This document shows positions 1 to 64,000 of a stretch of 64,000 nt of DNA, in pieces. Origin of the DNA: Bacteroidia bacterium (GTDB lineage: Bacteria; Bacteroidota; Bacteroidia; NS11-12g; UBA955); the NCBI GenBank assembly GCA_023653095.1, contig JAMNXP010000001.1:1-64000 (forward strand), in the 5' to 3' direction. The notes under the pieces were generated by a model that was not told the origin of the DNA, did not search any database, and worked only from the letters and a program-made list of their open reading frames with translations. Each line of letters begins with the position of its first letter. The stretch's first letter is position 1. The position numbers and the translations under genes are program-made.

Positions 1-1814
1 TATCGGTGCGCGACTCGTTAAACATTTTAGGCCCATCAGATACCCTCATTTGCCACAACGAGTGGGTTTATCCAGCCAGATGGTATTCGGCAACCGGCGG
101 AATAAAGCCTGGCCTTAGATGGGTTGACTCGCTAACAGGCGCAGCTCTCTCAGACAGCATCCAAGTCACCCAAGATCAAGCCTGGCTCATCATCGCCTCC
201 GATGGATGCTCACCAGACTACCAAAAAACAGTTCACATACAAGCCGCAGACAGTTTGTCACTGAAAAACAAAGAACAAATAGAAGGCATCCGCTGCTGGC
301 TCGACTCCTTGACCACCTCGTTGGAAGTAATGGGCGGCCGCCCCACATACCTTTGGAATATTACACGTCCTGGCGGTGATACATTTTCATCACTTGGCAA
401 TTCGCTCCCCTCAACCACATGGACTCAATACGGAGCCTACGTCATCAAAATAAAAGATGCTTGTAATCAGCAACTTTTAGAACAAATCACCATATCACCA
501 TCCCAAAAAATCAGCAGCGTCATTGCATCCATCGACAGCGCTTGCAGTCGCAAGCCCTTGCAACTTCAGCTGAAATCAAAGGTCAATGCCTATCCGGCTT
601 GGGCCGAAGTATTGGATCAACAAGGGGTTGTGCTGGCTCAAAAATCCCTATTAGATAGCCTTGAAGTCATTGATTTTGGTCCAACACTGAGCAATACACT
701 CACGGTTACGCTGCAAGATGCCTGTGACTTCAGAGATACGGTTCAAGTACTGGTGAATTACCTTGAAAAACCCTCGCTGAACCTAGATAATCCGATGCAA
801 TTGTGCGCCCAAGAAATCTTGAATCAAGATTACCAGTGGCAGCACCTTCGTTGGAACACTCAATTGGAATGGACTTTGCCCGCAGGAGTTCAAAATCAAG
901 GCAGTAAACTAACAGGCAATCCCGACAACGGCGCTCAGATATCCATCAAAATCGGCGATCAGTGTTTTGGTGATACTCAAATGATCATCGATGTTCATCG
1001 CTTATCGGAGATGGAAATGAAGCCGATGGATTCGATCTTCTGCACGGGTGAAAAAATAGATCTTTATCCGCTGAATTGGAAGGACACTCAGCAGCAAATT
1101 GGAAGGGCCATTCGGTTGAAAAAGCTCATCGATGGACAGTCGCAGACCATCCCCAAAATCGTCACCGATAAACGTGTACACATTGACAGTCTGCGTCTTA
1201 CCTATGCAGATACTCACAGATTGGGGCTGGAAGTTCAAAAACGAAACGGACAGGCTTGCGCCATCTGGACCCAAACAATCCGGGTAGTTAACACTCCCGT
1301 GGCCGACTTTATTATAGATTTGGAACCTTTGGTTCAGGGCAAGAAGTTCAGCACCATCAATCGGTCGCAGTACGCCAACCGCTACAAATGGACGGTTGAC
1401 GCGGTCAACAAGGGCAATCAGACCAACATTGATCACACATTGGCTGACACCGGATGGGCAGAAATCGGGTTGTGGGCCATAAACGAATGGGGATGCAAGG
1501 ACTCCATCAAGCAACTTTACTGGGTTGAACGTCCCACTCAAGCGTATTATCCCACGGCATTCACGCCCAACGGAGACGGTCTCAACAACGTCTGGTATCC
1601 GCAGGGAGACAACATCAAGAGCTATCAAATCAGGGTTTACACGCGCTGGGGGGAGAAGGTCTTCGACGGCGGCGAGAACGAACCCTTCACGGGCTATTAC
1701 CAAGGCGAACTCCTGATGGAAGGCGCCTACGTGGCAGCGACCACCATCAAAGACATCCAAAACCAAATCCACCAAGAAAACCAAGTCATTTTGCTTCTCC
1801 GAAAGGGGGAGTAG
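1..1814 (+). CDS. T9SS-sorted giant exported protein, C-terminal part (5' end outside window)
   Basis: The reading frame is open from the window edge (codons in phase with position 3) and ends at a TAG at 1812-1814, so only the last ~603 residues are visible. The final ~90 residues have the hallmark AYYPTAFTPNGDGLNN... start and a terminal beta-strand ending in ILLLRKGE. This is the type-B T9SS sorting domain (gliding motility-associated C-terminal domain, CHU_C/TIGR04131 family). The rest is a series of beta-rich, Cys-containing Ig/PKD-like segments. It aligns without a single indel to the last 603 codons of the gene ending at 7516, so the two are recent paralogues or have exchanged sequence. 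By analogy with its paralogue the missing N-terminus probably has a signal peptide and an IgGFc-binding-like region (inference). It is expected to be secreted or anchored at the cell surface; the ligand is unknown. Confidence 0.85.
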   Translation, partial: SVRDSLNILGPSDTLICHNEWVYPARWYSATGGIKPGLRWVDSLTGAALSDSIQVTQDQAWLIIASDGCSPDYQKTVHIQAADSLSLKNKEQIEGIRCWLDSLTTSLEVMGGRPTYLWNITRPGGDTFSSLGNSLPSTTWTQYGAYVIKIKDACNQQLLEQITISPSQKISSVIASIDSACSRKPLQLQLKSKVNAYPAWAEVLDQQGVVLAQKSLLDSLEVIDFGPTLSNTLTVTLQDACDFRDTVQVLVNYLEKPSLNLDNPMQLCAQEILNQDYQWQHLRWNTQLEWTLPAGVQNQGSKLTGNPDNGAQISIKIGDQCFGDTQMIIDVHRLSEMEMKPMDSIFCTGEKIDLYPLNWKDTQQQIGRAIRLKKLIDGQSQTIPKIVTDKRVHIDSLRLTYADTHRLGLEVQKRNGQACAIWTQTIRVVNTPVADFIIDLEPLVQGKKFSTINRSQYANRYKWTVDAVNKGNQTNIDHTLADTGWAEIGLWAINEWGCKDSIKQLYWVERPTQAYYPTAFTPNGDGLNNVWYPQGDNIKSYQIRVYTRWGEKVFDGGENEPFTGYYQGELLMEGAYVAATTIKDIQNQIHQENQVILLLRKGE

Positions 1815-1919
1815 GGGGGGATTATATGCAGAAAAAAGTATTTTAATTATACTAATATTAGTAAGGATTTATACCAAATATGATAGTAAAAAAAGATTTT
1901 CAAACCTGTTTTTTGAAGT

Positions 1920-3479
1920 ATGCAAATACAACGAAACAACAGGTTAAATTGTCTAGGTACAAATAAACTCAAACAATTAGTCATGGTGATAGTTTCACTC
2001 ATCTTCATCGATCTACAAAGTCAGAATTTTGACAAGAGATTTTCAGAAACCTTTAGTTTAACCGTTTATAAGGATGACCCTTTTAATTATCATTCTGCTG
2101 CTAGTTGCGCTTCGGTAAATGAAAATAAATATGTCACCGTAGTTTCTCAAGATGGTGCACCTGGAACACTGATTTGTAGATTTTCCGAATTCGATAACAC
2201 CGGTACAAGCACATTAACTAAGCACATAAAATCAATAAATATAACTGCGAATATCGTTCCCCAAGACATCATAAAAGCCACAAATAATGATTATCTAGTT
2301 TGTGGTTATGTAATAACGAGTTCAAATCCAGCCGATGTTCACCCCTGGGTGGCCTACCTAGATGCCGTGGGAAACGTAACATCATCAAGAATCTTTAATG
2401 ATACAGGCATTTTCACCAGAGTCGAAAAATTGCCCAATGGTAATTTAGTATTCGTTGGATTTCGTGGCGCCGGGACATTTTTTAACGCTGGCTTCAGAAC
2501 TCCCTTTGTCAAAGTACTTAATGGAAGTTTCGTTCCCTTAAATACATTTTTTGTAGGAAACGGTACTTCCGGTTATTCTTTTGATATTATGCATGATCTG
2601 GAAGTAGTAAACAATGATTCTGTTATATTGACGGGTACCGGCACAACCAATTGCACGGTTGGCATTCAGCCAATTACGATGTTATTATCAATTCAACCAA
2701 CAACGGGGGTAATTCATTGGCAGAATAATGTTTCAACAGCCAATTTTTTGGCTCCCAAAATACTGTTAATGGGCGATTATATTTATCAGGTACAGAACGC
2801 CTCAAACCCAAATCAACCAAGATTATTGGTTTTTGATAAAACCAATGGAAATTACATCGATGGGAGAGATATCAATATTTCCAACTTTTTAGATTGTGAA
2901 AATCGCAATGTAAATACCGATACTTGTATCATTCAATCATTGTTAAGTTTGTCCAATGGAAATCTAGTGCTCACAGGAACCATTATTTCATATTTAGGAG
3001 ATATTCCCTTTGATATTGAGATCGATCCGAGTAATTTTTCAATCAATTATTCCAATGCTTATGTTACGGCTTACAAGGCAACGAATACTGATTTTATGAG
3101 TTATACAACATATTCATTGACAGGATGCAATCCAAATGCGGTTTATGTGCCTTTTGGAAGTACCAGTTTTTCTACCGTCTTTGGCGATGATATCGTGTCA
3201 ACTACTACATATTCAAATTTTATCGATAGTCCGCAATCAAGCAATCCTACGGTTTATACTTATTTTACTTGGACTTTTAATAACAATTATTCATCTGTTG
3301 CAGGTAAAGAGAATTTAAATGTAACCCTATCAACAATGACAGCACCTTCTCATCAATCCGTGATAATAAATAATCCAGCAAATTTGCAGTGGTCTGATTT
3401 TTATCCAGACAATTTTTCAGGTGACTTATACGAACTGAATTGTCTAGATTTCCACGTTTACCCATGCGAATGTAATTAG
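1920..3479 (+). CDS. Hypothetical exported protein, beta-propeller-like
   Basis: 519 residues from the ATG at 1920; an in-frame ATG at 1983 is a possible alternative, but the upstream start supplies the positive residues (NKLKQ) ahead of the hydrophobic stretch MVIVSLIFIDLQSQ that looks like a signal peptide. The body has recurring motifs such as GNLVFVGF, NGNLVLTGT and NNDSVILTGTG, which suggests a beta-propeller or WD-like repeat fold. There is no T9SS C-terminal domain; the protein ends in a Cys-rich tail (LNCLDFHVYPCECN). Its stop TAG shares one base with the GTG start of the next gene (3479), so the two are probably translationally coupled. It lies between two T9SS giants and may be a partner of them (inference). 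Function unknown. Confidence 0.7.
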   Translation: MQIQRNNRLNCLGTNKLKQLVMVIVSLIFIDLQSQNFDKRFSETFSLTVYKDDPFNYHSAASCASVNENKYVTVVSQDGAPGTLICRFSEFDNTGTSTLTKHIKSINITANIVPQDIIKATNNDYLVCGYVITSSNPADVHPWVAYLDAVGNVTSSRIFNDTGIFTRVEKLPNGNLVFVGFRGAGTFFNAGFRTPFVKVLNGSFVPLNTFFVGNGTSGYSFDIMHDLEVVNNDSVILTGTGTTNCTVGIQPITMLLSIQPTTGVIHWQNNVSTANFLAPKILLMGDYIYQVQNASNPNQPRLLVFDKTNGNYIDGRDINISNFLDCENRNVNTDTCIIQSLLSLSNGNLVLTGTIISYLGDIPFDIEIDPSNFSINYSNAYVTAYKATNTDFMSYTTYSLTGCNPNAVYVPFGSTSFSTVFGDDIVSTTTYSNFIDSPQSSNPTVYTYFTWTFNNNYSSVAGKENLNVTLSTMTAPSHQSVIINNPANLQWSDFYPDNFSGDLYELNCLDFHVYPCECN

Positions 3480-6400
3480 TGAAATCCATTAGACTCATCA
3501 TATCGCTGCTTATTTTGACTTTAACCTCCAAGGCTAAGGCACAATACACTTATGCCATATACGGAGGAAGTATGGTGGCTTTTGAATATACAGATACTGG
3601 AATTGCGCTAAAAAAGCAATTTACATACCTACTGAGCAAGACTGATCAAAAGATTCGAATCACCAATTATAAAAACTTTGACACATCAATTCAATTAATA
3701 GCCAATGTTGTAAAAATTGTTAGAATCGATTGTATTTTATTGTCTATTCACCGTACAGATGGTGCGAAAATAATGCATAAAAAAACGGTTTTTGTAGAAT
3801 CGAAAGATCCAGTAATTATCAACCATGCTCCATTATTCTCTCCAATCCCGAAGGGTGATTCAGATCCATTCATTAAAGGTTACAGTGGCTCGTACACCGT
3901 TTTAGAAAAAAATGAGTGTGGCCACGATTACACTATTTATAATCCAAATTCTTTAAGCCAACAAACTGGATATGGTAAAACCGGGTTGACTAGATTTGGA
4001 TGGTTTATAACCGTTACAGCGTTTTACGACAGTACTTGGGTGGATTTTAATCTCAATTATACTTCCGAACTCGGCAGGCAGTTCAGTGTATTGTTGAATA
4101 AAGGAGAGACCATTCAAATTTGTGAATTCATTCCGTATGTTAGTAAAACACCTGTTTACACCATCAATCAAGGGCGATCAAAAATCACTGCACGTGATTG
4201 CAAAAAGAGCATCGCTGTCTTCAATTCAAAATCAGCATTTGGAGTAATTATAAAGACAGAATATACCCTTGACATGTTCGCCTATCCTTCAAACGGAATT
4301 GAAATTGAACAACTTCACCCCACAAATAAGTTTGGTTACGAATTCTTCATTGTCTCTGACGGCAAATCATTCAAAGGAAATACCTATCACTTGAACAGTT
4401 TTGGTCCCAATGTATTGCTATTAAACGGCAAAAAATTGGTGGTTACCAAGGATACATTAATTTATGATACCATTTTCAATCGGTCGCTGTTGATACAATC
4501 CAAAAAACCCATCATGGTAGTGCAGCACGTTTCAGGTGCTGTGAATTATTTAGAATGGGGCGCCCCAGACGCTAAAGTATATGCCAATGTCATTGATATT
4601 ACCAATGCACCACCCACACACAACCTCATCAAAGAGATCACGGTTCCCATTCCCAGCAGGGTAGGTACCAACCTCATCAACAGGGTGGTGTTTTTCTCGC
4701 CCAACAACCGAAGAATCACCATCAACGGTAAAACCACCCTGTTGACCAAGCAAAACAAGGGCATCTACTACGGCTCCATTCACTTTTCAGACACAGTGTT
4801 AAACATCAAATCAACCACGGGTTTTAACGGTTACATCATACACACGGGTGCAAAAGATACCACGGCGTTTTGGCGAACTCATTCTGTAATTCACCGCTCC
4901 GGCGTGTTTACCATCGGCAATTCGTGGGACACGCTTCAACCTCGCATTCGGGTGAATGGGCAAGGGGTTCATTGGCTGGGAGTAGACGATACGGGCACCG
5001 TAGAAGTGTGCCAAAACACCGCCGCACTTTTTGAGCTGGAGACCGGCTGGCAACAAACCAAAAAACTGCGTACCAGTTTGAATGACAGCTTTTTGCATCA
5101 ACTTGATAGCTTTCAGCACCTGTTTAAAGATACCGGACTATTCACCCTGAAGTTTGATTTTGAATACGACGAACACGCTTGCGACAGCGGAGTAAAGCAC
5201 CGCGTCAGCCGCCGCATCAGGGTGGTTCTTCCGCCGCAAAAGTTGCCCTTTTCAGACACTTTGTTATGTCTTGGGGACACTTTAAGGGTTCAGTCTTCTG
5301 CAGATCCCGAAGTGCGAGCCCAATGGAAGAGCACCTTAACAACCCTCTGCGATACCTGCCGATGGCTCAACTATGTGCCGCTTCCGGGCCAGCCCAATAT
5401 GCTGACCCTCACGCTTCGCCGCAACAGTTGTCCCAACCTTCTAGATACCTTGTGGGTTCGCACCTATGACTCCCTACAAATTCAAGTCCCAGAGCCAACC
5501 TATTATTGCTACGGACAAACGTTCCGGTTCCAGTTCAACGAAATGGGAGGGGACTCATCGCGCAGAGCCTTACACCATTACTGGGACTCAGACACTTTTA
5601 CCACCGCCGACCTGAACAAACAAATCGCCCGTTATTCAGACACCCTAACCTCAGTTCTGACCGATGCTTGCAATCATCCCAACGATACCCTCATTCAGGT
5701 CATTTCGGTGCGCGACTCGCTAAACATCTCAGGTCCATCAGATACCCTCATTTGCCACAATGAGTGGGTTTATCCGGCCAGATGGTATTCAGCCAGCGGC
5801 GGACTAAAGCCCGGCCTTCGCTGGGTGGACTCACTAACAGGCGCATCACTGCCAGACAGCATCCAAATCACCCAAGATCAAACCTGGCTCATCATCGCCT
5901 CTGATGGTTGTTCACCCGACTACCAAAAAACGGTTCACATTCAAGCCGCAGACAGTCTGTCACTCAAGGGGAAAGAACTTATAGAAGGCATCCGCTGTTG
6001 GCTGGACTCTCTGACCGCTTCGTTGGAAGCAATCGGCGGCCGCCCCGCATACCATTGGAACATCACCCGCCCCAACTCTGATACATTCTCTGCGAGCGGC
6101 AATGCACTCCCTTCAACCACATGGACGCAATACGGCACCTACAAAATCCATATAAAAGATGCATGCAATCAAGAGCTTTTAGAACAAATCACCGTATCTC
6201 CATCCCAAAAAATCAGCAGCGTCATTGCATCGATCGATAGCGCTTGCAGTCGCAAGCCCCTGCAACTTCAGGTGAAATCAAAGGTCAATGCCTATCCTGC
6301 TTGGGCGCAAGTCGTAGATGCAACAGGGGTTGTGCTGGCTCAAAAATCTCTAACAGACAGCCTTGAAGTCATTCAGTTTGGACCCACAGATAGCAAAACG

Positions 6401-7516
6401 CTCACAGTCATGCTGCAAGATGCCTGTCAGTTCACAGACACGGTTCGGGTGCTGGTAAACTACCTTCAAAAACCGTCGCTGAACCTAGACAATCCGCTGC
6501 AATTGTGCGCCAAAGAAGTCCTAGATCAAGACTACCAATGGCAGCACCTTCGCTGGAACACCTCATTGGAATGGACCTTGCCCTCAGGGGTTCAAAATCA
6601 GGGCGGCAAACTGCTGGGAAATCCCTCCAACGGCTCTCAGATATCCATCAAAATCAGCGATCCATGCTTTGGTGATACCTCAATAATCATCGCCATTCAT
6701 CGCTTCTCAGAGATTGTCACGCTGCCGATGGATTCGATCTTCTGCACGGGCGAAAAAATAGATCTTTATCCCCTCTATTGGAAGGACACCCAACAGCAAA
6801 TCGGAAAGTACATACAGTTGAAAAAGCTCAACGACGGACAGTCGCTGACCATCCCCAAAATCATCACCGGTAAACGAGTGCACACGGATAGTCTGCGCAT
6901 TTCCTATGCAGACACGCATAGGTTGGGACTGGAAGTTCAAAAGCGAAACGGACAGACCTGCGCGGTTTGGAGTCAAAAAATCCGTGTGGTAAACACACCG
7001 GTCGCTGACTTCATGGTGGATTTGGAGCCATTGGTTCAGGGCAAGAAGTTCAGCACCATCAATCGGTCGCAGTACGCCAACCGTTACACCTGGACGGTAG
7101 ACGCGGTCAAAAAGGGCAATCAAACCAACATCGAGCACACGTTAACAGACACCGGATGGTCAGAAATAGGCTTGTGGGCCTCAAACGAATGGGGCTGCAT
7201 AGACTCCATCAAGCAGCTTTACCGCGTTGAACGTCCCACGAAAGCCTACTATCCCACGGCATTCACACCAAACGGAGACGGCCTCAACAACGTGTGGCAT
7301 CCCCAAGGCGACAACATCAAGAGCTATAAAATCAGGGTTTACACCCGCTGGGGCGAAAAGGTCTTCGACGGCGGCGAGAACGAACCCTTCACGGGCATCT
7401 ACCAAGGCGAACCCCTCATGGAAGGCGCCTACGTAGCGGTCACAACCATCAAAGACATCCAAAACCAAACCCACCAAGAAAACCAAGTCATCGTTCTCAT
7501 CCGCAAGCCGGAGTAG
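3479..7516 (+). CDS. Giant exported protein: IgGFc-binding-like N-terminus, T9SS type-B C-terminus
   Basis: 1345 residues starting at a GTG that overlaps the previous stop (TAGTG). A signal peptide is visible (MKSIRLIISLLILTLTSKAKA). Residues ~30-480 resemble the IgGFc-binding N-terminal domain often found in Bacteroidota adhesin-like proteins: KSIAVFNSKSAFG, EQLHPTNKFGYEFFI, KPIMVVQHVSGA. Beta-rich Ig/PKD-like segments follow (~480-1250), then the type-B T9SS sorting domain (YYPTAFTPNGDGLNNVW..., last ~90 residues). The final 603 codons are colinear with the gene at the left window edge. Expected to pass the Sec and T9SS systems and end at the cell surface as an adhesin or matrix protein (family-level inference). 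No enzyme motif was seen. Confidence 0.85.
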   Translation: MKSIRLIISLLILTLTSKAKAQYTYAIYGGSMVAFEYTDTGIALKKQFTYLLSKTDQKIRITNYKNFDTSIQLIANVVKIVRIDCILLSIHRTDGAKIMHKKTVFVESKDPVIINHAPLFSPIPKGDSDPFIKGYSGSYTVLEKNECGHDYTIYNPNSLSQQTGYGKTGLTRFGWFITVTAFYDSTWVDFNLNYTSELGRQFSVLLNKGETIQICEFIPYVSKTPVYTINQGRSKITARDCKKSIAVFNSKSAFGVIIKTEYTLDMFAYPSNGIEIEQLHPTNKFGYEFFIVSDGKSFKGNTYHLNSFGPNVLLLNGKKLVVTKDTLIYDTIFNRSLLIQSKKPIMVVQHVSGAVNYLEWGAPDAKVYANVIDITNAPPTHNLIKEITVPIPSRVGTNLINRVVFFSPNNRRITINGKTTLLTKQNKGIYYGSIHFSDTVLNIKSTTGFNGYIIHTGAKDTTAFWRTHSVIHRSGVFTIGNSWDTLQPRIRVNGQGVHWLGVDDTGTVEVCQNTAALFELETGWQQTKKLRTSLNDSFLHQLDSFQHLFKDTGLFTLKFDFEYDEHACDSGVKHRVSRRIRVVLPPQKLPFSDTLLCLGDTLRVQSSADPEVRAQWKSTLTTLCDTCRWLNYVPLPGQPNMLTLTLRRNSCPNLLDTLWVRTYDSLQIQVPEPTYYCYGQTFRFQFNEMGGDSSRRALHHYWDSDTFTTADLNKQIARYSDTLTSVLTDACNHPNDTLIQVISVRDSLNISGPSDTLICHNEWVYPARWYSASGGLKPGLRWVDSLTGASLPDSIQITQDQTWLIIASDGCSPDYQKTVHIQAADSLSLKGKELIEGIRCWLDSLTASLEAIGGRPAYHWNITRPNSDTFSASGNALPSTTWTQYGTYKIHIKDACNQELLEQITVSPSQKISSVIASIDSACSRKPLQLQVKSKVNAYPAWAQVVDATGVVLAQKSLTDSLEVIQFGPTDSKTLTVMLQDACQFTDTVRVLVNYLQKPSLNLDNPLQLCAKEVLDQDYQWQHLRWNTSLEWTLPSGVQNQGGKLLGNPSNGSQISIKISDPCFGDTSIIIAIHRFSEIVTLPMDSIFCTGEKIDLYPLYWKDTQQQIGKYIQLKKLNDGQSLTIPKIITGKRVHTDSLRISYADTHRLGLEVQKRNGQTCAVWSQKIRVVNTPVADFMVDLEPLVQGKKFSTINRSQYANRYTWTVDAVKKGNQTNIEHTLTDTGWSEIGLWASNEWGCIDSIKQLYRVERPTKAYYPTAFTPNGDGLNNVWHPQGDNIKSYKIRVYTRWGEKVFDGGENEPFTGIYQGEPLMEGAYVAVTTIKDIQNQTHQENQVIVLIRKPE

Positions 7517-7600
7517 GGGGTGGGATTAAAAAGCATACCTCTCTGCTTTAACAAGTCAATTTGATCTGCTATGGAGTAAGGAGTTTTATTTGCCATAGCT

Positions 7601-7646
7601 ATAAAAAAAATGACCCGTTAGCAGATCTTACGGTATGCTAACGGGT
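7601..7646 (-). terminator. Perfect 11-bp hairpin followed by T-tract on the minus strand
   Basis: ACCCGTTAGCA (7613-7623) and TGCTAACGGGT (7636-7646) form a perfect 11-bp stem with a 12-nt loop. On the minus strand the hairpin is followed by a run of eight T (the A-run at 7603-7610), so it fits an intrinsic terminator for leftward transcription from the decayed gene at 7968-8225. On the plus strand there is no U-tract. Confidence 0.5.
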
Positions 7647-7722
7647 ACTGTTGCTACAAATTTATTACATTTTTTGAATTCTCTCCAACCAAATTTGCCA
7701 AAGCAATAACCTTACAATTTGC

Positions 7723-7839
7723 ATGAATTTTTCTGATTTTAACACAAATGCTTTGCTGAAAGCTACACAACTATACGGAACGGGCAAAACTAAGCGCACT
7801 TTAAAATCAATCCTCCGAGATCAACTACAAAATGCCTGA
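7723..7839 (+). CDS. Possible 38-residue small protein
   Basis: A short reading frame of 38 codons, MNFSDFNTNALLKATQLYG... ending LRDQLQNA, then TGA. It is basic towards the C-terminus (GKTKRTLKSILRDQ). A promoter-like TTTG lies at 7694-7697, and an imperfect -7 box (TACAATTTG, 7713-7721) ends just before the ATG, an arrangement seen at other genes in this window. No family is recognised. It could be a real small protein, the leftover end of a decayed gene, or chance. Confidence 0.25.
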   Translation: MNFSDFNTNALLKATQLYGTGKTKRTLKSILRDQLQNA

Positions 7840-7879
7840 TTTTACCCATAAAGAACCAAATGATATTTAAACCTTATCC

Positions 7880-7916
7880 TGGTACCTTTTCCCAAGCTTC
7901 TTGGTACCTTTTGGGA
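7880..7916. repeat. 22-bp direct repeat pair (TGGTACCTTTT), left copy
   Basis: Two copies of TGGTACCTTTT spaced exactly 22 bp apart (GGTACC at 7881 and 7903), with CCCAA between them. The same pair with the same 22-bp spacing recurs at 8231-8267, in the same orientation, on the other side of the gene remnant at 7968-8225. They are either leftovers of a repetitive linker in the decayed gene or direct repeats flanking an inserted or deleted segment. Confidence 0.6.
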
Positions 7917-7967
7917 GATAATCATTCACAAAGCATTGTTATTTAACACTTTACGCTTTGGTGCGTC

Positions 7968-8225
7968 TTAGTACCTTCTTGCTTCAATTCTAGTCCCACC
8001 CAACAAGAGCTTTCCTTTTAATGATGTTTTATATCTTTGTAACTTCGAACTAGGTTTATCGGGGATTGATCTTTCTATAAGCCCTTCTCCAATCAATGGA
8101 AGGATGTATCTATCACGAAAAGAGCTGCGGTTATTATATTTAAGAAAAACAAGAAGCTCATCCATTGATGCGGGTTCCAAACAAAGCACCAAGAGCTGCA
8201 TCAAGTAAAGACCCTTTTTTCCCAA
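7968..8225 (-). pseudogene. Remnant of a RecG-like/Fic-type DNA-binding protein (C-terminal winged helix)
   Basis: 85 codons remain, from an in-frame TTG. The stretch MDELLVFLKYNNRSSFRDRY followed by LPLIGEGLIERSIPDKP resembles the C-terminal winged-helix domain of Bacteroidota AlbA_2/RecG-like ATP-binding proteins and some Fic proteins. The upstream frame (EKGTKFLGKKG) resembles the repetitive GTK/GKK linker that precedes this domain, but a TGA cuts it off ~8 codons before the TTG. The N-terminal ATP-binding part is missing, so I read it as a decayed gene. A minus-strand terminator-like hairpin lies downstream (7601-7646). The family assignment rests on recalled motif similarity only. Confidence 0.55.
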
Positions 8226-8230
8226 GAACT

Positions 8231-8267
8231 TGGTACCTTTTTCCGACCATCATGGTACCTTTTCCCA
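8231..8267. repeat. 22-bp direct repeat pair (TGGTACCTTTT), right copy
   Basis: TGGTACC copies (GGTACC at 8232 and 8254) are again 22 bp apart and each is followed by a T-run. This matches the pair at 7880-7916 in sequence, spacing and orientation, with ~350 bp between the two pairs. Confidence 0.6.
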
Positions 8268-8297
8268 ACTTTCAGCTCTTAAATCCTGAATGAAAAA

Positions 8298-8329
8298 TTT
8301 GAATTTCTGAAAAACGAATAATACCTTTG
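8298..8329 (+). promoter_or_regulatory. Bacteroidota-type promoter of a candidate small RNA
   Basis: TTTG (8298-8301), a 20-bp spacer, then TACCTTTG (8322-8329), an exact match to the Bacteroidota -33/-7 consensus TTTG/TAnnTTTG. No credible coding frame follows; a strong intrinsic terminator lies ~60 bp downstream, so the expected product is a short RNA. Confidence 0.7.
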
Positions 8330-8333
8330 AAGA

Positions 8334-8418
8334 ACAGTGCCCCATTATACCTGGCTATAATGCAGCACTTTAAAACAGGAAACACGGTACCCAGCATGCA
8401 AATGTTGGGTATCTTTTT
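8334..8418 (+). ncRNA. Candidate structured small RNA (~85 nt), family unknown
   Basis: It lies between a consensus promoter (8298-8329) and an intrinsic terminator (8386-8420). The 5' half folds into a hairpin: AGTGC (8336-8340) pairs with GCACT (8365-8369). Inside it, across a 2x2 internal loop, CATTATA (8343-8349) pairs perfectly with TATAATG (8356-8362), closing a six-base loop CCTGGC. CCTG of that loop (8350-8353) is complementary to CAGG at 8376-8379, so an H-type pseudoknot is possible. The 3' end is the terminator stem with a GCAA tetraloop. It lacks the SRP RNA domain IV signature and is too short for 6S RNA or tmRNA. No open frame follows, so a stand-alone RNA is favoured over a riboswitch. 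Expression and homologues are untested. Confidence 0.6.
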
Positions 8419-8420
8419 TT
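8386..8420 (+). terminator. Strong intrinsic terminator with GCAA tetraloop
   Basis: TACCCAGCAT (8388-8397), loop GCAA (8398-8401), ATGTTGGGTA (8402-8411), one G-T pair, then TC and seven T (8414-8420). It ends the candidate small RNA. Confidence 0.8.
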
Positions 8421-8478
8421 ACGGAGTAATCATAAGTTTTACTTCAACCATAACGTCCCCCAGCCCCCAGTCGCTCGT

Positions 8479-8631
8479 CCCTAGACCCTCGACCAACTAC
8501 CAACTACTATGTACCAAGGACCAGGTACCAAGGACCAGGTACCACGGACCAGGTACCAGGTACCATGGACCACGGACTACCGACCACCGACCACGGACTA
8601 CCAACTACCAACTACCAACTACCGACAATAC
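8479..8631. repeat. Heptanucleotide repeat array A (ACCAAGG/ACCAACT type)
   Basis: A degenerate 7-bp tandem array: units accaagg, accaggt, accacgg, accatgg, actaccg, accaact and actacca follow each other with strict 7-bp period. Its right end enters the esterase gene on the minus strand and supplies that gene's last codons and stop (8605-8607). Related 7-bp arrays occur at five other places in the window. No unique spacers, so not a CRISPR array. Confidence 0.9.
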
Positions 8632-9612
8632 CTTTTTCGCCTCCGCCAACCTCACATTCAACATCCAAACATGCGGCATTTCGGGGAATTCGTACAATTG
8701 AATGCAGCAGTTTTCCGACTTTAAATGGGTGTATAGCGTTTGAGCGTCACTGTAAAATATGTCGCGGCTGCCAATGAATACCTTGATGGGCGGCAAATAG
8801 CTGAGGTCAGATTGCGATTGAAGCCAGGGCAGCGGACACATGAACGGGTGGGTGACCGTGTCGCTTCCGGAGTAGGCCGTGGCGGCGAGCTTTAAGGCGG
8901 GCAACGATAAAATGGGGTCAGAAATGGAATCTGTTATTATTCGTTTGTTCGACATGCTGGCGTCCAACCAAGGAGAAAGAAGAATCAATCCTGCCAATTG
9001 GCGGCCTTTGACCATGATCGCTGTAGAGAGTGCCAGTCCTCCGCCTGCAGAATCGCCCATGATGATGATTTCTGCCTCCGGATAGGTGTCGTAGATCCAT
9101 TGCATCAGATATTTCATGTAGACTTCTACTTGTCGTTGAGTGAAGTCGGGTGCTAGCGGATAATCGGGCACGATGACGCGGTTGCCGCTGAGGTCAATGT
9201 ATTGCTCAATGAATTCCCAATGCATGGGCAGAAGGTTGGCCACATATCCACCACCGTGCAGGTAAATGACGGTTTTTCGGGATGGTTTGGCCGACTTGGG
9301 TTCAAGCACCCAGAGTTTTCTGTTTTGCAAAGTGGTGTCGTTCAGTTGGTACTTGAGTTTGAAATGCAACATAGGCGAAACGGCTCGCTCTGGGGCCATT
9401 TGCTTCTTGAGGATTTTCTCAAAGAGGAGATCAACGCGCGATTTTTCGGCGAGGTCAATCATGAGATTGGAGGCTAAGCTGGTTTTTTGGGGCGCAACAA
9501 AATGCAAAGTACAGGTGTCTTGGGTTGATTCTGCTGCGGCAATGGGTTGCTGCGATTGGCAGGAGAGGAGATATCCCCCGAGAAATAAAAACCAAGCCCA
9601 ATGAAACTTCAT
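8605..9612 (-). CDS. Lipoprotein alpha/beta-hydrolase (HSL-type esterase/lipase)
   Basis: 335 residues. The N-terminus is a lipoprotein signal with lipobox LLSC (Cys18), so the enzyme should be anchored in the periplasmic or outer-membrane leaflet. Hormone-sensitive-lipase family motifs are present: oxyanion-hole HGGG (119-122), nucleophile elbow GDSAGGG with Ser188, Asp284 in GSRD, and His314 in MPHVW, forming a complete catalytic triad. Expected activity is hydrolysis of a carboxylic ester; substrate unknown. The last residues (about VLSVVGSW) and the TAG stop are encoded by the heptanucleotide array, so repeat growth has rewritten the C-terminus. A near-consensus -7 box (GACCTTTG) lies 5 nt before the ATG. 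It is transcribed away from prfB. Confidence 0.85.
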   Translation of the reverse strand: MKFHWAWFLFLGGYLLSCQSQQPIAAAESTQDTCTLHFVAPQKTSLASNLMIDLAEKSRVDLLFEKILKKQMAPERAVSPMLHFKLKYQLNDTTLQNRKLWVLEPKSAKPSRKTVIYLHGGGYVANLLPMHWEFIEQYIDLSGNRVIVPDYPLAPDFTQRQVEVYMKYLMQWIYDTYPEAEIIIMGDSAGGGLALSTAIMVKGRQLAGLILLSPWLDASMSNKRIITDSISDPILSLPALKLAATAYSGSDTVTHPFMCPLPWLQSQSDLSYLPPIKVFIGSRDIFYSDAQTLYTHLKSENCCIQLYEFPEMPHVWMLNVRLAEAKKVLSVVGSW

Positions 9613-9688
9613 GGTGCAAAGGTCCTCAGAAAATCAATCATTTGCAGGTAAATCAGACGCATTGTGCCAAATCTTCGATGATTAAGTG

Positions 9689-9696
9689 TAATTTTG
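9689..9696 (+). promoter_or_regulatory. -7 box (TAATTTTG) immediately before prfB
   Basis: TAATTTTG matches TAnnTTTG and ends 4 nt before the prfB ATG; no TTTG at the right distance upstream is evident. If functional, transcription would start at or very near the start codon (leaderless mRNA). Confidence 0.4.
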
Positions 9697-9700
9697 CGGC

Positions 9701-10784
9701 ATGAACGCAGAGCATCTGAAAGATATAAAAAGCCGTGTGCAGGCTTTGAGGGGGTATCTTTGACTTGGATAGAAAATTAGCTGAAATAGCAGACGAAGAA
9801 GAACAAACCCTGGATCCATCGTTTTGGGACGATCCAAAGAGGGCAGAAGCCCATTTGAAGAAAATCAAGGACAAAAAAATCTGGACGGAAGCCTTCGCAA
9901 AAGTGAACGGCGCCCTCGAAGATTTGACGGTATTGCACGAGTTTCAAGAAATTGGAGAAGCCAAGCCCGAAGAGGTTGATGCTCAGTACAAAGAGGTTCA
10001 AGACGCACTTGAAGATTTAGAATTCAAGAACATGCTGCAGTCTGAAGAAGACGCCTTGAGCTGCGTATTGGAAATCAATGCCGGTGCTGGTGGTACGGAA
10101 AGCTGCGACTGGGCCGAAATACTGTCTCGTATGTACATGATGTGGGCCGAGAAAAACGATTTCAAGGTTACTGAATTGGATAGGCAAGACGGCGACGTAG
10201 CCGGAATCAAATCGCTATCGCTCGAAATCACCGGGAGTTTTGCTTTTGGATACCTCAAAGGTGAAAACGGGGTACACCGAATGGTGAGAATTTCGCCGTT
10301 CGACTCAAGCGCTCGCCGACATACATCGTTCGCATCGGTTTATGTGTATCCTTTGGTGGATGATTCGATTGAAATTGACATCAAAGCTGCCGATATTGAC
10401 TTCCACACCTCGCGAAGCGGTGGTGCCGGTGGACAGAACGTGAACAAGGTGGAAACCAAGGTTCAATTGACCCACATCCCAACGGGCATAGTGGTAATCT
10501 GTCAGGTAGAACGTTCTCAGTTAGCCAACCGCGAACGCGCCATGCAAATGTTGAAATCGAGGTTGTATGAAATGGAAATTCAGAAGAGAAATGCCGCCCG
10601 ACAAGAGATTGAAGCTGGGAAGATGAAAATTGAGTGGGGTTCTCAAATCCGTAACTACGTTTTCCATCCCTACAAACTCATCAAAGACGTTCGCACCGAA
10701 GTAGAAACCAGCAACGTTCAAAACGTGATGGACGGCGACTTATGGCCATTCATCAAAGCGTTTTTGCTTAAAGCCAAGAACTAG
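9701..10784 (+). CDS. prfB: Peptide chain release factor 2 with programmed +1 frameshift
   Basis: Translation from ATG 9701 gives 20 codons ([20 protein letters not shown]), then an in-frame TGA at 9761-9763. After a +1 shift at CTT-T the frame continues from GAC 9762 to TAG 10784, giving 360 residues, the usual RF2 length. The GGQ motif for peptidyl-tRNA hydrolysis is intact ([13 protein letters not shown]), as are the RF-1 domain and the acidic N-terminal PCRF domain. RF2 reads UGA/UAA; low RF2 slows termination at its own UGA and promotes the shift (autoregulation, well established for prfB). An annotation starting at the TTG 9765 would miss the true N-terminus. Confidence 0.96.
9749..9764 (+). 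promoter_or_regulatory. prfB programmed +1 frameshift site
   Basis: AGGGGG (internal Shine-Dalgarno-like), TAT, CTT TGA C: the slippery CTT codon followed by the weak stop context TGAC, with the SD-like element at the spacing known from E. coli prfB. It is notable that the SD-like element is kept in a phylum whose ribosomes largely sequester the anti-SD (established knowledge). Confidence 0.95.
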
Positions 10785-10797
10785 AACAAATTAACAA

Positions 10798-12087
10798 CTA
10801 GCCCAAAGCTTTTTTGTAGGTTTCCAAACAGCGCAAACGAGCCGAAGCATGGTCTACCATCGGTCTAGGATATTTAGGGGTGCCAAATTCTGGCACCCAT
10901 TTTTTTACGTACACCGATTGAGCATCAAATTTTTCCAATTGTGTCGTAGGATTGAACACGCGGAAATAAGGTGCTGCGTCAACGCCACTTCCCGCTGCCC
11001 ATTGCCAACCGCCGTTGTTGCTGGCCAATTCAAAATCCAACAATTTTTGAGCAAAATAGGCCTCGCCCCATCGCCAATCAATCAACAAATGTTTGGTCAA
11101 AAAACTGGCTACCACCATACGCACCCTATTGTGCATGAATCCCGTGGCGTTCAATTCCCTCATTCCTGCGTCTACCAAGGGGTAACCCGTGGTTCCAGAT
11201 TTCCACCTCTCAAAGTCATTGGGATTGTTGATCCATTCAATGCGATCGTATTGCGGCTTGAACGACTCGTTTTCCACTCGGGGGAAGTGCCATAAAATCT
11301 GCATGTAAAACTCTCTCCAAATCAATTCGTTGATCCATTTTTCACTCAAACTCTGACCTTTTTCAAATTTCTCCCTGATGGAAACCGTGCCAAACCTAAA
11401 ATGCACCGACAACCTCGTAGTTCCCAAAATGGATGGAATGTCTCTCTGTTCCTCGTACTTTCTGATTCTTCCTTGTTCAACCGTTGTGGGCGGGAATTCC
11501 ATTCCTGTGGGTGCAAATCCCATAGATTCCAAGCTTGGAATTTCAGGGGCATCGAACTTCAATAATTGATTGAGGTGGTTTTCCGAGGGATATTGAATCA
11601 CAGGTTGTTGAGACAATCGGAGTTTCCATTTTTTCATGTAGGGCGTGAACACGGTGTATGGATTTCCGTCGTCTTTCACCACTTCGTTTTGCTCAAAAAT
11701 CACTTGATCTTTGTAGCTCTGATAGGTTTTATTTGAAGCCTTGCAAAGATCTTCTACATACAAATCCCGCTCAATGGCTGATGCTTCATAATCCCTATTA
11801 ACGTAAAGTCCTTTAGCATGAGGGTCGCCGAGAAGTTGTTTCCAAACTTCGCGAGAAGAACCGTAATGAACCTCTAAATTACCCATCAAGTCATGATTCA
11901 GCTGGGTGATTTGTCTATGTATGAATTCCACTCGGGCATCAGCGGGTTTTTCCAATAAATCGAGAATATCTCTATCGAACACGAAAACGCATTTTACGGC
12001 GTAGCCAGAGTTTAGCGCTTGGTATAAGCCGTGATTGTCGGTAGTTCTCAGATCTCGTCTGAACCAGAAATATACAAATTCACTCAT
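10798..12087 (-). CDS. phrB: Deoxyribodipyrimidine photo-lyase (class I CPD type)
   Basis: 429 residues. The N-terminal photolyase Rossmann domain opens FVYFWFRRDLRTTDN. The C-terminal FAD-binding domain carries LIWREFYMQIL, GYPLVDAGMRELNATGFMHNR and NNGGWQWAAGSG, all diagnostic of the photolyase/cryptochrome family. The N(N)GGWQWAAG stretch and overall length fit a CPD repair enzyme rather than a DASH cryptochrome. It splits UV-induced cyclobutane dimers using blue light. Its ATG overlaps the stop of the upstream TIGR01777 gene (ATGA), so they form an operon. The divergent neighbour is a CarH/LitR-like regulator, a class known elsewhere to control photolyase genes in response to light; control here is inference. 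Confidence 0.92.
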   Translation of the reverse strand: MSEFVYFWFRRDLRTTDNHGLYQALNSGYAVKCVFVFDRDILDLLEKPADARVEFIHRQITQLNHDLMGNLEVHYGSSREVWKQLLGDPHAKGLYVNRDYEASAIERDLYVEDLCKASNKTYQSYKDQVIFEQNEVVKDDGNPYTVFTPYMKKWKLRLSQQPVIQYPSENHLNQLLKFDAPEIPSLESMGFAPTGMEFPPTTVEQGRIRKYEEQRDIPSILGTTRLSVHFRFGTVSIREKFEKGQSLSEKWINELIWREFYMQILWHFPRVENESFKPQYDRIEWINNPNDFERWKSGTTGYPLVDAGMRELNATGFMHNRVRMVVASFLTKHLLIDWRWGEAYFAQKLLDFELASNNGGWQWAAGSGVDAAPYFRVFNPTTQLEKFDAQSVYVKKWVPEFGTPKYPRPMVDHASARLRCLETYKKALG

Positions 12088-12974
12088 TTTACCAGTTGTT
12101 GAATGGCTGATTGTACTTCGGGATATTCAAAGGTGAAACCATTTTTCACTAATTTTTCAGAGGATACTTGCTGAGAGGTTAAGGGGAGGATGCTTCGTTC
12201 ACCCAAAAGAAGTTTCAACACAAAGGCTGGAACCGTTGGAGTGAATTTGATGAGTTTGCCGTTGAGCAAAGCTTTTGCAAATTCTTTTTGACTGCAAGCG
12301 CCAGGCGATACCGCGTTGTAGGTACCTGAAGGCAAATGATTTTCGGCCAGTTGCTTGTAGATATTGATTAAGTCTCTGTAGTGTATCCAACTCCAGTCAT
12401 TACTACCGCTTCCTGTCAAGGGCACGATGCCAAGTTTATGAGTCATTGCCGTCACCGGAAATATACCTGCTGTGGGTTCGAGTACCAGTCCCACGCGAAC
12501 AACACTCACCTGGATGCCCAGAGGAGCCGCTTGCTGGGCTTCGTATTCCCAATCTTGACAGACTTTCTGCAGAAAACCGTCCCCGGAGGGAGAGTCCTCA
12601 GTGAAACCCACTCCTGGATCAGGATAATAACCAATGGCAGAGGTGCTGATGAGGTGTTTTACCCGACCCGGATTCTTTTTCAATCCCCCAACGAGAAGTC
12701 GAGTGCCGAGTATTCGGCTGTCGTAAATTGATTTTTTATGAGCGGTGGACCAAGGTTTGGCAATGCTACTGCCTGCCAAATGGATGATGCAATCAATGTT
12801 ATCGAAAAGATTTTCAGGCAAATAATGATTTTTTATGCTCCATGTTAAATCTTTTTTAACATTATGATTGTTATCATCATGTACCAATTGAAAAACAGTG
12901 TGATTGTTTTGATTTAAAAGAGCTTTCAAATGCTTTCCCACTGTACCTGAACTGCCTGTAATTAGAATATTCAT
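12084..12974 (-). CDS. TIGR01777-family SDR epimerase (SDR39U1/YfcH-like)
   Basis: 296 residues from ATG 12974 (MNILITGSSGTVGKHL). The NAD(P)-binding GxxGxxG is at the very N-terminus, so the ATG at 13100 in the same frame, which would run through the divergent gene, is not used. Family landmarks include LAGSSIAKPW, STSAIGYYPDPG, WSWIHYRDL and YNAVSPG, plus the C-terminal DUF1731-like segment (LLGERSILPLTSQQVSSEKL). The substrate of this SDR group is unknown. It overlaps phrB by 4 nt, so probably co-transcribed. Its start codon is only 4 nt from the divergent regulator's start codon, so the two promoters must lie within each other's coding region. Confidence 0.88.
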   Translation of the reverse strand: MNILITGSSGTVGKHLKALLNQNNHTVFQLVHDDNNHNVKKDLTWSIKNHYLPENLFDNIDCIIHLAGSSIAKPWSTAHKKSIYDSRILGTRLLVGGLKKNPGRVKHLISTSAIGYYPDPGVGFTEDSPSGDGFLQKVCQDWEYEAQQAAPLGIQVSVVRVGLVLEPTAGIFPVTAMTHKLGIVPLTGSGSNDWSWIHYRDLINIYKQLAENHLPSGTYNAVSPGACSQKEFAKALLNGKLIKFTPTVPAFVLKLLLGERSILPLTSQQVSSEKLVKNGFTFEYPEVQSAIQQLVK

Positions 12975-12978
12975 AAGA

Positions 12979-13932
12979 ATGACTGAGAATACAACAAATG
13001 AAATCAAAAAAAGTCGTGGACTCAAAAAGTCTAAGAAGGATTTCCGCGACAAATATTTCATAAAAGATGTAGAAAACATCACCGGTATCAAGGCATTCAC
13101 TATACGTGTGTGGGAACAACGCTACGGAATGCTGGTTCCAAAAAGAACAGACACCAACATCAGATATTATGAAGAAGAGGATCTTAAATACATGATGAAC
13201 GTGGCATTGTTAAATGTCAACGGATATAAAATCAGTAAGATAGCTGAAATGTCGAGAGACGAGGTGCAACGCAGAACCCTGCACATCTCCGAAAACGCCT
13301 CCACCCATCAAAATCAGATTTCGGCCATGACCAATGCCATGATCCAATTTGATGAAAAAGAATTCAATAAAATTTTATCCATCAGCTTCTTGAAGTTGGG
13401 AGTAATAGAAACTACCTCACACATCATTTTCCCCTTTTTACAACACGTGGGCATTTTGTGGTTGAGCGGTTCTATCAATGTGGCCCACGAACATTTCATC
13501 ACCAATCTCATCAAGCAGCGTATGTACGTAGCAGTAGATCAGGTGACAACCCCACGACTTCCCAATTGTAAAAAGTTCATCTTGTTCCTTCCAAACGGTG
13601 AAAATCATGAGCTCAGTTTGCTGTTTGCGAGTTATATCTTGAAAACCCGCGGACATGAGGTAATTTACATTGGGTCATCAACTCCCATCGATGATTTGAA
13701 TCAATTGTTTAAGGTTCACCAACCCGATGTTCTTTTCTGTGCCATCACCAACGCCAACAGCAACATTCCGGTTCAAGTGTATGTAAATACCTTGTCTAGA
13801 AACTGGCCCAATACCACCATCTGTTTTACCGGAAATCAAATTGTAAGACGTCGCGACCTGAAGGTAGGCAGCAATTGCAGAATCATTGGTAGTCCAGACG
13901 ACTTCTTTACGTTCCTAGATCAGCTGAAATAA
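12979..13932 (+). CDS. MerR-family regulator with B12-binding domain (CarH/LitR-like)
   Basis: 317 residues. A Lys-rich N-terminus precedes a MerR winged helix (residues ~26-95; FTIRVWEQRYGMLVPKRT and YYEEEDL). A helical bundle carries Trp161 and Glu171-His172 in the W-x9-EH motif of light-sensing adenosylcobalamin regulators. A Rossmann-type B12 domain follows, with NGENHELS giving E-x-H (His210, candidate lower cobalt ligand). The residue after Trp161 is Leu; in Thermus CarH it is His132, the upper ligand in the photoproduct, so the light adduct may differ here. In known CarH proteins AdoCbl drives tetramerisation and repression until light breaks the Co-C bond. Divergence from phrB-TIGR01777 suggests control of that operon (inference). 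The 3' end overlaps the convergent oxidoreductase gene by 26 bp. Confidence 0.85.
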   Translation: MTENTTNEIKKSRGLKKSKKDFRDKYFIKDVENITGIKAFTIRVWEQRYGMLVPKRTDTNIRYYEEEDLKYMMNVALLNVNGYKISKIAEMSRDEVQRRTLHISENASTHQNQISAMTNAMIQFDEKEFNKILSISFLKLGVIETTSHIIFPFLQHVGILWLSGSINVAHEHFITNLIKQRMYVAVDQVTTPRLPNCKKFILFLPNGENHELSLLFASYILKTRGHEVIYIGSSTPIDDLNQLFKVHQPDVLFCAITNANSNIPVQVYVNTLSRNWPNTTICFTGNQIVRRRDLKVGSNCRIIGSPDDFFTFLDQLK

Positions 13933-15010
13933 CCACCTCCGGCAACAACGCAGTTCCGTTGATAAGGTGGTCTGCGTAAAGCGGACTCAACATGCTCACC
14001 AAGCTGCTTCCTTTTGATCCCAAGCCATTGTAAATGTACACATCTTTTTGAGTTGGATGTTCTCCCATGAAAGGTCTGTGAGTGTTGATGGTTGGTCGAG
14101 GAGCTCGTTTGTGTTCAACCACTTCTAAGGTGTATTTTGAGGGGATCCACTCTCTGTAAATCTCCATCAATTCGTTCAAGTCTTTTTCATCGGGTTCAGT
14201 AGATAAAGAACCGCTGTGAAAAGTGCTTCCGCCAATCCAAAGGTCATTTCCCAATGGCACCAACCACTCTTTCCGTTTCAAAATATACCGATGAGGCAGA
14301 CCCTCAATTCTGAATTTAATCAAATCTCCGCCCGTAACCGTTAGCGGTAAATAAGAGAACCACGGATTATCAAGCATTTTGACTCCTTCGGCAAAAATGA
14401 TCTTACTAAACTTTAACAGACTTGAATCACATTTCCAAATTATTTCGTCAGAACTGATGATTAAATCGTTGTAATTTAAGGTGTTGGAATGAAAATTCAC
14501 GCCTTTAGATTCTAAATAACGTTTTGCTTCCACCAGAAATACCGACACGTCTAATTTGCCGCTCAAATGACAAAGTGCAGCTCCATAGGGAAGGGGGACT
14601 CCAAATTCATTGTCAGCACCGTCAATGGTTTCAGGCTCAACGGGAGTGAGGTGCTGGGTGAATCCGTTTTGTCGGGCTCTTTTGGTCCAATTTCGGGTAT
14701 GAGCTTCATTTTTATGCACCTGCAGGGTTTCTATTCGATGAATGAATTTAGCACTTGAATCTGTGCCAAATTTGGCTTGCCAATCTTCGTAATAATCAAA
14801 TACCGACGGGTAAATTTCGTCGCAATACCAGGCCTTCTGCACGTTTCTTGGAACCATGGGATTCATCATGCCTGCAGCAACCCTGCTTGATGACAATGGG
14901 TTGAATTGGTCAACCACCGAAACAGCAGCACCTCTTTTATGAAGTTCCAAGGCCAACGACGTTCCCGCAATGCCTGCTCCCACAATCAGAAATTCAGCGT
15001 TTACCTCCAA
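13907..15010 (-). CDS. FAD-dependent oxidoreductase (DAO family)
   Basis: About 367 residues from a TTG at 15010, next to the dinucleotide-binding motif FLIVGAGIAGTSLALEL. The frame stays open to a TTG at 15055, but a promoter -7 box (15028-15035) lies in that extension and the divergent gene starts at 15048, so I prefer the shorter start. SSRVAAGMMNPMVPR and the C-terminal IYNGLGSKGSSLVSMLSPL fit D-amino-acid oxidase/glycine oxidase-like proteins. No partner gene indicates the substrate. The 3' end overlaps the CarH-like gene by 26 bp in convergent orientation. Confidence 0.8.
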   Translation of the reverse strand: MEVNAEFLIVGAGIAGTSLALELHKRGAAVSVVDQFNPLSSSRVAAGMMNPMVPRNVQKAWYCDEIYPSVFDYYEDWQAKFGTDSSAKFIHRIETLQVHKNEAHTRNWTKRARQNGFTQHLTPVEPETIDGADNEFGVPLPYGAALCHLSGKLDVSVFLVEAKRYLESKGVNFHSNTLNYNDLIISSDEIIWKCDSSLLKFSKIIFAEGVKMLDNPWFSYLPLTVTGGDLIKFRIEGLPHRYILKRKEWLVPLGNDLWIGGSTFHSGSLSTEPDEKDLNELMEIYREWIPSKYTLEVVEHKRAPRPTINTHRPFMGEHPTQKDVYIYNGLGSKGSSLVSMLSPLYADHLINGTALLPEVVISADLGT

Positions 15011-15027
15011 AATTTTCTCTTTATTTG

Positions 15028-15056
15028 CAAAGATAATGGCTCCGCCTATGTTCAAA
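15028..15056 (-). promoter_or_regulatory. Promoter of the FAD oxidoreductase
   Basis: On the minus strand: TTTG (15056-15053), a 17-bp spacer, TATCTTTG (15035-15028). The spacer is shorter than the 19-20 bp seen at other promoters here. Transcription would begin near 15022, leaving a short leader before the TTG at 15010. Confidence 0.45.
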
Positions 15057-15713
15057 CGAATTTCCTTATCCCTGATGTTTTTGAGTTTTGCCCTCGTCGG
15101 ACATGCGCAAATCCTTCAAAACATCGAAAATGCATTTCAGCCGTGGCCAGAATGGAATAAAGCGCAATTCTATTTCTTGCCTTCAGTTTCATCGGTTTTC
15201 AGTCAGATTGACGGCGATGGTGCTAGTGGGTACAACAAGTTTGGATATCAACTAGCCCTCAATACTGGATACGCCTTAAATTCAAATCAAGCCGTTGAAC
15301 TGAGCTTTGGTATCTCCGAAAGAGGATCTCAACAAGGCACAGACCCACTTAACGCCATCTTCAACGTCTTCCACATTCGATATCAATACTTTGAAACGGG
15401 ACTTATCTACCAGCAAAAATGGAAGAAACTTCTCATCAACGGTGGACTTAGAACCACTTATTTACTCTCTGCCGAAGAAGATCTGGGTTCGGCTCCCGCA
15501 CTTCAAGACCATTTAAAAACGTTTGGCATCATGAGCGAAATAGGCGTGAGAGCCCGTATTCACGAGAAATGGGCCCTGCAATTCACCTCAAATTACGGAC
15601 TACTTTCTTTGGCAAAAAATGAAATCATGATTCCCAATCCGGTTTTCAGAACTTCAGGCCAATTTTTGAATTGCATGAGCGTGGGCGCCATCTATTTAAT
15701 CAATCAACGTTAA
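15048..15713 (+). CDS. Outer-membrane beta-barrel-like exported protein, function unknown
   Basis: 221 residues from ATG 15048, which starts a clear signal peptide (MFKRISLSLMFLSFALVGHAQ); the same frame is open upstream but runs into the divergent gene. The mature part has alternating hydrophobic/polar beta-strand patterns (FGYQLALNTGYAL, AVELSFGISERG, YQYFETGLIYQQKW, LLINGGLRTTYLL) consistent with a small outer-membrane barrel. It ends directly at the ATG of the next gene (TAA 15711-15713, ATG 15714), so these form an operon. No specific family was recognised. Confidence 0.7.
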   Translation: MFKRISLSLMFLSFALVGHAQILQNIENAFQPWPEWNKAQFYFLPSVSSVFSQIDGDGASGYNKFGYQLALNTGYALNSNQAVELSFGISERGSQQGTDPLNAIFNVFHIRYQYFETGLIYQQKWKKLLINGGLRTTYLLSAEEDLGSAPALQDHLKTFGIMSEIGVRARIHEKWALQFTSNYGLLSLAKNEIMIPNPVFRTSGQFLNCMSVGAIYLINQR

Positions 15714-16151
15714 ATGAAATATTTTTTTGTAGTTCTTTCTTTGTTTTTCTGGGGATGTCAACAGCCAGAATCCACCCGAATCAATCGCGATTTTGCCATA
15801 AAACAAGTGCTCGCATATCAAATTGATCAGTGGAACCGCGGAAGCGTTGACGGATTCATGAAAGGGTATTGGAACAGCGATTCGCTTCAATTCATAACCC
15901 CAAATGGCGTAAAAAAGGGCTATCAAACCGTTCTGAATTCCTACAAGAAGAATTATCCCACCTCTCTGGAAATGGGTACCTTGCACTTCGAAATTTTACA
16001 CATCAAATACCTGAGTGATGACAGCTCATGTGCTCAAGTGTTGGGCATGTGGCACGTGACAGAGAATCCAAAACCGGGAAGCGGTTATTTTTCACTGATT
16101 TTCAGATTCTTCGAAGATGGTCCAAAAATTATCATCGATCATACGTACTAA
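15714..16151 (+). CDS. Small lipoprotein with SnoaL/DUF4440-like (NTF2) fold
   Basis: 145 residues. Lipoprotein signal with lipobox FFWGC (Cys15). The body DFAIKQVLAYQIDQWNRGSV, then GFMKGYWNSDSLQFITPNG and VKKGYQTVLNSYKKNY, is typical of DUF4440/SnoaL-like nuclear-transport-factor-2 folds. Such domains bind small molecules or act as isomerases, but no catalytic set is obvious. It abuts the upstream barrel gene with no gap and overlaps the downstream glycosyltransferase start by 35 bp, so it is in the middle of a compact operon. Confidence 0.7.
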   Translation: MKYFFVVLSLFFWGCQQPESTRINRDFAIKQVLAYQIDQWNRGSVDGFMKGYWNSDSLQFITPNGVKKGYQTVLNSYKKNYPTSLEMGTLHFEILHIKYLSDDSSCAQVLGMWHVTENPKPGSGYFSLIFRFFEDGPKIIIDHTY

Positions 16152-17568
16152 TTTACTTCCGTACCTGCTCTTTCTGCAGGTCATCATTCATGCCCCATTC
16201 ATGAATACCCCTGCTTCTGGACATCACGTTTGGAGGCAATGCAATACCTTGGCCATCGCCAAAAATTACCACGAAATAGATCCAAATATTTTATACCCAA
16301 GAATCGATAAAACCTTTGGAACCAACGGAATTACCGGCCCGCAATTCACTTCCTACGACTATTCACTGTCGGTCTTATACCGAATTTTTGGCTTCTCTGA
16401 ATTTACCCATCGGTATTTCAGTTTGATTCTTTCGCTCCTCGCTCTCTGGGGAATGTTCAAGGTAGCTCAAATCTATTTCAAAGGCTTTTTGCTGCCCAAT
16501 TTAACCACACTCGCACTCTTGGGAATCCCCGAATTCTACTATTACAGCATCAACGCCGTTCCCGATCTCCTCGCCCTGGCTGCCATGCTCTGGGCCTGGC
16601 ACTTTTTCTACCAATTTCTTCGCCATCCCGCATTTTCAAGTGCCCTTTATTGCGGACTTCTTTTAGGTTTAGCGGGAATGACCAAACTCATGTTTTTGGT
16701 CGCTGGATTTGTATTTCTCGCAGAAATCATTCGCCAGAAAATCAGTAAACCCACTTTATGGATTGGATTCATTCTCATTGCCGGACTCTCAATCATCCCG
16801 TCTCTGGGCTGGTATCAATGGGCCAAGTACCTCACTTCCATCAACGGCATCCACGAGTTTGTGCATCAAATTCGCTTTTTGCATTCTGTGCCTGCCGCAC
16901 TTTCAGCCCTCAAGCAGAACATTCTGTCTGACACGGTTGAAACCTGGGTAGGTTATCCTCTGTTGATTTTTGTTTTCGGGGGACTTTTTTACGCCTTGCG
17001 CTCCCGTGATCTGCGTGTATATCTATCGGTTTTTGCAGCACTTTTGTATTATATAGTGATGCAACACCAACTGCAGGTTCACGGATACTATATGTTGGTA
17101 TTTGTTCCCTTTATTGCTTTGTCTGCAGGATATTTCTTCAAAAAACAGCCCCATTTTTTCATTTTGTTTGTGACTTTGATGAGTTTGTCGCCCTTGTGGG
17201 CCTTCCTGCGAATGTCGCACAACTACGGCAGCCGCGTACCTCAAGAACTTCTCGAAATCAAAAATCAAACCTCCTTTAAAAGTTGGTCTTCAGAAAAGAA
17301 ACATTGGATTGTGGGTCCAGACGAAACGGGTTGCGTGTATTTTTACTATTTGCAGGCAAAGGGTTATCCTTGGGATGTCCCTAGCGCAGATTCTTTGACA
17401 TTGTCGAGGTTTTCAACTTGGATTTCAAAAGAGGGTGATGACTTGGGCATGATCACAGACAGAATAGATCTTTTGGATGAGGTTTCTCATAAATTAAACC
17501 TAAAATATACGGTTTTACATAGGCAGGGAAACTTCCATTGGGTAGATTTCCAAGAATTTTCTAAATAA
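16117..17568 (+). CDS. Glycosyltransferase family 39/ArnT-like integral membrane protein
   Basis: 483 residues with about 10-11 membrane helices and a hydrophilic C-terminal ~110 residues. The first extracytoplasmic loop holds HHVWRQCNTLAIAKNY, a variant of the acidic/polar loop of GT-C (PMT/ArnT) glycosyltransferases that use polyprenyl-phosphate sugars; AVPDLLALAAMLWAW and GLLLGLAGMTKLMFL fit the same family. It probably transfers a sugar to lipid, protein or polysaccharide on the periplasmic side (family inference). The ATG at 16117 overlaps the preceding gene by 35 bp; later in-frame starts would remove part of helix 1. Confidence 0.78.
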   Translation: MVQKLSSIIRTNLLPYLLFLQVIIHAPFMNTPASGHHVWRQCNTLAIAKNYHEIDPNILYPRIDKTFGTNGITGPQFTSYDYSLSVLYRIFGFSEFTHRYFSLILSLLALWGMFKVAQIYFKGFLLPNLTTLALLGIPEFYYYSINAVPDLLALAAMLWAWHFFYQFLRHPAFSSALYCGLLLGLAGMTKLMFLVAGFVFLAEIIRQKISKPTLWIGFILIAGLSIIPSLGWYQWAKYLTSINGIHEFVHQIRFLHSVPAALSALKQNILSDTVETWVGYPLLIFVFGGLFYALRSRDLRVYLSVFAALLYYIVMQHQLQVHGYYMLVFVPFIALSAGYFFKKQPHFFILFVTLMSLSPLWAFLRMSHNYGSRVPQELLEIKNQTSFKSWSSEKKHWIVGPDETGCVYFYYLQAKGYPWDVPSADSLTLSRFSTWISKEGDDLGMITDRIDLLDEVSHKLNLKYTVLHRQGNFHWVDFQEFSK

Positions 17569-17571
17569 AGT

Positions 17572-17602
17572 TTTGAAATTGTTGGATTAAATGCTATTTT
17601 TG
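17572..17602 (+). promoter_or_regulatory. rplS promoter
   Basis: TTTG (17572-17575), exactly 19 bp, then TATTTTTG (17595-17602): a full match to the Bacteroidota TTTG/TAnnTTTG promoter. The rplS ATG is 26 nt further on. Confidence 0.85.
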
Positions 17603-17628
17603 CGCTCCAATTTTTACGAAAATTCATC

Positions 17629-17976
17629 ATGAACTCGATTGTAAATAGCATCACACAAGAACAATTAAGAACCGATCTTCCTGATTTTAAGGCCGGTGAT
17701 CGTGTAACCGTTCACTACAAAATTAAAGAAGGAAATAAGGAGCGTATTCAGCAGTTCCAAGGCGATGTTATCCAGCGTCGTAACGGCGGTATCAACGAAA
17801 TGTTTACCGTTCGTAAGATTTCCAATGGAGTAGGTGTTGAAAGAATTTTCCCTTTACACAGTCCTTACATCGACAAAATCGAAGTAAACCGTCGCGGTAA
17901 AGTACGTCGTGCACGTATTTTCTATCTACGTGAGCAAATTGGTAAGGCGGCTCGTATTAAAGAGCGTCGTATTTGA
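17629..17976 (+). CDS. rplS: 50S ribosomal protein L19
   Basis: 115 residues, standard length. [54 protein letters not shown] and [12 protein letters not shown] are the usual L19 signatures. L19 lies at the 30S-50S interface (bridge B8). It has its own consensus promoter and intrinsic terminator, so it is monocistronic here rather than in the rpsP-rimM-trmD-rplS operon of many bacteria. Confidence 0.98.
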
Positions 17977-18002
17977 TTGACATATAAATAATATTTAAGC
18001 AA

Positions 18003-18033
18003 AAGAAAGACTGCCCTTGGGTGGTCTTTTTTT
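18003..18033 (+). terminator. Intrinsic terminator of rplS
   Basis: AGACTGCCC (18008-18016) pairs with GGGTGGTCT (18019-18027), including two G-T pairs, and runs into seven T (18027-18033). Confidence 0.8.
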
Positions 18034-18078
18034 GTTATGGCAGGCAACCTTTTGCCTTAATTCGCATTATAGGCTAAG

Positions 18079-18663
18079 ATGCGTGAAGTACAACTATCAG
18101 AAATTGCCCGTTGCAAGTCCAAAGATTCAAAATTGGTGGGGCAAATCTTTTTGAGGTTGCACCCATCACTCATCAGTCTGTGTTACCGTTATTTGGGCTC
18201 ATTCAGCGACTCTGAAGACGTGGTCATGATTTCTTGGGTCAAAGTGCTAGAACGCCTCTCTGACTTCCAATATGAGCACCCCTTGAGTTTTTATGGATGG
18301 ATCAAAAAAATCTGCATCAACGAATCCCTCGGCATCCTTCGCAAACGCAACAATTTCCACCTCATCTCACTCAGCGACCTCCCCGAAGAGTCCCAACCTC
18401 ACTTCAATGAATTCTCAAGCATAGACACCCAAACGCTATTAACCTTAGTGGCCCAACTCCCAGACGGATACCGAACGGTTTTTAATCTTTTTGCTATTGA
18501 AGGATATTCTCACGCCGAAATATCTCAACTTCTACAAATATCAGAATCTACGAGCAAATCACAATTCCGCAAAGCCCGACTCAGCCTCGCGCAATCCATC
18601 AAATCAACATTCAACGAGTCTGCCCAATCCAATCACAACCATGACAACACCCAAGGCATTTAA
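18079..18663 (+). CDS. ECF RNA polymerase sigma factor
   Basis: 194 residues with sigma2 (LHPSLISLCYRYLGSFSDSE, then DVVMISWVKVLERL) and sigma4 (LPDGYRTVFNLFAIEGYSHA, then EISQLLQISESTSKSQFRKAR) and no sigma3, the architecture of ECF sigma factors. The downstream gene starts inside it (ATG 18641) and encodes a single-pass membrane protein, the usual place of an anti-sigma factor. A 40-residue tail after sigma4 (SIKSTFNESAQSNHNHDN...) is low in complexity. The signal it responds to cannot be told from the sequence. Confidence 0.9.
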   Translation: MREVQLSEIARCKSKDSKLVGQIFLRLHPSLISLCYRYLGSFSDSEDVVMISWVKVLERLSDFQYEHPLSFYGWIKKICINESLGILRKRNNFHLISLSDLPEESQPHFNEFSSIDTQTLLTLVAQLPDGYRTVFNLFAIEGYSHAEISQLLQISESTSKSQFRKARLSLAQSIKSTFNESAQSNHNHDNTQGI

Positions 18664-19345
18664 AGATCTCGAAGCTTTCTCTGATTATCCATCAGGATAC
18701 GAGCCGGTTGTTGAAACCCAAAAGCAACTCATTGTTCAGTCAATGAAGAAATCAAAACATCAGCGTCAAATAGCCGTGATCTTTACCATTGCTGCATCGG
18801 TGGTGATACTGGTGGTCGGTAATCGGTTTTCGGTGATCGGTGATCAGAAGTCGGTGAACGGTGATTGGGTGGAGGTTATCGGTGATCGGGGGGCGGTGAT
18901 TGGTCATCGGAAGTCGGTGGTCGGTGATCGGGGGGCGGTGATTGGTCATCGGAAGTCGGTGGTCGGTGATCGGGGAGCGGTGATTGGTGATCAGAAGCCG
19001 GTGATCGGTAATCAGAAATTGGTGATCGGTAATCAGAAATTGGTGATCGGTGATCAGAAATCGGTGATCAGCTCCCAGCCAAAGACCAAGGACCAAGGAC
19101 TAAAGACCAACTCTCAACCGATAGCCGATAACCGATCACCGATCACTGGTAACCGACTACCGTCCAACGAAATCTTCCTAACAAAACAACGCTTCAAGCA
19201 ATTTGAGTTTAATCGTCCGCCGGAGGCGGTAAAACGTCCCCAAGAAGAGAAAAAGAAAACGGAATTCTTCGTTTTTCAAAATGGTAATTTCAAAATAATC
19301 AACAGACCCAATCAATCACAAAACACCGTAATCTACACAAAATGA
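18641..19345 (+). CDS. Putative anti-sigma factor: single-pass membrane protein with 7-residue repeat linker
   Basis: 234 residues from ATG 18641, overlapping the sigma gene by 23 bp. Residues 1-43 are hydrophilic (cytosolic, candidate sigma-binding part), ~44-60 (AVIFTIAASVVILVVG) a membrane helix, and ~62-175 a periplasmic linker with strict 7-residue period (VIGDQKS, VNGDWVE, VIGDRGA, VIGHRKS, VVGDRGA ...). That linker is encoded by heptanucleotide array B. A 42-bp unit is perfectly duplicated (18879-18920 and 18921-18962), pointing to recent expansion. The last ~55 residues are non-repetitive and basic. No ASD or zinc-binding motif was seen; the anti-sigma role is inferred from position and topology. 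Confidence 0.6.
   Translation: MTTPKAFKDLEAFSDYPSGYEPVVETQKQLIVQSMKKSKHQRQIAVIFTIAASVVILVVGNRFSVIGDQKSVNGDWVEVIGDRGAVIGHRKSVVGDRGAVIGHRKSVVGDRGAVIGDQKPVIGNQKLVIGNQKLVIGDQKSVISSQPKTKDQGLKTNSQPIADNRSPITGNRLPSNEIFLTKQRFKQFEFNRPPEAVKRPQEEKKKTEFFVFQNGNFKIINRPNQSQNTVIYTK
18811..19163. repeat. Heptanucleotide repeat array B, inside a coding region
   Basis: About 350 bp of degenerate 7-bp units: GGTGATC/GGTCATC/GGTAATC alternating with CAGAAGT or GGGGAGC-like units up to ~19071, then ACCAAGG, ACTAAAG and CCGATCACC-type units (19078-19163), i.e. the complementary orientation. The two halves are therefore partly self-complementary. A 42-bp block (six heptads, 14 codons) is exactly duplicated at 18879-18962 and a 21-bp block is duplicated near 19000-19041. 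The reading frame is kept throughout. Confidence 0.95.
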
Positions 19346-20574
19346 AGGTTAAATATTTTATCGTATTTTTAGGATGTATCGTCGTAAATAATGGATTTTC
19401 TCAATCATTGAACTTTGAAACTCTCAAAGGCAAAGCCAGTTGGGGTATGGGTGGGGTAGATAGAGTGGTGTTTGAGTCGCACTCGCTTAGGCAAATTGCC
19501 AGATACGATTCATTCTTTTCGGTGGTCTCGCATTGGTTGACCGATATGAAAGCGAGTGAATTGGATTTTGAAACGCTTCCAACTCCGTTGAATTTGCATT
19601 ATGCGCTTTTTGCAGATGGGAAGCGAAAGTTGACCATTGAAAATCCTGAGTTTTTGCCTCAGAGCTTTGATGTAGAAAAAGAAACATTGAACAACCAAGA
19701 TAGCTTGCCATCTAATGTGATTCATATCTATGATATCCGAAACCAAGTAAACCTGAGTATTTACTTAGAAGAATTAAAAAACGTCTATAAACTCAAGGAG
19801 CTGGTCGACTTTTATTATGATTCCTTGGTATTGTTTGAAGGTAAAAAATACCGAGAAATTTGCGGAATTTTGGGATTAAAAGCCATAGATGAATTCAAGA
19901 TTTATGCCGTTGATTTTTTGAGTTTTAAAGAATCTTTGCAAACCATTGTTCGCCCAGAGAAAAAACCTAAATGGTCAAGATCCTATAACTTCTACAGCGA
20001 AGAGCGAACTGCATTAGCGCAAGATTCAGGGTATAAAATGCTCAATAAATTGGTTTGGGAGTCTAATTTTCAGCCTGTATTTTGGCCGCACACCAGTTTG
20101 GGTGTTATAGGCGAAAATCCATGCATTCAAGTAAATTTTGATCTGGTTTTAGCATCGTATTTCGAACAAGATTTGCCCAAAGAATTGATTTATCTGAGTG
20201 GAGGTACAACCTTGTACAACTACAAGGACAATTCAGATAAATATCAAATCACCAATTTGTATGAGCTATTGGTTGGACTAAAAATCACCAATATACACCC
20301 CCATTTAAAGTCAATAAATCAGTTCTGGGTTTCTGGGTTGGAAGTGGGGCGATATATGGCTGATCCGCTCGGGTCAATCTTAAATTCGCCTGGTTACGTG
20401 GTAAAAGGATACAATCAGCGTGGAAATGTGAGAATCAATACCGGTTTTTACTTTACCACCTCCACAAAAACAAATCCTAACATCAGTCAGGCATTGATGT
20501 TTTCAATTGAAATTTTTGATATTGTAGGGATGATTTCCAAGAAGAACATGGTTCGTCAAGGCGGTAAAGATTAG
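19342..20574 (+). CDS. Hypothetical exported protein in sigma operon
   Basis: 410 residues with a signal peptide (MKVKYFIVFLGCIVVNNGFSQ). Its ATG overlaps the stop of the putative anti-sigma gene (ATGA, 19342-19345), so it belongs to the sigma operon. The protein is rich in aromatic and charged residues and ends in beta-strand-like segments (VRINTGFYFTTST, QALMFSIEIFDIVGM), so an outer-membrane or surface protein is possible. No domain was recognised. It may be the sensor or the effector of the ECF pathway (inference). Confidence 0.6.
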   Translation: MKVKYFIVFLGCIVVNNGFSQSLNFETLKGKASWGMGGVDRVVFESHSLRQIARYDSFFSVVSHWLTDMKASELDFETLPTPLNLHYALFADGKRKLTIENPEFLPQSFDVEKETLNNQDSLPSNVIHIYDIRNQVNLSIYLEELKNVYKLKELVDFYYDSLVLFEGKKYREICGILGLKAIDEFKIYAVDFLSFKESLQTIVRPEKKPKWSRSYNFYSEERTALAQDSGYKMLNKLVWESNFQPVFWPHTSLGVIGENPCIQVNFDLVLASYFEQDLPKELIYLSGGTTLYNYKDNSDKYQITNLYELLVGLKITNIHPHLKSINQFWVSGLEVGRYMADPLGSILNSPGYVVKGYNQRGNVRINTGFYFTTSTKTNPNISQALMFSIEIFDIVGMISKKNMVRQGGKD

Positions 20575-20636
20575 GAGGGGTTATTCTGTGACTCAAATAT
20601 GACTGTACAAAAAATCATACTATTTCATTTTATGTA

Positions 20637-20665
20637 TTAAACTTCCGTTAACACCCTGCGTCTAA
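20637..20665 (+). promoter_or_regulatory. Candidate ECF-type promoter (TTAAAC-16-CGTCTAA)
   Basis: TTAAAC (20637-20642), a 16-bp spacer, CGTCTAA (20659-20665), 45 nt before the sigma gene's ATG. A CGTC-containing -10 with an AAC-containing -35 is the general pattern of ECF-dependent promoters, so this may be autoregulation of the downstream sigma gene. No TAnnTTTG box is seen here. Confidence 0.45.
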
Positions 20666-20709
20666 TATTCGGAAAGATAATCATCTTCGTGTTGTTAAGT
20701 TTATTACGA

Positions 20710-21318
20710 ATGAGTATCCCTAAAAAGAATATATCAGACCAGGAAATGCGTAAACCAGAGGTATCCATCAATTTTCAAAGATTGGATGAAAATCAATTGG
20801 TTGCATACTTCCAGAAGCCTTCTCATGTGGAAGATGCATTCAGAGAAGTGATACGCAGATTTCAAGAAAAAGTATACTTTTATGTTCGCAACATGTTGGT
20901 GTCACATGACGATGCAAACGATGTTACCCAAAATACGTTCATCAAAATTTGGCAAAACCTATCCACATTTAGAGGTGATAGTAAATTGAGCACCTGGATT
21001 TTAAGAATTGCATCAAACGAAGCCATCAGCCATTTACGCAAGCGTAAACTTACAATTGATTTCGACGAAGCTCAACCTGAATTAGCCGATCAACTGATTC
21101 AAGACGATTATTTATCGGCTCAAGGCGTTGAATTAAAGTTGGCAAAGGCCATGTGTTATTTGCCTTACAAACAGAAATTGGTATTTGTGTTGCGTTATTT
21201 CGAAGATCTTTCTTACGAAGAAATTGCAGAGCTTACCCAAACTACAGTCGGTGCTTTGAAATCAAGCTATCACCACGCAGTTAAAAAAATTGAAATTTAT
21301 TTAGACGTATTAAGATAA
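20710..21318 (+). CDS. ECF RNA polymerase sigma factor
   Basis: 202 residues from ATG 20710 (MSIPKKNISDQEMRK); a TTG at 20689 is the upstream alternative. Sigma2: VIRRFQEKVYFYVRNMLVSH and DANDVTQNTFIKIWQNL, with STWILRIASNEAISHLRKRK. Sigma4: LPYKQKLVFVLRYFEDLSYE and EIAELTQTTVGALKSSYHHA. This is the widespread RpoE-like ECF type of Bacteroidota. It starts a three-gene unit with a membrane protein and a small exported protein downstream, and a CGTC-type promoter upstream suggests autoregulation. Confidence 0.93.
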   Translation: MSIPKKNISDQEMRKPEVSINFQRLDENQLVAYFQKPSHVEDAFREVIRRFQEKVYFYVRNMLVSHDDANDVTQNTFIKIWQNLSTFRGDSKLSTWILRIASNEAISHLRKRKLTIDFDEAQPELADQLIQDDYLSAQGVELKLAKAMCYLPYKQKLVFVLRYFEDLSYEEIAELTQTTVGALKSSYHHAVKKIEIYLDVLR

Positions 21319-21323
21319 TCGCC

Positions 21324-22292
21324 ATGGACATAGAAACAAAAAAAATCAAGTCTCCATACAAGCCATCGTCAGATTATTTTTCAGACTTGGCCATGAAGAT
21401 TCAACAAAAAGCAGGTATAGAACCTCTCGATCTTGGTATAAAAGAAGAAATCGTATCGTTTAAATCTGCCGCAAAGGAACCTATTCAATTGACGGTTGAA
21501 TTCGGATTTCCTCTTACCACTCAACGCAGTTCAGAACCCGATATTTCGATGCCCGAGGCTCCGCTACCTGCGGTAGAAAATATCCCCGTGGCCGAGAAAC
21601 TTCCCGGTGAGGAAAACCATTCCGTTGTTGAGAAACTTCCTGAAGTGGAAAACGTTCCCGTTTCCGAAAAACTGCAAACAGAAGTAACCCTAGCCAAAGA
21701 CCAAAGACCAAAGACCAAAGACCAAGAACCAACTACTGAACTCGAATTCTCTGATGAGGATTTAGACCGCTTGCACGCAGAAATGACAGGTGAGTCTATT
21801 GTGCCAGTTCAAGCAACTTTTGAAAGAGAATCAGCACCGGTGAAAATGGAACAACCCAAAGCAAGTAAGGTTGAAAAATCTACTTCTAAGAATACTCAAG
21901 AACGTGTTTCAATTTGGGCAATGATTCCCTGGTCTTCATTGTTAGGTGTGGCTGCATCGCTGTTTGCCGTTGCTGCAGCTTGGTTGGTTTGGAACCAAAT
22001 TCAAAAACCTATGACCGTTGAACAACGTGTGGCTAGAGCGGTTCAAACAGCTCCTGTTGCAGCTGCCGCTGTAAAGACGTCCCCCGAAAAGAAAGAACTC
22101 AATATTGAAGCCCTTCCTGCAAGTCATCAAGTGATTTACGATATGATTCAAGAGGGGACTTCTGCAGATAAACATGTGATGAATTTTAACCAAATGCCCG
22201 AACAATCAAGAATTTCGTCGGTGGAATTGGAGAGAAACGGATTGACTGTTTTGGATTTGGAAGATCAAATCTTTGACGAAATAGAATTATGA
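21324..22292 (+). CDS. Putative anti-sigma factor, single-pass membrane protein
   Basis: 322 residues, 5 nt after the sigma gene. A hydrophilic, acidic, Pro/Glu-rich N-terminal half carries a repeated motif (VAEKLPGEE, VVEKLPEVE, VSEKLQTEV). One membrane helix lies around residues 200-222 (WSSLLGVAASLFAVAAAWLVW), and a ~100-residue periplasmic tail includes QMPEQSRISSVELERNG. The segment KDQRPKTKDQEP (~residues 126-138) is encoded by heptanucleotide array C. Position and topology fit an anti-sigma factor; no zinc motif was seen. The next gene overlaps its stop by 4 nt. Confidence 0.65.
   Translation: MDIETKKIKSPYKPSSDYFSDLAMKIQQKAGIEPLDLGIKEEIVSFKSAAKEPIQLTVEFGFPLTTQRSSEPDISMPEAPLPAVENIPVAEKLPGEENHSVVEKLPEVENVPVSEKLQTEVTLAKDQRPKTKDQEPTTELEFSDEDLDRLHAEMTGESIVPVQATFERESAPVKMEQPKASKVEKSTSKNTQERVSIWAMIPWSSLLGVAASLFAVAAAWLVWNQIQKPMTVEQRVARAVQTAPVAAAAVKTSPEKKELNIEALPASHQVIYDMIQEGTSADKHVMNFNQMPEQSRISSVELERNGLTVLDLEDQIFDEIEL
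21693..21737. repeat. Heptanucleotide repeat array C (CCAAAGA type), inside a coding region
   Basis: Four to six units of CCAAAGA/CCAAGAA/CCAACTA with a 7-bp period in the putative anti-sigma gene; it encodes a short KDQRPKTKDQ linker in frame. Confidence 0.85.
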
Positions 22293-22786
22293 AAAACGCA
22301 TTTTACGCATTCGTGTCATTGATGTTTTTCGCCTATTCGGCGGATGTTTTGGCCCAAGGTCCACCACCGCCACCCATTGAAATGGATGAAGAAGCGAAGC
22401 TCGATGAGTTAAAAGACTACCGCGAAGATCTTTTCAAACAAAAGTTAAAACTGACCGATGCAGAAGCAAAGGAGTTCTTCCCCATTTTTGATGAATATCA
22501 GTTAGAGTTGCGCAAATCTAAAAGAGCGTTTCGCAAGAAATGGTATCCCAAGAATGTAGATGAATTGAGTGATTCAGAAGCCAAAGAGTACTTCAATGAT
22601 GCTGTGTCATTGCAACAAAACGAAATTGATCTACTGAAAAAATACAGCAACAAACTGGCTGATGTCATTGGAATGAATAGGGTAGTAAAAATACCAAGAA
22701 TACAGCGTGAAGTGCGTACCTTATTGGTGATGAAGGCCGATGAAATGGAAATCAAGAAGAGAGAGAAACCCAAAAGAAGGCGATAG
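22289..22786 (+). CDS. Small exported helical protein, Spy/CpxP-like
   Basis: 165 residues with a signal peptide (MKNAFYAFVSLMFFAYSADVLA), then a proline run (GPPPPPIEM) and long amphipathic helices (LFKQKLKLTDAEAKEFFPIF, DEYQLELRKSKRAFRKKWYP) ending in a basic tail KKREKPKRRR. The LTDAEAKEFFPIFDEYQ segment resembles the LTxxQ-like helices of Spy/CpxP periplasmic stress proteins. It overlaps the anti-sigma gene by 4 nt (ATGA), giving a sigma, anti-sigma, periplasmic protein unit that looks like an envelope-stress module (inference). Confidence 0.7.
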   Translation: MKNAFYAFVSLMFFAYSADVLAQGPPPPPIEMDEEAKLDELKDYREDLFKQKLKLTDAEAKEFFPIFDEYQLELRKSKRAFRKKWYPKNVDELSDSEAKEYFNDAVSLQQNEIDLLKKYSNKLADVIGMNRVVKIPRIQREVRTLLVMKADEMEIKKREKPKRRR

Positions 22787-23101
22787 TGTGTAATTTCCGT
22801 TTTGTTAAATAATAGTTAATTTTTGAACGAACTCCTGAGGAAGCCTTTTTTTTTTGTGGAATGACAAAAGTTTGACAAATAGATTTTCTTGTAATTAATT
22901 ATTTGTAAATCAATTTGTTACGTATCTTTATTTGAGGTATTGAAGGAATAGAATGTGCAATAGGTCATACTACTGTCAGACTATTTAGGTTCTTTTTGCG
23001 TTTGCAAAATAGATATCTCAGAGTAGTTAAGGTCAAGAGTACACTTGTTTAATCGTTCGGGTAGAGTTATGTTTGCAACATTTTGTATAAAACACGAAAA
23101 C
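22787..23101. other. Intergenic region without a gene
   Basis: About 315 bp of AT-rich sequence. It has a T-run (TTTTTTTTT near 22846-22854) after only a very short possible stem, which may end the upstream operon weakly, and the exbB promoter at its right end. I see no coding frame or convincing RNA structure. Confidence 0.5.
23044..23075 (+). promoter_or_regulatory. Promoter of the exbB-exbD-exbD-tonB operon
   Basis: CTTG (23044-23047), a 20-bp spacer, TATGTTTG (23068-23075). The -7 box is exact and the -33 has one mismatch. The exbB ATG (23102) is 26 nt downstream. Confidence 0.65.
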
Positions 23102-23932
23102 ATGAGTAATCAGAAAAACAAATCAACTGCAGATGTTATCACAGCGTACTTCGCCGGAGCATCTATCTTGGTCTCATTTGTGACCGGAGTATTAATCTAT
23201 CTTTTCATCTTGGGTGACCCTGCAAACTTTGAGGGTGCGGGCTTAAAACCTGAGGAAATTGTAGAAAAAGGACATCCCCACAACATTTTAGGTATCATTC
23301 ACAGAGGGGGATTCATCGTTCCTTTGCTTTTGACCGTTAACATCACGGTTATTTTAGTGAGTATTGAGCGTTTTGTAACTTTATCTATTGCTTCTGGAAA
23401 AGGTAATGCTACTTCATTCATTCGCAAAATGCAATCATTGTTGTCAAATAATGACATTGACGGTGCAATTAAAGCGTGTGACGTACAAAAAGGATCATTG
23501 GCAAACGTGGTAAAAAGCGGTTTGACTCGTTATTCAGTTGTAAAATCAAAAGATAGCTTGTCTCGCGACGAGAAAAAAGCGGCTATCGAAAAGGAACTAG
23601 AAGAAGCTACAAGCTTAGAACTTCCTATGTTGAGCCGTAACTTGGTAATCATTTCTACTTGTTCTTCAATTGGGGTATTGGTAGGTTTGATTGGTACGGT
23701 ATTGGGTATGATTCGTGCGTTCGCAGCGTTAGCGAATGCAGGTGCACCTGACACTGCTGCCTTGGCAACAGGTATCTCTGAGGCATTGGTAAATACTGCA
23801 TTTGGTATCATTGCATCTACTTTAGCGATCATTGCGTATAACTATTTCTCTAACCGTATTGATGGTATGACCCACTCTATGGATGAGGCTGGTTATTCAA
23901 TTGTTTCTAATTTCCAAGCTAACCACGGGTAA
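23102..23932 (+). CDS. exbB: MotA/TolQ/ExbB proton channel family protein
   Basis: 276 residues from ATG 23102 (MSNQKNKSTADVITAYF); the longer frame from 23045 begins inside the promoter. Membrane helices fall around residues 15-38, 75-95, 180-205 and 220-245. The conserved ExbB/TolQ segment LVIISTCSSIGVLVGLIGTV with LGMIRAFAAL and ISEALVNTAFGI is present. With ExbD it forms the proton-driven motor of the inner membrane that energises TonB. It is the first gene of a four-gene operon with two ExbD copies and TonB, the typical Bacteroidota arrangement. Confidence 0.93.
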   Translation: MSNQKNKSTADVITAYFAGASILVSFVTGVLIYLFILGDPANFEGAGLKPEEIVEKGHPHNILGIIHRGGFIVPLLLTVNITVILVSIERFVTLSIASGKGNATSFIRKMQSLLSNNDIDGAIKACDVQKGSLANVVKSGLTRYSVVKSKDSLSRDEKKAAIEKELEEATSLELPMLSRNLVIISTCSSIGVLVGLIGTVLGMIRAFAALANAGAPDTAALATGISEALVNTAFGIIASTLAIIAYNYFSNRIDGMTHSMDEAGYSIVSNFQANHG

Positions 23933-23986
23933 TTCATTTACCTTTTTAGCCTTTACAGTATTAAGTACCATTAATAAAAAAACAGA

Positions 23987-24664
23987 ATGCCTAAAGTAAA
24001 AATGCCTAGATCAGCTCCGTCGTTGGATATGACTCCAATGGTGGACTTGGCGTTTCTTTTGGTGACATTCTTCATTTTGACCTCAAGTTTCCGTGCTCCT
24101 GAGCCCGTGATTCTTGATCCTCCAGCATCAACCACCGAAATCCAAATTCCAAAACAGGTTTTCTTGGTAATGATTGATGAAGAAGGACGTGTATATGTGG
24201 ACATCACAAATGCCGCGGTTAAATCTAAAGTTCTCAAACAAATTATGTCTGAATTCAAGGTTCAAGGAATGAGCGAAGAAGACATTAATAATTTTGGTGG
24301 AGTAGGACCTGTTGGTTTGCGTGCTGCTGAGATTCCTGCCTTCATGGCTTTGGAGTCTAGCGACAGACCCAACTACGAACAAAAAGGTATTCCCTATGAC
24401 ACCGCAGAGAGCAAGATCAAAACTTGTGAATTGTACTATTGGGCCTATTTAACAAAAATTGAAGCCCACAACGATTACAAGCAGCGTGAAGAAGAAGCCA
24501 AATTGAAAAATATGGAGTTTGATAAATCAAATTACATTCAGTTTGCCATTAAAGCAGCTAGCAACGCGAAATACGATAAAATCAATCAAGTGATTCAAGT
24601 GTTCCGCGAAGCTAAAGTGAAACAGTTCCAAATGATAACCGGTCTAGAAAGCGCACCTAACTAA
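23987..24664 (+). CDS. exbD: ExbD/TolR family protein (first copy)
   Basis: 225 residues. The N-terminal membrane anchor contains the signature DMTPMVDLAFLLVTFFILTS, whose Asp is the proton-carrying residue in ExbD. The periplasmic part is longer than in E. coli ExbD and contains an inserted, charged helical segment (TKIEAHNDYKQREEEAKLKN). It partners with ExbB and TonB. The second ExbD is 11 bp downstream. Confidence 0.92.
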   Translation: MPKVKMPRSAPSLDMTPMVDLAFLLVTFFILTSSFRAPEPVILDPPASTTEIQIPKQVFLVMIDEEGRVYVDITNAAVKSKVLKQIMSEFKVQGMSEEDINNFGGVGPVGLRAAEIPAFMALESSDRPNYEQKGIPYDTAESKIKTCELYYWAYLTKIEAHNDYKQREEEAKLKNMEFDKSNYIQFAIKAASNAKYDKINQVIQVFREAKVKQFQMITGLESAPN

Positions 24665-24675
24665 TAGAATAAGAT

Positions 24676-25305
24676 ATGGCAGAAATAATTCAGCAGAGTT
24701 CGGGCGGTGATGGTAAAAAAAGAGCCAAAAAACTGAGCACCAGAGTCGATATGACTCCTATGGTTGACTTGGCTTTCTTGCTTTTGACCTTCTTCGTTTT
24801 GACTTCAACCTTTTCTAAGCCCAAGGTGTTGCGCATGATCTTTCCAGAAAAACTCGATAAGAACAATCCGCAAGTAAAACAACCCGAAGTTAAAAATGGT
24901 CTAACCCTGTTGTTGACCAAAGACAATCGTTTGTTTTACTATAATGGTGCTTTAAAAGCTGATAATCCTCCAACAGAAATCAGCTACACCAAAGATGGAC
25001 TTCGAACAATTTTGATAGAAAGAAATGCTCCCTTGATCAAGCAATTAAAGGAACTTCAAAACAAATTGGCAAAAGTGGCTGCAGCAGACACCGCCGCAAA
25101 AAATAAAATTGAGCGCGAAGCAAAAGACGCACAACAAAAATCTTCCTTGGTTATCCTAGTGAAACCTGACAAAGACGCAACCTACGAAAATGTCATTGAC
25201 ATCGTAGACGAGTTTCTGATTACTCAAGTTGCAAAATACTTTGTGGTTGACACTGGTTTTGATCCATTGGAAAGAAAATTGGTGGACGAAAAATTAAATC
25301 AATAA
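24676..25305 (+). CDS. exbD: ExbD/TolR family protein (second copy)
   Basis: 209 residues with the same anchor signature (VDMTPMVDLAFLLLTFFVLT). The periplasmic part carries a coiled segment (LIKQLKELQNKLAKVAAADT) and a C-terminal ExbD fold (SSLVILVKPDKDATYENVID). It differs clearly from the first copy, so this is an old functional duplication of a kind common in Bacteroidota. Two bases separate it from tonB. Confidence 0.92.
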   Translation: MAEIIQQSSGGDGKKRAKKLSTRVDMTPMVDLAFLLLTFFVLTSTFSKPKVLRMIFPEKLDKNNPQVKQPEVKNGLTLLLTKDNRLFYYNGALKADNPPTEISYTKDGLRTILIERNAPLIKQLKELQNKLAKVAAADTAAKNKIEREAKDAQQKSSLVILVKPDKDATYENVIDIVDEFLITQVAKYFVVDTGFDPLERKLVDEKLNQ

Positions 25306-25307
25306 TT

Positions 25308-26138
25308 ATGGAAGAGAACGGATTCATGAAACAATTTAACCGTTGGGATTTGCCCGAGGCAGATTCTCGATTGGAATTGGTCTTTCAAGACCGATTCAAA
25401 GATTACGGTGCGTATCAAGTAAGAAAACTCTTCCGTAGGTCTCAAGCATTAGCAACCGTTGTAACCGTTGTGTTCGTGGTTTTTATTGCCTTGATTCCAC
25501 GCATTCTTGATTCTCTCTCAAAAGAGCCTGAAGTTAAAAAGAAACCCAAATTTGCGGTATCACTTGAAGACATCAAAGCCCCTGATGAAGAGAAAGAAGA
25601 AAAACCAAAGGAACCACCAAAATTGAAAGAGCCAGAACCCGTAGCAACTCAAGCTTACGTGGCTCCTAGAATTAATCCAGATGCCGAAACCGACGATATC
25701 ATCAATCCTCCAGATGTTGTAACCAACACCGGGTTGAAAAATGTTGAAGGTCAAACTGACCCAACCGCTCCTGATTTGGGAGGCGATGAAGGTCCAACCG
25801 GCGGTGGTGGTGATGAAGGTCCTGTGGCAGATGTACAAGTAAAAGCATCTTTCCCTGGTGGAGAAGCGGCTTTCAGAGAATATGTAGGTTCTACTTTCCA
25901 ATACCCTGTTCGTTGTCAAGACGAGGGTATCAACGGTTCGGTAGTTCTTCGATTCATTGTGGATCAGTCAGGACGTGTTTCCAAGGTTTCAGCTATTGAA
26001 GAAACCAAGAGTTGTCCTGAATTTACCGAAGAAGCCATTCGCGTATTGAAAAAATCACCGCGTTGGATTCCTGGTCAGAACAAAGGAAGATTCGTAATTT
26101 CTTGGAGAGAAATCCCCATTAAGTTGACCATCGAATAA
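25308..26138 (+). CDS. tonB: Energy transducer TonB
   Basis: 276 residues. A cytoplasmic N-terminal ~45 residues (LELVFQDRFKDYGAYQVRKL) precedes one membrane helix (~47-65, LATVVTVVFVVFIALIP). A Pro/Glu/Lys-rich spacer follows (PDEEKEEKPKEPPKLKEPEP), with a Gly-rich run (GGDEGPTGGGGDEG). The TonB C-terminal domain is at residues ~185-276 (GINGSVVLRFIVDQSGRVSK ... SPRWIPGQNKG). It couples the ExbB/D motor to outer-membrane receptors such as those at 38971 and 58303. A strong terminator follows. Confidence 0.95.
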   Translation: MEENGFMKQFNRWDLPEADSRLELVFQDRFKDYGAYQVRKLFRRSQALATVVTVVFVVFIALIPRILDSLSKEPEVKKKPKFAVSLEDIKAPDEEKEEKPKEPPKLKEPEPVATQAYVAPRINPDAETDDIINPPDVVTNTGLKNVEGQTDPTAPDLGGDEGPTGGGGDEGPVADVQVKASFPGGEAAFREYVGSTFQYPVRCQDEGINGSVVLRFIVDQSGRVSKVSAIEETKSCPEFTEEAIRVLKKSPRWIPGQNKGRFVISWREIPIKLTIE

Positions 26139-26158
26139 TCAATATTCTTCGAACTTTT

Positions 26159-26192
26159 AAGAGGCTGTCCCCAAAAGACAGCCTCTTTTTTT
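26159..26192 (+). terminator. Intrinsic terminator after tonB
   Basis: GAGGCTGTC (26161-26169) pairs perfectly with GACAGCCTC (26177-26185), loop CCCAAAA, followed by a T-run. Confidence 0.92.
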
Positions 26193-26231
26193 GTGTCAAA
26201 CTAATGCCTATTGCTTAATATTGCTGCTCCA

Positions 26232-27725
26232 ATGTCGCCCAGCGCTCTTCTGAAAATAGAAAACCTAATCATTGAGACTCACAGTCCATCCAAAAGATTG
26301 TTGGAACTCAAAAATCTTCAATTGCATGCTGGTGAAATTCATGCGGTAATTGGTGAGAGCGGCAGCGGAAAATCATTGCTTCTGAAAACGATTTTGGGAC
26401 TGTTACCCCAGGGTTTGTCGGCGCAAGGAGAGTGCATTCTCAAGAATGAGTCACTTCAAGATGCAAATTGGCTCGAAATTCGAGGCAAGCACATTGGAAT
26501 GGTATTTCAAGAGCCAATGTCGGCTTTGAATCCTCAAATGACCTGTTTGGCCCAACTCAAGGAATCGTGGCAGATTCATGCTGCATCCTCAGAAAAAAAC
26601 TCACTTGATACCATATATGCTCGTTTGGAGGCTGTGGGATTGGGATTTCTGAAAGATCGATTATCGAGAACCTATCCTCATGAGTTATCGGGAGGACAAA
26701 GGCAACGGTTGATGATTGCCATGGCAACTTTGCACAAGCCGGAGCTCATTTTAGCAGATGAACCAACCACAGCATTGGACTTTTTCTCGAGGGAAGCGGT
26801 GATGCGTGACCTGATTAAGATTGCCAACGACATGGGCAGTGCGGTTTTATGGGTGTCGCACGAGTTGGATTTGGTGCGAAAATTTGCGCATCGAATCACG
26901 GTTATGAAGCGGGGAGAAGTTCTTCAACAAGGAGAGATTAAGGAGGTTTTTGAGCATCCGGTACCTTATTTGGAGGAGCTAGTTAGAGTAAATCCTAAAG
27001 AGAAAATAGAGAAAGTCTCAGAGGGTTCAGTGTACTTGGAAGTAAAAAATCTCAAGAAATCATATTTAACATCGGGTAAAAACTCCAAAGCGAGGGTTTT
27101 GGCTCTCGATGGATTTTCGGTTTCGTTATCACCCAAGCAAACGTTGGCAATCATTGGAACCAGTGGTTCTGGGAAATCTACGTTTGCAAAATTGTTGGTA
27201 GGCCTGGAAAAACCAGATTCTGGTGAGGTGTGGCTCAACGGTGAGCCTTTGAAACTACAACCTCCCACAGGAGTGCAGATGGTCTTTCAAGACCCCTTGG
27301 CTTCCTTGAATCTAAGGCAATCGGCCAAACAAGCGCTTGTGGAAATACTCAAGTTCAAGCATCCCCAGAAACAAAAAGAAGTGTGGGAAGAACAGGCAAT
27401 AGAATTGCTTCGAAAGGTAGGGTTTGACGACCGATTGATTGAAGCGAGGCCTCGACAAATGAGCGGTGGACAAAGGCAACGATTGTGTATTGCTAAAGCT
27501 TTGGCAACGGAGCCAAAGGTGCTTATTTTAGATGAAGCGGTAGCAGCTTTAGATCCATTGATTCAAAAACAGATTCTGGATTTGTTGAAAGAAATTCAGC
27601 AAACCGATGGGTTGATTTATTTGTTCATCACTCACAATTTAGACGTAGCTCGATCATTGGCTGATGTGAGCATATATTTAAATGAAGGGAAGATGGCCGA
27701 AATTCCTGAAAGTTGGTCAGTTTAG
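26232..27725 (+). CDS. ABC transporter ATP-binding protein with two ATPase domains (peptide-import type)
   Basis: 497 residues from ATG 26232. Two complete nucleotide-binding domains. First: Walker A GESGSGKS, signature LSGGQRQRL, Walker B LILADEPTT. Second: GTSGSGKS, MSGGQRQRL, LILDEAVAALDP. The QEPMSALNPQM and QDPLASLNLRQ Q-loops place it with the dipeptide/oligopeptide/microcin C importers (DppDF/YejF-like fused form). No permease or binding protein gene lies next to it, so its membrane partner must be encoded elsewhere. Confidence 0.9.
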   Translation: MSPSALLKIENLIIETHSPSKRLLELKNLQLHAGEIHAVIGESGSGKSLLLKTILGLLPQGLSAQGECILKNESLQDANWLEIRGKHIGMVFQEPMSALNPQMTCLAQLKESWQIHAASSEKNSLDTIYARLEAVGLGFLKDRLSRTYPHELSGGQRQRLMIAMATLHKPELILADEPTTALDFFSREAVMRDLIKIANDMGSAVLWVSHELDLVRKFAHRITVMKRGEVLQQGEIKEVFEHPVPYLEELVRVNPKEKIEKVSEGSVYLEVKNLKKSYLTSGKNSKARVLALDGFSVSLSPKQTLAIIGTSGSGKSTFAKLLVGLEKPDSGEVWLNGEPLKLQPPTGVQMVFQDPLASLNLRQSAKQALVEILKFKHPQKQKEVWEEQAIELLRKVGFDDRLIEARPRQMSGGQRQRLCIAKALATEPKVLILDEAVAALDPLIQKQILDLLKEIQQTDGLIYLFITHNLDVARSLADVSIYLNEGKMAEIPESWSV

Positions 27726-27775
27726 ACACTCCCAAACTTGTGGATATTGGTAAAATATCTAAGGAGTTCAATCGT

Positions 27776-27783
27776 TAAATTTG
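27776..27783 (+). promoter_or_regulatory. -7 box 3 nt before the LysM gene ATG
   Basis: TAAATTTG, an exact TAnnTTTG match, ends 3 nt before ATG 27787. No TTTG at 19-20 bp upstream is evident. One of several such close box/ATG pairs in the window. Confidence 0.4.
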
Positions 27784-27786
27784 ACT

Positions 27787-28683
27787 ATGCGTTTGATTTT
27801 AATTTCACTGTTTCTATGGGCGTCAAGCCTGTCGGCTCAAAAAATTCAAGATACTTTAAGACTTCCCGCTATTCACACGGTTGAAAAGGGCGAGACGTTG
27901 TTTAAGATTTCGCAAAAGTACTCTATGAACATGTCTGAACTCCGTGAATTGAATCCCGGGGTTGACATTCTTCAGCCAGGGATGAAATTGAAAGTAAAAG
28001 GCAAATGGTTGATCAATCCACAAACTACGCCCGTCTATGAAGGCCGAAATGTGATTTTGCATGAAATCAAAAAAGGTGAAACTTTGTACGGATTATCCAA
28101 ACAATACAATACATCCATTGAAGATTTAAAGAAGATCAACGGAGTTCAGGAGTTTAACTTACAACCAGGTAATTATCTGAAAGTATTGGGAACAGCCGTT
28201 TCGGAAGCAACACAGAACGTTACAGATCAGGTAAAACCCATTGATGCATCAAAGGTAAAAATAGATACATCGGCAAAAATCAATCCTGCCCCAGCTCCAG
28301 TCCCCGTGACAGCGCCCGTGACGGCACCAGTCAAGGAAAAAGAAGATCGTAAAGGCGGAATTATTGAAGCGGGTAGTGCAGCTAAAAAAGGCAAATACAA
28401 CTTATCTAAAGAGAAAATTACCGTATGGAATGTTTCTAGCGAGGAAGGCAATAACACCGAAAGGGCATCAATCTGGATGGAAGGTGTAGCCAAAAATCAG
28501 GTAGTTGCCATTGTTAATCCTGATAATAACACCGTTGTTTATGCCATCAATCAGGGAAAACCCAAATCCAACAAAAGTCCCAAGTCGGCCGTTATTTCGT
28601 CTTATTTAGCAGAGAAACTGGGATTTGGAAACAGCAAAATGGCTTCAGTATACGTTCAGTATGCAATTCCTGAAAAGCTCTAA
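27787..28683 (+). CDS. LysM-domain exported protein
   Basis: 298 residues from ATG 27787 with a signal peptide (MRLILISLFLWASSLSAQ). Two LysM domains: ~30-75 (HTVEKGETLFKISQKYSMNM with LRELNPGV) and ~93-138 (HEIKKGETLYGLSKQYNTSI with LKKINGV). A Pro/Ala/Val-rich linker follows, then a C-terminal ~110-residue domain (EKITVWNVSSEEGNNTERAS, AVISSYLAEKLGFG) that I do not recognise. LysM domains bind peptidoglycan, so a periplasmic cell-wall protein is expected. The O-antigen ligase gene starts inside its last codons. Confidence 0.85.
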   Translation: MRLILISLFLWASSLSAQKIQDTLRLPAIHTVEKGETLFKISQKYSMNMSELRELNPGVDILQPGMKLKVKGKWLINPQTTPVYEGRNVILHEIKKGETLYGLSKQYNTSIEDLKKINGVQEFNLQPGNYLKVLGTAVSEATQNVTDQVKPIDASKVKIDTSAKINPAPAPVPVTAPVTAPVKEKEDRKGGIIEAGSAAKKGKYNLSKEKITVWNVSSEEGNNTERASIWMEGVAKNQVVAIVNPDNNTVVYAINQGKPKSNKSPKSAVISSYLAEKLGFGNSKMASVYVQYAIPEKL

Positions 28684-29854
28684 TTCGGCAGCCATTTGCT
28701 TGGCATTAGCCTTGGGATGCGTGCATTTCTCACCGGCTTTAGCCTCTATTTTCACGGGCATTTCAGCGTTGATTTGCATTTATATATCGAAGAATCAGTT
28801 TCCTTGGAAGAGCACGTTTATTATTTTTAGTGCCTTTTTCTTTATACTTTTCGTCAATTTTAAACACTCGGATTTCAAAGTATTCGATTTCAATAGAATC
28901 GTAATCTATGCTCCCTTGTTGTTTGTTCCTGTGTTTTTTATAACATTCAAAACGTTTAAAATCAATAAATTACTGGTTTGTTTGGTGGCATTGCCACCAT
29001 TGTGGATTGTCATTGCATCGGTATTGAATTATTTTAATCACTATGAATTCTTATCGCAAATGGTTTTAGAATCTAAGCCTTTGCCCTTGTTTTCATCGGT
29101 GTACCACATAGAATTTAGCTTTATTTTAACCTCTGTTTTGTTGTTTCTGGGGATGTTTTTATGGCGAAATATTCGAGAGTGGCGTTCCCATCACGATGTT
29201 TTAGCCCTCTTTATTTTGCTCTTCCTGGGTATGCATATATTGAGTGCTAGAACCGGACTATTATCGTTTTGGATGTCTGTTGGGGTTTGGGCGGTTTTCG
29301 AGGGACATAAATACATTAAACAACACTGGAAAATGGCTTCATTGAGCATTTTGGCATTGATTGTTTTTGTTGTATTTACTCCCAGCATCAAAAACAGAAT
29401 AGTCAACACTACAGAAGATTTAAAGGCCGTAATCAATGGCGGCGATTTGAACCACAAGAGCTTTGGACAACGATGGGAAGCTTGGAGGGCGAGCATAGCC
29501 ATCATTGAAAACCACTTGGCTTGGGGTGTTGGAAGTGAAAATAAAGAAGAAGCTTTGAGGCAAGGACACCAAATGGTGGGTTCAGAGGTTGATCTGGAAA
29601 ATCAAGTTCAACCTCACAATCAGTGGATACTATGGGTATTGGAATGGGGTGTGGTGTTCTTGGTGTTTCCGCTGCTATTGTTGATTTGGGGTTTAAGAAC
29701 TCAAAAGTCAATCATGGTTTATATGAGTTTTATGGCTATTTTCGCAGCGACACAATTTGAAAGCTTGTTGGAACGTCAGTCGGGAGTGTTAGCAGTACTC
29801 TTTCTATTGGCAGTTTCGGGAATTCAATTCTCGAAAAAAAGTGAAACTTTCTGA
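28661..29854 (+). CDS. O-antigen ligase/polymerase-like membrane protein
   Basis: About 397 residues from ATG 28661, overlapping the LysM gene by 23 bp; an in-frame ATG at 28625 would add residues without a clear role. About 10-11 membrane helices are predicted by eye, with the large periplasmic loop typical of the Wzy/WaaL family between later helices (GQRWEAWRASIAIIENHLAW, GVGSENKEE, QPHNQWILWVLEWG). The R-W-x-x-W and H-N-Q motifs in that loop are characteristic of O-antigen ligases. Probable role: joining polysaccharide to lipid A or polymerising it in the periplasm. Confidence 0.8.
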   Translation: MQFLKSSNSAAICLALALGCVHFSPALASIFTGISALICIYISKNQFPWKSTFIIFSAFFFILFVNFKHSDFKVFDFNRIVIYAPLLFVPVFFITFKTFKINKLLVCLVALPPLWIVIASVLNYFNHYEFLSQMVLESKPLPLFSSVYHIEFSFILTSVLLFLGMFLWRNIREWRSHHDVLALFILLFLGMHILSARTGLLSFWMSVGVWAVFEGHKYIKQHWKMASLSILALIVFVVFTPSIKNRIVNTTEDLKAVINGGDLNHKSFGQRWEAWRASIAIIENHLAWGVGSENKEEALRQGHQMVGSEVDLENQVQPHNQWILWVLEWGVVFLVFPLLLLIWGLRTQKSIMVYMSFMAIFAATQFESLLERQSGVLAVLFLLAVSGIQFSKKSETF

Positions 29855-29871
29855 AAATAGTCAATGATTTA

Positions 29872-29902
29872 TTTGTTAAATCGAATTAATTTCCTATATT
29901 TG
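29872..29902 (+). promoter_or_regulatory. rpmB-rpmG-DUF4295 promoter
   Basis: TTTG (29872-29875), 19 bp, TATATTTG (29895-29902): perfect Bacteroidota promoter, 14 nt before the rpmB ATG. Confidence 0.87.
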
Positions 29903-29916
29903 CAACCCCAAAAACT

Positions 29917-30150
29917 ATGTCTAGAGTTTGTGATCTAACCGGTAAAAAGGCTTTAAAAGGTAATCGTGTTTCGCACTCGAATAAGAAAACTAAGCGCAGA
30001 TTCTACCCGAATTTGCAGACTAAAAAATTCTTTATCGAGGAGACCGGTGAGTGGATTACGTTGAAGGTGTCTACTCAAACCATTAAGACCATTGATAAAA
30101 AGGGCATGGCTGCCTGTTTGAACAATTTATTTAAGAAAGGAAAAATCTAA
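29917..30150 (+). CDS. rpmB: 50S ribosomal protein L28
   Basis: 77 residues: [34 protein letters not shown], standard L28. The Cys in VCDLTGK is the only one of the zinc-ribbon type. First gene of the rpmB-rpmG-DUF4295 operon; two bases separate it from rpmG. Confidence 0.97.
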
Positions 30151-30152
30151 TC

Positions 30153-30335
30153 ATGGCGAAGAAAGGCAACCGCGTTCAAGTAATATTAGAATGCACCGAG
30201 CAAAAAGGCAGTGGTGTAGCTGGTATGAGTCGTTATATTACGACCAAAAATAAGAAAAACACGCCCGAAAGAATTGAATTGAAAAAATACAATCCTTACA
30301 TGCGTAAAGTAACCGTTCATAAAGAGATCAAATAA
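30153..30335 (+). CDS. rpmG: 50S ribosomal protein L33
   Basis: 60 residues: [19 protein letters not shown] and [20 protein letters not shown], standard L33. It lacks the CxxC pairs, so it is the zinc-independent (C-minus) form. Its TAA overlaps the ATG of the next gene by one base. Confidence 0.97.
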
Positions 30336-30490
30336 TGGCTAAAAAAGTAGTTGCAACCCTGAAAAAAGAAGGTGGTGTTGAGATGGTTAAAGTTATCCGC
30401 ACTATCAAATCACCTAAGTCTGGTGCTTATACCTTCAAAGAAGAAATCGTAACCGCTGAACGTGTTAAAGACGTTCTAGCTAAAGGTTAA
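30335..30490 (+). CDS. DUF4295 small ribosome-associated protein
   Basis: 51 residues ([50 protein letters not shown]). It matches the Bacteroidota-restricted DUF4295 family, always coded behind rpmB-rpmG. I recall a Flavobacterium ribosome structure in which a protein of this kind was described as a lineage-specific large-subunit protein (bL38); treat that link as memory, not proof. Translationally coupled to rpmG (TAATG) and followed by a strong terminator. Confidence 0.93.
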   Translation: MAKKVVATLKKEGGVEMVKVIRTIKSPKSGAYTFKEEIVTAERVKDVLAKG

Positions 30491-30510
30491 TTCTGAATAA
30501 AGATTTTTGG

Positions 30511-30537
30511 AAAAGCCCCGAATAGGGGCTTTTTTTG
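30511..30537 (+). terminator. Intrinsic terminator of the rpmB operon
   Basis: AAAAGCCCC (30511-30519), loop GAATA, GGGGCTTTT (30525-30533), followed by T residues. Confidence 0.92.
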
Positions 30538-30563
30538 TATATTCATATTCCATTTCAGTCAAC

Positions 30564-31535
30564 ATGTTCAATTGGTTCAAGAAAAAATCCGCCGATACCA
30601 CTCCCGAAAGTCAAAAAACCAGAGAAGCCCTCGCTCCAACGAGAACCGGCTTCTTGTCTAAATTGGGAATATTGCTGTCGGGGAAAAGCAAGATTGACTC
30701 TGATTTGCTCGATGAACTAGAAGAAGCACTTTTGACCTCTGATGTAGGTGTTGACACCACCATGGCCATAGTTGATGCCGTAAAAGCGCGAGCAAAAAAC
30801 CAAGGCTTCGATGCCCCTGATGATCTCAATGCTTGGTTGGCAGAAATTACCGATACCCTCATGCCCAATATTGGAGATCATCTAGCCAAAGATTTTCAAT
30901 TGCAAAATCTCCAAACAAAAATGCCCTATGTGGTGCTTGTGGTGGGAATCAATGGGGTAGGTAAAACAACCACCATCGGTAAAATGGCCCACAGATACGC
31001 CGCCGAAGGAAAAAAAGTAGTCTTAGGTGCAGCAGATACATTCAGAGCAGCTGCCGTTGATCAATTAAATATTTGGAAAGATCGCGCCGGTGTTGAAATT
31101 GTTTCGCATGGAATGAATACAGATCCCGCTGCGGTTGCTTTTGATACCATCAAACAAGGGGTAGAGCAAAATGCCGATGTGGTCATCATTGACACTGCCG
31201 GCAGATTACACAACAAAGTTGGACTCATGAACGAGCTCTCCAAAATAAAGAGAGTAATGCAGAAATTCAGAGAAGATGCTCCCCATGAAATTGTTTTGGT
31301 GATTGATGCAACGACCGGACAAAATGCTTTCGAACAAGCCCGCCAATTTACTCAAGCTACTCAAGTGAATGCCTTAGCAGTCACTAAATTGGATGGAACA
31401 GCTAAAGGCGGTGTGGTCATAGGCGTTAGCCATCAATTCAACATTCCCGTAAAATATATAGGTATTGGAGAAAAGGCTCAAGATTTAAAACTGTTCGACA
31501 AAGAAACTTTCATTGAGTCTATTTTTAGAGCATAA
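30564..31535 (+). CDS. ftsY: Signal recognition particle receptor FtsY
   Basis: 323 residues from ATG 30564 (MFNWFKKKSADTTPESQ); the longer frame begins inside the upstream terminator. SRP54-type NG domains: helical N domain (LLDELEEALLTSDVGVDTT), G1 GINGVGKTTTIGKMA, DTFRAAAVDQL, DTAGR, TKLDGTAKGG. The N-terminal A domain is very short, as in many Bacteroidota. It docks SRP-ribosome complexes at the inner membrane. rimO follows after 8 bp. Confidence 0.97.
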   Translation: MFNWFKKKSADTTPESQKTREALAPTRTGFLSKLGILLSGKSKIDSDLLDELEEALLTSDVGVDTTMAIVDAVKARAKNQGFDAPDDLNAWLAEITDTLMPNIGDHLAKDFQLQNLQTKMPYVVLVVGINGVGKTTTIGKMAHRYAAEGKKVVLGAADTFRAAAVDQLNIWKDRAGVEIVSHGMNTDPAAVAFDTIKQGVEQNADVVIIDTAGRLHNKVGLMNELSKIKRVMQKFREDAPHEIVLVIDATTGQNAFEQARQFTQATQVNALAVTKLDGTAKGGVVIGVSHQFNIPVKYIGIGEKAQDLKLFDKETFIESIFRA

Positions 31536-31543
31536 TACACATT

Positions 31544-32854
31544 ATGAGAACGAAATCAGTAAAACAACCTAAAGTAAATGTCATCACCTTAGGGTGTAGC
31601 AAGAATATTGTAGACTCCGAAGTTATAATGGCCCAATTGAAGGCCAGCGACTTCGATGTAGAACACGAAGCACAAAAAGACGATTCAGATATTGTTATCA
31701 TCAATACCTGCGGATTTATTGAAAATGCCAAGCAAGAGAGCATTGACACCATTTTGAGGTATGCCGAGGAGAAAAATCAAGGCAATCTGGAGAAATTATA
31801 TGTAACCGGTTGCTTGTCACATAGATACAAAGATGAATTGAGCAGTGAAATTCCAGAAGTAGATGCTTGGTTTGGTACCCTAGAGCTCCCCAATCTTCTG
31901 AGGACCGTAGGAGCTGATTACAAGCATGAATTGTTAGGCGAACGACTGCAAACCACTCCTAAGCATTTTGCTTATGTGAAGATATCAGAAGGGTGTAACA
32001 GGCCCTGTTCATTCTGCGCCATTCCTTTGATGCGTGGCAATCACGTGTCTAAACCCATTGAGTTGTTAGAAACGGAAGTGAAAAATTTGGTTAAAAATGG
32101 AACCAAAGAAATCATGCTCATTGCTCAAGATTCAACGTATTACGGTTTAGATTTATACGGAGAGCGCAAATTGGGTGAATTGATGAAGCGTTTGAGCGAT
32201 GTTGAAGGTTTAGATTGGATGCGCTTGCATTATGCATATCCTTCGCAATTTCCAACGGATGTTTTAGATGTGATTCGGGAGCGAGACAACATCTGTAAAT
32301 ACCTAGATATGCCCATACAGCACATCACTGACAATGTCCTCAAAAGCATGAGACGCGGCATAACCAAGCGTCGCACCTTGGAGTTGATCAAAGAGATTCG
32401 CGAAAAGGTTCCCGGCATTGCATTGAGAACGACCATTCTCGTGGGACACCCTGGCGAAACCGAACAAGACTTCGAAGAATTGATGCTCGCACTTCAGGAA
32501 ATTAGGTTTGAACGTTTGGGTGTGTTTACGTATTCCCACGAAGACAACACTCACGCCTACACCCTAGAAGACATCATCCCCGAAGAAGAAAAACAGCGCC
32601 GCGCCAATGCCATTATGGAGCAGCAAATGGATATTTCCTACGCTTTCAATCAATCATTGGTAGGTACTACTCAAAAAGTACTTTTTGATCGCCTAGAGAA
32701 TGATCATTTTGTTGGAAGAACACAGTTCGATAGTCCTGAAGTAGACAACGAAGTTTGGCTACCTGTAAATGGAAACTACCTGAGAATTGGAGATTTTCAA
32801 AAAGTCAAAATATCAGCAGCATCGCATTATGATTTAACAGGGGAGTGGTTGTAA
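31544..32854 (+). CDS. rimO: Ribosomal protein S12 methylthiotransferase RimO
   Basis: 436 residues. The N-terminal UPF0004 domain carries TLGCSKNIVDSE, NTCGFIENAKQES and CLSHRYKDEL, giving the three Cys of the auxiliary [4Fe-4S] cluster. The radical SAM motif is CNRPCSFCAIPLMRG (CxxxCxxC), and the C-terminus is a TRAM domain. It adds a methylthio group to the conserved Asp of S12. The YVKISEGCNRPCSFC context and length indicate RimO rather than MiaB. bshC starts within its stop codon. Confidence 0.95.
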   Translation: MRTKSVKQPKVNVITLGCSKNIVDSEVIMAQLKASDFDVEHEAQKDDSDIVIINTCGFIENAKQESIDTILRYAEEKNQGNLEKLYVTGCLSHRYKDELSSEIPEVDAWFGTLELPNLLRTVGADYKHELLGERLQTTPKHFAYVKISEGCNRPCSFCAIPLMRGNHVSKPIELLETEVKNLVKNGTKEIMLIAQDSTYYGLDLYGERKLGELMKRLSDVEGLDWMRLHYAYPSQFPTDVLDVIRERDNICKYLDMPIQHITDNVLKSMRRGITKRRTLELIKEIREKVPGIALRTTILVGHPGETEQDFEELMLALQEIRFERLGVFTYSHEDNTHAYTLEDIIPEEEKQRRANAIMEQQMDISYAFNQSLVGTTQKVLFDRLENDHFVGRTQFDSPEVDNEVWLPVNGNYLRIGDFQKVKISAASHYDLTGEWL

Positions 32855-34428
32855 TGCAAGTTAAAAATGTTCCATTTCCCAAAGGTTTTTTGTCACCCAC
32901 CTTACAAAGGCTATCGCAAGAATCGATAGAAGGGTACAAACCATATCCTTTAATGGGAATCAATGATTCGGTCGACTCATTGAAGGAGCATTATTTAAAG
33001 CATTTTCCTATTGAACACAGAGAAATCCTGGTATCTGTCATCCGAGATCAATATTCAGAAGTGGATTTGAGTCCTTCTCAAGAAGAAAATCTGACTAAAT
33101 TATCTCAACCTGATGGAATTACAGTTACCACTGGACAACAAATACACCCTTTTTTAGGACCACAATTTGTTTACAATAAGGTTTTTACAGCCATTATAAC
33201 TGCCGCTGAATTGGATGCTGTTCCCATTTTCTGGATGGCCACAGAAGACCACGATTTTGATGAGTTAAAAACCGTCCATTTTTTAGGTAAGACCTATGTT
33301 TGGGAAACCAATCAAACCGGCCCCGTAGGCAAATTTACCACCGAAGGGGTAGTAGTTATGATTGATCAAATGCTGATTGATTTTCCCCATGATCAAAAAT
33401 TAAAAAACCTACTTCAAGAGCTTAAAGTTTTTTATGGCCCTGAGATTGTGTTGGCAGATGCCACCAGAATGGTGGTTCAATATTTCTGGGGACACACGGG
33501 CATTTTGTGTTTAGACCCAAACAATACTCATTTAAAGAGGTGTTCATCTGATATTTTCCGAAAAGAAATCTTGGGTGAATTCAAGAAATCGGTTGATATA
33601 CATATTGAAGGGTTGATTCGAAACGAAATTCCGGTTAATATTCCCACACGAGAAACTCATTTATTCTATTTCCCAGAAGGAGATGGGGTATCTGAAAGAT
33701 TGAGAATTGACCGAAAATCAGACGAGTTAGTTTCGGTAACAGGCGGTTTTTCCTGGAGTCAGCAAGAGCTTCTGAATGAAGTGTTGACTTCGCCAGAACG
33801 ATTTTCTCCTAATGTTCTCTTGAGGCCCATTTTCCAGCAGTGTATTCTTCCAAATGTAGTATACGTTGCAGGTCCGTCAGAGTTCATGTATTGGTTGGAA
33901 TTGGGGAACTCTTTTGAGGATATGGGAGTAAAGGCGCCAAGACTGCAATTGCGATTTTCAAGTCTGTTTATATCCAAACAAAATCAGAAACGCATTGATT
34001 CATTGAAATTAGACATTGTATCTGTTTTTAATGATGATATTTCTGTTGAAAGTCAATTAAAAGAGCAGTTTAACAAGAACTTTCAGTTGGAAATGCTTCA
34101 ATCTGAGCTTGGAAATGATTTTGAGAAAATATGGAATGAATTGTATTCTTTGAAGATACCTGATTTAAAGTCGCTCAAAAAGTCACACCAGCAGATTCTG
34201 AAAGAATTAAAGGTAGTTTCTGTGAAATATAAGAATGGTGAATACGGCGAAAATGAGCTTTCTAAAGCGCTAAAAATTTGGAATTCTCTTCGGCAAGAGT
34301 TGTTCAACAAACAGTTACCTCAAGAAAGAAGAGAATTTTTCTTAGAATCTGTGGTGAAATATGATTTACCTCAAATAGAAGAATCTGAGATTTGCAATCA
34401 TTCTCAGCTGTTGCTCATAAATATGTAG
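32854..34428 (+). CDS. bshC: Bacillithiol biosynthesis cysteine-adding enzyme BshC
   Basis: 524 residues from ATG 32854, sharing one base with the rimO stop. Landmarks of BshC: TTGQQIHPFLGPQFVYNK, FWMATEDHDFDEL, VYVAGPSEFMYW, and a C-terminal coiled coil (~370-480). It adds cysteine to GlcN-malate, the last step of bacillithiol synthesis, so this organism should use bacillithiol as a low-molecular-weight thiol. bshA and bshB are not in the window. Confidence 0.93.
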   Translation: MQVKNVPFPKGFLSPTLQRLSQESIEGYKPYPLMGINDSVDSLKEHYLKHFPIEHREILVSVIRDQYSEVDLSPSQEENLTKLSQPDGITVTTGQQIHPFLGPQFVYNKVFTAIITAAELDAVPIFWMATEDHDFDELKTVHFLGKTYVWETNQTGPVGKFTTEGVVVMIDQMLIDFPHDQKLKNLLQELKVFYGPEIVLADATRMVVQYFWGHTGILCLDPNNTHLKRCSSDIFRKEILGEFKKSVDIHIEGLIRNEIPVNIPTRETHLFYFPEGDGVSERLRIDRKSDELVSVTGGFSWSQQELLNEVLTSPERFSPNVLLRPIFQQCILPNVVYVAGPSEFMYWLELGNSFEDMGVKAPRLQLRFSSLFISKQNQKRIDSLKLDIVSVFNDDISVESQLKEQFNKNFQLEMLQSELGNDFEKIWNELYSLKIPDLKSLKKSHQQILKELKVVSVKYKNGEYGENELSKALKIWNSLRQELFNKQLPQERREFFLESVVKYDLPQIEESEICNHSQLLLINM

Positions 34429-34463
34429 TTTTTCTGTCATAAAGTTGATTATATTCGTAATCA

Positions 34464-36059
34464 ATGGCATTGACTAATTTAAAGAAAGATTTTTCTGCAT
34501 CGTTGGTAGTGTTTTTAGTAGCGCTTCCACTGTGTATTGGTATTTCCATGTCTTCTGGTGGTACTCCCATTCAGGGAATTATGGCCGGTGTGATTGGTGG
34601 AATTGTGGTGGGTTTATTGAGTGGGTCAAACGTCTCAGTTTCTGGTCCTGCAGCAGGTTTAATTTCAATAGTGGCGGTTGCCATTGGTGAATTAGGAATC
34701 GCTCATAAGGGTCAAGCCTTTGAATATTTTGCAATGGCTTTATTGTTGGCTGGGTTTATACAAATTGCTTTAGGGGCATTAAAAGCTGGATTTATTGGAG
34801 ATTTCATTCCCGTATCTGTCATCAAAGGAATGTTGGCTGCTATTGGTATTATATTGATATTGAAAGAGATACCTCATGTTCTGGGTTATGATCATGATTT
34901 AGAAGGTGAAATGGAGTTCAATCAAGCAGATGGGCACAATACCTTCACTGAAATTTTATATTCATTAAAACAAATTACCCCGTTGGCGGTGATTATTGGT
35001 GTGTTGGGATTAGCCGTTCAACGAATATGGGAAGTTCCCCAAATTAAAAATAAACCTTGGGCCCAATCCATACCACCGGCTTTGTTGGCCGTTATTTTTG
35101 GGATTGTTATCAACATTTTAGCACCCATTGAAGGATTCTTTTCAAAGATTACAGATCCGGAACACATGGTGAGAGTGCCTGTGCTTTCAAATTCTGGGAA
35201 TTTATGGGAATCATTAAACGGGTTGGTTGGAGAATTTCATTTTCCGCAATTTAAAGGCATTTTTGACGCTGGTATTTGGTATTACGCCGTTTTGATTGCT
35301 GTTATTGCGAGCATTGAAAGTCTTTTGAGTTTGGAGGCTGGTGATAAAATCGATTCACAAAAAAGAACATCACCTGCAAATCGTGAGTTATTCGCCCAAG
35401 GCGTAGGAAATACCTTGGCTGGCTTGATAGGTGCAATGCCTATTACGGCGGTGATTGTTAGAACATCTGCAAACGTTAATTCTGGCTCTAAAACCAAGTT
35501 GAGTGCCATTTTCCATGGAATATGGTTGTTATTATTCGTACTTCTTGCTCCTGGTTTAATGAACTTGATTCCCAAATCTGCTTTGGCGGCTATTTTGATT
35601 TTTGTGGGTTATAAATTAGCAAAGCCTTCCTTATTTAAAGATCAATTTCAAAAAGGATGGAACAACTTTTTACCCTTCATTGCTACGGTGATTGCCATTG
35701 TTCTAACCAATTTGTTGTTGGGTGTAATTATTGGACTTGTACTTGGCTATTTTTTCATCTTAAGAAGCAATTATCACAAAGCTTTTAGTGTAGTTAAATA
35801 TCAGGATGCAACCATGTTGAGGTTTCACCATCAAACTACTTTTTTGAATAAATCCATTTTGAAAAAACACCTGAACAACGTTCATTCAGGCGAATCGTTG
35901 ATTTTGGATTTTTCAAACTGTACCTTCATGGATTCAGACATTGTTGAAGTGGTGAATGATTTTAAAACTCATGCTTCTTATTCTAATATAAACCTTGAGT
36001 TTAAGTTCCAAAACGAATCTCAGAAAGAAAAATTCAACCTAAAATTCAATGAATCATGA
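34464..36059 (+). CDS. SulP-family inorganic anion transporter, probable bicarbonate transporter
   Basis: 531 residues with 12-14 membrane helices. SulP signatures: LVVFLVALPLCIGISMSSG near the N-terminus and SGPAAGLISIVAVAIGE; then IASIESLLSLEAGDKIDSQ with KRTSPANRELFAQGVGN. A C-terminal STAS-like domain follows (SLILDFSNCTFMDSDIVEVV). Its stop overlaps the start of a beta-carbonic anhydrase gene (ATGA), a pairing that suggests bicarbonate uptake coupled to CO2/HCO3- conversion. Sulfate is the alternative substrate; no sulfate-assimilation gene is near. Confidence 0.88.
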   Translation: MALTNLKKDFSASLVVFLVALPLCIGISMSSGGTPIQGIMAGVIGGIVVGLLSGSNVSVSGPAAGLISIVAVAIGELGIAHKGQAFEYFAMALLLAGFIQIALGALKAGFIGDFIPVSVIKGMLAAIGIILILKEIPHVLGYDHDLEGEMEFNQADGHNTFTEILYSLKQITPLAVIIGVLGLAVQRIWEVPQIKNKPWAQSIPPALLAVIFGIVINILAPIEGFFSKITDPEHMVRVPVLSNSGNLWESLNGLVGEFHFPQFKGIFDAGIWYYAVLIAVIASIESLLSLEAGDKIDSQKRTSPANRELFAQGVGNTLAGLIGAMPITAVIVRTSANVNSGSKTKLSAIFHGIWLLLFVLLAPGLMNLIPKSALAAILIFVGYKLAKPSLFKDQFQKGWNNFLPFIATVIAIVLTNLLLGVIIGLVLGYFFILRSNYHKAFSVVKYQDATMLRFHHQTTFLNKSILKKHLNNVHSGESLILDFSNCTFMDSDIVEVVNDFKTHASYSNINLEFKFQNESQKEKFNLKFNES

Positions 36060-36694
36060 CCGATAAAGAAAAGTTATTTCTATGTAATCAAGCATGGGCT
36101 CAAGAAAAATTAGATGTAGATAGCGACTATTTTACCCGGTTGGCAAAAGATCAAAGTCCAGATTATCTTTGGATTGGTTGTAGCGACAGTAGAGTGCCCG
36201 CAAATGAAATCATTGGGGCACAACCAGGTGAACTTTTTGTACATCGAAATATTGCCAATTTGGTAGTTCATACGGATTTGAATTTATTGTCGGTTTTAGA
36301 TTATGCTGTTACACATCTTAAGGTGAAACATATCATTCTCTGTGGACATACTGGCTGCGGAGGAGTGAAAGCTGCGATGACTCACAGCAATTTTGACCTA
36401 CTAAACAAGTGGCTCAGAAACTTAAAAGAAGTATATTTTCATCATAGAGAGGAAATTGAAGCCATTCAGAATGAGGAAGAGCGGTTAGACCGATTTGTTG
36501 AAATTAATGTCGTTGAACAAGTTCAAAATTTGGCTAAAACTAGTGTGGTACAAAAATCTTGGCAAAGACATCAACTACCCTTGATTCACGGATGGGTTTA
36601 TAACATGAAAACCGGCTTGTTAAAAAGTGTAGTGGAAATGGGGCACGATAGTGAAATCGACCCCATCTTCAAATTTGACAGTTTTGGTTTTTAA
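36056..36694 (+). CDS. Beta-class carbonic anhydrase
   Basis: 212 residues. Zinc site: Cys42 in CSDSRVPANEI with the Asp44-Arg46 dyad, and His98 and Cys101 in CGHTGCGG. This is a complete beta-CA active site. Catalyses CO2 + H2O to bicarbonate in the cytosol. Translationally coupled to the upstream SulP transporter. Its stop overlaps the stop of the convergent terC gene within TTAA (36691-36694). Confidence 0.96.
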   Translation: MTDKEKLFLCNQAWAQEKLDVDSDYFTRLAKDQSPDYLWIGCSDSRVPANEIIGAQPGELFVHRNIANLVVHTDLNLLSVLDYAVTHLKVKHIILCGHTGCGGVKAAMTHSNFDLLNKWLRNLKEVYFHHREEIEAIQNEEERLDRFVEINVVEQVQNLAKTSVVQKSWQRHQLPLIHGWVYNMKTGLLKSVVEMGHDSEIDPIFKFDSFGF

Positions 36695-37395
36695 GATTTA
36701 TTGGAATTGAATTTATCAACTCTCAAATTGATCATTTCAATGGTAAATGCAAAAGCCATTGAGAAGTAGATATATCCTTTGTTTATTTCCTGTTCAAGTC
36801 CTTCTGCAAGAAGAGAAACCCCAATCAGTACTAAAAAGGCCAATGCCAATATTTTAACGGAAGGGTTTCCATTTACAAAGTCTGCAATGGTTGTTGCAGC
36901 CAATAGCATGACTACCATAGAAATAACAACTGCTGCAATCATCACCCACAAGTGATCTGCCATTCCCACTGCGGTGATGACCGAATCCAAACTAAAAATG
37001 ATGTTGATTAAGCCCATTTGAAGCAACATGGAAGTCCATCCACTGGCCTGATTTCGGGGTTGATCTTCTACCTTTCCGCCTTTCATTTTCAAGTGAATTT
37101 CATGAACACTTTGGTATATCAAGAACAATCCGCCGACCAATAATAACAGATCTTTTCCTGAAATATCATGTCCGTAAGCTGAAAAAAGAGGGTGTTCTTG
37201 TTTTTGAATCCAACTCAGTCCAAACAACATTAAAATACGAATCACCATGCCCAGCATTAAGCCTAAGTTGCGTGCGTTTTTTTGTTTTTCGGGCGACATT
37301 TTCCCGGCCAAGATGGTGATGAAAATGATGTTGTCAATACCCAAGACAATTTCTAAAATGGTCAGGGTGAATAAGCTAATGATTATGTCGTTCAT
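36691..37395 (-). CDS. TerC-family integral membrane protein
   Basis: 234 residues with about seven membrane helices. TerC signatures: LTILEIVLGIDNIIFITILA, GGLFLIYQSVHEIH, IIFSLDSVITAVGMADH, and the paired Asp residues in GIDN and SLDS that are metal-ligand candidates. The family is linked to metal (manganese or calcium) export and to membrane-protein metalation. Last gene of a leftward operon with miaA and the pRiA4b-like gene; its start overlaps the miaA stop by 4 nt. Confidence 0.88.
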   Translation of the reverse strand: MNDIIISLFTLTILEIVLGIDNIIFITILAGKMSPEKQKNARNLGLMLGMVIRILMLFGLSWIQKQEHPLFSAYGHDISGKDLLLLVGGLFLIYQSVHEIHLKMKGGKVEDQPRNQASGWTSMLLQMGLINIIFSLDSVITAVGMADHLWVMIAAVVISMVVMLLAATTIADFVNGNPSVKILALAFLVLIGVSLLAEGLEQEINKGYIYFSMAFAFTIEMINLRVDKFNSNKS

Positions 37396-38276
37396 TTAAA
37401 TAGAGTTAAAATTTGGTGAGAGGTTAGTTCTGGTGTATTCCATTGATTCTTGAACCAAGTAATTTGTCGTTTGGCGTAATTTCTGGTTTTTTGTTTCATT
37501 TTCTCAATGGCTTGTTCCAAGGTGCAATTTCCGTCAAAAAAATCAAACATTTCATTATAACCTACTGTTTTTAATGGGTTTAATTCGCGAAAGTCAAACA
37601 TGCCTTCGGCTTCCTTTAGAAACCCCATTTGCATCATTTGATCTACTCTAGAATTTATTTGGAAGTAGAGATTTCTTCTTTCAATATTTAAAAAATATAA
37701 AGAACTCTCGTATTCAAAGGGTTCACCTTTGCCTGAGGCAATCTCAGATAGGGGCTTTTCATGGGTTAGAATCAATTCCAATGCTCTAATGACTCTCATC
37801 GGATTTTTCAAGTCAGTTCCTGCAGCTCCTATGTGGTCTAATTGAGATAATTTTAAAGCTAAATCATCAAGTCCGTTATCTGTGAATTCTTTATTCAATG
37901 AATCTCTCAATTCTGGAGGTGTGTTGGAAAAATCGTCCAAACCATTGAAAAATGCGTTAAAATACAGGCCTGTTCCGCCCACCAAAATTACACTTCCATG
38001 GTTTTGAATGATTTCTCTTGCCTTTGCTCTCGCTTGATCTTGAAAGTCTTTTGCCGTAAAAGAATCATGAATGCTATGAGTTGCAATAAAATGATGGGGA
38101 ACAGCATTTAATTCTTCCTCACTTGGTCTTCCCACACCAATGCTGAGTTCTTTGTATATCTGCCTGGAATCAACAGAAATTATTTCTGTTTTTAGTTGTT
38201 GAGCAATTTTAATGGCTAAAGCCGACTTTCCGACCCCCGTTGGGCCTCCAATTGCAATAACGGGCGGGTGCGGCAT
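37392..38276 (-). CDS. miaA: tRNA dimethylallyltransferase MiaA
   Basis: 294 residues. P-loop GPTGVGKSALA; DSRQIYKELSIGVGRPS; VGGTGLYFNAFFNGL; RNYAKRQITWFKNQ. All are MiaA hallmarks. It prenylates A37 of tRNAs reading U-starting codons. It starts 11 bp after the pRiA4b-like gene and overlaps terC by 4 nt. Confidence 0.96.
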   Translation of the reverse strand: MPHPPVIAIGGPTGVGKSALAIKIAQQLKTEIISVDSRQIYKELSIGVGRPSEEELNAVPHHFIATHSIHDSFTAKDFQDQARAKAREIIQNHGSVILVGGTGLYFNAFFNGLDDFSNTPPELRDSLNKEFTDNGLDDLALKLSQLDHIGAAGTDLKNPMRVIRALELILTHEKPLSEIASGKGEPFEYESSLYFLNIERRNLYFQINSRVDQMMQMGFLKEAEGMFDFRELNPLKTVGYNEMFDFFDGNCTLEQAIEKMKQKTRNYAKRQITWFKNQWNTPELTSHQILTLFK

Positions 38277-38287
38277 GAAATAAATGA

Positions 38288-38902
38288 TTACTCTTCGTCT
38301 TTGAAGTTGAATTCATCGTCTTCCGATTCTTCATCGTCTGAGAATTCATCGTCATCATCTTCTGAATCAACGCCTTCTTGTACTAAACTATTGAATTCGG
38401 CGGTTAATTCGTTTTGTATTCCCTTTGATGCCAATATTTTAGCAGCAATTACATCAAACTCGCTATCATCCAGCATTTTGAACTTTGAATCTTCACGTTG
38501 ACGAGGAGATTTTCCTTCTGATTTCACCAATAAAGGATAGGTTGCATCTGCTTTTGGGTCTTCGATGCTCTGAAGTTCACAAAAGAGAGTCCAATTGGCT
38601 AAATAATCGGTCACATAAATAAAGCGCTGATGTGGGTCGTTGATGTAGTCTCTCAATCTAGCCATTTCCATGGTTATGTTTGGTAGCTCGCTTTCACCAT
38701 CAGTCATGTCTTCGAGCATGATTTCAAACAACCGCTTCCAACGACTGTCGCTGATATAGAAACTGGCTAACTCCTTGCCATCAAATCCAATAGCGTTTTG
38801 AATGGCATCGTGAAGTTGTTTGAAAGTTTGCGATGGCTTGATGTCTATCCATCGAATTACATCGTCTTGATTTTCGAACCAAATTTTGAAGCGGTAAACC
38901 AT
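38288..38902 (-). CDS. Plasmid pRiA4b ORF-3-like domain protein with acidic tail
   Basis: 204 residues from ATG 38902 (MVYRFKIWFENQDDVIRWID); an upstream in-frame start would enter the promoter. The first ~150 residues (FKQLHDAIQNAIGFDGKELA, FYISDSRWKRLFEIML, YVTDYLANWTLFCELQSI) fit the pRiA4b ORF-3-like family common in Bacteroidota chromosomes. The C-terminal ~30 residues are almost entirely Asp/Glu/Ser (DDDDEFSDDEESEDDEFN). Function of the family is not established. First gene of the leftward operon with miaA and terC. Confidence 0.8.
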   Translation of the reverse strand: MVYRFKIWFENQDDVIRWIDIKPSQTFKQLHDAIQNAIGFDGKELASFYISDSRWKRLFEIMLEDMTDGESELPNITMEMARLRDYINDPHQRFIYVTDYLANWTLFCELQSIEDPKADATYPLLVKSEGKSPRQREDSKFKMLDDSEFDVIAAKILASKGIQNELTAEFNSLVQEGVDSEDDDDEFSDDEESEDDEFNFKDEE

Positions 38903-38908
38903 AAATTG

Positions 38909-38916
38909 CAAATTTA
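38909..38916 (-). promoter_or_regulatory. -7 box 6 nt before the pRiA4b-like gene ATG
   Basis: TAAATTTG on the minus strand (38916-38909), 6 nt before ATG 38902, with GTTG 18 bp upstream as a near -33 element. Predicts a leaderless or nearly leaderless mRNA. Confidence 0.5.
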
Positions 38917-38970
38917 GCAAATTCCTAGGTAAATCAACGGGCAATCCTTTATCTTCGCAATCCTTTGAAA

Positions 38971-41265
38971 ATGTTTCGTGTAATTTTGTTCTTTTTTCTG
39001 GGGATGTATGCTCGCGCGAGCTTCGCTCAGTCCACCGAATTAGGTGATATCCGTGGTTTTGTTTACAGCGCTGAAAATGGAGATCGTATAGCCTTAGCCA
39101 ATATTTTTGTGGCAGAAAAATCGCTCATTGCCCAAACAGATGTAGACGGCTTTTTTGCACTTCCAAACCTTCCTCAAGGTGAATACTCCGTTTTTTGTTT
39201 TAAAGCGGGATATGACACCTTGTTTCAAAAAGTGATGGTTAAACCGGGAGCTAACGCCAAGCGCGACTTTTTTTTAACCCAAATTCAGAGCATTGAGGCT
39301 GTAGAAATATCCGTCCGCGGAAAATCAAAAGACGCTCAAGTTTCCGTTCAAAACGTAAATGCTAAAGTGTTGGCTAAACTTCCCGCCATTGGTGCTGAGC
39401 CAGATCTAGTGCAATACCTACAAGTATTGCCAGGTGTGGTATTCAGCGGTGATCAAGGCGGACAATTATACATTCGTGGTGGTTCGCCCGTAATGAACCG
39501 CGTCATGATTGACGGAATGACCATTTACAACCCGTTTCACAGCATAGGTTTGTTTTCGGTATTTGATCCCGATATGATGGACAATGCCGATGTTTATACC
39601 GCTGGATTTGGCGCCGAATATGGCGGACGAGTATCTGCGGTTATCGATGTTAAAACCCGCGATGGTGATAGAAACAGGCTAAGAACAAAAGTGGGTGTAA
39701 CCACCTTCACTTCCAAAATCCTATTGGAAGGCCCGATCAAGAAGTTTAAAGCTGGTCAAAGCAATTCTAGTTTTGCTGTTTCATACCGAAATTCATACCT
39801 CAGACAAAGCTCACAACTATTCTATCAATACGCCAATCCCGATAAATTGCCCTACAATTTTGGTGATTTATTCATCAAATTCTCTGCAAATTCTGCGAAC
39901 GGAGGCTATTCAAAACTGTACGGATTTTATTTCTCTGACATTGTTTCATTTCCCAATACCACCACCTACAAGTGGGGTTCTTACGGAGTAGGGGGAAAGT
40001 TTTTAGTGGTTCCAGAACAGGCAAAAACCAAAGTAGATGGGTATTTCCTTTATTCAAACTATAAAATTGAACAAATCGAAAAAGACAATCGTCCCCGAAG
40101 CAGTGATATTGGCGGTTTCAATTTAGGAATGAATTTTGGCTACAACTTCCGAAGAGATGCCTTTAAATGGGGTGTTGAAATCAACGGATTCCAAACGAAC
40201 TTCCAGATATACAACTCCAATAACCGTAAGATTTCACAGTTAGAAAGCACCACCGAAATCAACGGTTTTGTAAACTATAAGGTTGCCCGAAAAAAGTTCA
40301 TCGCAGATATGGGATTGCGAACCCAGTACTACGCCTCATTGGGTAACGGAACTTTGGAGCCTCGCTTACAGTTGCGTTACATGCCTTTGCCTGGCTGGGG
40401 ACTTAAACTCGCAGTAGGTTCATATTCACAGAATTTATTGTCGGCCATCTCGGATAGAGATGTTGTGAATCTTTTCTATGGATTTTTATCTGGACCTGAT
40501 AATCTTCCTGAAAACTTCAATGGAAAGCCGGTAACCCACAGATTGCAAAAAGCCCGTCATGTAGTTATTGGTACCGACTATAGACTTTCAAAACATTTGA
40601 CGTTAAACGTTGAATCTTTCATAAAATTATTTGATCAAATCACCAACATCAACAGAGACAAACTCTTCGATGACGATGAATTCAATGCTGATAAACCTGC
40701 ACGTTTGAAACAAGATTTTGTGATTGAAACGGGAGATGCTTACGGCGGAGATATATCCCTTAAATATGCGAACAAAGGGTGGTATATCTGGTCGGTTTAC
40801 AGTTTAACCTATGTCAATCGTTTTGATGGAATTCAAACCTATCAGCCCATTTTTGACCGCCGTCACAATGCCAATATTGTGGTGAGTTATGAATTTGACA
40901 AAAAGAATCCAACTGACGTGTCTTTCCGTTGGAACTTCGGAAGTGGTTTCCCATTCACACAAACCCAAGGTTTTTATGAGAAATACAACTTCAAAGATGG
41001 ATTAGCCACTGATTACACCTCTTCAAACGGAAATCTTGGAATTCTGTACAGCGATATCAATCAAGGCAGATTGCCCTATTACCACAGGTTAGACTTTTCT
41101 ATTTCTCGTAAATGGCGCATGTCTCAGGGCAGAACCTTCAACGCCATTTTCTCCATCGTTAACGTGTACAATCGCGCGAACATCTTCTACTTTGACCGTA
41201 TCCGAAACATTCGTGTAGATCAGTTGCCATTCTTGCCTTCATTGGGATGTAATTATCAGTTTTGA
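38971..41265 (+). CDS. TonB-dependent receptor with N-terminal carboxypeptidase-regulatory-like domain
   Basis: 764 residues from ATG 38971 with a signal peptide (MFRVILFFFLGMYARASFAQ). Residues ~25-105 are a CarboxypepD_reg-like domain (DIRGFVYSAENGDRIALANI). The plug is at ~115-225 (LVQYLQVLPGVVFSGDQGGQ, LYIRGGSPVMNRVMIDG), followed by a beta-barrel ending in a C-terminal aromatic (CNYQF). The domain order is that of Bacteroidota OM receptors; no SusD gene is adjacent, so the substrate is not likely a SusC-type glycan. Its stop is followed directly by heptanucleotide array D. Confidence 0.9.
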   Translation: MFRVILFFFLGMYARASFAQSTELGDIRGFVYSAENGDRIALANIFVAEKSLIAQTDVDGFFALPNLPQGEYSVFCFKAGYDTLFQKVMVKPGANAKRDFFLTQIQSIEAVEISVRGKSKDAQVSVQNVNAKVLAKLPAIGAEPDLVQYLQVLPGVVFSGDQGGQLYIRGGSPVMNRVMIDGMTIYNPFHSIGLFSVFDPDMMDNADVYTAGFGAEYGGRVSAVIDVKTRDGDRNRLRTKVGVTTFTSKILLEGPIKKFKAGQSNSSFAVSYRNSYLRQSSQLFYQYANPDKLPYNFGDLFIKFSANSANGGYSKLYGFYFSDIVSFPNTTTYKWGSYGVGGKFLVVPEQAKTKVDGYFLYSNYKIEQIEKDNRPRSSDIGGFNLGMNFGYNFRRDAFKWGVEINGFQTNFQIYNSNNRKISQLESTTEINGFVNYKVARKKFIADMGLRTQYYASLGNGTLEPRLQLRYMPLPGWGLKLAVGSYSQNLLSAISDRDVVNLFYGFLSGPDNLPENFNGKPVTHRLQKARHVVIGTDYRLSKHLTLNVESFIKLFDQITNINRDKLFDDDEFNADKPARLKQDFVIETGDAYGGDISLKYANKGWYIWSVYSLTYVNRFDGIQTYQPIFDRRHNANIVVSYEFDKKNPTDVSFRWNFGSGFPFTQTQGFYEKYNFKDGLATDYTSSNGNLGILYSDINQGRLPYYHRLDFSISRKWRMSQGRTFNAIFSIVNVYNRANIFYFDRIRNIRVDQLPFLPSLGCNYQF

Positions 41266-41346
41266 TTTCGGTGATCGGTGATCAGCCGTCAGCCGACAGC
41301 CGACAGCGGACAGCTATCAGCGGTCAGCCGACAGCCAAAGACCAAA
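41266..41346. repeat. Heptanucleotide repeat array D
   Basis: Starts at the stop codon of the receptor gene: GGTGATC units, then CAGCCGA/CAGCGGA/CAGCTAT units, then CCAAAGA/CCAAATA, all with a 7-bp period. Orientation is GGTGATC-first on the plus strand, opposite to array E at the other side of the lipoprotein array. Confidence 0.9.
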
Positions 41347-41483
41347 TACCATGTCGGACCAAAGCAGCGCGAAGCGCAAGTCCTAGCGAAGCGTGAGTCT
41401 CAAAGTCCCCCGCACAGCTTTCTACACATTAGTAGTGGAATCATGTGTAAATCTATGAGTTAACAATTTTATAATTTGCACAC

Positions 41484-42032
41484 ATGTTTAAATGGTGGGT
41501 GCTAATTTTTGTATTTTCAGTTTCTTGTAAGGCTCCAAAATTGGTTGATTACCAAGGTTGGGGTGGAAGAGAAAAGGTTACTCACGTCGTCTCTGAAAAT
41601 GAGGTTAAAATTTTCCAAGAAATAAACATAATCCAACATAGAGATTCATTACTTTGTATTGTTGTTAAACCAAAAAAGGTTACGCAATCGGCATTCAAAT
41701 TTGAAATTCAGAATACAGTTAAGCATGTAAAATTCGTACCAAGAAATAAGCAGAGAAAGGCGAATTCTCTTCAAAACAAGCCTGATTTATCTAAGTATTT
41801 TATTTCTTATAACATGTTAATGGATCTTGGGGCGTTATTTTTAATTGTTGGGTTTACTGTCTTAGGTGTTTTAGGTGGTCTTGTAGGTACAACATCTGCA
41901 ACAATAAATTCAGACTCCACCATTGCAATTATTTTTATTCCTTGTTTAATACTAATTGGAATTGGATTTTTATTTTGGTTCTTAGGACTATTCTATTTCA
42001 ATCATTTCCAGAAAAACAAAAAGAAAAAGTAA
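41484..42032 (+). CDS. Lipoprotein with two C-terminal membrane helices, array member 1
   Basis: 182 residues. Short lipoprotein signal with Cys at residue 15 (FSVSC), a basic hydrophilic middle part, and two hydrophobic helices (~112-138 and ~146-172), ending FNHFQKNKKKK. It is the most divergent of six consecutive genes with the same design. A lipid-anchored N-terminus plus two C-terminal helices would place the middle part in the periplasm, tethered at both ends to the inner membrane (inference). No known domain recognised. Confidence 0.6.
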   Translation: MFKWWVLIFVFSVSCKAPKLVDYQGWGGREKVTHVVSENEVKIFQEINIIQHRDSLLCIVVKPKKVTQSAFKFEIQNTVKHVKFVPRNKQRKANSLQNKPDLSKYFISYNMLMDLGALFLIVGFTVLGVLGGLVGTTSATINSDSTIAIIFIPCLILIGIGFLFWFLGLFYFNHFQKNKKKK

Positions 42033-42078
42033 GTTGCTATAAATACAATTGAAAGACTTTAAAAAATTGGATTTTAAT

Positions 42079-42648
42079 ATGATTAAAAGTTACTGGATTT
42101 TATTCTTGACCATTTTTTCTTCTTGCGGGTTCATCAAATCAAAGAAGGAATTTAATGATCCCTATTACCGAACAAGTTCACAGTCCCCAAAAACAATCAA
42201 TGAATCTGCAGTGAATTCTGAATTAAAGTTGGATAATGTATTTGTTGAAATCGGTCAATCTGCAATTTCAATTGCCGAGAAAACAACCCTTAAACCTCAG
42301 AGCTTTCAGCCGAGTAAGGTATCGGCAAAAGTTAAAAATATAAAGTACTCAAATTGGGAAGTGGCTCGACCTGAATTTTCTAAACGCGTTTATGCCAAAA
42401 ATTCAATTTCTGATTGGTTTGAGCGGTTTGGCGCCTACAATACCTTGGGTGAAATTGGTGTTTGGACAATGATAGTGGGTGCTGCTTTGCTCACATTTGG
42501 ATTCACATTGGCAGGAGATAATTTTAATAAATGGGGTGGGGTTGATAGCTTTTCGGTCTTTCAATGGTCCGCTGTCATTGGTTTAGGTCTTCTTGTTTTG
42601 GGATTTATATTATGGGCTATCGGACTTGCTATCTTTCACTGGTTCTGA
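42079..42648 (+). CDS. Lipoprotein with two C-terminal membrane helices, array member 2
   Basis: 189 residues from ATG 42079 (MIKSYWILFLTIFSSCGF; lipobox FSSC). After the Cys it has FNDPYYRTSSQSPKTINESA, a motif shared with member 4 (LDPYYRNTS). Two hydrophobic helices end the protein (WTMIVGAALLTFGFTLAG and WSAVIGLGLLVLGFILWAIG). An earlier TTG at 42049 is less likely since the signal peptide begins at the ATG. Unknown function. Confidence 0.6.
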   Translation: MIKSYWILFLTIFSSCGFIKSKKEFNDPYYRTSSQSPKTINESAVNSELKLDNVFVEIGQSAISIAEKTTLKPQSFQPSKVSAKVKNIKYSNWEVARPEFSKRVYAKNSISDWFERFGAYNTLGEIGVWTMIVGAALLTFGFTLAGDNFNKWGGVDSFSVFQWSAVIGLGLLVLGFILWAIGLAIFHWF

Positions 42649-42691
42649 AAGTTGTGTAAATCCAGTTGAAATGATATTTGTATTTTGCGGA

Positions 42692-43231
42692 ATGCGAAAA
42701 CTATTACTTTTAAGCGTAATTGCTCTAATTTTCTCCTGCAAGTCAACTTATATAGACAGGGGAAACAGCTCCTGGCATGTTCAAACGAACACCCAAGATC
42801 AGAAGAAAACAAAATCAGAAAAACATCTTAAAGTGATTTCTGAATCTACACAACAAATCATTAATGAAGAAAAATCTCCGTTAATTATTAATGAGTCGCC
42901 AGGTTTAAAAGCAGAAATCAAAGAAAGTTTTGCGCCTGTGAAAAACCAATTAAATCAATTGAGAAAGGTCGTTAGAGAGAATAAAAATCCTCTAACCTTG
43001 AAAAAAGAGATGATTAAAACGGTCAGGTCCAAAGAATTCCGAAAGGTAAGCTCGAAAAACATGGGCCAAAAAATAGGGCTTTATATTATTTGGGGATCGT
43101 TATTGTTGACGGTCTTGGGATTTGTGTTTCTTTGGGAATCAATTGTCTTTATGCTTGCAGCTGTTATTGGAATTTTACTTCTCATAGTTGGTTTGTTGAT
43201 TTTATTGGGCGCGACTCTTGCGAAAAAATAA
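42692..43231 (+). CDS. Lipoprotein with two C-terminal membrane helices, array member 3
   Basis: 179 residues from ATG 42692 (MRKLLLLSVIALIFSCKS; lipobox IFSC). The following YIDRGNSSWHVQTNTQDQKK is almost the same as in member 5. The middle part is Lys/Glu-rich (EKHLKVISESTQQIINEE). Two helices at the end (GLYIIWGSLLLTVLGFVF; IVFMLAAVIGILLLIVGLLI). Starts 43 bp after member 2. Unknown function. Confidence 0.6.
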   Translation: MRKLLLLSVIALIFSCKSTYIDRGNSSWHVQTNTQDQKKTKSEKHLKVISESTQQIINEEKSPLIINESPGLKAEIKESFAPVKNQLNQLRKVVRENKNPLTLKKEMIKTVRSKEFRKVSSKNMGQKIGLYIIWGSLLLTVLGFVFLWESIVFMLAAVIGILLLIVGLLILLGATLAKK

Positions 43232-43237
43232 CTCTTA

Positions 43238-43780
43238 ATGAGGAATACTCTATTACCATTGGTTTGTTTGTGCTTTCTGATTATTTCATGCGGAATCAGA
43301 AACTCAAAGGTGGTTTTAGATCCATATTACAGAAATACATCACTATTGGTAGCCGAGAATCATGAAGTTGCCACACATCAATATCCATCAAATTCACTAG
43401 AATGCAATTTGAATTTTATGGAGAATGAATTTCCTCAAGAAGAAAAGATAAATCAGTTAACTTTCAACTCTGAGAGATTCAACCCTATAAGATTACCAAA
43501 AACATCAAAAAATCATCTTATAAATCCTCAAAAATCATATAAAATTAATTCTCATCAAGCATCAATACAGAAGGAATTTATTGACTACGAGGGCAATAAT
43601 TACGCGATGGAGTATGGGTTTAAGATGTTTGTTTATGGACTTTTATCAGCCTTATTAATTATTGGAATAGGATATGTATTCTCGTTAATCGGATTTATTG
43701 GGTTCATATTATTTATTTTATCCTTGTTGGTATCAATTATTGGACTTTTAATGTGGTTTTTTGGTTGGCTTTTTTCCTAA
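43238..43780 (+). CDS. Lipoprotein with two C-terminal membrane helices, array member 4
   Basis: 180 residues (MRNTLLPLVCLCFLIISCGI; lipobox IISC). Shares DPYYRNTS with member 2, and shares with members 5 and 6 the motif G-x-N-x-AMEYGFK-x-F-x-YGL directly before the first helix (NNYAMEYGFKMFVYGL). Two final helices, ending MWFFGWLFS. Six bases after member 3. Unknown function. Confidence 0.6.
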   Translation: MRNTLLPLVCLCFLIISCGIRNSKVVLDPYYRNTSLLVAENHEVATHQYPSNSLECNLNFMENEFPQEEKINQLTFNSERFNPIRLPKTSKNHLINPQKSYKINSHQASIQKEFIDYEGNNYAMEYGFKMFVYGLLSALLIIGIGYVFSLIGFIGFILFILSLLVSIIGLLMWFFGWLFS

Positions 43781-43801
43781 ATGATAACTGATTCACATTC
43801 T

Positions 43802-44404
43802 ATGAAACAACATATTCAATTACTCATTTTACTTGTTGGGTTTGCATCGTGCCAAACCACATACACGGAAAGGGGAAACAGTTCTTGGTATGTTCAAACA
43901 AACACCCAAGATCAAAAGAATATAAAATCAGAAAAGCAACTCATCGAGATTTCTGAATCTACACTACAAATCACCAATGAAGAGGAGCCTCAATTAGTAA
44001 ATAACGAGTCGCCAAGCTTAAAAACAGATTTCAAAAAAGACTATGCACCAGTTAAAAATGAAGTAATTAACCTATTTAAGGCCTTAGAAAAAACTAATAA
44101 CCATCTCTCATTGCCTCAAAAAATCAGTGTTGTCAAGTCATTCGAAAAACAATTTCAACAACAATTCATTCACTATTCTGGATACAATAACGCCATGGAA
44201 TATGGATTTAAAGCATTTATCTATGGTTTAATGTTATTCATTAGTGTTATTGTTTTGTTTTATTTAATCACTGGAGGGGGTACAACAAATATTGTGATTG
44301 GATTGCTCACCGGTCTGTTAGGTGCAATATCCATTGTTGCCTCTATTGGTGGACTCTTATTGTGGTTTGGAGGTTGGATTGCTTATTTGTTGGGATATTT
44401 TTAA
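43802..44404 (+). CDS. Lipoprotein with two C-terminal membrane helices, array member 5
   Basis: 200 residues from ATG 43802 (MKQHIQLLILLVGFASC; lipobox FASC); an ATG at 43781 directly after the previous stop is possible. YTERGNSSWYVQTNTQDQKN closely matches member 3, and GYNNAMEYGFKAFIYGL matches member 4, so member 5 joins features of both subtypes. Two final helices, ending LWFGGWIAYLLGYF. Unknown function. Confidence 0.6.
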   Translation: MKQHIQLLILLVGFASCQTTYTERGNSSWYVQTNTQDQKNIKSEKQLIEISESTLQITNEEEPQLVNNESPSLKTDFKKDYAPVKNEVINLFKALEKTNNHLSLPQKISVVKSFEKQFQQQFIHYSGYNNAMEYGFKAFIYGLMLFISVIVLFYLITGGGTTNIVIGLLTGLLGAISIVASIGGLLLWFGGWIAYLLGYF

Positions 44405-44413
44405 TGTGTTTTT

Positions 44414-44998
44414 ATGAATTTATTTATCAAATTTTTGACAGTCATATTATTTTTTAGTTCATGTCGTGCTAAATATATTGAACGGGGGGAAGCTATAAAT
44501 ACAAGTTTTTATCTATCGTCGCAGACAACGAATAAGCAGTCAACGAATAAAAAGAAGTCTTTAGAAATAGATGAATTTTGCCATCAATTAGAAATTCCAA
44601 AAGTTTCAAAAAAGATAGAAAATCAAAAAATTGAAATTATTACACCAAGTATTAATCTAAATTTTGATTTAATTGAGGAGGTCTACACCGCAGAAAAATC
44701 AATTAATAAACACGCATTATATAAACCCAAAAGTAATCGAGAAGCACATTTGAAAATTCCTCTTGAAAACTATAAAGGTAAAAATAAAGCCATGAAATAC
44801 GGACTTCAGTTGCTGGTTTATGGTGCCTTTGTTTTTGGACTAATTTTGATTCCTGACGCTTTGATGCTGTGGGAATATTTGCCCGACATTATTCTGATCC
44901 TAATGTTGTTGTTTGTAGCAATACCTGCAATCTTAGCAATCATCATTGGATTTCTTTTGTTTTTCTTCGGATGGATTGCTTCACTTTTTCAAAAATAG
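44414..44998 (+). CDS. Lipoprotein with two C-terminal membrane helices, array member 6
   Basis: 194 residues (MNLFIKFLTVILFFSSCRA; lipobox FSSC). KYIERGEAINTSFYLSSQTT resembles the YxERG motif of members 3 and 5; NYKGKNKAMKYGLQLLVYGA is the pre-helix motif of members 4 and 5. Two final helices, ending FFGWIASLFQK. Heptanucleotide array E follows within ~20 bp. Unknown function. Confidence 0.6.
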   Translation: MNLFIKFLTVILFFSSCRAKYIERGEAINTSFYLSSQTTNKQSTNKKKSLEIDEFCHQLEIPKVSKKIENQKIEIITPSINLNFDLIEEVYTAEKSINKHALYKPKSNREAHLKIPLENYKGKNKAMKYGLQLLVYGAFVFGLILIPDALMLWEYLPDIILILMLLFVAIPAILAIIIGFLLFFFGWIASLFQK

Positions 44999-45017
44999 AT
45001 TCAAGCCTGCTTCATAT

Positions 45018-45090
45018 CGCTAATAGCCGAGAGCTGAGGGCTGATCGCTGAAAGCCGACCACCGATCACCGCTCACCGATCACCGAAAAC
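45018..45090. repeat. Heptanucleotide repeat array E
   Basis: Units AGCCGAG, AGCTGAG, GGCTGAT, CGCTGAA, AGCCGAC, CACCGAT and CACCGCT with a 7-bp period. It runs into mutS from its 3' side: the last five codons (VFGDR) and the TGA stop of mutS (45073-45075) are made of repeat units. Orientation is opposite to array D. Confidence 0.9.
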
Positions 45091-47676
45091 CTTCTGTATC
45101 TCCTGCAACTTAATCAACGCCTCAATAGGAGTTAACGTGTTGATGTCAATCTTGTTAATCTGGTCTTTCAATTGTTGAACGCGAGGGTCTTCTGTGGCGA
45201 ACATATTCATCTGATATACCGGCTTGACAGTAGTTTTTTTCAAGGTATCTCTCGACTGGTTTTTGAGTCGGCTTTGTTCAAGTTGCTGAAGGATTTCTGA
45301 ACTTCGTATCAATACCTGATTGGGAATGCCTGCCAATTGGGCTACATGAATACCAAAACTGTGCTCGCTTCCACCTGGTTTCAAAATTCTCAAAAAGACA
45401 ATTTGGGAGCCTTGCTCTTTGACTGCGACATGGTAGTTTTTTACTCCATCGAGCTTGTCTTCTAGCTCGTTCAATTCATGGTAGTGCGTGGCAAATAGGG
45501 TTTTGGGTTTTCCGGGATGGCTGTGTAAGTACTCTGCGATGCTCCAAGCAAGACTGACGCCATCATAAGTGCTGGTGCCCCTTCCAATTTCGTCTAGGAG
45601 AACCAAACTGCGGTCATTCAGATTGTTCAAAATGCTTGCAGTTTCGGTCATCTCCACCATAAAGGTTGATTCACCAGCGGAGATGTTGTCTGATGCGCCT
45701 ACGCGCGTATAAATCTTGTCTACGAGGCCAATGGTTGCACTTGTGCATGGCACAAAACAACCCATTTGAGCGAGAATCACCGCCAACGCAGTTTGACGAA
45801 GAATGGCGCTTTTTCCGCTCATGTTGGGGCCTGTAAGTATGATCATCCTTTGAGAATGATTGTCTAAGAAAATATCGTTGGGAATGTAACTTTGGTCAGG
45901 AGGGAGTTGCGATTCAATAACGGGGTGTCTGCACCCTTTAAGGTCTAAGTCAAAGCCTTCGGTCATTTTCGGGCGACAGTAGGATCTGTCTTCGGCCAGC
46001 TGCGCGAAACCAGCTAAAACATCCCAAGTGGCCACCATCAAGGCGTCAGATTGGATGGGTAAAATGCGTTGAGAAAGATCGTCTAAAAGAGATTCCCAAA
46101 GAGCTGCCTCTAAAATAGATATGCGGTCTTCGGCCGATAGTATTTTTTCCTCGTATTGTTTAAGTTCTGGGGTAATATAACGCTCTGCGTTGGTCAAGGT
46201 TTGCTTACGAATCCAAGTTTCAGGAACCTTGTCTTTATGTGAGTGCGTCACCTCCAAATAATAGCCAAAAACGTTATTGTAGCCAATTTTTAACGAATGA
46301 ATGCCCGTGATTTCTATTTCACGGTGCTGAATTTCAATCAACTTGTCTTTTCCATTGATGGATAAATCTCTCAGTTCTGAAAGTTCATCGTTGATGTGCG
46401 ATTGAAATATGCCTCCTCTGCTAGAGTTGATCGGGGCGTCTTCGCTGATTTGATGATCAATGAGTTGAATCAAATCTTCGAATGGACTTAATTTCTGGGC
46501 ATCTTTTATCCATTGTTCTAGAGGAGATTGCTCTAACAGAGTTTTTAGTTTTTTCAGGGACTTTAAACTGCGGCTCAAGTGAAGTAGTTCTTTCGGATTG
46601 ACCCTCTTCAGGGCTATTTTAGCCGTCAATCGCTGTAAATCACCAATTTCATGCAAAAAGATTCGCATTTCTTGTAAAAAACTGCCGTTCTGGGTCAATT
46701 CGGATACCCGATTCAATCGCGCTTCGATGTCCGCGAGATTCTTGAGCGGCAGCAACATCCATTGCTGTAAAAGTCGGCCACCCATGGGCGTAACGGTAGT
46801 GTCAATGACATCCAAGAGCGAACGTCCCTCGGGATAAACCGAACGAACCAACTCCAAATTTCGGATGGTGAAGCCGTCAAGCCAAACATAAGCCGATTCA
46901 TCGATTCGCTGTATGCCCGAAATATGTCCGGTATGGGTGTGATGGGTCTGATCCAGGTATTGCAAAGCAGCGCCGGCAGAGAGAATGGCTGCAGGCAAGT
47001 CTGCGATTCCAAAGCCTTTGAGGTTTTGCGTTTTGAATTGTCTCTGAAGTTTTTCTTCGGCATATTCTGCCTGATATACCCAATCTTCTAGGGTCTGATA
47101 CGATTTTGGAGTACCAAATGCTTGAAATACTTTTTGGGACTGCTTCTTGGGGAAGATGAATTCTGCTGGTTTGAAACCCGAAATCATTTTCTTGATGAAA
47201 AACTCATCGCCCTGCGCGCATTGAAAGTCCCCCGTAGAAATATCAAGCAAGCTCAGTCCCCATTTGCTGTCAAGTTCAACCAAAGAGGCCAAGTAGTTGC
47301 TCTGTTTGGATTCGAGAATCTTGTCGTTGTAGCTTACACCCGGCGTGACGAGTTCAGTTACGCCTCGTTTGACAATGGTCTTGGTTAATTTAGGGTCTTC
47401 GAGTTGGTCGCAGACAGCAACGCGGTATCCTGCGCGAACCAGTTTCGGTAAATAGGTGTCGAGAGAGTGGTGAGGGAAACCTGCCAAATCCATTTCGGAA
47501 GCGGCACCGTTAGAGCGTTTGGTCAATACAATGCCTAAAACCTTGCTGGCCGTCACGGCGTCTTGGTCGAAGGTCTCATAAAAATCACCCACACGAAACA
47601 GCAACAAGGCCCCAGGATACTGAGCCTTGATCTGGTTGTATTGTTTCATCAACGGAGTTTCCTTCTTTTCAGACAT
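45073..47676 (-). CDS. mutS: DNA mismatch repair protein MutS
   Basis: 867 residues from ATG 47676 (MSEKKETPLMKQYNQIKAQY). Mismatch-binding Phe-x-Glu: VGDFYETF. ATPase domain: Walker A GPNMSGKSAILRQTA, signature SAGESTFMVEM, Walker B LVLLDEIGRGTSTYDG, and ATHYHEL. All MutS I domains are in place. The C-terminus ends VFGDR, encoded by heptanucleotide array E; homologues would normally have their own tail, so the repeat has altered the extreme end without harming the core. An earlier in-frame start at 47697 lies in the promoter region. Confidence 0.97.
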   Translation of the reverse strand: MSEKKETPLMKQYNQIKAQYPGALLLFRVGDFYETFDQDAVTASKVLGIVLTKRSNGAASEMDLAGFPHHSLDTYLPKLVRAGYRVAVCDQLEDPKLTKTIVKRGVTELVTPGVSYNDKILESKQSNYLASLVELDSKWGLSLLDISTGDFQCAQGDEFFIKKMISGFKPAEFIFPKKQSQKVFQAFGTPKSYQTLEDWVYQAEYAEEKLQRQFKTQNLKGFGIADLPAAILSAGAALQYLDQTHHTHTGHISGIQRIDESAYVWLDGFTIRNLELVRSVYPEGRSLLDVIDTTVTPMGGRLLQQWMLLPLKNLADIEARLNRVSELTQNGSFLQEMRIFLHEIGDLQRLTAKIALKRVNPKELLHLSRSLKSLKKLKTLLEQSPLEQWIKDAQKLSPFEDLIQLIDHQISEDAPINSSRGGIFQSHINDELSELRDLSINGKDKLIEIQHREIEITGIHSLKIGYNNVFGYYLEVTHSHKDKVPETWIRKQTLTNAERYITPELKQYEEKILSAEDRISILEAALWESLLDDLSQRILPIQSDALMVATWDVLAGFAQLAEDRSYCRPKMTEGFDLDLKGCRHPVIESQLPPDQSYIPNDIFLDNHSQRMIILTGPNMSGKSAILRQTALAVILAQMGCFVPCTSATIGLVDKIYTRVGASDNISAGESTFMVEMTETASILNNLNDRSLVLLDEIGRGTSTYDGVSLAWSIAEYLHSHPGKPKTLFATHYHELNELEDKLDGVKNYHVAVKEQGSQIVFLRILKPGGSEHSFGIHVAQLAGIPNQVLIRSSEILQQLEQSRLKNQSRDTLKKTTVKPVYQMNMFATEDPRVQQLKDQINKIDINTLTPIEALIKLQEIQKVFGDR

Positions 47677-47680
47677 CCTC

Positions 47681-47688
47681 CAAAGATA
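47681..47688 (-). promoter_or_regulatory. -7 box 4 nt before the mutS ATG
   Basis: TATCTTTG on the minus strand (47688-47681) followed by GAGG and the ATG (47676). The GAGG could act as a ribosome-binding site only if transcription began upstream of it; if the box is used the mRNA is leaderless. Confidence 0.4.
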
Positions 47689-47728
47689 CCAAATCAAAAA
47701 GGGGAGTAATTAACATCTTTTTCTCAAC

Positions 47729-47736
47729 TATCTTTG
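47729..47736 (+). promoter_or_regulatory. -7 box 5 nt before the 47742 gene ATG
   Basis: TATCTTTG, exact TAnnTTTG match, 5 nt before ATG 47742. No good TTTG at -33. Confidence 0.4.
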
Positions 47737-47741
47737 TAGAG

Positions 47742-48830
47742 ATGCGGAAACTTAAAACATCCGAACTTCAAAGAATCAGTCCCGAAGAATACCAACAACA
47801 AAGGCACCGTGAGGTTGTGGTGGTGTTGGATTCAGTGAGAAGTATGAACAACGTGGGTTCTATTTTTCGCAGTTCCGATGCCTTTTTGATAGATAAAATT
47901 TTTTTGTGTGGGATAACAGGAAAACCTCCCCATCGCGAAATATCGAAAACCGCAATTGGAGCTGAAAAATCAGTTCCTTGGGAGTATTTTTCAAACACCA
48001 TTGAAGCAATTAATTTCTTGAAATCTCAGGGTTACACGCTCATAGCTGTTGAACAAGCTGAAAATTCTCTGGATCTTTCAACGGCTCAACTCCCCACTCA
48101 AAAAGTAGCCTTCATCTTTGGAAACGAGGTAGATGGAGTAGCACAAGACGTCATAAATGCTTGCGATCATTGCCTCGAGATTCCTCAATTGGGCACCAAG
48201 CACTCTTTCAATGTGGCCGTTACCTGCGGTATGGTACTCTGGGAACATTTCAGACAATCAAAAATCATACTCATTCTTCTGTTTCTACTCCAATCTTGTA
48301 ATCAGCCGAAAGCGGTCAGCGGACAGCAGACAGCCGACAGCGGTCAGCCATCAGCTGACAACCGATCACCGGTCACCGAAAACCGAAAACTGACAACCGA
48401 TCACCGAAAACCGACCGCCGTCATATACACCACCTTCTCAAACGATTGCCCCATGTGCAATAAATACCTGCCAACACTTAGGGAAATTGCCAAGAAACTG
48501 CCCGATAGCATTGATTTTAAACTGGTGAAAGTGAATACAGATGAGGTGTGGGATTTTGATTGGAATGGAAATCTTGACCAACAAACAATACTAGATTCGG
48601 AGGGCAAATGGTGTGAAAAACTAGACTTGAATGTCTATCCTGAAACCATAATCTTGCGCAGTGACCAACAAAAAATCTATCAAGGGAGCATTGACGATAG
48701 GGCAGTTGCTATTGGTCAAATGCGCAGAACCGCGCTCAAACACTATTTGATAGACGCCATCGAATCAGTGAAAAAAGGTGAAAGTCCCCAAGTAAAACAA
48801 ACCACAGCCGTGGGCTGCTACATCGAATGA
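47742..48830 (+). CDS. Fusion: TrmH/SpoU-type RNA 2'-O-methyltransferase plus thioredoxin-like lipoprotein
   Basis: 362 codons in one frame. Residues 1-172 are a SPOUT RNA methyltransferase: VVVVLDSVRSMNNVGSIFRS (motif 1), AFIFGNEVDGV (motif 2), LEIPQLGTKHSFNVAVTCG (motif 3), a full-length small TrmH-like enzyme. Residues 174-186 (KIILILLFLLQSC) look like a lipoprotein signal with lipobox LQSC. Residues ~190-226 are a 7-residue-periodic linker encoded by heptanucleotide array F. Residues 227-362 are thioredoxin-like with CPMC at 236-239 and a GC-x-I tail. The two halves belong in different compartments. An ATG at 48231 (MVLWEHF...) could start the lipoprotein on its own, so either the methyltransferase stop was lost or two products are made. 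Confidence 0.75.
   Translation: MRKLKTSELQRISPEEYQQQRHREVVVVLDSVRSMNNVGSIFRSSDAFLIDKIFLCGITGKPPHREISKTAIGAEKSVPWEYFSNTIEAINFLKSQGYTLIAVEQAENSLDLSTAQLPTQKVAFIFGNEVDGVAQDVINACDHCLEIPQLGTKHSFNVAVTCGMVLWEHFRQSKIILILLFLLQSCNQPKAVSGQQTADSGQPSADNRSPVTENRKLTTDHRKPTAVIYTTFSNDCPMCNKYLPTLREIAKKLPDSIDFKLVKVNTDEVWDFDWNGNLDQQTILDSEGKWCEKLDLNVYPETIILRSDQQKIYQGSIDDRAVAIGQMRRTALKHYLIDAIESVKKGESPQVKQTTAVGCYIE
48300..48422. repeat. Heptanucleotide repeat array F, at the fusion junction
   Basis: Units CAGCCGA, AAGCGGT, CAGCGGA, CAGCAGA, then AACCGAT, CACCGGT, CACCGAA, AACCGAA and AACTGAC, with 7-bp period. It encodes the linker AVSGQQT, ADSGQPS, ADNRSPV, TENRKLT, TDHRKPT in frame, directly after the lipobox Cys. 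Confidence 0.93.
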
Positions 48831-50176
48831 GAAGTTTAATTTTGGTTGCAGTTATAGGTATTTCCTGCGTTGGAAAACAAAATGGGGTCCCAAACCCCGT
48901 TTTTGATAAAGATATTGAACCCATCATTGTTCAACACTGTACGCCTTGTCACAGAGAAAATGGAGGAGCGCCGTTCGTTCTTACAAGTTTCGAAGCGGTT
49001 AAGAAAAAAGCAAAAACCATCGCCAAAGTAACGGCAAATAGAATCATGCCACCCTGGCCTGCCGATCCCAATTACACACATTTTTTAAAGGAAAACATAC
49101 TCACCTCTGAGCAGATTGCCACTATCCAAAACTGGGTTAAACAGGGCAGTAAACCGGGTAAAAATCCGGGGAAATTGTTATCTAAAGTTACCCCGTTTGT
49201 CAGCAATTTGGGAACCCCAGACATGGTTTTGGATTTGGATACCGTAACCTTGCAACAAGGAGATCAAGATCGATTCTTTTTGGTGAAAACATCGGGCAGG
49301 ATGCCCCAGAAAAAATATGTAAGAGCAGTAGAATTTATACCCGGACAACCACAATTGGTGCATCATTTCAATGGACATCTAATCAACTACGAAAAGGGTT
49401 CAAAGCTTGATTTTACCACGCAGCCGCTCAAAGTTGAAATGAAATACGAAGAGTCAAGGCCTGTAAATAAAGACCTTAATTTGATGGCCAACAACGGAAT
49501 CATTCCCGAGAGGGTGCATTCTGTGGTGAATTATTTACCCGGAGTTTTTGGCACTGAATACCCCGACGGAATAGGCACATTTCAGCTGTCTGAAGAGTTT
49601 TCCATTGTGGGTAATGACGTGCATTACGGTCCCTCGAGAAAAACAGTGGTCGACAAAAGTAAAATCCATTTATTTTTCACGGAAACTCCGCCTTCTCGAG
49701 GACTTGGAGAGCTGATGTTGGGCACAAACGGGGTGAGTAAAATTGTTCCGCCGCTGGTTATTAAGCCTAACACAATAAGTAAGCATGTTACTGAATTTAC
49801 AGTGCCAGCCGATATTTCGGTGTTGACCGTAAATCCGCATTTGCATCTGCTTGGAACTAGTTTTAAAGCCTACGCCATTAAGCCCAATGGAGATACCATT
49901 CGCTTGATATCCATTCCCCGTTGGGACTTTAGATGGCAATATTTTTATACGTTTCCTACCATGGTGAAAATTCCTCGAGGAAGCATTATCAGGGCTGAAG
50001 CCATATTTGACAATACAGATAACAATCCAAACAATCCCAATCGTCCTCCGAAAACAGTGGCAGAGCGATTTGATTACGGGGGATCGAGCATGAGAGCGAG
50101 TGACGAAATGTTTCAATTTATCATCACCTACGTGGCTTGGCAACCAGGCGACGAAAAAATATCCCTCAAAAAATAG
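48827..50176 (+). CDS. Lipoprotein with haem c site and PHM-like copper monooxygenase domain
   Basis: 449 residues. Lipobox GISC (Cys14). Residues ~25-110 form a cytochrome c-like domain with haem motif CTPCH (38-42) and the distal Met region IMPPWPADP. The rest resembles copper type II ascorbate-dependent monooxygenases: HH at 179-180 and His266 (candidate CuH site), H-x-H at 338-340 (NPHLHLLG, candidate CuM site). Such haem/copper proteins are often coded with a redoxin protein ending in GC-x-I, as here (the two genes overlap by ATGA). Oxygen-dependent oxidation on the cell envelope is likely; substrate unknown. Confidence 0.78.
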   Translation: MRSLILVAVIGISCVGKQNGVPNPVFDKDIEPIIVQHCTPCHRENGGAPFVLTSFEAVKKKAKTIAKVTANRIMPPWPADPNYTHFLKENILTSEQIATIQNWVKQGSKPGKNPGKLLSKVTPFVSNLGTPDMVLDLDTVTLQQGDQDRFFLVKTSGRMPQKKYVRAVEFIPGQPQLVHHFNGHLINYEKGSKLDFTTQPLKVEMKYEESRPVNKDLNLMANNGIIPERVHSVVNYLPGVFGTEYPDGIGTFQLSEEFSIVGNDVHYGPSRKTVVDKSKIHLFFTETPPSRGLGELMLGTNGVSKIVPPLVIKPNTISKHVTEFTVPADISVLTVNPHLHLLGTSFKAYAIKPNGDTIRLISIPRWDFRWQYFYTFPTMVKIPRGSIIRAEAIFDNTDNNPNNPNRPPKTVAERFDYGGSSMRASDEMFQFIITYVAWQPGDEKISLKK

Positions 50177-50181
50177 AAGAT

Positions 50182-51273
50182 ATGGAGCTAAAAATCATCA
50201 ATAATTCATCGGAGTTTCACCCTGTGATAGATGTGATTTATCAAGGGGATCCCAATCACATTAAACATTTAGAATCTGATATTGACGCGGTTTTTGATCG
50301 TTCACACAAGAAATTCAAAAGAGGAGATGCTCAGCGTTGGGTGCTTTATGAAAACTCCAAGCCAATTGGGAGAATTGCTGCCTTTTACGAAGATAAAAAC
50401 GGCAAGCGTTTTGGTGGATGGGGATTTTTTGAATGCATCAACCATGACGATGCCGCGAAAAAGCTCATTTTAGAGGCTGAAAATTGGCTCAAACAACATA
50501 ATGCTGAGAAAATCCTTGCTCCGGTAAATTTTGGCTCTAGAGATGCTTATTGGGGACTTTTAATCAGTTCAACTACATACCCTAGTTATCAAGAGAACTA
50601 TCAGCCGGCTTACTATCAGAAATGGTTTGAAGAGTTGGGATACGGATTGGAAATTGAACAAACAACCTATGAGTTGGTGGAGAAAGACTTTAATATTGAG
50701 CGCTTTTCAAAAATAGCAGAGCGCACCATGGGAAATGCTCAATACCGCTTTGAAATTCTAGATTATTCCAAGTTAGATCAATTTGCAGCTGATTTTGTAA
50801 CGGTATACAACAAAGCTTGGACTTTTCACGAAGATTTTGAGCCTTTAGAGGTTGATGAAATACTCAAGAGATTCAAGTCTATGAAACCTGCGGTGATTCC
50901 AGAGATGATTGTCTTTGCTTACCACGAGCAAGAACCCATTGGTTTTCATGTAAATATTTTGGAGTTAAACAGCATTTTTAAGGATTTCGGGGGAAAGCTA
51001 ACGCTATGGAACAAAATGCGCTTTCTGTTGAGCAAAGGAAAGATTGACAGATGTCGCGGAGTGGTCTTCGGAATCATTCCTGAATATCACAACAAGGGGG
51101 TAGAAGCGGGCATGATCATGAAATCGTATGAAGGGGCAAAAAAAATTGAAAAAATTAAGAGCATCGAGTTGGCTTGGATAGGTGATTTTAATCCGAAGAT
51201 GCTCAGTATGTTAAGTTCGTTGGGAGCAAAGTTGACCAAGACTCACCACACCTATAGTAAAATATTTTCTTAA
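50182..51273 (+). CDS. GNAT-fold acetyltransferase-like protein
   Basis: 363 residues from ATG 50182, 5 nt after the previous stop; the longer frame would overlap that gene. The N-terminal half (KPIGRIAAFYEDKNGKRFGG, EAENWLKQHNAEKILAPVNF) and C-terminal half (EQEPIGFHVNILELNS, GVVFGIIPEYHNKGVEAGMI) both resemble GNAT folds, giving a two-domain protein. The second contains the acetyl-CoA-loop-like EYHNKGVEAG. Similar proteins are common as hypotheticals in Bacteroidota; no substrate can be named. Confidence 0.65.
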   Translation: MELKIINNSSEFHPVIDVIYQGDPNHIKHLESDIDAVFDRSHKKFKRGDAQRWVLYENSKPIGRIAAFYEDKNGKRFGGWGFFECINHDDAAKKLILEAENWLKQHNAEKILAPVNFGSRDAYWGLLISSTTYPSYQENYQPAYYQKWFEELGYGLEIEQTTYELVEKDFNIERFSKIAERTMGNAQYRFEILDYSKLDQFAADFVTVYNKAWTFHEDFEPLEVDEILKRFKSMKPAVIPEMIVFAYHEQEPIGFHVNILELNSIFKDFGGKLTLWNKMRFLLSKGKIDRCRGVVFGIIPEYHNKGVEAGMIMKSYEGAKKIEKIKSIELAWIGDFNPKMLSMLSSLGAKLTKTHHTYSKIFS

Positions 51274-51290
51274 TTTTTTTCAAGGGAGTA

Positions 51291-51321
51291 TTTGCATTTT
51301 TAAAAAATGGGTGTACCTTTG
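51291..51321 (+). promoter_or_regulatory. tRNA-Lys promoter
   Basis: TTTG (51291-51294), 19 bp, TACCTTTG (51314-51321), 20 nt before the tRNA 5' end. Exact consensus. Confidence 0.87.
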
Positions 51322-51341
51322 CAGTCCTTTAAAGAAGGAAC

Positions 51342-51417
51342 GATTCCGTAGCTCAGTTGGTAGAGCAATACACTTTTAATGTATGGGTCCTGGGTTCGAG
51401 TCCCAGCGGGATCACCA
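51342..51417 (+). tRNA. tRNA-Lys (anticodon TTT)
   Basis: Cloverleaf: acceptor GATTCCG/CGGGATC (one T-G pair), D-arm GCTC...GAGC, anticodon stem ATACA/TGTAT with loop CTTTTAA (anticodon TTT at 51375-51377), T-arm CTGGG TTCGAGT CCCAG, discriminator A (51414) and encoded CCA (51415-51417). It has its own promoter and terminator. Confidence 0.97.
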
Positions 51418-51419
51418 CC

Positions 51420-51451
51420 AAAAGCCTCAGAGAAATCTGAGGCTTTTTTTA
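51420..51451 (+). terminator. Intrinsic terminator after tRNA-Lys
   Basis: AAAGCCTCAGA (51421-51431), loop GAAA, TCTGAGGCTTT (51436-51446) and a T-run: a perfect 11-bp stem with GNRA tetraloop. Confidence 0.93.
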
Positions 51452-51586
51452 TTGCCCATTTTTTAAGTTTGTTTTTGTTTATTGTATTAAACAAAATTTG
51501 ATTTTTTGGTGGTTATAATAATCATTTTAGCAAAAGCATTGTCCATCCCAATCCTGTTCATTTAAACAATAAATTCGAATAAAAAT

Positions 51587-51662
51587 TGCTTATTTGATAC
51601 AAAAATGCACAAATAAGCACATTTGAACATATCGAATTTGTATATATTTGTATAAATAAGCA
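51587..51662 (+). promoter_or_regulatory. Palindromic operator-like sites around the DUF4143 ATPase promoter
   Basis: TGCTTATTTG (51587-51596) and its exact reverse complement CAAATAAGCA (51610-51619) form a 10-bp interrupted palindrome. A third half-site AAATAAGCA (51654-51662) lies 5 nt before the ATG. Between them is a promoter-like pair TTTG (51622-51625), 17 bp, TATATTTG (51643-51650). The layout (two sites upstream of -33, one at the transcription start) is that of a repressor-looped or autoregulated promoter; the regulator is unknown. Confidence 0.55.
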
Positions 51663-51667
51663 TAAAA

Positions 51668-53143
51668 ATGAAATCTTTAGCCCTTATTCCTTACAATAAA
51701 ATCACTGACCGGCTTAAATTTGAAAACCCTTGGTGGGTGTCCAAACATATTGCACCTTTTTATTATTCCATGAGAAAGAGATTGTATTTCAATCTTTTTT
51801 ATCCTTTTGTCACCAATACCGAAATTAGAAGAGCATTGGTTCTTATGGGCCCAAGACGCGTTGGAAAAACCGTCATGCTTTACCACAGCATTGAACAACT
51901 TCTCCGCGATGGTGTGCCTTCAAATAAGATCTTTTTCATTGGCATGGATAATCCCGTTTATGTGAATTTAGGTTTAGATGATTTACTTGACCTTTGTAAA
52001 CAGTCTCTGAAAATAGATGACCTAAATGGTTGTTTTGTCTTCTTCGATGAAATTCAATACCTCAAAGATTGGGAACGGCACCTCAAAGTGCTTGTAGACA
52101 CTTATCCCCATACCAAATTCATTGCATCCGGTTCTGCAGCGGCCGCACTGAAATGGCACAGCACCGAAAGTGGGGCAGGGCGCTTTACCGATTTTATGCT
52201 TCCCCCCCTCACGTTTCAAGAATTTATTCATCTCAAAGAAATGGATCATCTGCTGCTTGATCCTCCCGCGTCATACGGTGGCATGAAACCTCGTTATCAG
52301 TTAACCCACGATGTCAATTCCCTAAATGCGGAGTTCATTCAATATTTGAATTTCGGGGGATATCCTGAAGTCGTGTTGTCTGGGAAAATCCAAAACGACA
52401 TGAACAGGTACATAAAAAGTGACATAGTTGATAAGGTGCTTTTGCGCGATTTACCCAGTATTTACGGTATTCGAGATGTTCAAGAACTGAATCGATTTTT
52501 TACCTACCTCGCCTTCAATACGGCCAACGAGTTTTCATACGAAACCATGTCAAAACAAAGCGGAATCCAAAAAGAAACCCTCAAGAAATACTTGGAATAT
52601 TTGGAGTCGGCCTTCTTGATTAAGGTAATTAACAAAGTAGATTTCAACGCCAAGCGACTAAAACGGGTGACCAGTTTTAAGGTGTATTTGACCAATCCTT
52701 CTTTGAGAACCGCTTTATTTTCACCTGTCAGAGAAACTGACGAAGAAATGGGTAATTTGGTTGAAACTGCCTTGTTTTCTCAGTGGTTGCATAGAGAACA
52801 TTTGAATTTAACTTACGCCAATTGGAAAGACGGGAGGAATGAAGGCGAAGTAGACATGGTTTTGGTTGATAATGCCAAGTTTTCGCCCATGTGGGCTGCG
52901 GAAATAAAATGGAGTAATCGCTATATTGAGCATCCTAAAGAACTAAAAAGTCTCCTAAAATTTTGCGAAAATCACCAATTAAACAAGGCATTGGTTACTA
53001 CCATCAATCAAACCAATACCAAAGAAATAAACGGAATTTCACTGCTTTTTATACCCGCATCGGTATATGCTTACAACATTGGGAATGCAACATTGACCAT
53101 TAAACATGATAGTGAAACCCAATTTTTGAACCTATTATTGTAA
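51668..53143 (+). CDS. AAA-type ATPase with DUF4143 domain
   Basis: 491 residues. Walker A GPRRVGKTVML, Walker B-like FVFFDEIQYL, sensor IASGSAAAAL (family AAA_14), then a middle winged-helix-like part (NTANEFSYETMSKQSGIQKE with TLKKYLEYLESAFLI). The DUF4143 C-terminus has a PD-(D/E)xK-like pattern (EGEVDMVLVDN ... AAEIKWSNRY). These ATPases are common in Bacteroidota and archaea and are often mobile; function unproven. The operator-like sites upstream and the long AT-rich leader suggest tight regulation. The symporter gene starts 4 bp after it. Confidence 0.85.
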   Translation: MKSLALIPYNKITDRLKFENPWWVSKHIAPFYYSMRKRLYFNLFYPFVTNTEIRRALVLMGPRRVGKTVMLYHSIEQLLRDGVPSNKIFFIGMDNPVYVNLGLDDLLDLCKQSLKIDDLNGCFVFFDEIQYLKDWERHLKVLVDTYPHTKFIASGSAAAALKWHSTESGAGRFTDFMLPPLTFQEFIHLKEMDHLLLDPPASYGGMKPRYQLTHDVNSLNAEFIQYLNFGGYPEVVLSGKIQNDMNRYIKSDIVDKVLLRDLPSIYGIRDVQELNRFFTYLAFNTANEFSYETMSKQSGIQKETLKKYLEYLESAFLIKVINKVDFNAKRLKRVTSFKVYLTNPSLRTALFSPVRETDEEMGNLVETALFSQWLHREHLNLTYANWKDGRNEGEVDMVLVDNAKFSPMWAAEIKWSNRYIEHPKELKSLLKFCENHQLNKALVTTINQTNTKEINGISLLFIPASVYAYNIGNATLTIKHDSETQFLNLLL

Positions 53144-53147
53144 CTCA

Positions 53148-54413
53148 ATGAAAAAATCAGGGCACACCTTGACCTACATCATTCTCGGAGCCATGTTGGT
53201 GGGAGTGGTAACTGGTCAATTTCTTTTCATGCATTTCGATGTAAACAATGACAGTCAACTCCTCGGAGATGAACTAACCAAAGCCAAAGATATTGCTGCC
53301 TATTTCAAGCTTTTAACCACCCATATTTTCTTGCGCCCGGTACAAATGACCATTGCACCCTTGGTATTGACAACCCTGATTGCAGGCATTGCGAAAATGG
53401 ACGACATCAAAACCGTGGGTAGAGTAGGAGGACGAAGCATGATTTGGTTCCTGTCTGCTTCGCTGGTTTCCTTGTTTTTAGGTTTGGTTTTGGTGAACTA
53501 TTTTCAACCCGGCGTCAATGCCAATTTCGGAGCTACAGACGCTTCATCGGTAGGAGATATAGTGGGAAAAACTCAAGGATTTAGTTTGCAAAACTTCCTT
53601 GAACATGTTTTTCCAATGAGCGTTTTCGAAGCCCTTGCCCACAACGAAATACTTCAAATTGTATTGTTTGCCGTGCTTTTTGCCATCGCACTCAATCAAA
53701 CCGGTGAAAAAGCCAAGCCCATCATTGATGCCCTTGATACTATTGGCAAAGCCATCCTAAAAATTGTGGGCTATGTTATGTGGTTGGCGCCTTTGGGTGT
53801 ATTTGGTGGAATTACAGCCATCATTGCTGTTAAGGGACTTGTAATTCTGAAGTTATACAAAGATTATCTCATCTATTTCTATACAGGAATTGGATTGTTA
53901 TGGATTCTTCTTCTGGGTGTGGGATATTTAATCTTGAAGGGAAGATTATGGACTTTGATATCACATTTGCGCAACCCTCTAATGGTGGCATTTAGCACCA
54001 CCAGCAGCGAAGCGGTATTTCCCAAACTCAGCCAAGAATTGGAGAATTTCGGATGCAAAAAGAAAGTGGTGAGTTTTGTGCTTCCATTGGGATATAGTTT
54101 CAACCTAGACGGCTCCATGATGTACATGACCTTTGCGAGTATTTTTATTGCACAGGCCTATAATGTTCCATTGAGCCTAGGTACTCAATTAACCATGTTG
54201 CTTGTGTTAATGCTTACTTCAAAAGGAATTGCAGGAGTACCACGAGCCTCCTTAGTGGTAGTGGCTGCTACTTGCTCCATGTTTAACATTCCAGTTGAAG
54301 GAATAGCGTTGATTCTGCCTATTGATCATTTTTGCGATATGGGAAGAAGTATGACCAACGTTCTAGGCAACGGTTTGGCTATCTCAGCCATCGATAAATG
54401 GGAGAAAGAGTGA
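53148..54413 (+). CDS. Dicarboxylate/amino acid:cation symporter (DAACS family)
   Basis: 421 residues with about eight helices plus two re-entrant loops. Family motifs: TIAPLVLTTLIAGIAKMDD, the serine-rich AFSTTSSEAVFPKL loop (HP1), and MMYMTFASIFIAQAYNVPLS (TM7). The C-terminus has GIAGVPRASLVVVAATCS (HP2) and LPIDHFCDMGRSMTNVLGN (TM8). Na+- or H+-coupled import of glutamate, aspartate or C4-dicarboxylates. Four bases after the DUF4143 gene. A converging thioredoxin-like gene ends at the next base. Confidence 0.93.
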   Translation: MKKSGHTLTYIILGAMLVGVVTGQFLFMHFDVNNDSQLLGDELTKAKDIAAYFKLLTTHIFLRPVQMTIAPLVLTTLIAGIAKMDDIKTVGRVGGRSMIWFLSASLVSLFLGLVLVNYFQPGVNANFGATDASSVGDIVGKTQGFSLQNFLEHVFPMSVFEALAHNEILQIVLFAVLFAIALNQTGEKAKPIIDALDTIGKAILKIVGYVMWLAPLGVFGGITAIIAVKGLVILKLYKDYLIYFYTGIGLLWILLLGVGYLILKGRLWTLISHLRNPLMVAFSTTSSEAVFPKLSQELENFGCKKKVVSFVLPLGYSFNLDGSMMYMTFASIFIAQAYNVPLSLGTQLTMLLVLMLTSKGIAGVPRASLVVVAATCSMFNIPVEGIALILPIDHFCDMGRSMTNVLGNGLAISAIDKWEKE

Positions 54414-54977
54414 TCAACTAATTAGTTCCATTAGCTCACTAACCGTGCTTTGTTGCTTGTCTTTTGCGTACCACTTGTGCAATTCTTCGATGTAATTTGC
54501 CGCAGTTTCTGGGTCTGACTTTAATTTAATGACCATCTCTTGTGCTACTTTAGGACGTGGTCCCCAGTCGTTAATTAACGCAAAATGTTCATCCAATTGT
54601 ATCAATTTCGGCACAGACATTCCTCCATTGGTTAAATGGGCTTGCATCAAATCTGGAACTTCGTCTCTGTAAACCAAACGGAAGTTTATTTTTCCTTGAC
54701 TTGCTTGAGCTATTTTGGCCATCACGGGAACAATTTGGGATGCATCACCACACCAATGTTCTGAAATAACCAACCAGGTTCTAGGACTGCACTCTTGAGC
54801 TAATTTGATTTGTTCTTCCGATAACTCAAAAGTTCTATCCAATCGGCTGCTTCTGTGTTGGTTCATGGGTATGTATTCTCCGTAATGGTAATCACTCGGA
54901 TTCTCACTTTTTTTAATAAATAATTCTTGATAAGACACATAGTCAACCGACTCACTCACATATTTAGAATAATCCAT
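54414..54977 (-). CDS. Thioredoxin-fold protein (single-Cys, WCGDA motif)
   Basis: 187 residues from ATG 54977 (MDYSKYVSESVDYVSYQELF). TWLVISEHWCGDASQIVPVM gives a thioredoxin-like fold with WCGD in place of WCGPC, so one active-site Cys remains. VPKLIQLDEHFALINDWGPR fits the cis-Pro region. Such thioredoxin family proteins are common in Bacteroidota; a bacilliredoxin-like or thiol-peroxidase-linked role is only a guess, though bshC in this window shows bacillithiol is made. The upstream in-frame TTG at 54995 is less likely. Confidence 0.8.
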   Translation of the reverse strand: MDYSKYVSESVDYVSYQELFIKKSENPSDYHYGEYIPMNQHRSSRLDRTFELSEEQIKLAQECSPRTWLVISEHWCGDASQIVPVMAKIAQASQGKINFRLVYRDEVPDLMQAHLTNGGMSVPKLIQLDEHFALINDWGPRPKVAQEMVIKLKSDPETAANYIEELHKWYAKDKQQSTVSELMELIS

Positions 54978-54999
54978 ATGAAAATTACAATTCAAGGAA

Positions 55000-55007
55000 T
55001 ATCTTTG
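55000..55007 (+). promoter_or_regulatory. -7 box 5 nt before the 55013 gene ATG
   Basis: TATCTTTG, exact match, 5 nt before ATG 55013; TATG at the -33 position is a one-mismatch TTTG. Confidence 0.45.
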
Positions 55008-55012
55008 TTCAT

Positions 55013-55738
55013 ATGCGTTTGCTCATTTTTGTCTTTACTCTATTGATTGCACCTTGCAGTTTTTCACAGAGTACTTTTGATGGAACCTTAAACTTTGGTC
55101 AATCTAAACGATTAAATTACGAATTAACAGTACAAAAATTAGAATTAGGTGTTCATGACTATCTTCTGAGAGTTGACAGTTTAGCCTTGAATGAGCAAGT
55201 GCTGATTAAATTACTTAATCCGGTAACATCCAAGAAAACAAAACACTGGAAAAACTGTCAAACCTTGGTATACAAGGTTAAGATTGGTAGGAAACCTGAA
55301 TTTTTTGTCGTGCAATTTACCACCGAACCAACATTGTTAGGCGTTAAACAGTTCATTTACGTGAGATTCAATCATCAGACATGGGGCGAACTTTTAAAAC
55401 CAGTCGTTTCAGCCTACTTGGGCGATCAGCCACTGAAATATAACTTCCATCAATTGGGGAATATTACTAACAAGGAATTGGTGTTTATCACTCTTGATGA
55501 TTTTAAATATGCTACTTATCAGACCATCAAGAAAAAAGACGTTTTCAATGATAAAGTGTCTGTTGATGTTAAAGTTCCTGCACCTCCTTACTTAGCTAAT
55601 ACGAATCCTTTTTGGATATTTCGCGCCATGAATACTGCTGATGAATGCTCCATTTATATTCCGTCTCTTGGTCATTCATTCCTAATTAGCAGTGAAATGT
55701 TGGTGGTAATATCCACCCTAAATGCTGTTCCGTTGTGA
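55013..55738 (+). CDS. Hypothetical exported protein
   Basis: 241 residues with a signal peptide (MRLLIFVFTLLIAPCSFSQ). The mature part is strand-rich (LNYELTVQKLELGVHDYLLR, FFVVQFTTEPTLLGVKQFIY) and contains a Pro-rich stretch (VKVPAPPYLANTNPFW). No domain recognised. It has its own promoter-like box and is separated from the next gene by 68 bp. Confidence 0.65.
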   Translation: MRLLIFVFTLLIAPCSFSQSTFDGTLNFGQSKRLNYELTVQKLELGVHDYLLRVDSLALNEQVLIKLLNPVTSKKTKHWKNCQTLVYKVKIGRKPEFFVVQFTTEPTLLGVKQFIYVRFNHQTWGELLKPVVSAYLGDQPLKYNFHQLGNITNKELVFITLDDFKYATYQTIKKKDVFNDKVSVDVKVPAPPYLANTNPFWIFRAMNTADECSIYIPSLGHSFLISSEMLVVISTLNAVPL

Positions 55739-55793
55739 TTTGAGTAATTTTGATACTGACATAAATGTGACAGTAGTGGAATTCTAGTGGTAA

Positions 55794-55801
55794 TACATTT
55801 G
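55794..55801 (+). promoter_or_regulatory. -7 box 5 nt before the 55807 gene ATG
   Basis: TACATTTG, exact TAnnTTTG match, 5 nt before ATG 55807; no clear -33 TTTG. Confidence 0.4.
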
Positions 55802-55806
55802 CCCCA

Positions 55807-56508
55807 ATGAAATGGGTTTATTACATTCCTATTGGCACACTTCTGATGTCTATGGTTTTCTCTTTTGTGCTCTTTAGACATTTTAAAAACAAACATCAAG
55901 CAACCTATGTTCTTTGGTGGTTGATTGGTGTATTGTCTTATGGTGCAGGAACTCTCACTGAAAGTCTGAATACGTTAATTGGATGGTCTGAAATGAATTT
56001 TAAGTGGTGGTATATTACCGGCGCATTGCTCGGCGGAGCACCTCTTGCACAAGGAACCGTTTATCTTTTATTATCAAAAAAAGCAGCAAACTTTTTATCG
56101 TTAATTTTAGTTTCTGTGATAGTCATAGCAGGAATCTTTGTTTGGCTATCTCCTGTAAATTTAAGTTTGGTTGAACCCCACAGAATGTCGGGAAAGGTTT
56201 TAGAATGGCAGTGGGTGAGGAGTTTTTCCCCATTCATAAATATCTATGCATTGGCCTTTCTTGTAGGGGGAGCCATTTATTCAGCTGTGAAGTATTTTCA
56301 GTCTCAAGGTAGTAGTTCGAGATTTTGGGGTAATTTACTGATCGCGTTTGGAGGACTGTTACCAGGAATAGGAGGCAGTTTTACCCGATTTGGTTATGTG
56401 GAGGTATTGTATATTACGGAATTTACAGGCCTTGTTTTGATAATTTGGGCCTACCGACTGATGCGAAAAGATTCTTCCAAATCTATACACAGTCAACAAA
56501 AAAATTGA
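55807..56508 (+). CDS. Seven-helix integral membrane protein, unknown
   Basis: 233 residues with seven hydrophobic helices (e.g. YIPIGTLLMSMVFSFVLF, VLWWLIGVLSYGAGTL, FLSLILVSVIVIAGIFVWL, FTGLVLIIWAYRL). Conserved-looking polar positions sit within helices (GAGTLTESLNTL, GALLGGAPLAQGTVYLLL). Small size and no transport signature; not a microbial rhodopsin, since there is no Lys in helix G. Stands alone between an exported protein and the pirin gene. No function can be given. Confidence 0.6.
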   Translation: MKWVYYIPIGTLLMSMVFSFVLFRHFKNKHQATYVLWWLIGVLSYGAGTLTESLNTLIGWSEMNFKWWYITGALLGGAPLAQGTVYLLLSKKAANFLSLILVSVIVIAGIFVWLSPVNLSLVEPHRMSGKVLEWQWVRSFSPFINIYALAFLVGGAIYSAVKYFQSQGSSSRFWGNLLIAFGGLLPGIGGSFTRFGYVEVLYITEFTGLVLIIWAYRLMRKDSSKSIHSQQKN

Positions 56509-56535
56509 ATTACAAACCAAAAGCCCTTATATTTG
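56504..56535 (+). promoter_or_regulatory. Pirin gene promoter
   Basis: ATTG (56504-56507), 20 bp, TATATTTG (56528-56535), 21 nt before ATG 56557. The -33 box overlaps the end of the upstream gene. Confidence 0.6.
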
Positions 56536-56556
56536 TTTGAACAAATAATAAATCTC

Positions 56557-57432
56557 ATGAAAAGAAAAGACTTCATCAAAAAGAGCGTGCTGGGAACCGC
56601 AGTTTTGGCATCTGGCGCGGCAGCAGCGGAAATCATCAAAAACAACATCGATGAACTTCAACCTTTAAATATTTTGGGATTCAATCATATCAAAAACACA
56701 GAATCAAAAGTCATGGAAAATCTTGTTTTGCATAAATCTTCTTCCCGTGGATTGGCCGATCACGGGTGGCTAAAAAGCCATCACACTTTCAGTTTTGCCA
56801 ATTATTACAATCCCGAAAGAATGCATTTTGGAGTGCTCAGAGTATTGAACGACGATACGGTTGCTGCTGGAATGGGATTTGGTACACATCCTCATGACAA
56901 CATGGAAATCATCAGCATTCCCTTAGAAGGTGACTTAGAGCATAAAGATTCCATGGGAAATGTAGCTACCATCAAACATGGAGAAATCCAAGTGATGAGT
57001 GCTGGAACCGGAATTACCCACAGCGAATACAATCGCAACAAAGACAAGCAAGTGAAGTTTCTTCAAATCTGGGTTTTTCCCAACAAGAAGAACGTAAAAC
57101 CAAGATATGATCAAATAACCCTGAATCTTGCGGATAGGCAGAATAAACTACAGCAAATATTGTCACCCAATGCTGATGACGAAGGTGTTTGGATTCATCA
57201 AGATGCCTGGTTTCATCTTGGCAAATTTGACGAAAACTTTAAAACCACTTACACCATCAAAAAACCAGGAAATGGGGTATATGCTTTTGTAATTAAGGGA
57301 GATTTTCAAATAAACGGACAAGATCTCGAACACCGAGATGGATTGGGTATTTGGAATATTGATCAGTTGGAGATTACTGCTCAATCTAATCAAGCTGAGA
57401 TCTTATTGATGGAAGTGCCCCTAAATCTGTAA
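56557..57432 (+). CDS. Pirin-family protein with N-terminal export-like sequence
   Basis: 291 residues from ATG 56557. The pirin bicupin core has the metal site H-x-H (FGTHPHDNMEIISIPLEGDL) and SAGTGITHSEYN, as in quercetin 2,3-dioxygenase-like pirins. The unusual part is the first ~50 residues: MKRKDFIKKSVLGTAVLASG looks like a Tat- or Sec-type signal with a K-R-K-D-F-I-K-K core instead of a twin Arg. A cytosolic form could start at the internal ATG 56713 (MENLVLHKSSSRG), the usual N-terminus of pirins. Substrate unknown. Confidence 0.82.
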   Translation: MKRKDFIKKSVLGTAVLASGAAAAEIIKNNIDELQPLNILGFNHIKNTESKVMENLVLHKSSSRGLADHGWLKSHHTFSFANYYNPERMHFGVLRVLNDDTVAAGMGFGTHPHDNMEIISIPLEGDLEHKDSMGNVATIKHGEIQVMSAGTGITHSEYNRNKDKQVKFLQIWVFPNKKNVKPRYDQITLNLADRQNKLQQILSPNADDEGVWIHQDAWFHLGKFDENFKTTYTIKKPGNGVYAFVIKGDFQINGQDLEHRDGLGIWNIDQLEITAQSNQAEILLMEVPLNL

Positions 57433-57437
57433 GATTA

Positions 57438-57468
57438 TTTGGATTCATTCTAAATAGATTTAAATTTG
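57438..57468 (+). promoter_or_regulatory. Promoter of the AraC-family regulator, leaderless arrangement
   Basis: TTTG (57438-57441), exactly 19 bp, TAAATTTG (57461-57468), then 6 nt to ATG 57475. A full consensus promoter with a start codon at the expected transcription start. Confidence 0.75.
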
Positions 57469-57474
57469 TATCTG

Positions 57475-58227
57475 ATGTTGAGCGTTGCATTTGATACAGG
57501 TGTTGCATTAATTATTGATGAAGGTTTAAATAATTTTCTTGAGAAGAGTTATTTTGAAGTCGAAAAATCAACACATTTTCTACGATTAGAATTTCATTTA
57601 ACGCCTCAAGATTCTTTATTTTCTTTGTCCAATTACACTGTATTATTTATTACTTACACAGATCCTATTTGGACCCAGTTCAATCACAATCCATTGTATT
57701 CGAAATTCAATGCAATTCAAGGCGTGAGATACTATTTGCCTTGTGAAATGCATAGTTCAATCAGCGGTATAATTGGTGTAAATCCCAATGATACATTGTG
57801 TGAAATGAAATATACTTCAATTGCATTAGAAACATTAATCTCAGCAATTCAGTTTGTTGAAAAATTAACTTCAAATTGTAACTCATGTAATTTGGTTCAG
57901 CAGAGTTCATTAAATGCGAATTATCTGCAAGGCGCTATGCAAATTATTCAAAGTCGATATACAGAGAAATTAACCATTCCCGAGTTAGCCAAAGAAATAG
58001 GTACTAATCAATGTTATTTAAAAAAAGGATTTAAACTTAAATTTGGTGACACTATTTTTGGGACGATCACCAAAATGCGGATGATAAAAGCTAATGAATT
58101 AATTCGCACTGATAGTAATAAGAAATTATCAGAAATTGCAGAAGAAGTAGGATATTCTTCGTTGAGTAGTTTTAGCACTGCTTTCAAGCAATATTGGGGT
58201 TATTCTCCCCAGGAATTAAAAAGATAA
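57475..58227 (+). CDS. AraC-family transcriptional regulator
   Basis: 250 residues from ATG 57475. An N-terminal ~150-residue sensing part precedes two helix-turn-helices at ~155-250 (KLTIPELAKEIGTNQCYLKK; KLSEIAEEVGYSSLSSFSTA, FKQYWGYSPQELKR). It resembles PchR/YbtA-like regulators that sense siderophores. The next gene, in the same direction, is a TonB-dependent siderophore receptor, its likely target. The 75-bp gap between them holds a TTCCCG direct repeat that may be its binding site. Confidence 0.88.
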   Translation: MLSVAFDTGVALIIDEGLNNFLEKSYFEVEKSTHFLRLEFHLTPQDSLFSLSNYTVLFITYTDPIWTQFNHNPLYSKFNAIQGVRYYLPCEMHSSISGIIGVNPNDTLCEMKYTSIALETLISAIQFVEKLTSNCNSCNLVQQSSLNANYLQGAMQIIQSRYTEKLTIPELAKEIGTNQCYLKKGFKLKFGDTIFGTITKMRMIKANELIRTDSNKKLSEIAEEVGYSSLSSFSTAFKQYWGYSPQELKR

Positions 58228-58249
58228 ATTCCTAAAATCGAAAAGAAGT

Positions 58250-58273
58250 TTCCCGATTTCGAAATTCCCGCAA
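58250..58273 (+). promoter_or_regulatory. Direct repeat upstream of the siderophore receptor, candidate AraC site
   Basis: TTCCCGATTTC (starts 58250) and TTCCCGCAATTTC (starts 58265) are direct repeats 15 bp apart, ~30 bp before ATG 58303. AraC-type regulators bind direct repeats, but the 15-bp period is shorter than the usual ~20. Confidence 0.35.
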
Positions 58274-58302
58274 TTTCTGTTTCACAAACTTTGCGGCTGA
58301 TT

Positions 58303-60453
58303 ATGAAAAATTATTTCACTTTTTTAGGCATTTTAATAGTTGTATTAAGTACTGCCCAGGCGCAATCAGACACAACAAAGATTGAATCAATTACACCAGT
58401 AGAGATTATTGGAAATAGTGGGTCTTTGATAGTTGACACCTCTTTCACAGTATCTAAAACCAGCGTTTCTTTTATCGATGAAATTCAGGTTGCTAGTAAG
58501 GTAAATCAAGAAGTAATCAAGCAACAAGTCATCACAGAATTAAAAGGGTTATTAGATAATGTTACTGGTGTTAATCGTTTATGGGAATCCACTGGTCGAA
58601 TTGGTGATGGCGCATCTTATTATTCAATGAGGGGATTTTCTGTTCAACCTACAATGATAAATGGAATGCCTGCGTTATCTCAAACTATCATTGATCCTGC
58701 TAATATTGAATCAATTGATGTTATAAAAGGGCCATCCGGAAGTTTATATGGAGCTGCGGTTACAAGTTATGGTGGTCTGATAAACATAAATACTAAGAAG
58801 GCATATTCGCATTTTGGAGGAGATATTACTTATATCACAGGCGCTTTTGGATTGAATAGAATTCAGTCCGATATCAATATTCCTTTGAGCAATAAAACTT
58901 CTATAAGAATTAATTCTGCAATTCATAAACAAGGTAGCTTTCAAGATGCAGGATTTAATCAATACACTTTTATTGCGCCATCAGTAAGGGTAAAGGCTTC
59001 AAAGAGGTTGACGTTTTTCATTAATGCGGAATTTAAAAACGGTGAAGGAGCAAATGCTCCTATGATTTTTTTAAACAGGTATGCTCCCTTATCATTCACA
59101 AATATTTCGTTATTTGACAGTATTTACGGTCGTTCATTTACTTCCAACGATTTAACGATTAGGAATGAATCTTACAACCTTCAAGCCCAAGCTTGGTTTG
59201 ATTTGGGAAAAAATTGGAAAACACAGACAGTATTATCTCGTACTTCATCAAAATCAATTGGATTTTACCATTATTTGTGGGATGTAAGCAACGGAAATGA
59301 CTTCACGCGATATATTTCGAGAATTGCCGGTGAAACTCAAGGAACAGGTGTTCAACAAAATATTTCTGGTTCGTTTGATCTACTGAGATTCAAAAATAAG
59401 GTATTGATTGGGTTAGATTACTTTGAAAGAAATATTTCAAATTTCGGGTCTCCGTGGATTTCAAATGGAAAAGTATCATTAAAGAATCAAACGGATTCTG
59501 GTAATTTGAGTCAAGCTTTTATAAATGAAGCAACTTCTAATGCCCATCCTTCGTTGTCTTTTGTAAGATTAGTAAATAAATCATTGTATTTTAATGATAT
59601 AATCAATATAAATAAATCAATGTCATTGTCACTTGGTGTAAGAGTTGATAATTTTTCAGGTAAACCTACTGCCTGGTCAACAGTAGATTTGAAAAGTCAA
59701 ACTACTGTATCTCCGCGTTTGGGTTTGGTTATTAAACCAATTGGAGAATCATTTGCAATTTTTGGGAATTATTTAAATGGCTTCAATTACCTCGACCCAG
59801 CAACCGTTTCAAATATCGATGGAAGTAATCCATATTTAAAAGTATTTGAACCTGAAAAAGCCAATCAATGGGAAACCGGTCTAAAATGGACAGGCTTCAA
59901 AAATAATATCCAATTCATTGCAAGTTATTACCAAATAAATGTAATTAATATGGTAATGTCTGACGCCTTAAATCCCAATGATTTCAATCAAGGTGGTAGT
60001 GTTCTAAGCAAGGGAATAGAGTTTAGTCTATCTGGAAATATTACCTCTAATGTTAAATTTATTGGTGGTTTTTCTCATAACAACTCAAAGGTAACAAATG
60101 ATGCTCCAAACGCAGGTTATTTGGGTTTGAGGCCTGAAAGTTCTGGCCCAGCTAATATGGCAAATGCTTGGGTTCTATACAGGTTACCTATTAACGGTTT
60201 GTTTGATGGATTTTCATTGGGTGCTGGACTTAATTATACCGGAGAACATTTAACTTTAAACAGGTCAACTTCTGGAACCTTTACTCTTCCATCATATACC
60301 ATTTATAATGCAAGTATTAATTGGGAAAATGAAATTATCGGTTTGGTACTAAGAGCGAATAATTTATTGGATGTAAAGTATTATACAGGTTGGTCTACAG
60401 TTTCGCCTCAAGCTCCGAGATATATTTCTTTGTCAATAAGATGCAAATTCTAA
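58303..60453 (+). CDS. TonB-dependent siderophore receptor
   Basis: 716 residues from ATG 58303 with a signal peptide (MKNYFTFLGILIVVLSTAQA). Plug: ELKGLLDNVTGVNRLWE, SYYSMRGFSVQPTMINGMPA, IESIDVIKGPSGSLYGAAVT. Barrel to the C-terminal aromatic (SIRCKF). There is no N-terminal CarboxypepD_reg domain, which points to a siderophore/haem-type receptor rather than a SusC-type. Preceded by an AraC regulator and overlapped by a PepSY protein, the common iron-uptake arrangement. Its ferri-siderophore is unknown and no synthesis genes are near. Confidence 0.92.
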   Translation: MKNYFTFLGILIVVLSTAQAQSDTTKIESITPVEIIGNSGSLIVDTSFTVSKTSVSFIDEIQVASKVNQEVIKQQVITELKGLLDNVTGVNRLWESTGRIGDGASYYSMRGFSVQPTMINGMPALSQTIIDPANIESIDVIKGPSGSLYGAAVTSYGGLININTKKAYSHFGGDITYITGAFGLNRIQSDINIPLSNKTSIRINSAIHKQGSFQDAGFNQYTFIAPSVRVKASKRLTFFINAEFKNGEGANAPMIFLNRYAPLSFTNISLFDSIYGRSFTSNDLTIRNESYNLQAQAWFDLGKNWKTQTVLSRTSSKSIGFYHYLWDVSNGNDFTRYISRIAGETQGTGVQQNISGSFDLLRFKNKVLIGLDYFERNISNFGSPWISNGKVSLKNQTDSGNLSQAFINEATSNAHPSLSFVRLVNKSLYFNDIININKSMSLSLGVRVDNFSGKPTAWSTVDLKSQTTVSPRLGLVIKPIGESFAIFGNYLNGFNYLDPATVSNIDGSNPYLKVFEPEKANQWETGLKWTGFKNNIQFIASYYQINVINMVMSDALNPNDFNQGGSVLSKGIEFSLSGNITSNVKFIGGFSHNNSKVTNDAPNAGYLGLRPESSGPANMANAWVLYRLPINGLFDGFSLGAGLNYTGEHLTLNRSTSGTFTLPSYTIYNASINWENEIIGLVLRANNLLDVKYYTGWSTVSPQAPRYISLSIRCKF

Positions 60454-61586
60454 ATAATAGAGTTAAAAGAATACTCAGAAAAATTCACAGTTGGCTCGGA
60501 TTATTATCTGGGCTAATCGTGTTTATTATGGCCGTAACTGGAACACTCTATGCCTTTGAATTTGAGATTAGAGAATCGTTATATCTTCATAAACTGAAAC
60601 TTCAATCATCAAATAGTAAATATACTATAGTTGAAAAAAAACTACCGCCTTCAAAAATTTGGCAAAAAGGAACCCATTCATATCCCAACAAAGTAATTCA
60701 TGCAGTTAGAATTTATGCAGATAATAGGCCAAGCGAAGTGATTTATTACAATAATGAAGGTGTCAATAAATACTACATCCGGTTACTGTTGAATCCATAC
60801 TCTGGTAATATTATCCAATTTGTTGACATGAACACTGGCTTTTTTGCTTGGATACTCCGTGGACATATGTATTTGTGGTTGCCTGAAAAATATGGTCGAA
60901 AATTCATTGGATATTTTACAGTGATTTTTTTGGTAACAGCAATGGTTGGTCTTTTTCTGTGGTTACCATCGCAGTTGAGGTTTTTAAAAAAACAACTCAC
61001 ATTTTCTTGGTCAAATAAAATGAAATGGAAACGTAAAAATGCCGATACACATAAAATTGTAGGATTTTATATGCTTTTACCCATCTGTATTTTCTGCATA
61101 ACAGGATTATTCTGGAGTTTTGACCTATTTGCCGAGAAATACTACCAAATGATGGGAGGGAAGGTGCCAATTTACATTGAACCTGAGGCTAATTCCCAAA
61201 AGTTCACTCTAAAAAATCTTGATGAAATTTATTATCGATATTACATTCGATATTTTAATAAAGGTTATTTAGATTTTCATGCTCCCACTAATTCAAATAA
61301 AGCCATTGAAATTGCCTGGAATCCTAATTTAAATAACTTTTTTAAAACTCGATATCGATTTTTTGACCCAAATAATAAGAGAGAATTTAAAATAAATTCT
61401 GTGTATAGCTCTCGTGAAAATCTCAATGTGGCTGAATTTTTGGTAAAATCCAACTATGATATTCATACAGGTGGTGTTTTCGGTGTTTGGGGAAAATTAC
61501 TCATGTTTATTTTTTCCTTGTTGATTGGATCTTTACCCATTACTGGGTTATTGTTTTATTTGGGTCGTAAAAAATACTTAACATAA
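60441..61586 (+). CDS. PepSY-associated membrane protein (ferric-siderophore reductase-like)
   Basis: 381 residues from ATG 60441, overlapping the receptor gene by 13 bp. Four helices: LRKIHSWLGLLSGLIVFIMA (with the conserved His of KxHxW), AWILRGHMYLWLPE near the second, and HKIVGFYMLLPICIFCITGL with YDIHTGGVFGVWGKLLMFIF later. This is the PepSY-TM family (FoxB/PiuB-like), thought to reduce ferric siderophores in the inner membrane. Co-transcribed with the receptor. Its 3' end overlaps the convergent crtY-blh fusion by 31 bp. Confidence 0.88.
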   Translation: MQILNNRVKRILRKIHSWLGLLSGLIVFIMAVTGTLYAFEFEIRESLYLHKLKLQSSNSKYTIVEKKLPPSKIWQKGTHSYPNKVIHAVRIYADNRPSEVIYYNNEGVNKYYIRLLLNPYSGNIIQFVDMNTGFFAWILRGHMYLWLPEKYGRKFIGYFTVIFLVTAMVGLFLWLPSQLRFLKKQLTFSWSNKMKWKRKNADTHKIVGFYMLLPICIFCITGLFWSFDLFAEKYYQMMGGKVPIYIEPEANSQKFTLKNLDEIYYRYYIRYFNKGYLDFHAPTNSNKAIEIAWNPNLNNFFKTRYRFFDPNNKREFKINSVYSSRENLNVAEFLVKSNYDIHTGGVFGVWGKLLMFIFSLLIGSLPITGLLFYLGRKKYLT

Positions 61587-63499
61587 AATACATGCATAGC
61601 AAATACATGAGGAAAACTGATACATGATAAGAAAATGAAAAAGATTCCAATCATTCCATCGGTTTTCCAAACGTCGAAGCAGTAAAATCCCCCGAGAAAC
61701 AAAAAAGCGCCCATAGAAAAGGGCATTGCTTTCAACCACAATTTAGAAACCGGTTCCTTGTGATTTCTAATGATATCAACTGAACTATTAAAGCTGTGAT
61801 TGAATATGAAAAATAATCCGAATGCGCTCAACAATGGTAAAAAAAGGCTAAACGGAAGCCATAATACTTCCCAAAGTCTGTGTATGCCTCTAGAAAGTTG
61901 AGCCGATAAAAAGATACCTCCAGAAAATATCAAAGCCCACTGAAAGTTGATGAAATCAATGTCTACAGACATTTCAAGCAAGATGTTTTTAAGCTCCAAT
62001 GGGTGAGCAAACAAAATGCATCCAAGCAGTGAAAGTCCCCAGAGAAAACTGTTCAATGAAAGTTTTTTGAATTCAGCTTCGCCGAAATGCCAAGCAGAAT
62101 ATAGAATGAAAAGCAATAGACCTAGATAGGCATTCACAAACCAAACCAATCCCATAAGTGCCATTTTGAATAAATAATTCACAATGAAGGACGGCTTGAT
62201 TTTAGAATCTAGCTGTTTCGATTCCAGAAGATGATCTACAGCTCCGTGAGGAATTCCCACCAAGATCAATCCCAATACTAGTATTCCATTTGAAATGAAA
62301 ACTAGGTTCAGAGCGTCTAAAATGAAGAAGGAGATTGTCAGAATCAGGGGCAGTAACTTTAAAATAGGGAGTCTGTGAAAAGTATCAGAAATGGCAGCTT
62401 TTAAGAAGGGAGCAAGGGGTAAGGAGCCCAAAATTCTTAACTCGTTCAATCCGCTAGATTCTTCGCGCAGAAATTCAATGACTCTTGACAGAGGATTTTT
62501 TTGAAACAAGGCTTCGAAAATCTTTTTTCCGAAGGATGGGTTGTTTTCAAGAATTTTCAGCAATATTCTATCGTAAAACTTGAATCTATTTGGGGAATTG
62601 ATGGTTTTGGTGGATGTTATGTGCTGAAGGGAGTTCGAAATTTCTACGGCGTGTTTACAACTTTTTAAGAAGGAATAGCCCGTACTTGGTTTGATATTTC
62701 CAGCCCGAGCACCCGTAAGAATGTGATTTTGTGAAGTTTCATGATGACTGATTTGAGCTGTAGACATCGGAATTTTGCCCTGCTCTGTCGAAATAATTTG
62801 GAATTCTCCGAATCGCTTAAGAATTTCTTTCTTTAAAAGTTCTTCTGCTAATGGAATGTTTATGGATTCTGAGTGAAAAGAAGTGACTTCCACCAGAGCA
62901 TTCTTTTGATCAAACGGAAGAATGTACAAAAAGAGGGTAGAATTGCCTTGTTCAATGGAGAAGTCCATCATAACAAAAGTGTCAGGATCAAATGCATCAG
63001 CTTTAGTTGTAATATTCCATCCTAAAAAACTCTGAATCAAGTGTGATTCATTCTTTTTGCAATCATTGAACTTTGGTGGCCGACTATCAAAAATGGTGGC
63101 CTTGTGCAATTCTACGAGCAACTCATCTGTGGCCACCTCTTTGATGTAAGTCACATCAAAATTCACTATCTCCTGGCGTGTGAAGTTATAGAGATCAATT
63201 CCAGATATGTGGAAGTATTTGTATGGGTCAATAGCCTCAGTAATTCGCTCACCCGCACTAGCGTTCTTCCAAGATTTAGAAATTAAATCTTCTAAATGGT
63301 ATTTTGTGATTTCCGATTCTAGAGCCCAAAAACAAAAGGTTCGATCATTTTCTGTTTTATTGTTGGGCTCAATGATGGCAATTTTCTTGTCATGGAGAAG
63401 GCCGTTTCGCTTCAATTCAAAAAAAAGCAGGGAATTAGCAGCTCCCATTCCAACGAAAACCAAATCAAATTCAGAATATGTTAAGTTTTTGGTTTTCAT
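61556..63499 (-). CDS. Fusion: lycopene beta-cyclase (CrtY) plus Brp/Blh beta-carotene 15,15'-dioxygenase
   Basis: 647 residues without an internal stop. Residues 1-~375 are a CrtY-type lycopene cyclase: FDLVFVGMGAANSLLFFELK (FAD-binding), TFCFW, FDSRPPKF, IQSFLGW, ARAGNIKPSTGYSFLKS. Residues ~378-647 are a polytopic Brp/Blh oxygenase: IPHGAVDHLLE (His418, His423), YSAWHFGEAEF (His471), FNHSF (His568), FPHVFAMH (His631, His636), the histidines expected to bind iron. The product would cyclise lycopene to beta-carotene and cleave it to retinal in one membrane-bound chain. In Bacteroidota crtY and blh are usually separate genes near a rhodopsin gene; none is visible within this window. Confidence 0.9.
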   Translation of the reverse strand: MKTKNLTYSEFDLVFVGMGAANSLLFFELKRNGLLHDKKIAIIEPNNKTENDRTFCFWALESEITKYHLEDLISKSWKNASAGERITEAIDPYKYFHISGIDLYNFTRQEIVNFDVTYIKEVATDELLVELHKATIFDSRPPKFNDCKKNESHLIQSFLGWNITTKADAFDPDTFVMMDFSIEQGNSTLFLYILPFDQKNALVEVTSFHSESINIPLAEELLKKEILKRFGEFQIISTEQGKIPMSTAQISHHETSQNHILTGARAGNIKPSTGYSFLKSCKHAVEISNSLQHITSTKTINSPNRFKFYDRILLKILENNPSFGKKIFEALFQKNPLSRVIEFLREESSGLNELRILGSLPLAPFLKAAISDTFHRLPILKLLPLILTISFFILDALNLVFISNGILVLGLILVGIPHGAVDHLLESKQLDSKIKPSFIVNYLFKMALMGLVWFVNAYLGLLLFILYSAWHFGEAEFKKLSLNSFLWGLSLLGCILFAHPLELKNILLEMSVDIDFINFQWALIFSGGIFLSAQLSRGIHRLWEVLWLPFSLFLPLLSAFGLFFIFNHSFNSSVDIIRNHKEPVSKLWLKAMPFSMGAFLFLGGFYCFDVWKTDGMIGIFFIFLSCISFPHVFAMHVFYVKYFLRPK

Positions 63500-63528
63500 T
63501 TAGTTTAATTAACCATTTACCAAAGAAA

Positions 63529-63560
63529 TTTGTTTTACTTCAGAGTCGCGGCTAAATTTG
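63529..63560 (+). promoter_or_regulatory. Promoter of the 63567 gene, leaderless arrangement
   Basis: TTTG (63529-63532), 20 bp, TAAATTTG (63553-63560), 6 nt before ATG 63567: full consensus directly in front of the start codon. Confidence 0.75.
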
Positions 63561-63566
63561 TTCACC

Positions 63567-64000
63567 ATGAAAAAAATAATCCCACTCTTTCTTTTTCTCT
63601 TTGGCTCAACATCATTGGCTTTTGCCCAAGGGGTATCAGGTGCTGAATTTATTTCAGACTACTCAAACCTTAAGGGTCAAATGGTTGTAATTAAAGGGGT
63701 TACTGGCAAGGTTATTCCTTCAGCACCCAAAACTCTAGGTTCTAAAGCAAAATCAGTTGCAGCTAACAAAAAGGCTCCTTCAGCTAACGGACCAGTATCT
63801 GCAGGTTCACCATCTTCGGTAAATGTTGCAAACGGTTCAACATCAACAAATAAAAACAACTCTTCAGCGGTGGCAAATAACAACACCACAACTCCATGCA
63901 ATATCAAATCTGGATCTCACAAAGTAGAATTAGATTTCGCAAAAGGAAAAAACTGCGGTTGTTTTCAAATTGGCGGTGAAATGATGCAGCCAATGAACGA
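63567..64000 (+). CDS. Exported protein, N-terminal part (3' end outside window)
   Basis: At least 144 codons, open at the window edge. Signal peptide MKKIIPLFLFLFGSTSLAFA. The mature start (GVSGAEFISDYSNLKGQMVV) is followed by a low-complexity Ser/Ala/Asn/Lys-rich linker of ~55 residues (SAPKTLGSKAKSVAANKKAP, NNSSAVANNNTTT), and then a Cys-containing part (TPCNIKSGSHKVELDF, NCGCFQIGG). No family recognised from the visible part. Divergent from crtY-blh with 67 bp between the start codons. Confidence 0.8.
   Translation, partial: MKKIIPLFLFLFGSTSLAFAQGVSGAEFISDYSNLKGQMVVIKGVTGKVIPSAPKTLGSKAKSVAANKKAPSANGPVSAGSPSSVNVANGSTSTNKNNSSAVANNNTTTPCNIKSGSHKVELDFAKGKNCGCFQIGGEMMQPMN

Follow-up and report, generated by a model that had tools for sequence, protein, structure and literature searches.

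A lycopene cyclase joined to a Brp/Blh dioxygenase in Bacteroidota, a candidate one-chain route from lycopene to retinal

It is the supply of retinal that renders a rhodopsin useful. Alphaproteobacterial rhodopsin operons contain crtY and brp/blh as adjacent genes, according to the accessible sections of one source (PMC13043013). The closest published case that we found of both activities on one chain comes from a protist, where four enzymes are fused and the cyclase is unrelated. It is the quadrifunctional CrtI-CrtB-CrtYc/d-Blh protein of the apusomonad Thecamonas trahens, which its authors propose may yield retinal directly (PMC10016063, in the portion available to us). A bacterial CrtY-Blh fusion was not found in searches of one open-access library, and may be known in subscription papers, preprints or domain databases. 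Here we describe such a gene from an uncultured Bacteroidota genome.

Architecture and conserved residues

The window (the whole 64,000-nucleotide stretch of DNA that was analysed) carries a single frame of 647 codons, as the initial annotation had proposed, and it runs from ATG to stop with no stop or frame change within it. The coordinates given for this frame also held, and the strand, which had been left out, is minus (Table 1). The N-terminal half matches the Pfam model Lycopene_cycl (124.4 bits versus a gathering cut-off of 23.4), and the C-terminal half matches both the Pfam model BCD (98.4 bits versus a cut-off of 28) and TIGR03753 (119.3 bits, above its cut-off of 95.25). The CrtY half falls below the cut-offs of the NCBIfam models TIGR01790 (84.1 versus 209.5 bits) and TIGR01789 (53.9 versus 215.2 bits). 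Five Bacteroidota CrtY proteins without a fused Blh and two other fusions likewise fall below these values, and thus the two models fail to cover this branch of CrtY. The 50 PDB matches listed by Foldseek for the CrtY domain are all flavoenzymes, including geranylgeranyl reductases, with low query TM-scores (0.26-0.36). A sequence search among solved structures returned no CrtY or Blh relatives, the best matches being thioredoxin reductases at E 0.013.

Table 1. Coordinates of the fusion gene and its features within the window
Feature	Position	Strand	Remark
CrtY-Blh fusion gene, 647 aa (P0001)	61556..63499	minus	uninterrupted ATG-to-stop frame
Lycopene cyclase (CrtY-type) domain, residues 12-367	62399..63466	minus	PF05834
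FAD-type dinucleotide motif, residues 11-30	63410..63469	minus	GxG = G17, G19
E204	62888..62890	minus	identical in all 77 fused and 31 unfused CrtY domains
Seam, residues 368-409	62273..62398	minus	CrtY end runs into the first helix predicted for Blh, without added linker
Brp/Blh beta-carotene 15,15'-dioxygenase domain, residues 410-638	61586..62272	minus	PF15461, TIGR03753
H418, candidate iron ligand	62246..62248	minus	invariant histidine
H471, candidate iron ligand	62087..62089	minus	invariant histidine
H568, candidate iron ligand	61796..61798	minus	invariant histidine
H631, candidate iron ligand	61607..61609	minus	invariant histidine

Both sequence motifs that had been read in the CrtY half are present where they were placed, the GxG of the FAD motif and K270PSTGYSF277. 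The two glycines of the GxG do not vary across 77 fused and 31 unfused CrtY domains, and W58, E204, P244 and K270 are likewise invariant in fused and unfused CrtY. We take E204 to be a candidate catalytic acid of this half.

The histidines that had been named in the Blh half divide into two groups. Residues 418, 471, 568 and 631 are found in 77/77 fused and 23/23 unfused Blh domains, whereas 423 and 636 are variable (present in 70 and 44 of the 77 fused domains, respectively). In the stand-alone Blh of the marine bacterium 66A03, His 21, 78, 188 and 192 are required, as judged by mutation (review PMC9227343, in its accessible part). When these are placed on the fusion by spacing alone, three of them would fit 418, 471 and 568, and the fourth has no obvious counterpart: the 77 fused domains all carry G, S or A at position 572, where His192 would be expected four residues past His188. 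This observation lends some weight to the idea that one half has no enzyme function and now acts as an anchor or regulator. However, the 23 unfused Blh domains likewise have no histidine there (S, V, A or T instead), and so its absence is not peculiar to the fusion. The four other histidines and the six CrtY residues listed above are also held in common by fused and unfused proteins, and we judge the loss of function in either half to be very unlikely.

Recurrence and origin of the fusion

The genome that contains the window is a 14-contig draft estimated to be 75% complete, and a gene of this kind could stem from a misassembly or a false frameshift, or be a pseudogene in decay. We consider this explanation extremely improbable and dropped it on two grounds. 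First, among the 80 best public loci kept, all but one show the cyclase followed by Blh in a single frame (79 loci; the 80th is truncated by a contig end), and in 31 of 70 genomes of the window's family a one-frame CrtY match reaches or enters the Blh part, 28 of them end to end. With an identical frame in dozens of independently assembled genomes, the gene is not an assembly slip. Second, codon differences at the seam in 19 pairs of sequences comprise fewer nonsynonymous (144) than synonymous (187) changes, as raw counts with no model; the corresponding counts for the same pairs are 650/1063 in the CrtY half and 498/794 in the Blh half. The seam at about residues 370-380, initially described as intact, carries no stop or frame change and recurs in separately assembled genomes.

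Rather than being a one-off, the fusion is widespread in Bacteroidota. It is present in 34 of 395 genomes of a class-level sample, spread over 11 family codes, and also in three genomes of another class. The view that the range of the gene is the whole phylum was dropped, as only 5 genomes (the window's own included) in a sample of 395 matched at E 1e-30. One candidate for a distant fusion, G580, was left out of the count because its DNA encodes two genes in one frame with a stop between them. Viral carriage was likewise dropped: among viral contigs (viral_contigs), 72 pattern matches included no relative.

Phylogenetic trees of the two halves tell a concordant story. In the Blh tree, all 77 fused domains lie on one side, and the sole split gene among them is that of genome G004 (support 91). 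In a free quick tree of CrtY, 76 of the 77 fused domains form one clade with G004 (99*), and L174 falls outside it. (Two sequences, G390 and G368, are marked as 'alone' in a further tree solely because of a frame break within the CrtY part and a cut at the contig end, respectively.) Constraining the 77 fused domains and G004 to a single clade is not rejected (p-AU 0.569), whereas a clade without G004 is rejected (p-AU 0.00014). The two halves have also co-evolved (r 0.82, compared with a permutation maximum of 0.145), and their trees have 19 starred branches in common with no conflicts.

Both half-trees are consistent with a single fusion origin and one later split. The split is represented by G004, a single draft genome in which crtY and blh meet in a 4-bp ATGA stop-start overlap; because its two frames differ, the same picture could result from a sequencing indel at the seam. 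The 14 adjacent Bacteroidota crtY-blh pairs measured, G004 included, overlap or lie no more than 4 bp apart when the first candidate ATG is used, and of the 15 CrtY proteins from adjacent pairs that were placed in trees, 14 fall outside the fused clade, G004 being the exception. We infer that the ancestor of the fusion was probably a pair of overlapping neighbouring crtY and blh genes, most likely joined once. As the free quick tree sets L174 apart from the main CrtY clade, the fusion may have arisen a second time.

Rhodopsin, a second cyclase and the proposed function

A gene for rhodopsin, a light-driven pump, accompanies the fusion in 65 of 70 genomes. It lies directly upstream of the fusion on the same strand in 36 of the 66 cases that could be placed, often with a gap of 0.1-0.2 kb. 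The window itself contains no rhodopsin gene, as noted at the outset, and a search of its whole genome gave a single match, on C2, a different contig from the window's (C1). In the nearest relative, G066, rhodopsin and fusion are likewise on different contigs. No rhodopsin was found in four fusion genomes of the window's family, two of which are 96-98% complete. Taken together, the domain models, the recurrence, the agreeing half-trees, the conserved seam and the rhodopsin linkage support the reading of this gene as a fusion of CrtY and Blh in which each half has kept its conserved motifs.

The best overall explanation, which we regard as probable on these comparative data, is a bifunctional membrane-bound enzyme that converts lycopene to retinal as a dedicated branch for rhodopsin. 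The FAD-type CrtY half would cyclise lycopene to beta-carotene, and the Blh half, a predicted helix bundle whose four invariant histidines would hold iron, would cut beta-carotene at the 15,15' position to give retinal for the cell's proteorhodopsin. The fusion would have spread through Bacteroidota, often along with the rhodopsin gene. Physical channelling of beta-carotene between the two sites of one chain is hypothesised.

The possibility that the fusion is the cell's sole lycopene cyclase was dropped after a search for CrtYcd. A second lycopene cyclase is present in 65 of 70 fusion genomes, including that of the window (CrtYcd at C7:1217-1876; C2 carries crtI and a gene of the phytoene-synthase family), and is mostly of the unrelated CrtYcd type. 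A second cyclase also occurs in 15 of 17 genomes with adjacent unfused crtY-blh, and CrtYcd is found in 3 of 43 genomes with an unlinked CrtY and no Blh beside it; relatedness among genomes is ignored in all three counts. Five fusion genomes, all read as DNA, have a stand-alone CrtY from the fusion's own family as their second cyclase. No second cyclase was found in 5 of the 70 (G060, G019, G087, G388 and G448), four of which are more than 90% complete. A divergent Blh beside the 'unlinked' CrtY genes that tblastn had overlooked was ruled out by a Blh-profile search of the DNA around all 43 loci, which found none, and which detected the controls G047, G052 and G056 as well as G044, missed by tblastn. 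This two-cyclase pattern of fusion genomes is new here.

Since a second lycopene cyclase is nearly always retained alongside it, the fused protein most likely forms a dedicated retinal branch whose beta-carotene need not be shared with other pigments, and the other cyclase would feed those. A different account of the pairing is purely chemical: CrtYcd would give another ring pattern, such as monocyclic pigments, leaving the fusion as the sole source of bicyclic beta-carotene with no private branch. A single-peptide CrtYcd (from Algoriphagus, by the title of the article's reference 81) has indeed been reported as a monocyclase (Klassen 2010, PMC2889829, in its accessible part). Nevertheless, CrtYcd is present in 15/15 tested genomes where Blh is matched but CrtY is not (seven more such genomes were left out), and so CrtYcd seems sufficient to feed Blh there. 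The five genomes whose second cyclase belongs to the fusion's own family also speak against this chemical account, which we consider unlikely.

A stronger competitor holds that both domains are active yet independent, with the shared chain ensuring equal dosage and joint expression while beta-carotene is freed into the membrane and is available to other enzymes, without channelling or a private branch. If its draft sequence is correct, G004 seems to manage without fusion. Furthermore, six genomes combine a Blh match with a single non-adjacent CrtY (G101, G436, G328, G309, G481 and G264; for the last three, Blh rests on tblastn only, and that of G264 is a fragment), indicating that linkage of CrtY and Blh is not required. 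The second cyclase, however, would be superfluous were the fusion's beta-carotene freely shared. We give this competitor a real chance, though somewhat short of even. A similarly tentative standing attaches to a broader proposal, in which rhodopsin-bearing Bacteroidota would keep two cyclases, one private, fused or overlap-coupled to Blh with no release of beta-carotene, and one public for zeaxanthin-type pigments. The fusion would then provide metabolic insulation against competition between carotenoid hydroxylase and Blh, and would move between lineages as a rhodopsin-plus-retinal cassette.

The two-cyclase pattern offers a testable answer to how beta-carotene is divided in cells that make carotenoid pigments and also have a rhodopsin. 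If one protein does carry lycopene to retinal, it would be a compact part for tests of channelling by membrane enzymes and for microbial retinal production. For annotation, tallies of stand-alone blh or crtY can miscount retinal-making Bacteroidota.

Comparison with known systems

Among described systems, each known to us from the accessible part of its source, the T. trahens protein is like the fusion in carrying a lycopene cyclase and Blh on one chain with Blh last, but differs in being eukaryotic, in having four domains and in using a CrtYc/d cyclase, which that paper regards as an independent origin of the activity (PMC10016063). Adjacent crtY-blh pairs, both in Alphaproteobacteria (PMC13043013) and at the Bacteroidota loci L120-L127, L130-L135 and L176, encode the same two activities as two proteins. 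The Brp/Blh of uncultured marine bacterium 66A03, likened here via a review (PMC9227343), is the same type of enzyme with required histidines, but has a single domain. Finally, fungal cyclase-phytoene synthase fusions and the thraustochytrid CrtIBY also place carotenoid enzymes on one chain, yet they cover other steps with another type of cyclase and without Blh (PMC10016063, PMC2889829).

The fused protein and its distribution

The initial annotation described one uninterrupted frame joining a CrtY-type lycopene cyclase to a Brp/Blh dioxygenase, and this frame is confirmed: its 647 codons run from ATG to stop on the minus strand (61556-63499) and are open throughout. Beyond the Pfam matches (see table), the Blh half scores above the cut-off of NCBIfam TIGR03753, and the CrtY half matches two curated NCBIfam CrtY models, both below cut-off. 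Because the same CrtY cut-offs are missed by five Bacteroidota CrtY proteins without a fused Blh (including one from G004, a genome with a split pair) and by two other fusions, these models seem to leave out the CrtY branch of the fusions.

Coordinates of features in the fused protein, the window and the rest of its genome (G000)
Feature	Location	Strand	Basis or remark
Lycopene cyclase domain of the fusion	residues 12-367	minus	Pfam PF05834, far above cut-off
β-Carotene 15,15'-dioxygenase domain of the fusion	residues 410-638	minus	Pfam PF15461, far above cut-off
AraC-type regulator, TonB-dependent receptor and PepSY_TM protein	window 57466-61586		Pfam
CrtYcd	C7:1217-1876		TIGR03462 above cut-off in two stretches
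Rhodopsin (L116)	G000:C2:10190-10939		adjoins RNase E/G gene

An AlphaFold2 model built from 28 fused sequences, our own included (mean pLDDT 86.1, pTM 0.73), has an N-terminal mixed α/β part followed by a long run of helices. The 50 PDB matches listed by Foldseek are flavoenzymes, geranylgeranyl reductases included, with query TM-scores of 0.26-0.36, and a sequence search found no solved relative for either half. Residues invariant in the CrtY domains of 77 fused and 31 unfused proteins include G17, G19, W58, E204, P244, M245 and K270, and we take E204, as a candidate, to occupy the position of the CrtY catalytic acid. The Blh histidines named initially stand in part: 418, 471, 568 and 631 are invariant (77 fused and 23 unfused proteins), whereas H423 is present in 70 and H636 in 44 of the 77 fused proteins. 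According to a review (PMC9227343), the marine Blh enzyme 66A03 requires His21, His78, His188 and His192. By spacing alone, the first three may equal H418, H471 and H568, and His192 has no obvious counterpart at the matching place in any protein compared here, fused or unfused.

Of the 70 genomes in the window's family, 49 have a match, which in 31 crosses the seam (residues 368-409, between the two halves) in one open frame without an internal stop. This match is end to end in 28 and partial in G024 (to residue 606), G063 (to 519) and G069 (to 405, at a contig end). The class sample yields matches in 104/395 genomes and one-frame seam crossings in 34, spread over 11 family codes, plus two further fusions cut by contig ends (G429, G368). 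At E 1e-30, the phylum sample yields five of 395 genomes with the fusion, our own included; three belong to family f89, outside the class, and one of the three is listed with a stop, yet its frame is open across both domains. Another candidate from outside the class (L176 = G580:C45:3000-10000) was rejected as a fusion, its crtY and blh being in the same frame with a single stop between them; that genome also holds a second CrtY on its contig C16.

A scan of a collection with one genome per species (84,980 species) gave 429 relatives. The two-domain order for which the initial annotation proposed a search is a one-frame fusion in 79 of the best 80 of these 429 loci, the remaining one being cut by a contig end, and rhodopsin is also present in 63 of the 80. 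Titles are mostly of uncultured Bacteroidota, and some metagenome bins bear names that we do not trust (Chitinophaga pinensis, Streptomyces griseus). No relatives were found in the viral contigs searched.

Origin and one probable split of the fused gene

In a quick CrtY-domain tree (77 fused and 31 unfused rows, near copies removed), one starred clade (99) unites 76 fused rows with the split gene of G004, and fused row L174 falls outside. A topology test does not reject a single clade of G004 and every fused row (p-AU 0.569) and rejects the exclusion of G004 (p-AU 0.00014). In the Blh tree, the 77 fused domains all fall on the same side, joined there by no unfused row but G004 (support 91). 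In an enlarged tree of 118 rows (with f88, f89 and f52), the three fusions of f89 are placed with the other fused rows, and the two additional unfused rows inside the group are broken or cut fusions (G390, G368). The two halves share their history, with a distance correlation of 0.82 versus a permutation maximum of 0.145 (1000 permutations); their trees have 19 branches in common among 28 and 23 starred, and none conflict.

The G004 genes (L126 = G004:C116:1-6000, around 1588-1597) overlap as ATGA, CrtY stop on Blh start. An indel error at the seam could mimic such a split, as the genes occupy different frames and one draft genome alone shows it. Given its place amid fused rows, the pair is most plausibly a former fusion that later separated, and as such it offers a natural test of the need for fusion.

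The fused CrtY clade is adjoined by seven g14 rows and two others, all adjacent unfused pairs. In genus g14 of the window's family (e.g. G042, G043, G048), crtY and blh are separate overlapping genes, and the full rhodopsin match sits on another contig. In each of the 14 unfused pairs measured (among them G004, first candidate ATG taken), crtY and blh either overlap or are separated by no more than 4 bp. In fused proteins, the first active histidine follows the end of CrtY by 48 residues (median of 77, one mis-scored by the pattern); a CrtY tail of ~4 residues and the 43-55 residues before that histidine in most unfused Blh proteins sum to about this distance, and thus the fusion adds no linker. 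Nonsynonymous changes are expected to be the majority without selection. For 1026 seam codons, raw, model-free counts from 19 close fusion pairs are 144 nonsynonymous versus 187 synonymous differences; the corresponding figures are 650 versus 1063 for 6900 codons of the CrtY half and 498 versus 794 for 4596 of the Blh half.

The window's genus occupies four separate places in the fused CrtY tree (L002/L003; L005/L007/L009; L008; L010/L012), not all well supported, a scatter that points to horizontal transfer. The AraC/TonB/PepSY_TM cassette, which separates the fusion from a pirin gene, looks like an insertion beside the fusion because a matching gene of the nearest relative (G066, L119), paired by eye, comes directly after the fusion there. 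The PepSY gene converges on the fusion, their 3' ends sharing 31 bp.

Rhodopsin and a second lycopene cyclase

The search for rhodopsin outside the window, advised at the outset, recovers one match in the genome, of 249 aa. It contains RYVDWLLTVPLMCVEF, which we take to be the D..T..E proton-pump pattern, and among solved structures it is closest to two proteorhodopsin entries (9jov, 9jou). Its glycine in LWGVLSG, placed by hand, may occupy the position of the carotenoid fenestration described in xanthorhodopsins. No carotenoid genes were seen among the neighbours examined.

The 70 fusion genomes (31 family, 11 order, 28 class) include rhodopsin in 27/31 from the family and 38/39 from order and class. 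Among 66 placed for rhodopsin (G028, G060, G065 and G337, which have none, left out; G062, also without, kept), it lies directly upstream of the fusion on the same strand in 36, with 96-196 bp between matches; it is divergent upstream in six (412-422 bp), downstream in two, on another contig in 21 and absent in one. Within the family, fusion and rhodopsin are associated (27/4 vs 21/18, p 0.004, uncorrected for kinship). None was found in family fusion genomes G060, G062, G065 and G028, two of them 96-98% complete; either rhodopsin was missed in assembly or retinal is used otherwise. Seven rhodopsin-bearing family genomes (G031, G033, G045, G049, G054, G055, G068) lack a Blh match to our query; possible reasons are an external supply of retinal, a different enzyme or a divergent Blh overlooked by tblastn, as in G044. 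G045 is rated 100% complete, and G054 and G055 have CrtY fragments.

CrtYcd (PF18916), a cyclase family distinct from CrtY, occurs in 60/70 fusion genomes. Five of the other ten (G220, G484, G213, G344, G203) have a second, stand-alone CrtY, giving 65/70 with a second lycopene cyclase; neither type was seen in G060, G019, G087, G388 and G448. Genomes with adjacent unfused crtY-blh have one in 15/17 (13 CrtYcd, two another CrtY), or 16/18 with G044, whose pair is recognised by the Blh profile only. Where CrtY is not beside Blh, CrtYcd occurs in 3/43 (G365; G461, whose unlinked status is hardly judgeable; and G420, by one weak domain). The Blh profile found nothing in DNA up to 3 kb each side of all 43 unlinked CrtY genes, the DNA of G461, G357 and G456 ending 0.1-0.7 kb downstream. 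CrtYcd is also present in 15/15 genomes tested that have a Blh match and no CrtY match.

The contrast between linked genomes (fused or adjacent, 80/87 with a second cyclase) and unlinked genomes (3/43 with CrtYcd) has a Fisher p of ~1e-22, uncorrected for kinship. Within families it has the same direction in f2, f4, f16, f35, f43, f52 and f68 and is mixed in f3; the single unlinked genome of f12 has CrtYcd. These counts leave out fragments (G057, G054, G055), broken or cut fusions (G429, G466, G368, G390), Blh-only matches (G092, G093, G209, G260, G325, G364, G430), weak or partial CrtY (G185, G218, G293, G377, G441) and genomes seen only in the phylum sample (E 1e-30). Among the broken or cut fusions, a separate CrtY occurs in G466, G390 and G429, with none shown in G368, and no CrtYcd was found in G466, G390 or G368. 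A gene that we presume to be CrtZ-like from its histidine motif is present in 68/70 fusion genomes, at most 4 kb from the second cyclase in 32 of 61 compared, and matches no Pfam or NCBIfam model; in our genome it is grouped with crtI and a gene of the phytoene-synthase family, at a distance from CrtYcd.

Proposed function and known systems

Judged from sequence, the fused protein would most likely form a separate branch from lycopene to retinal that serves a proton-pumping rhodopsin, and the other lycopene cyclase would most likely supply pigments. The two-cyclase pattern is predicted by such a dedicated branch and is not needed under a freely shared β-carotene pool, and it does not prove channelling: in G004 the two activities seem to reside on separate proteins, and in six Blh-bearing genomes the single CrtY lies apart from Blh. 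A dedicated retinal branch is the reading that we prefer.

Each domain and the order of steps are already known. We found no CrtY-Blh fusion in bacteria in the open-access library searched, and no account of the two-domain enzyme being widespread in Bacteroidota or of its tie to a second cyclase. The closest published case found is a four-domain protein of Thecamonas trahens, whose cyclase is of another type than the CrtY of the fusion (PMC10016063).
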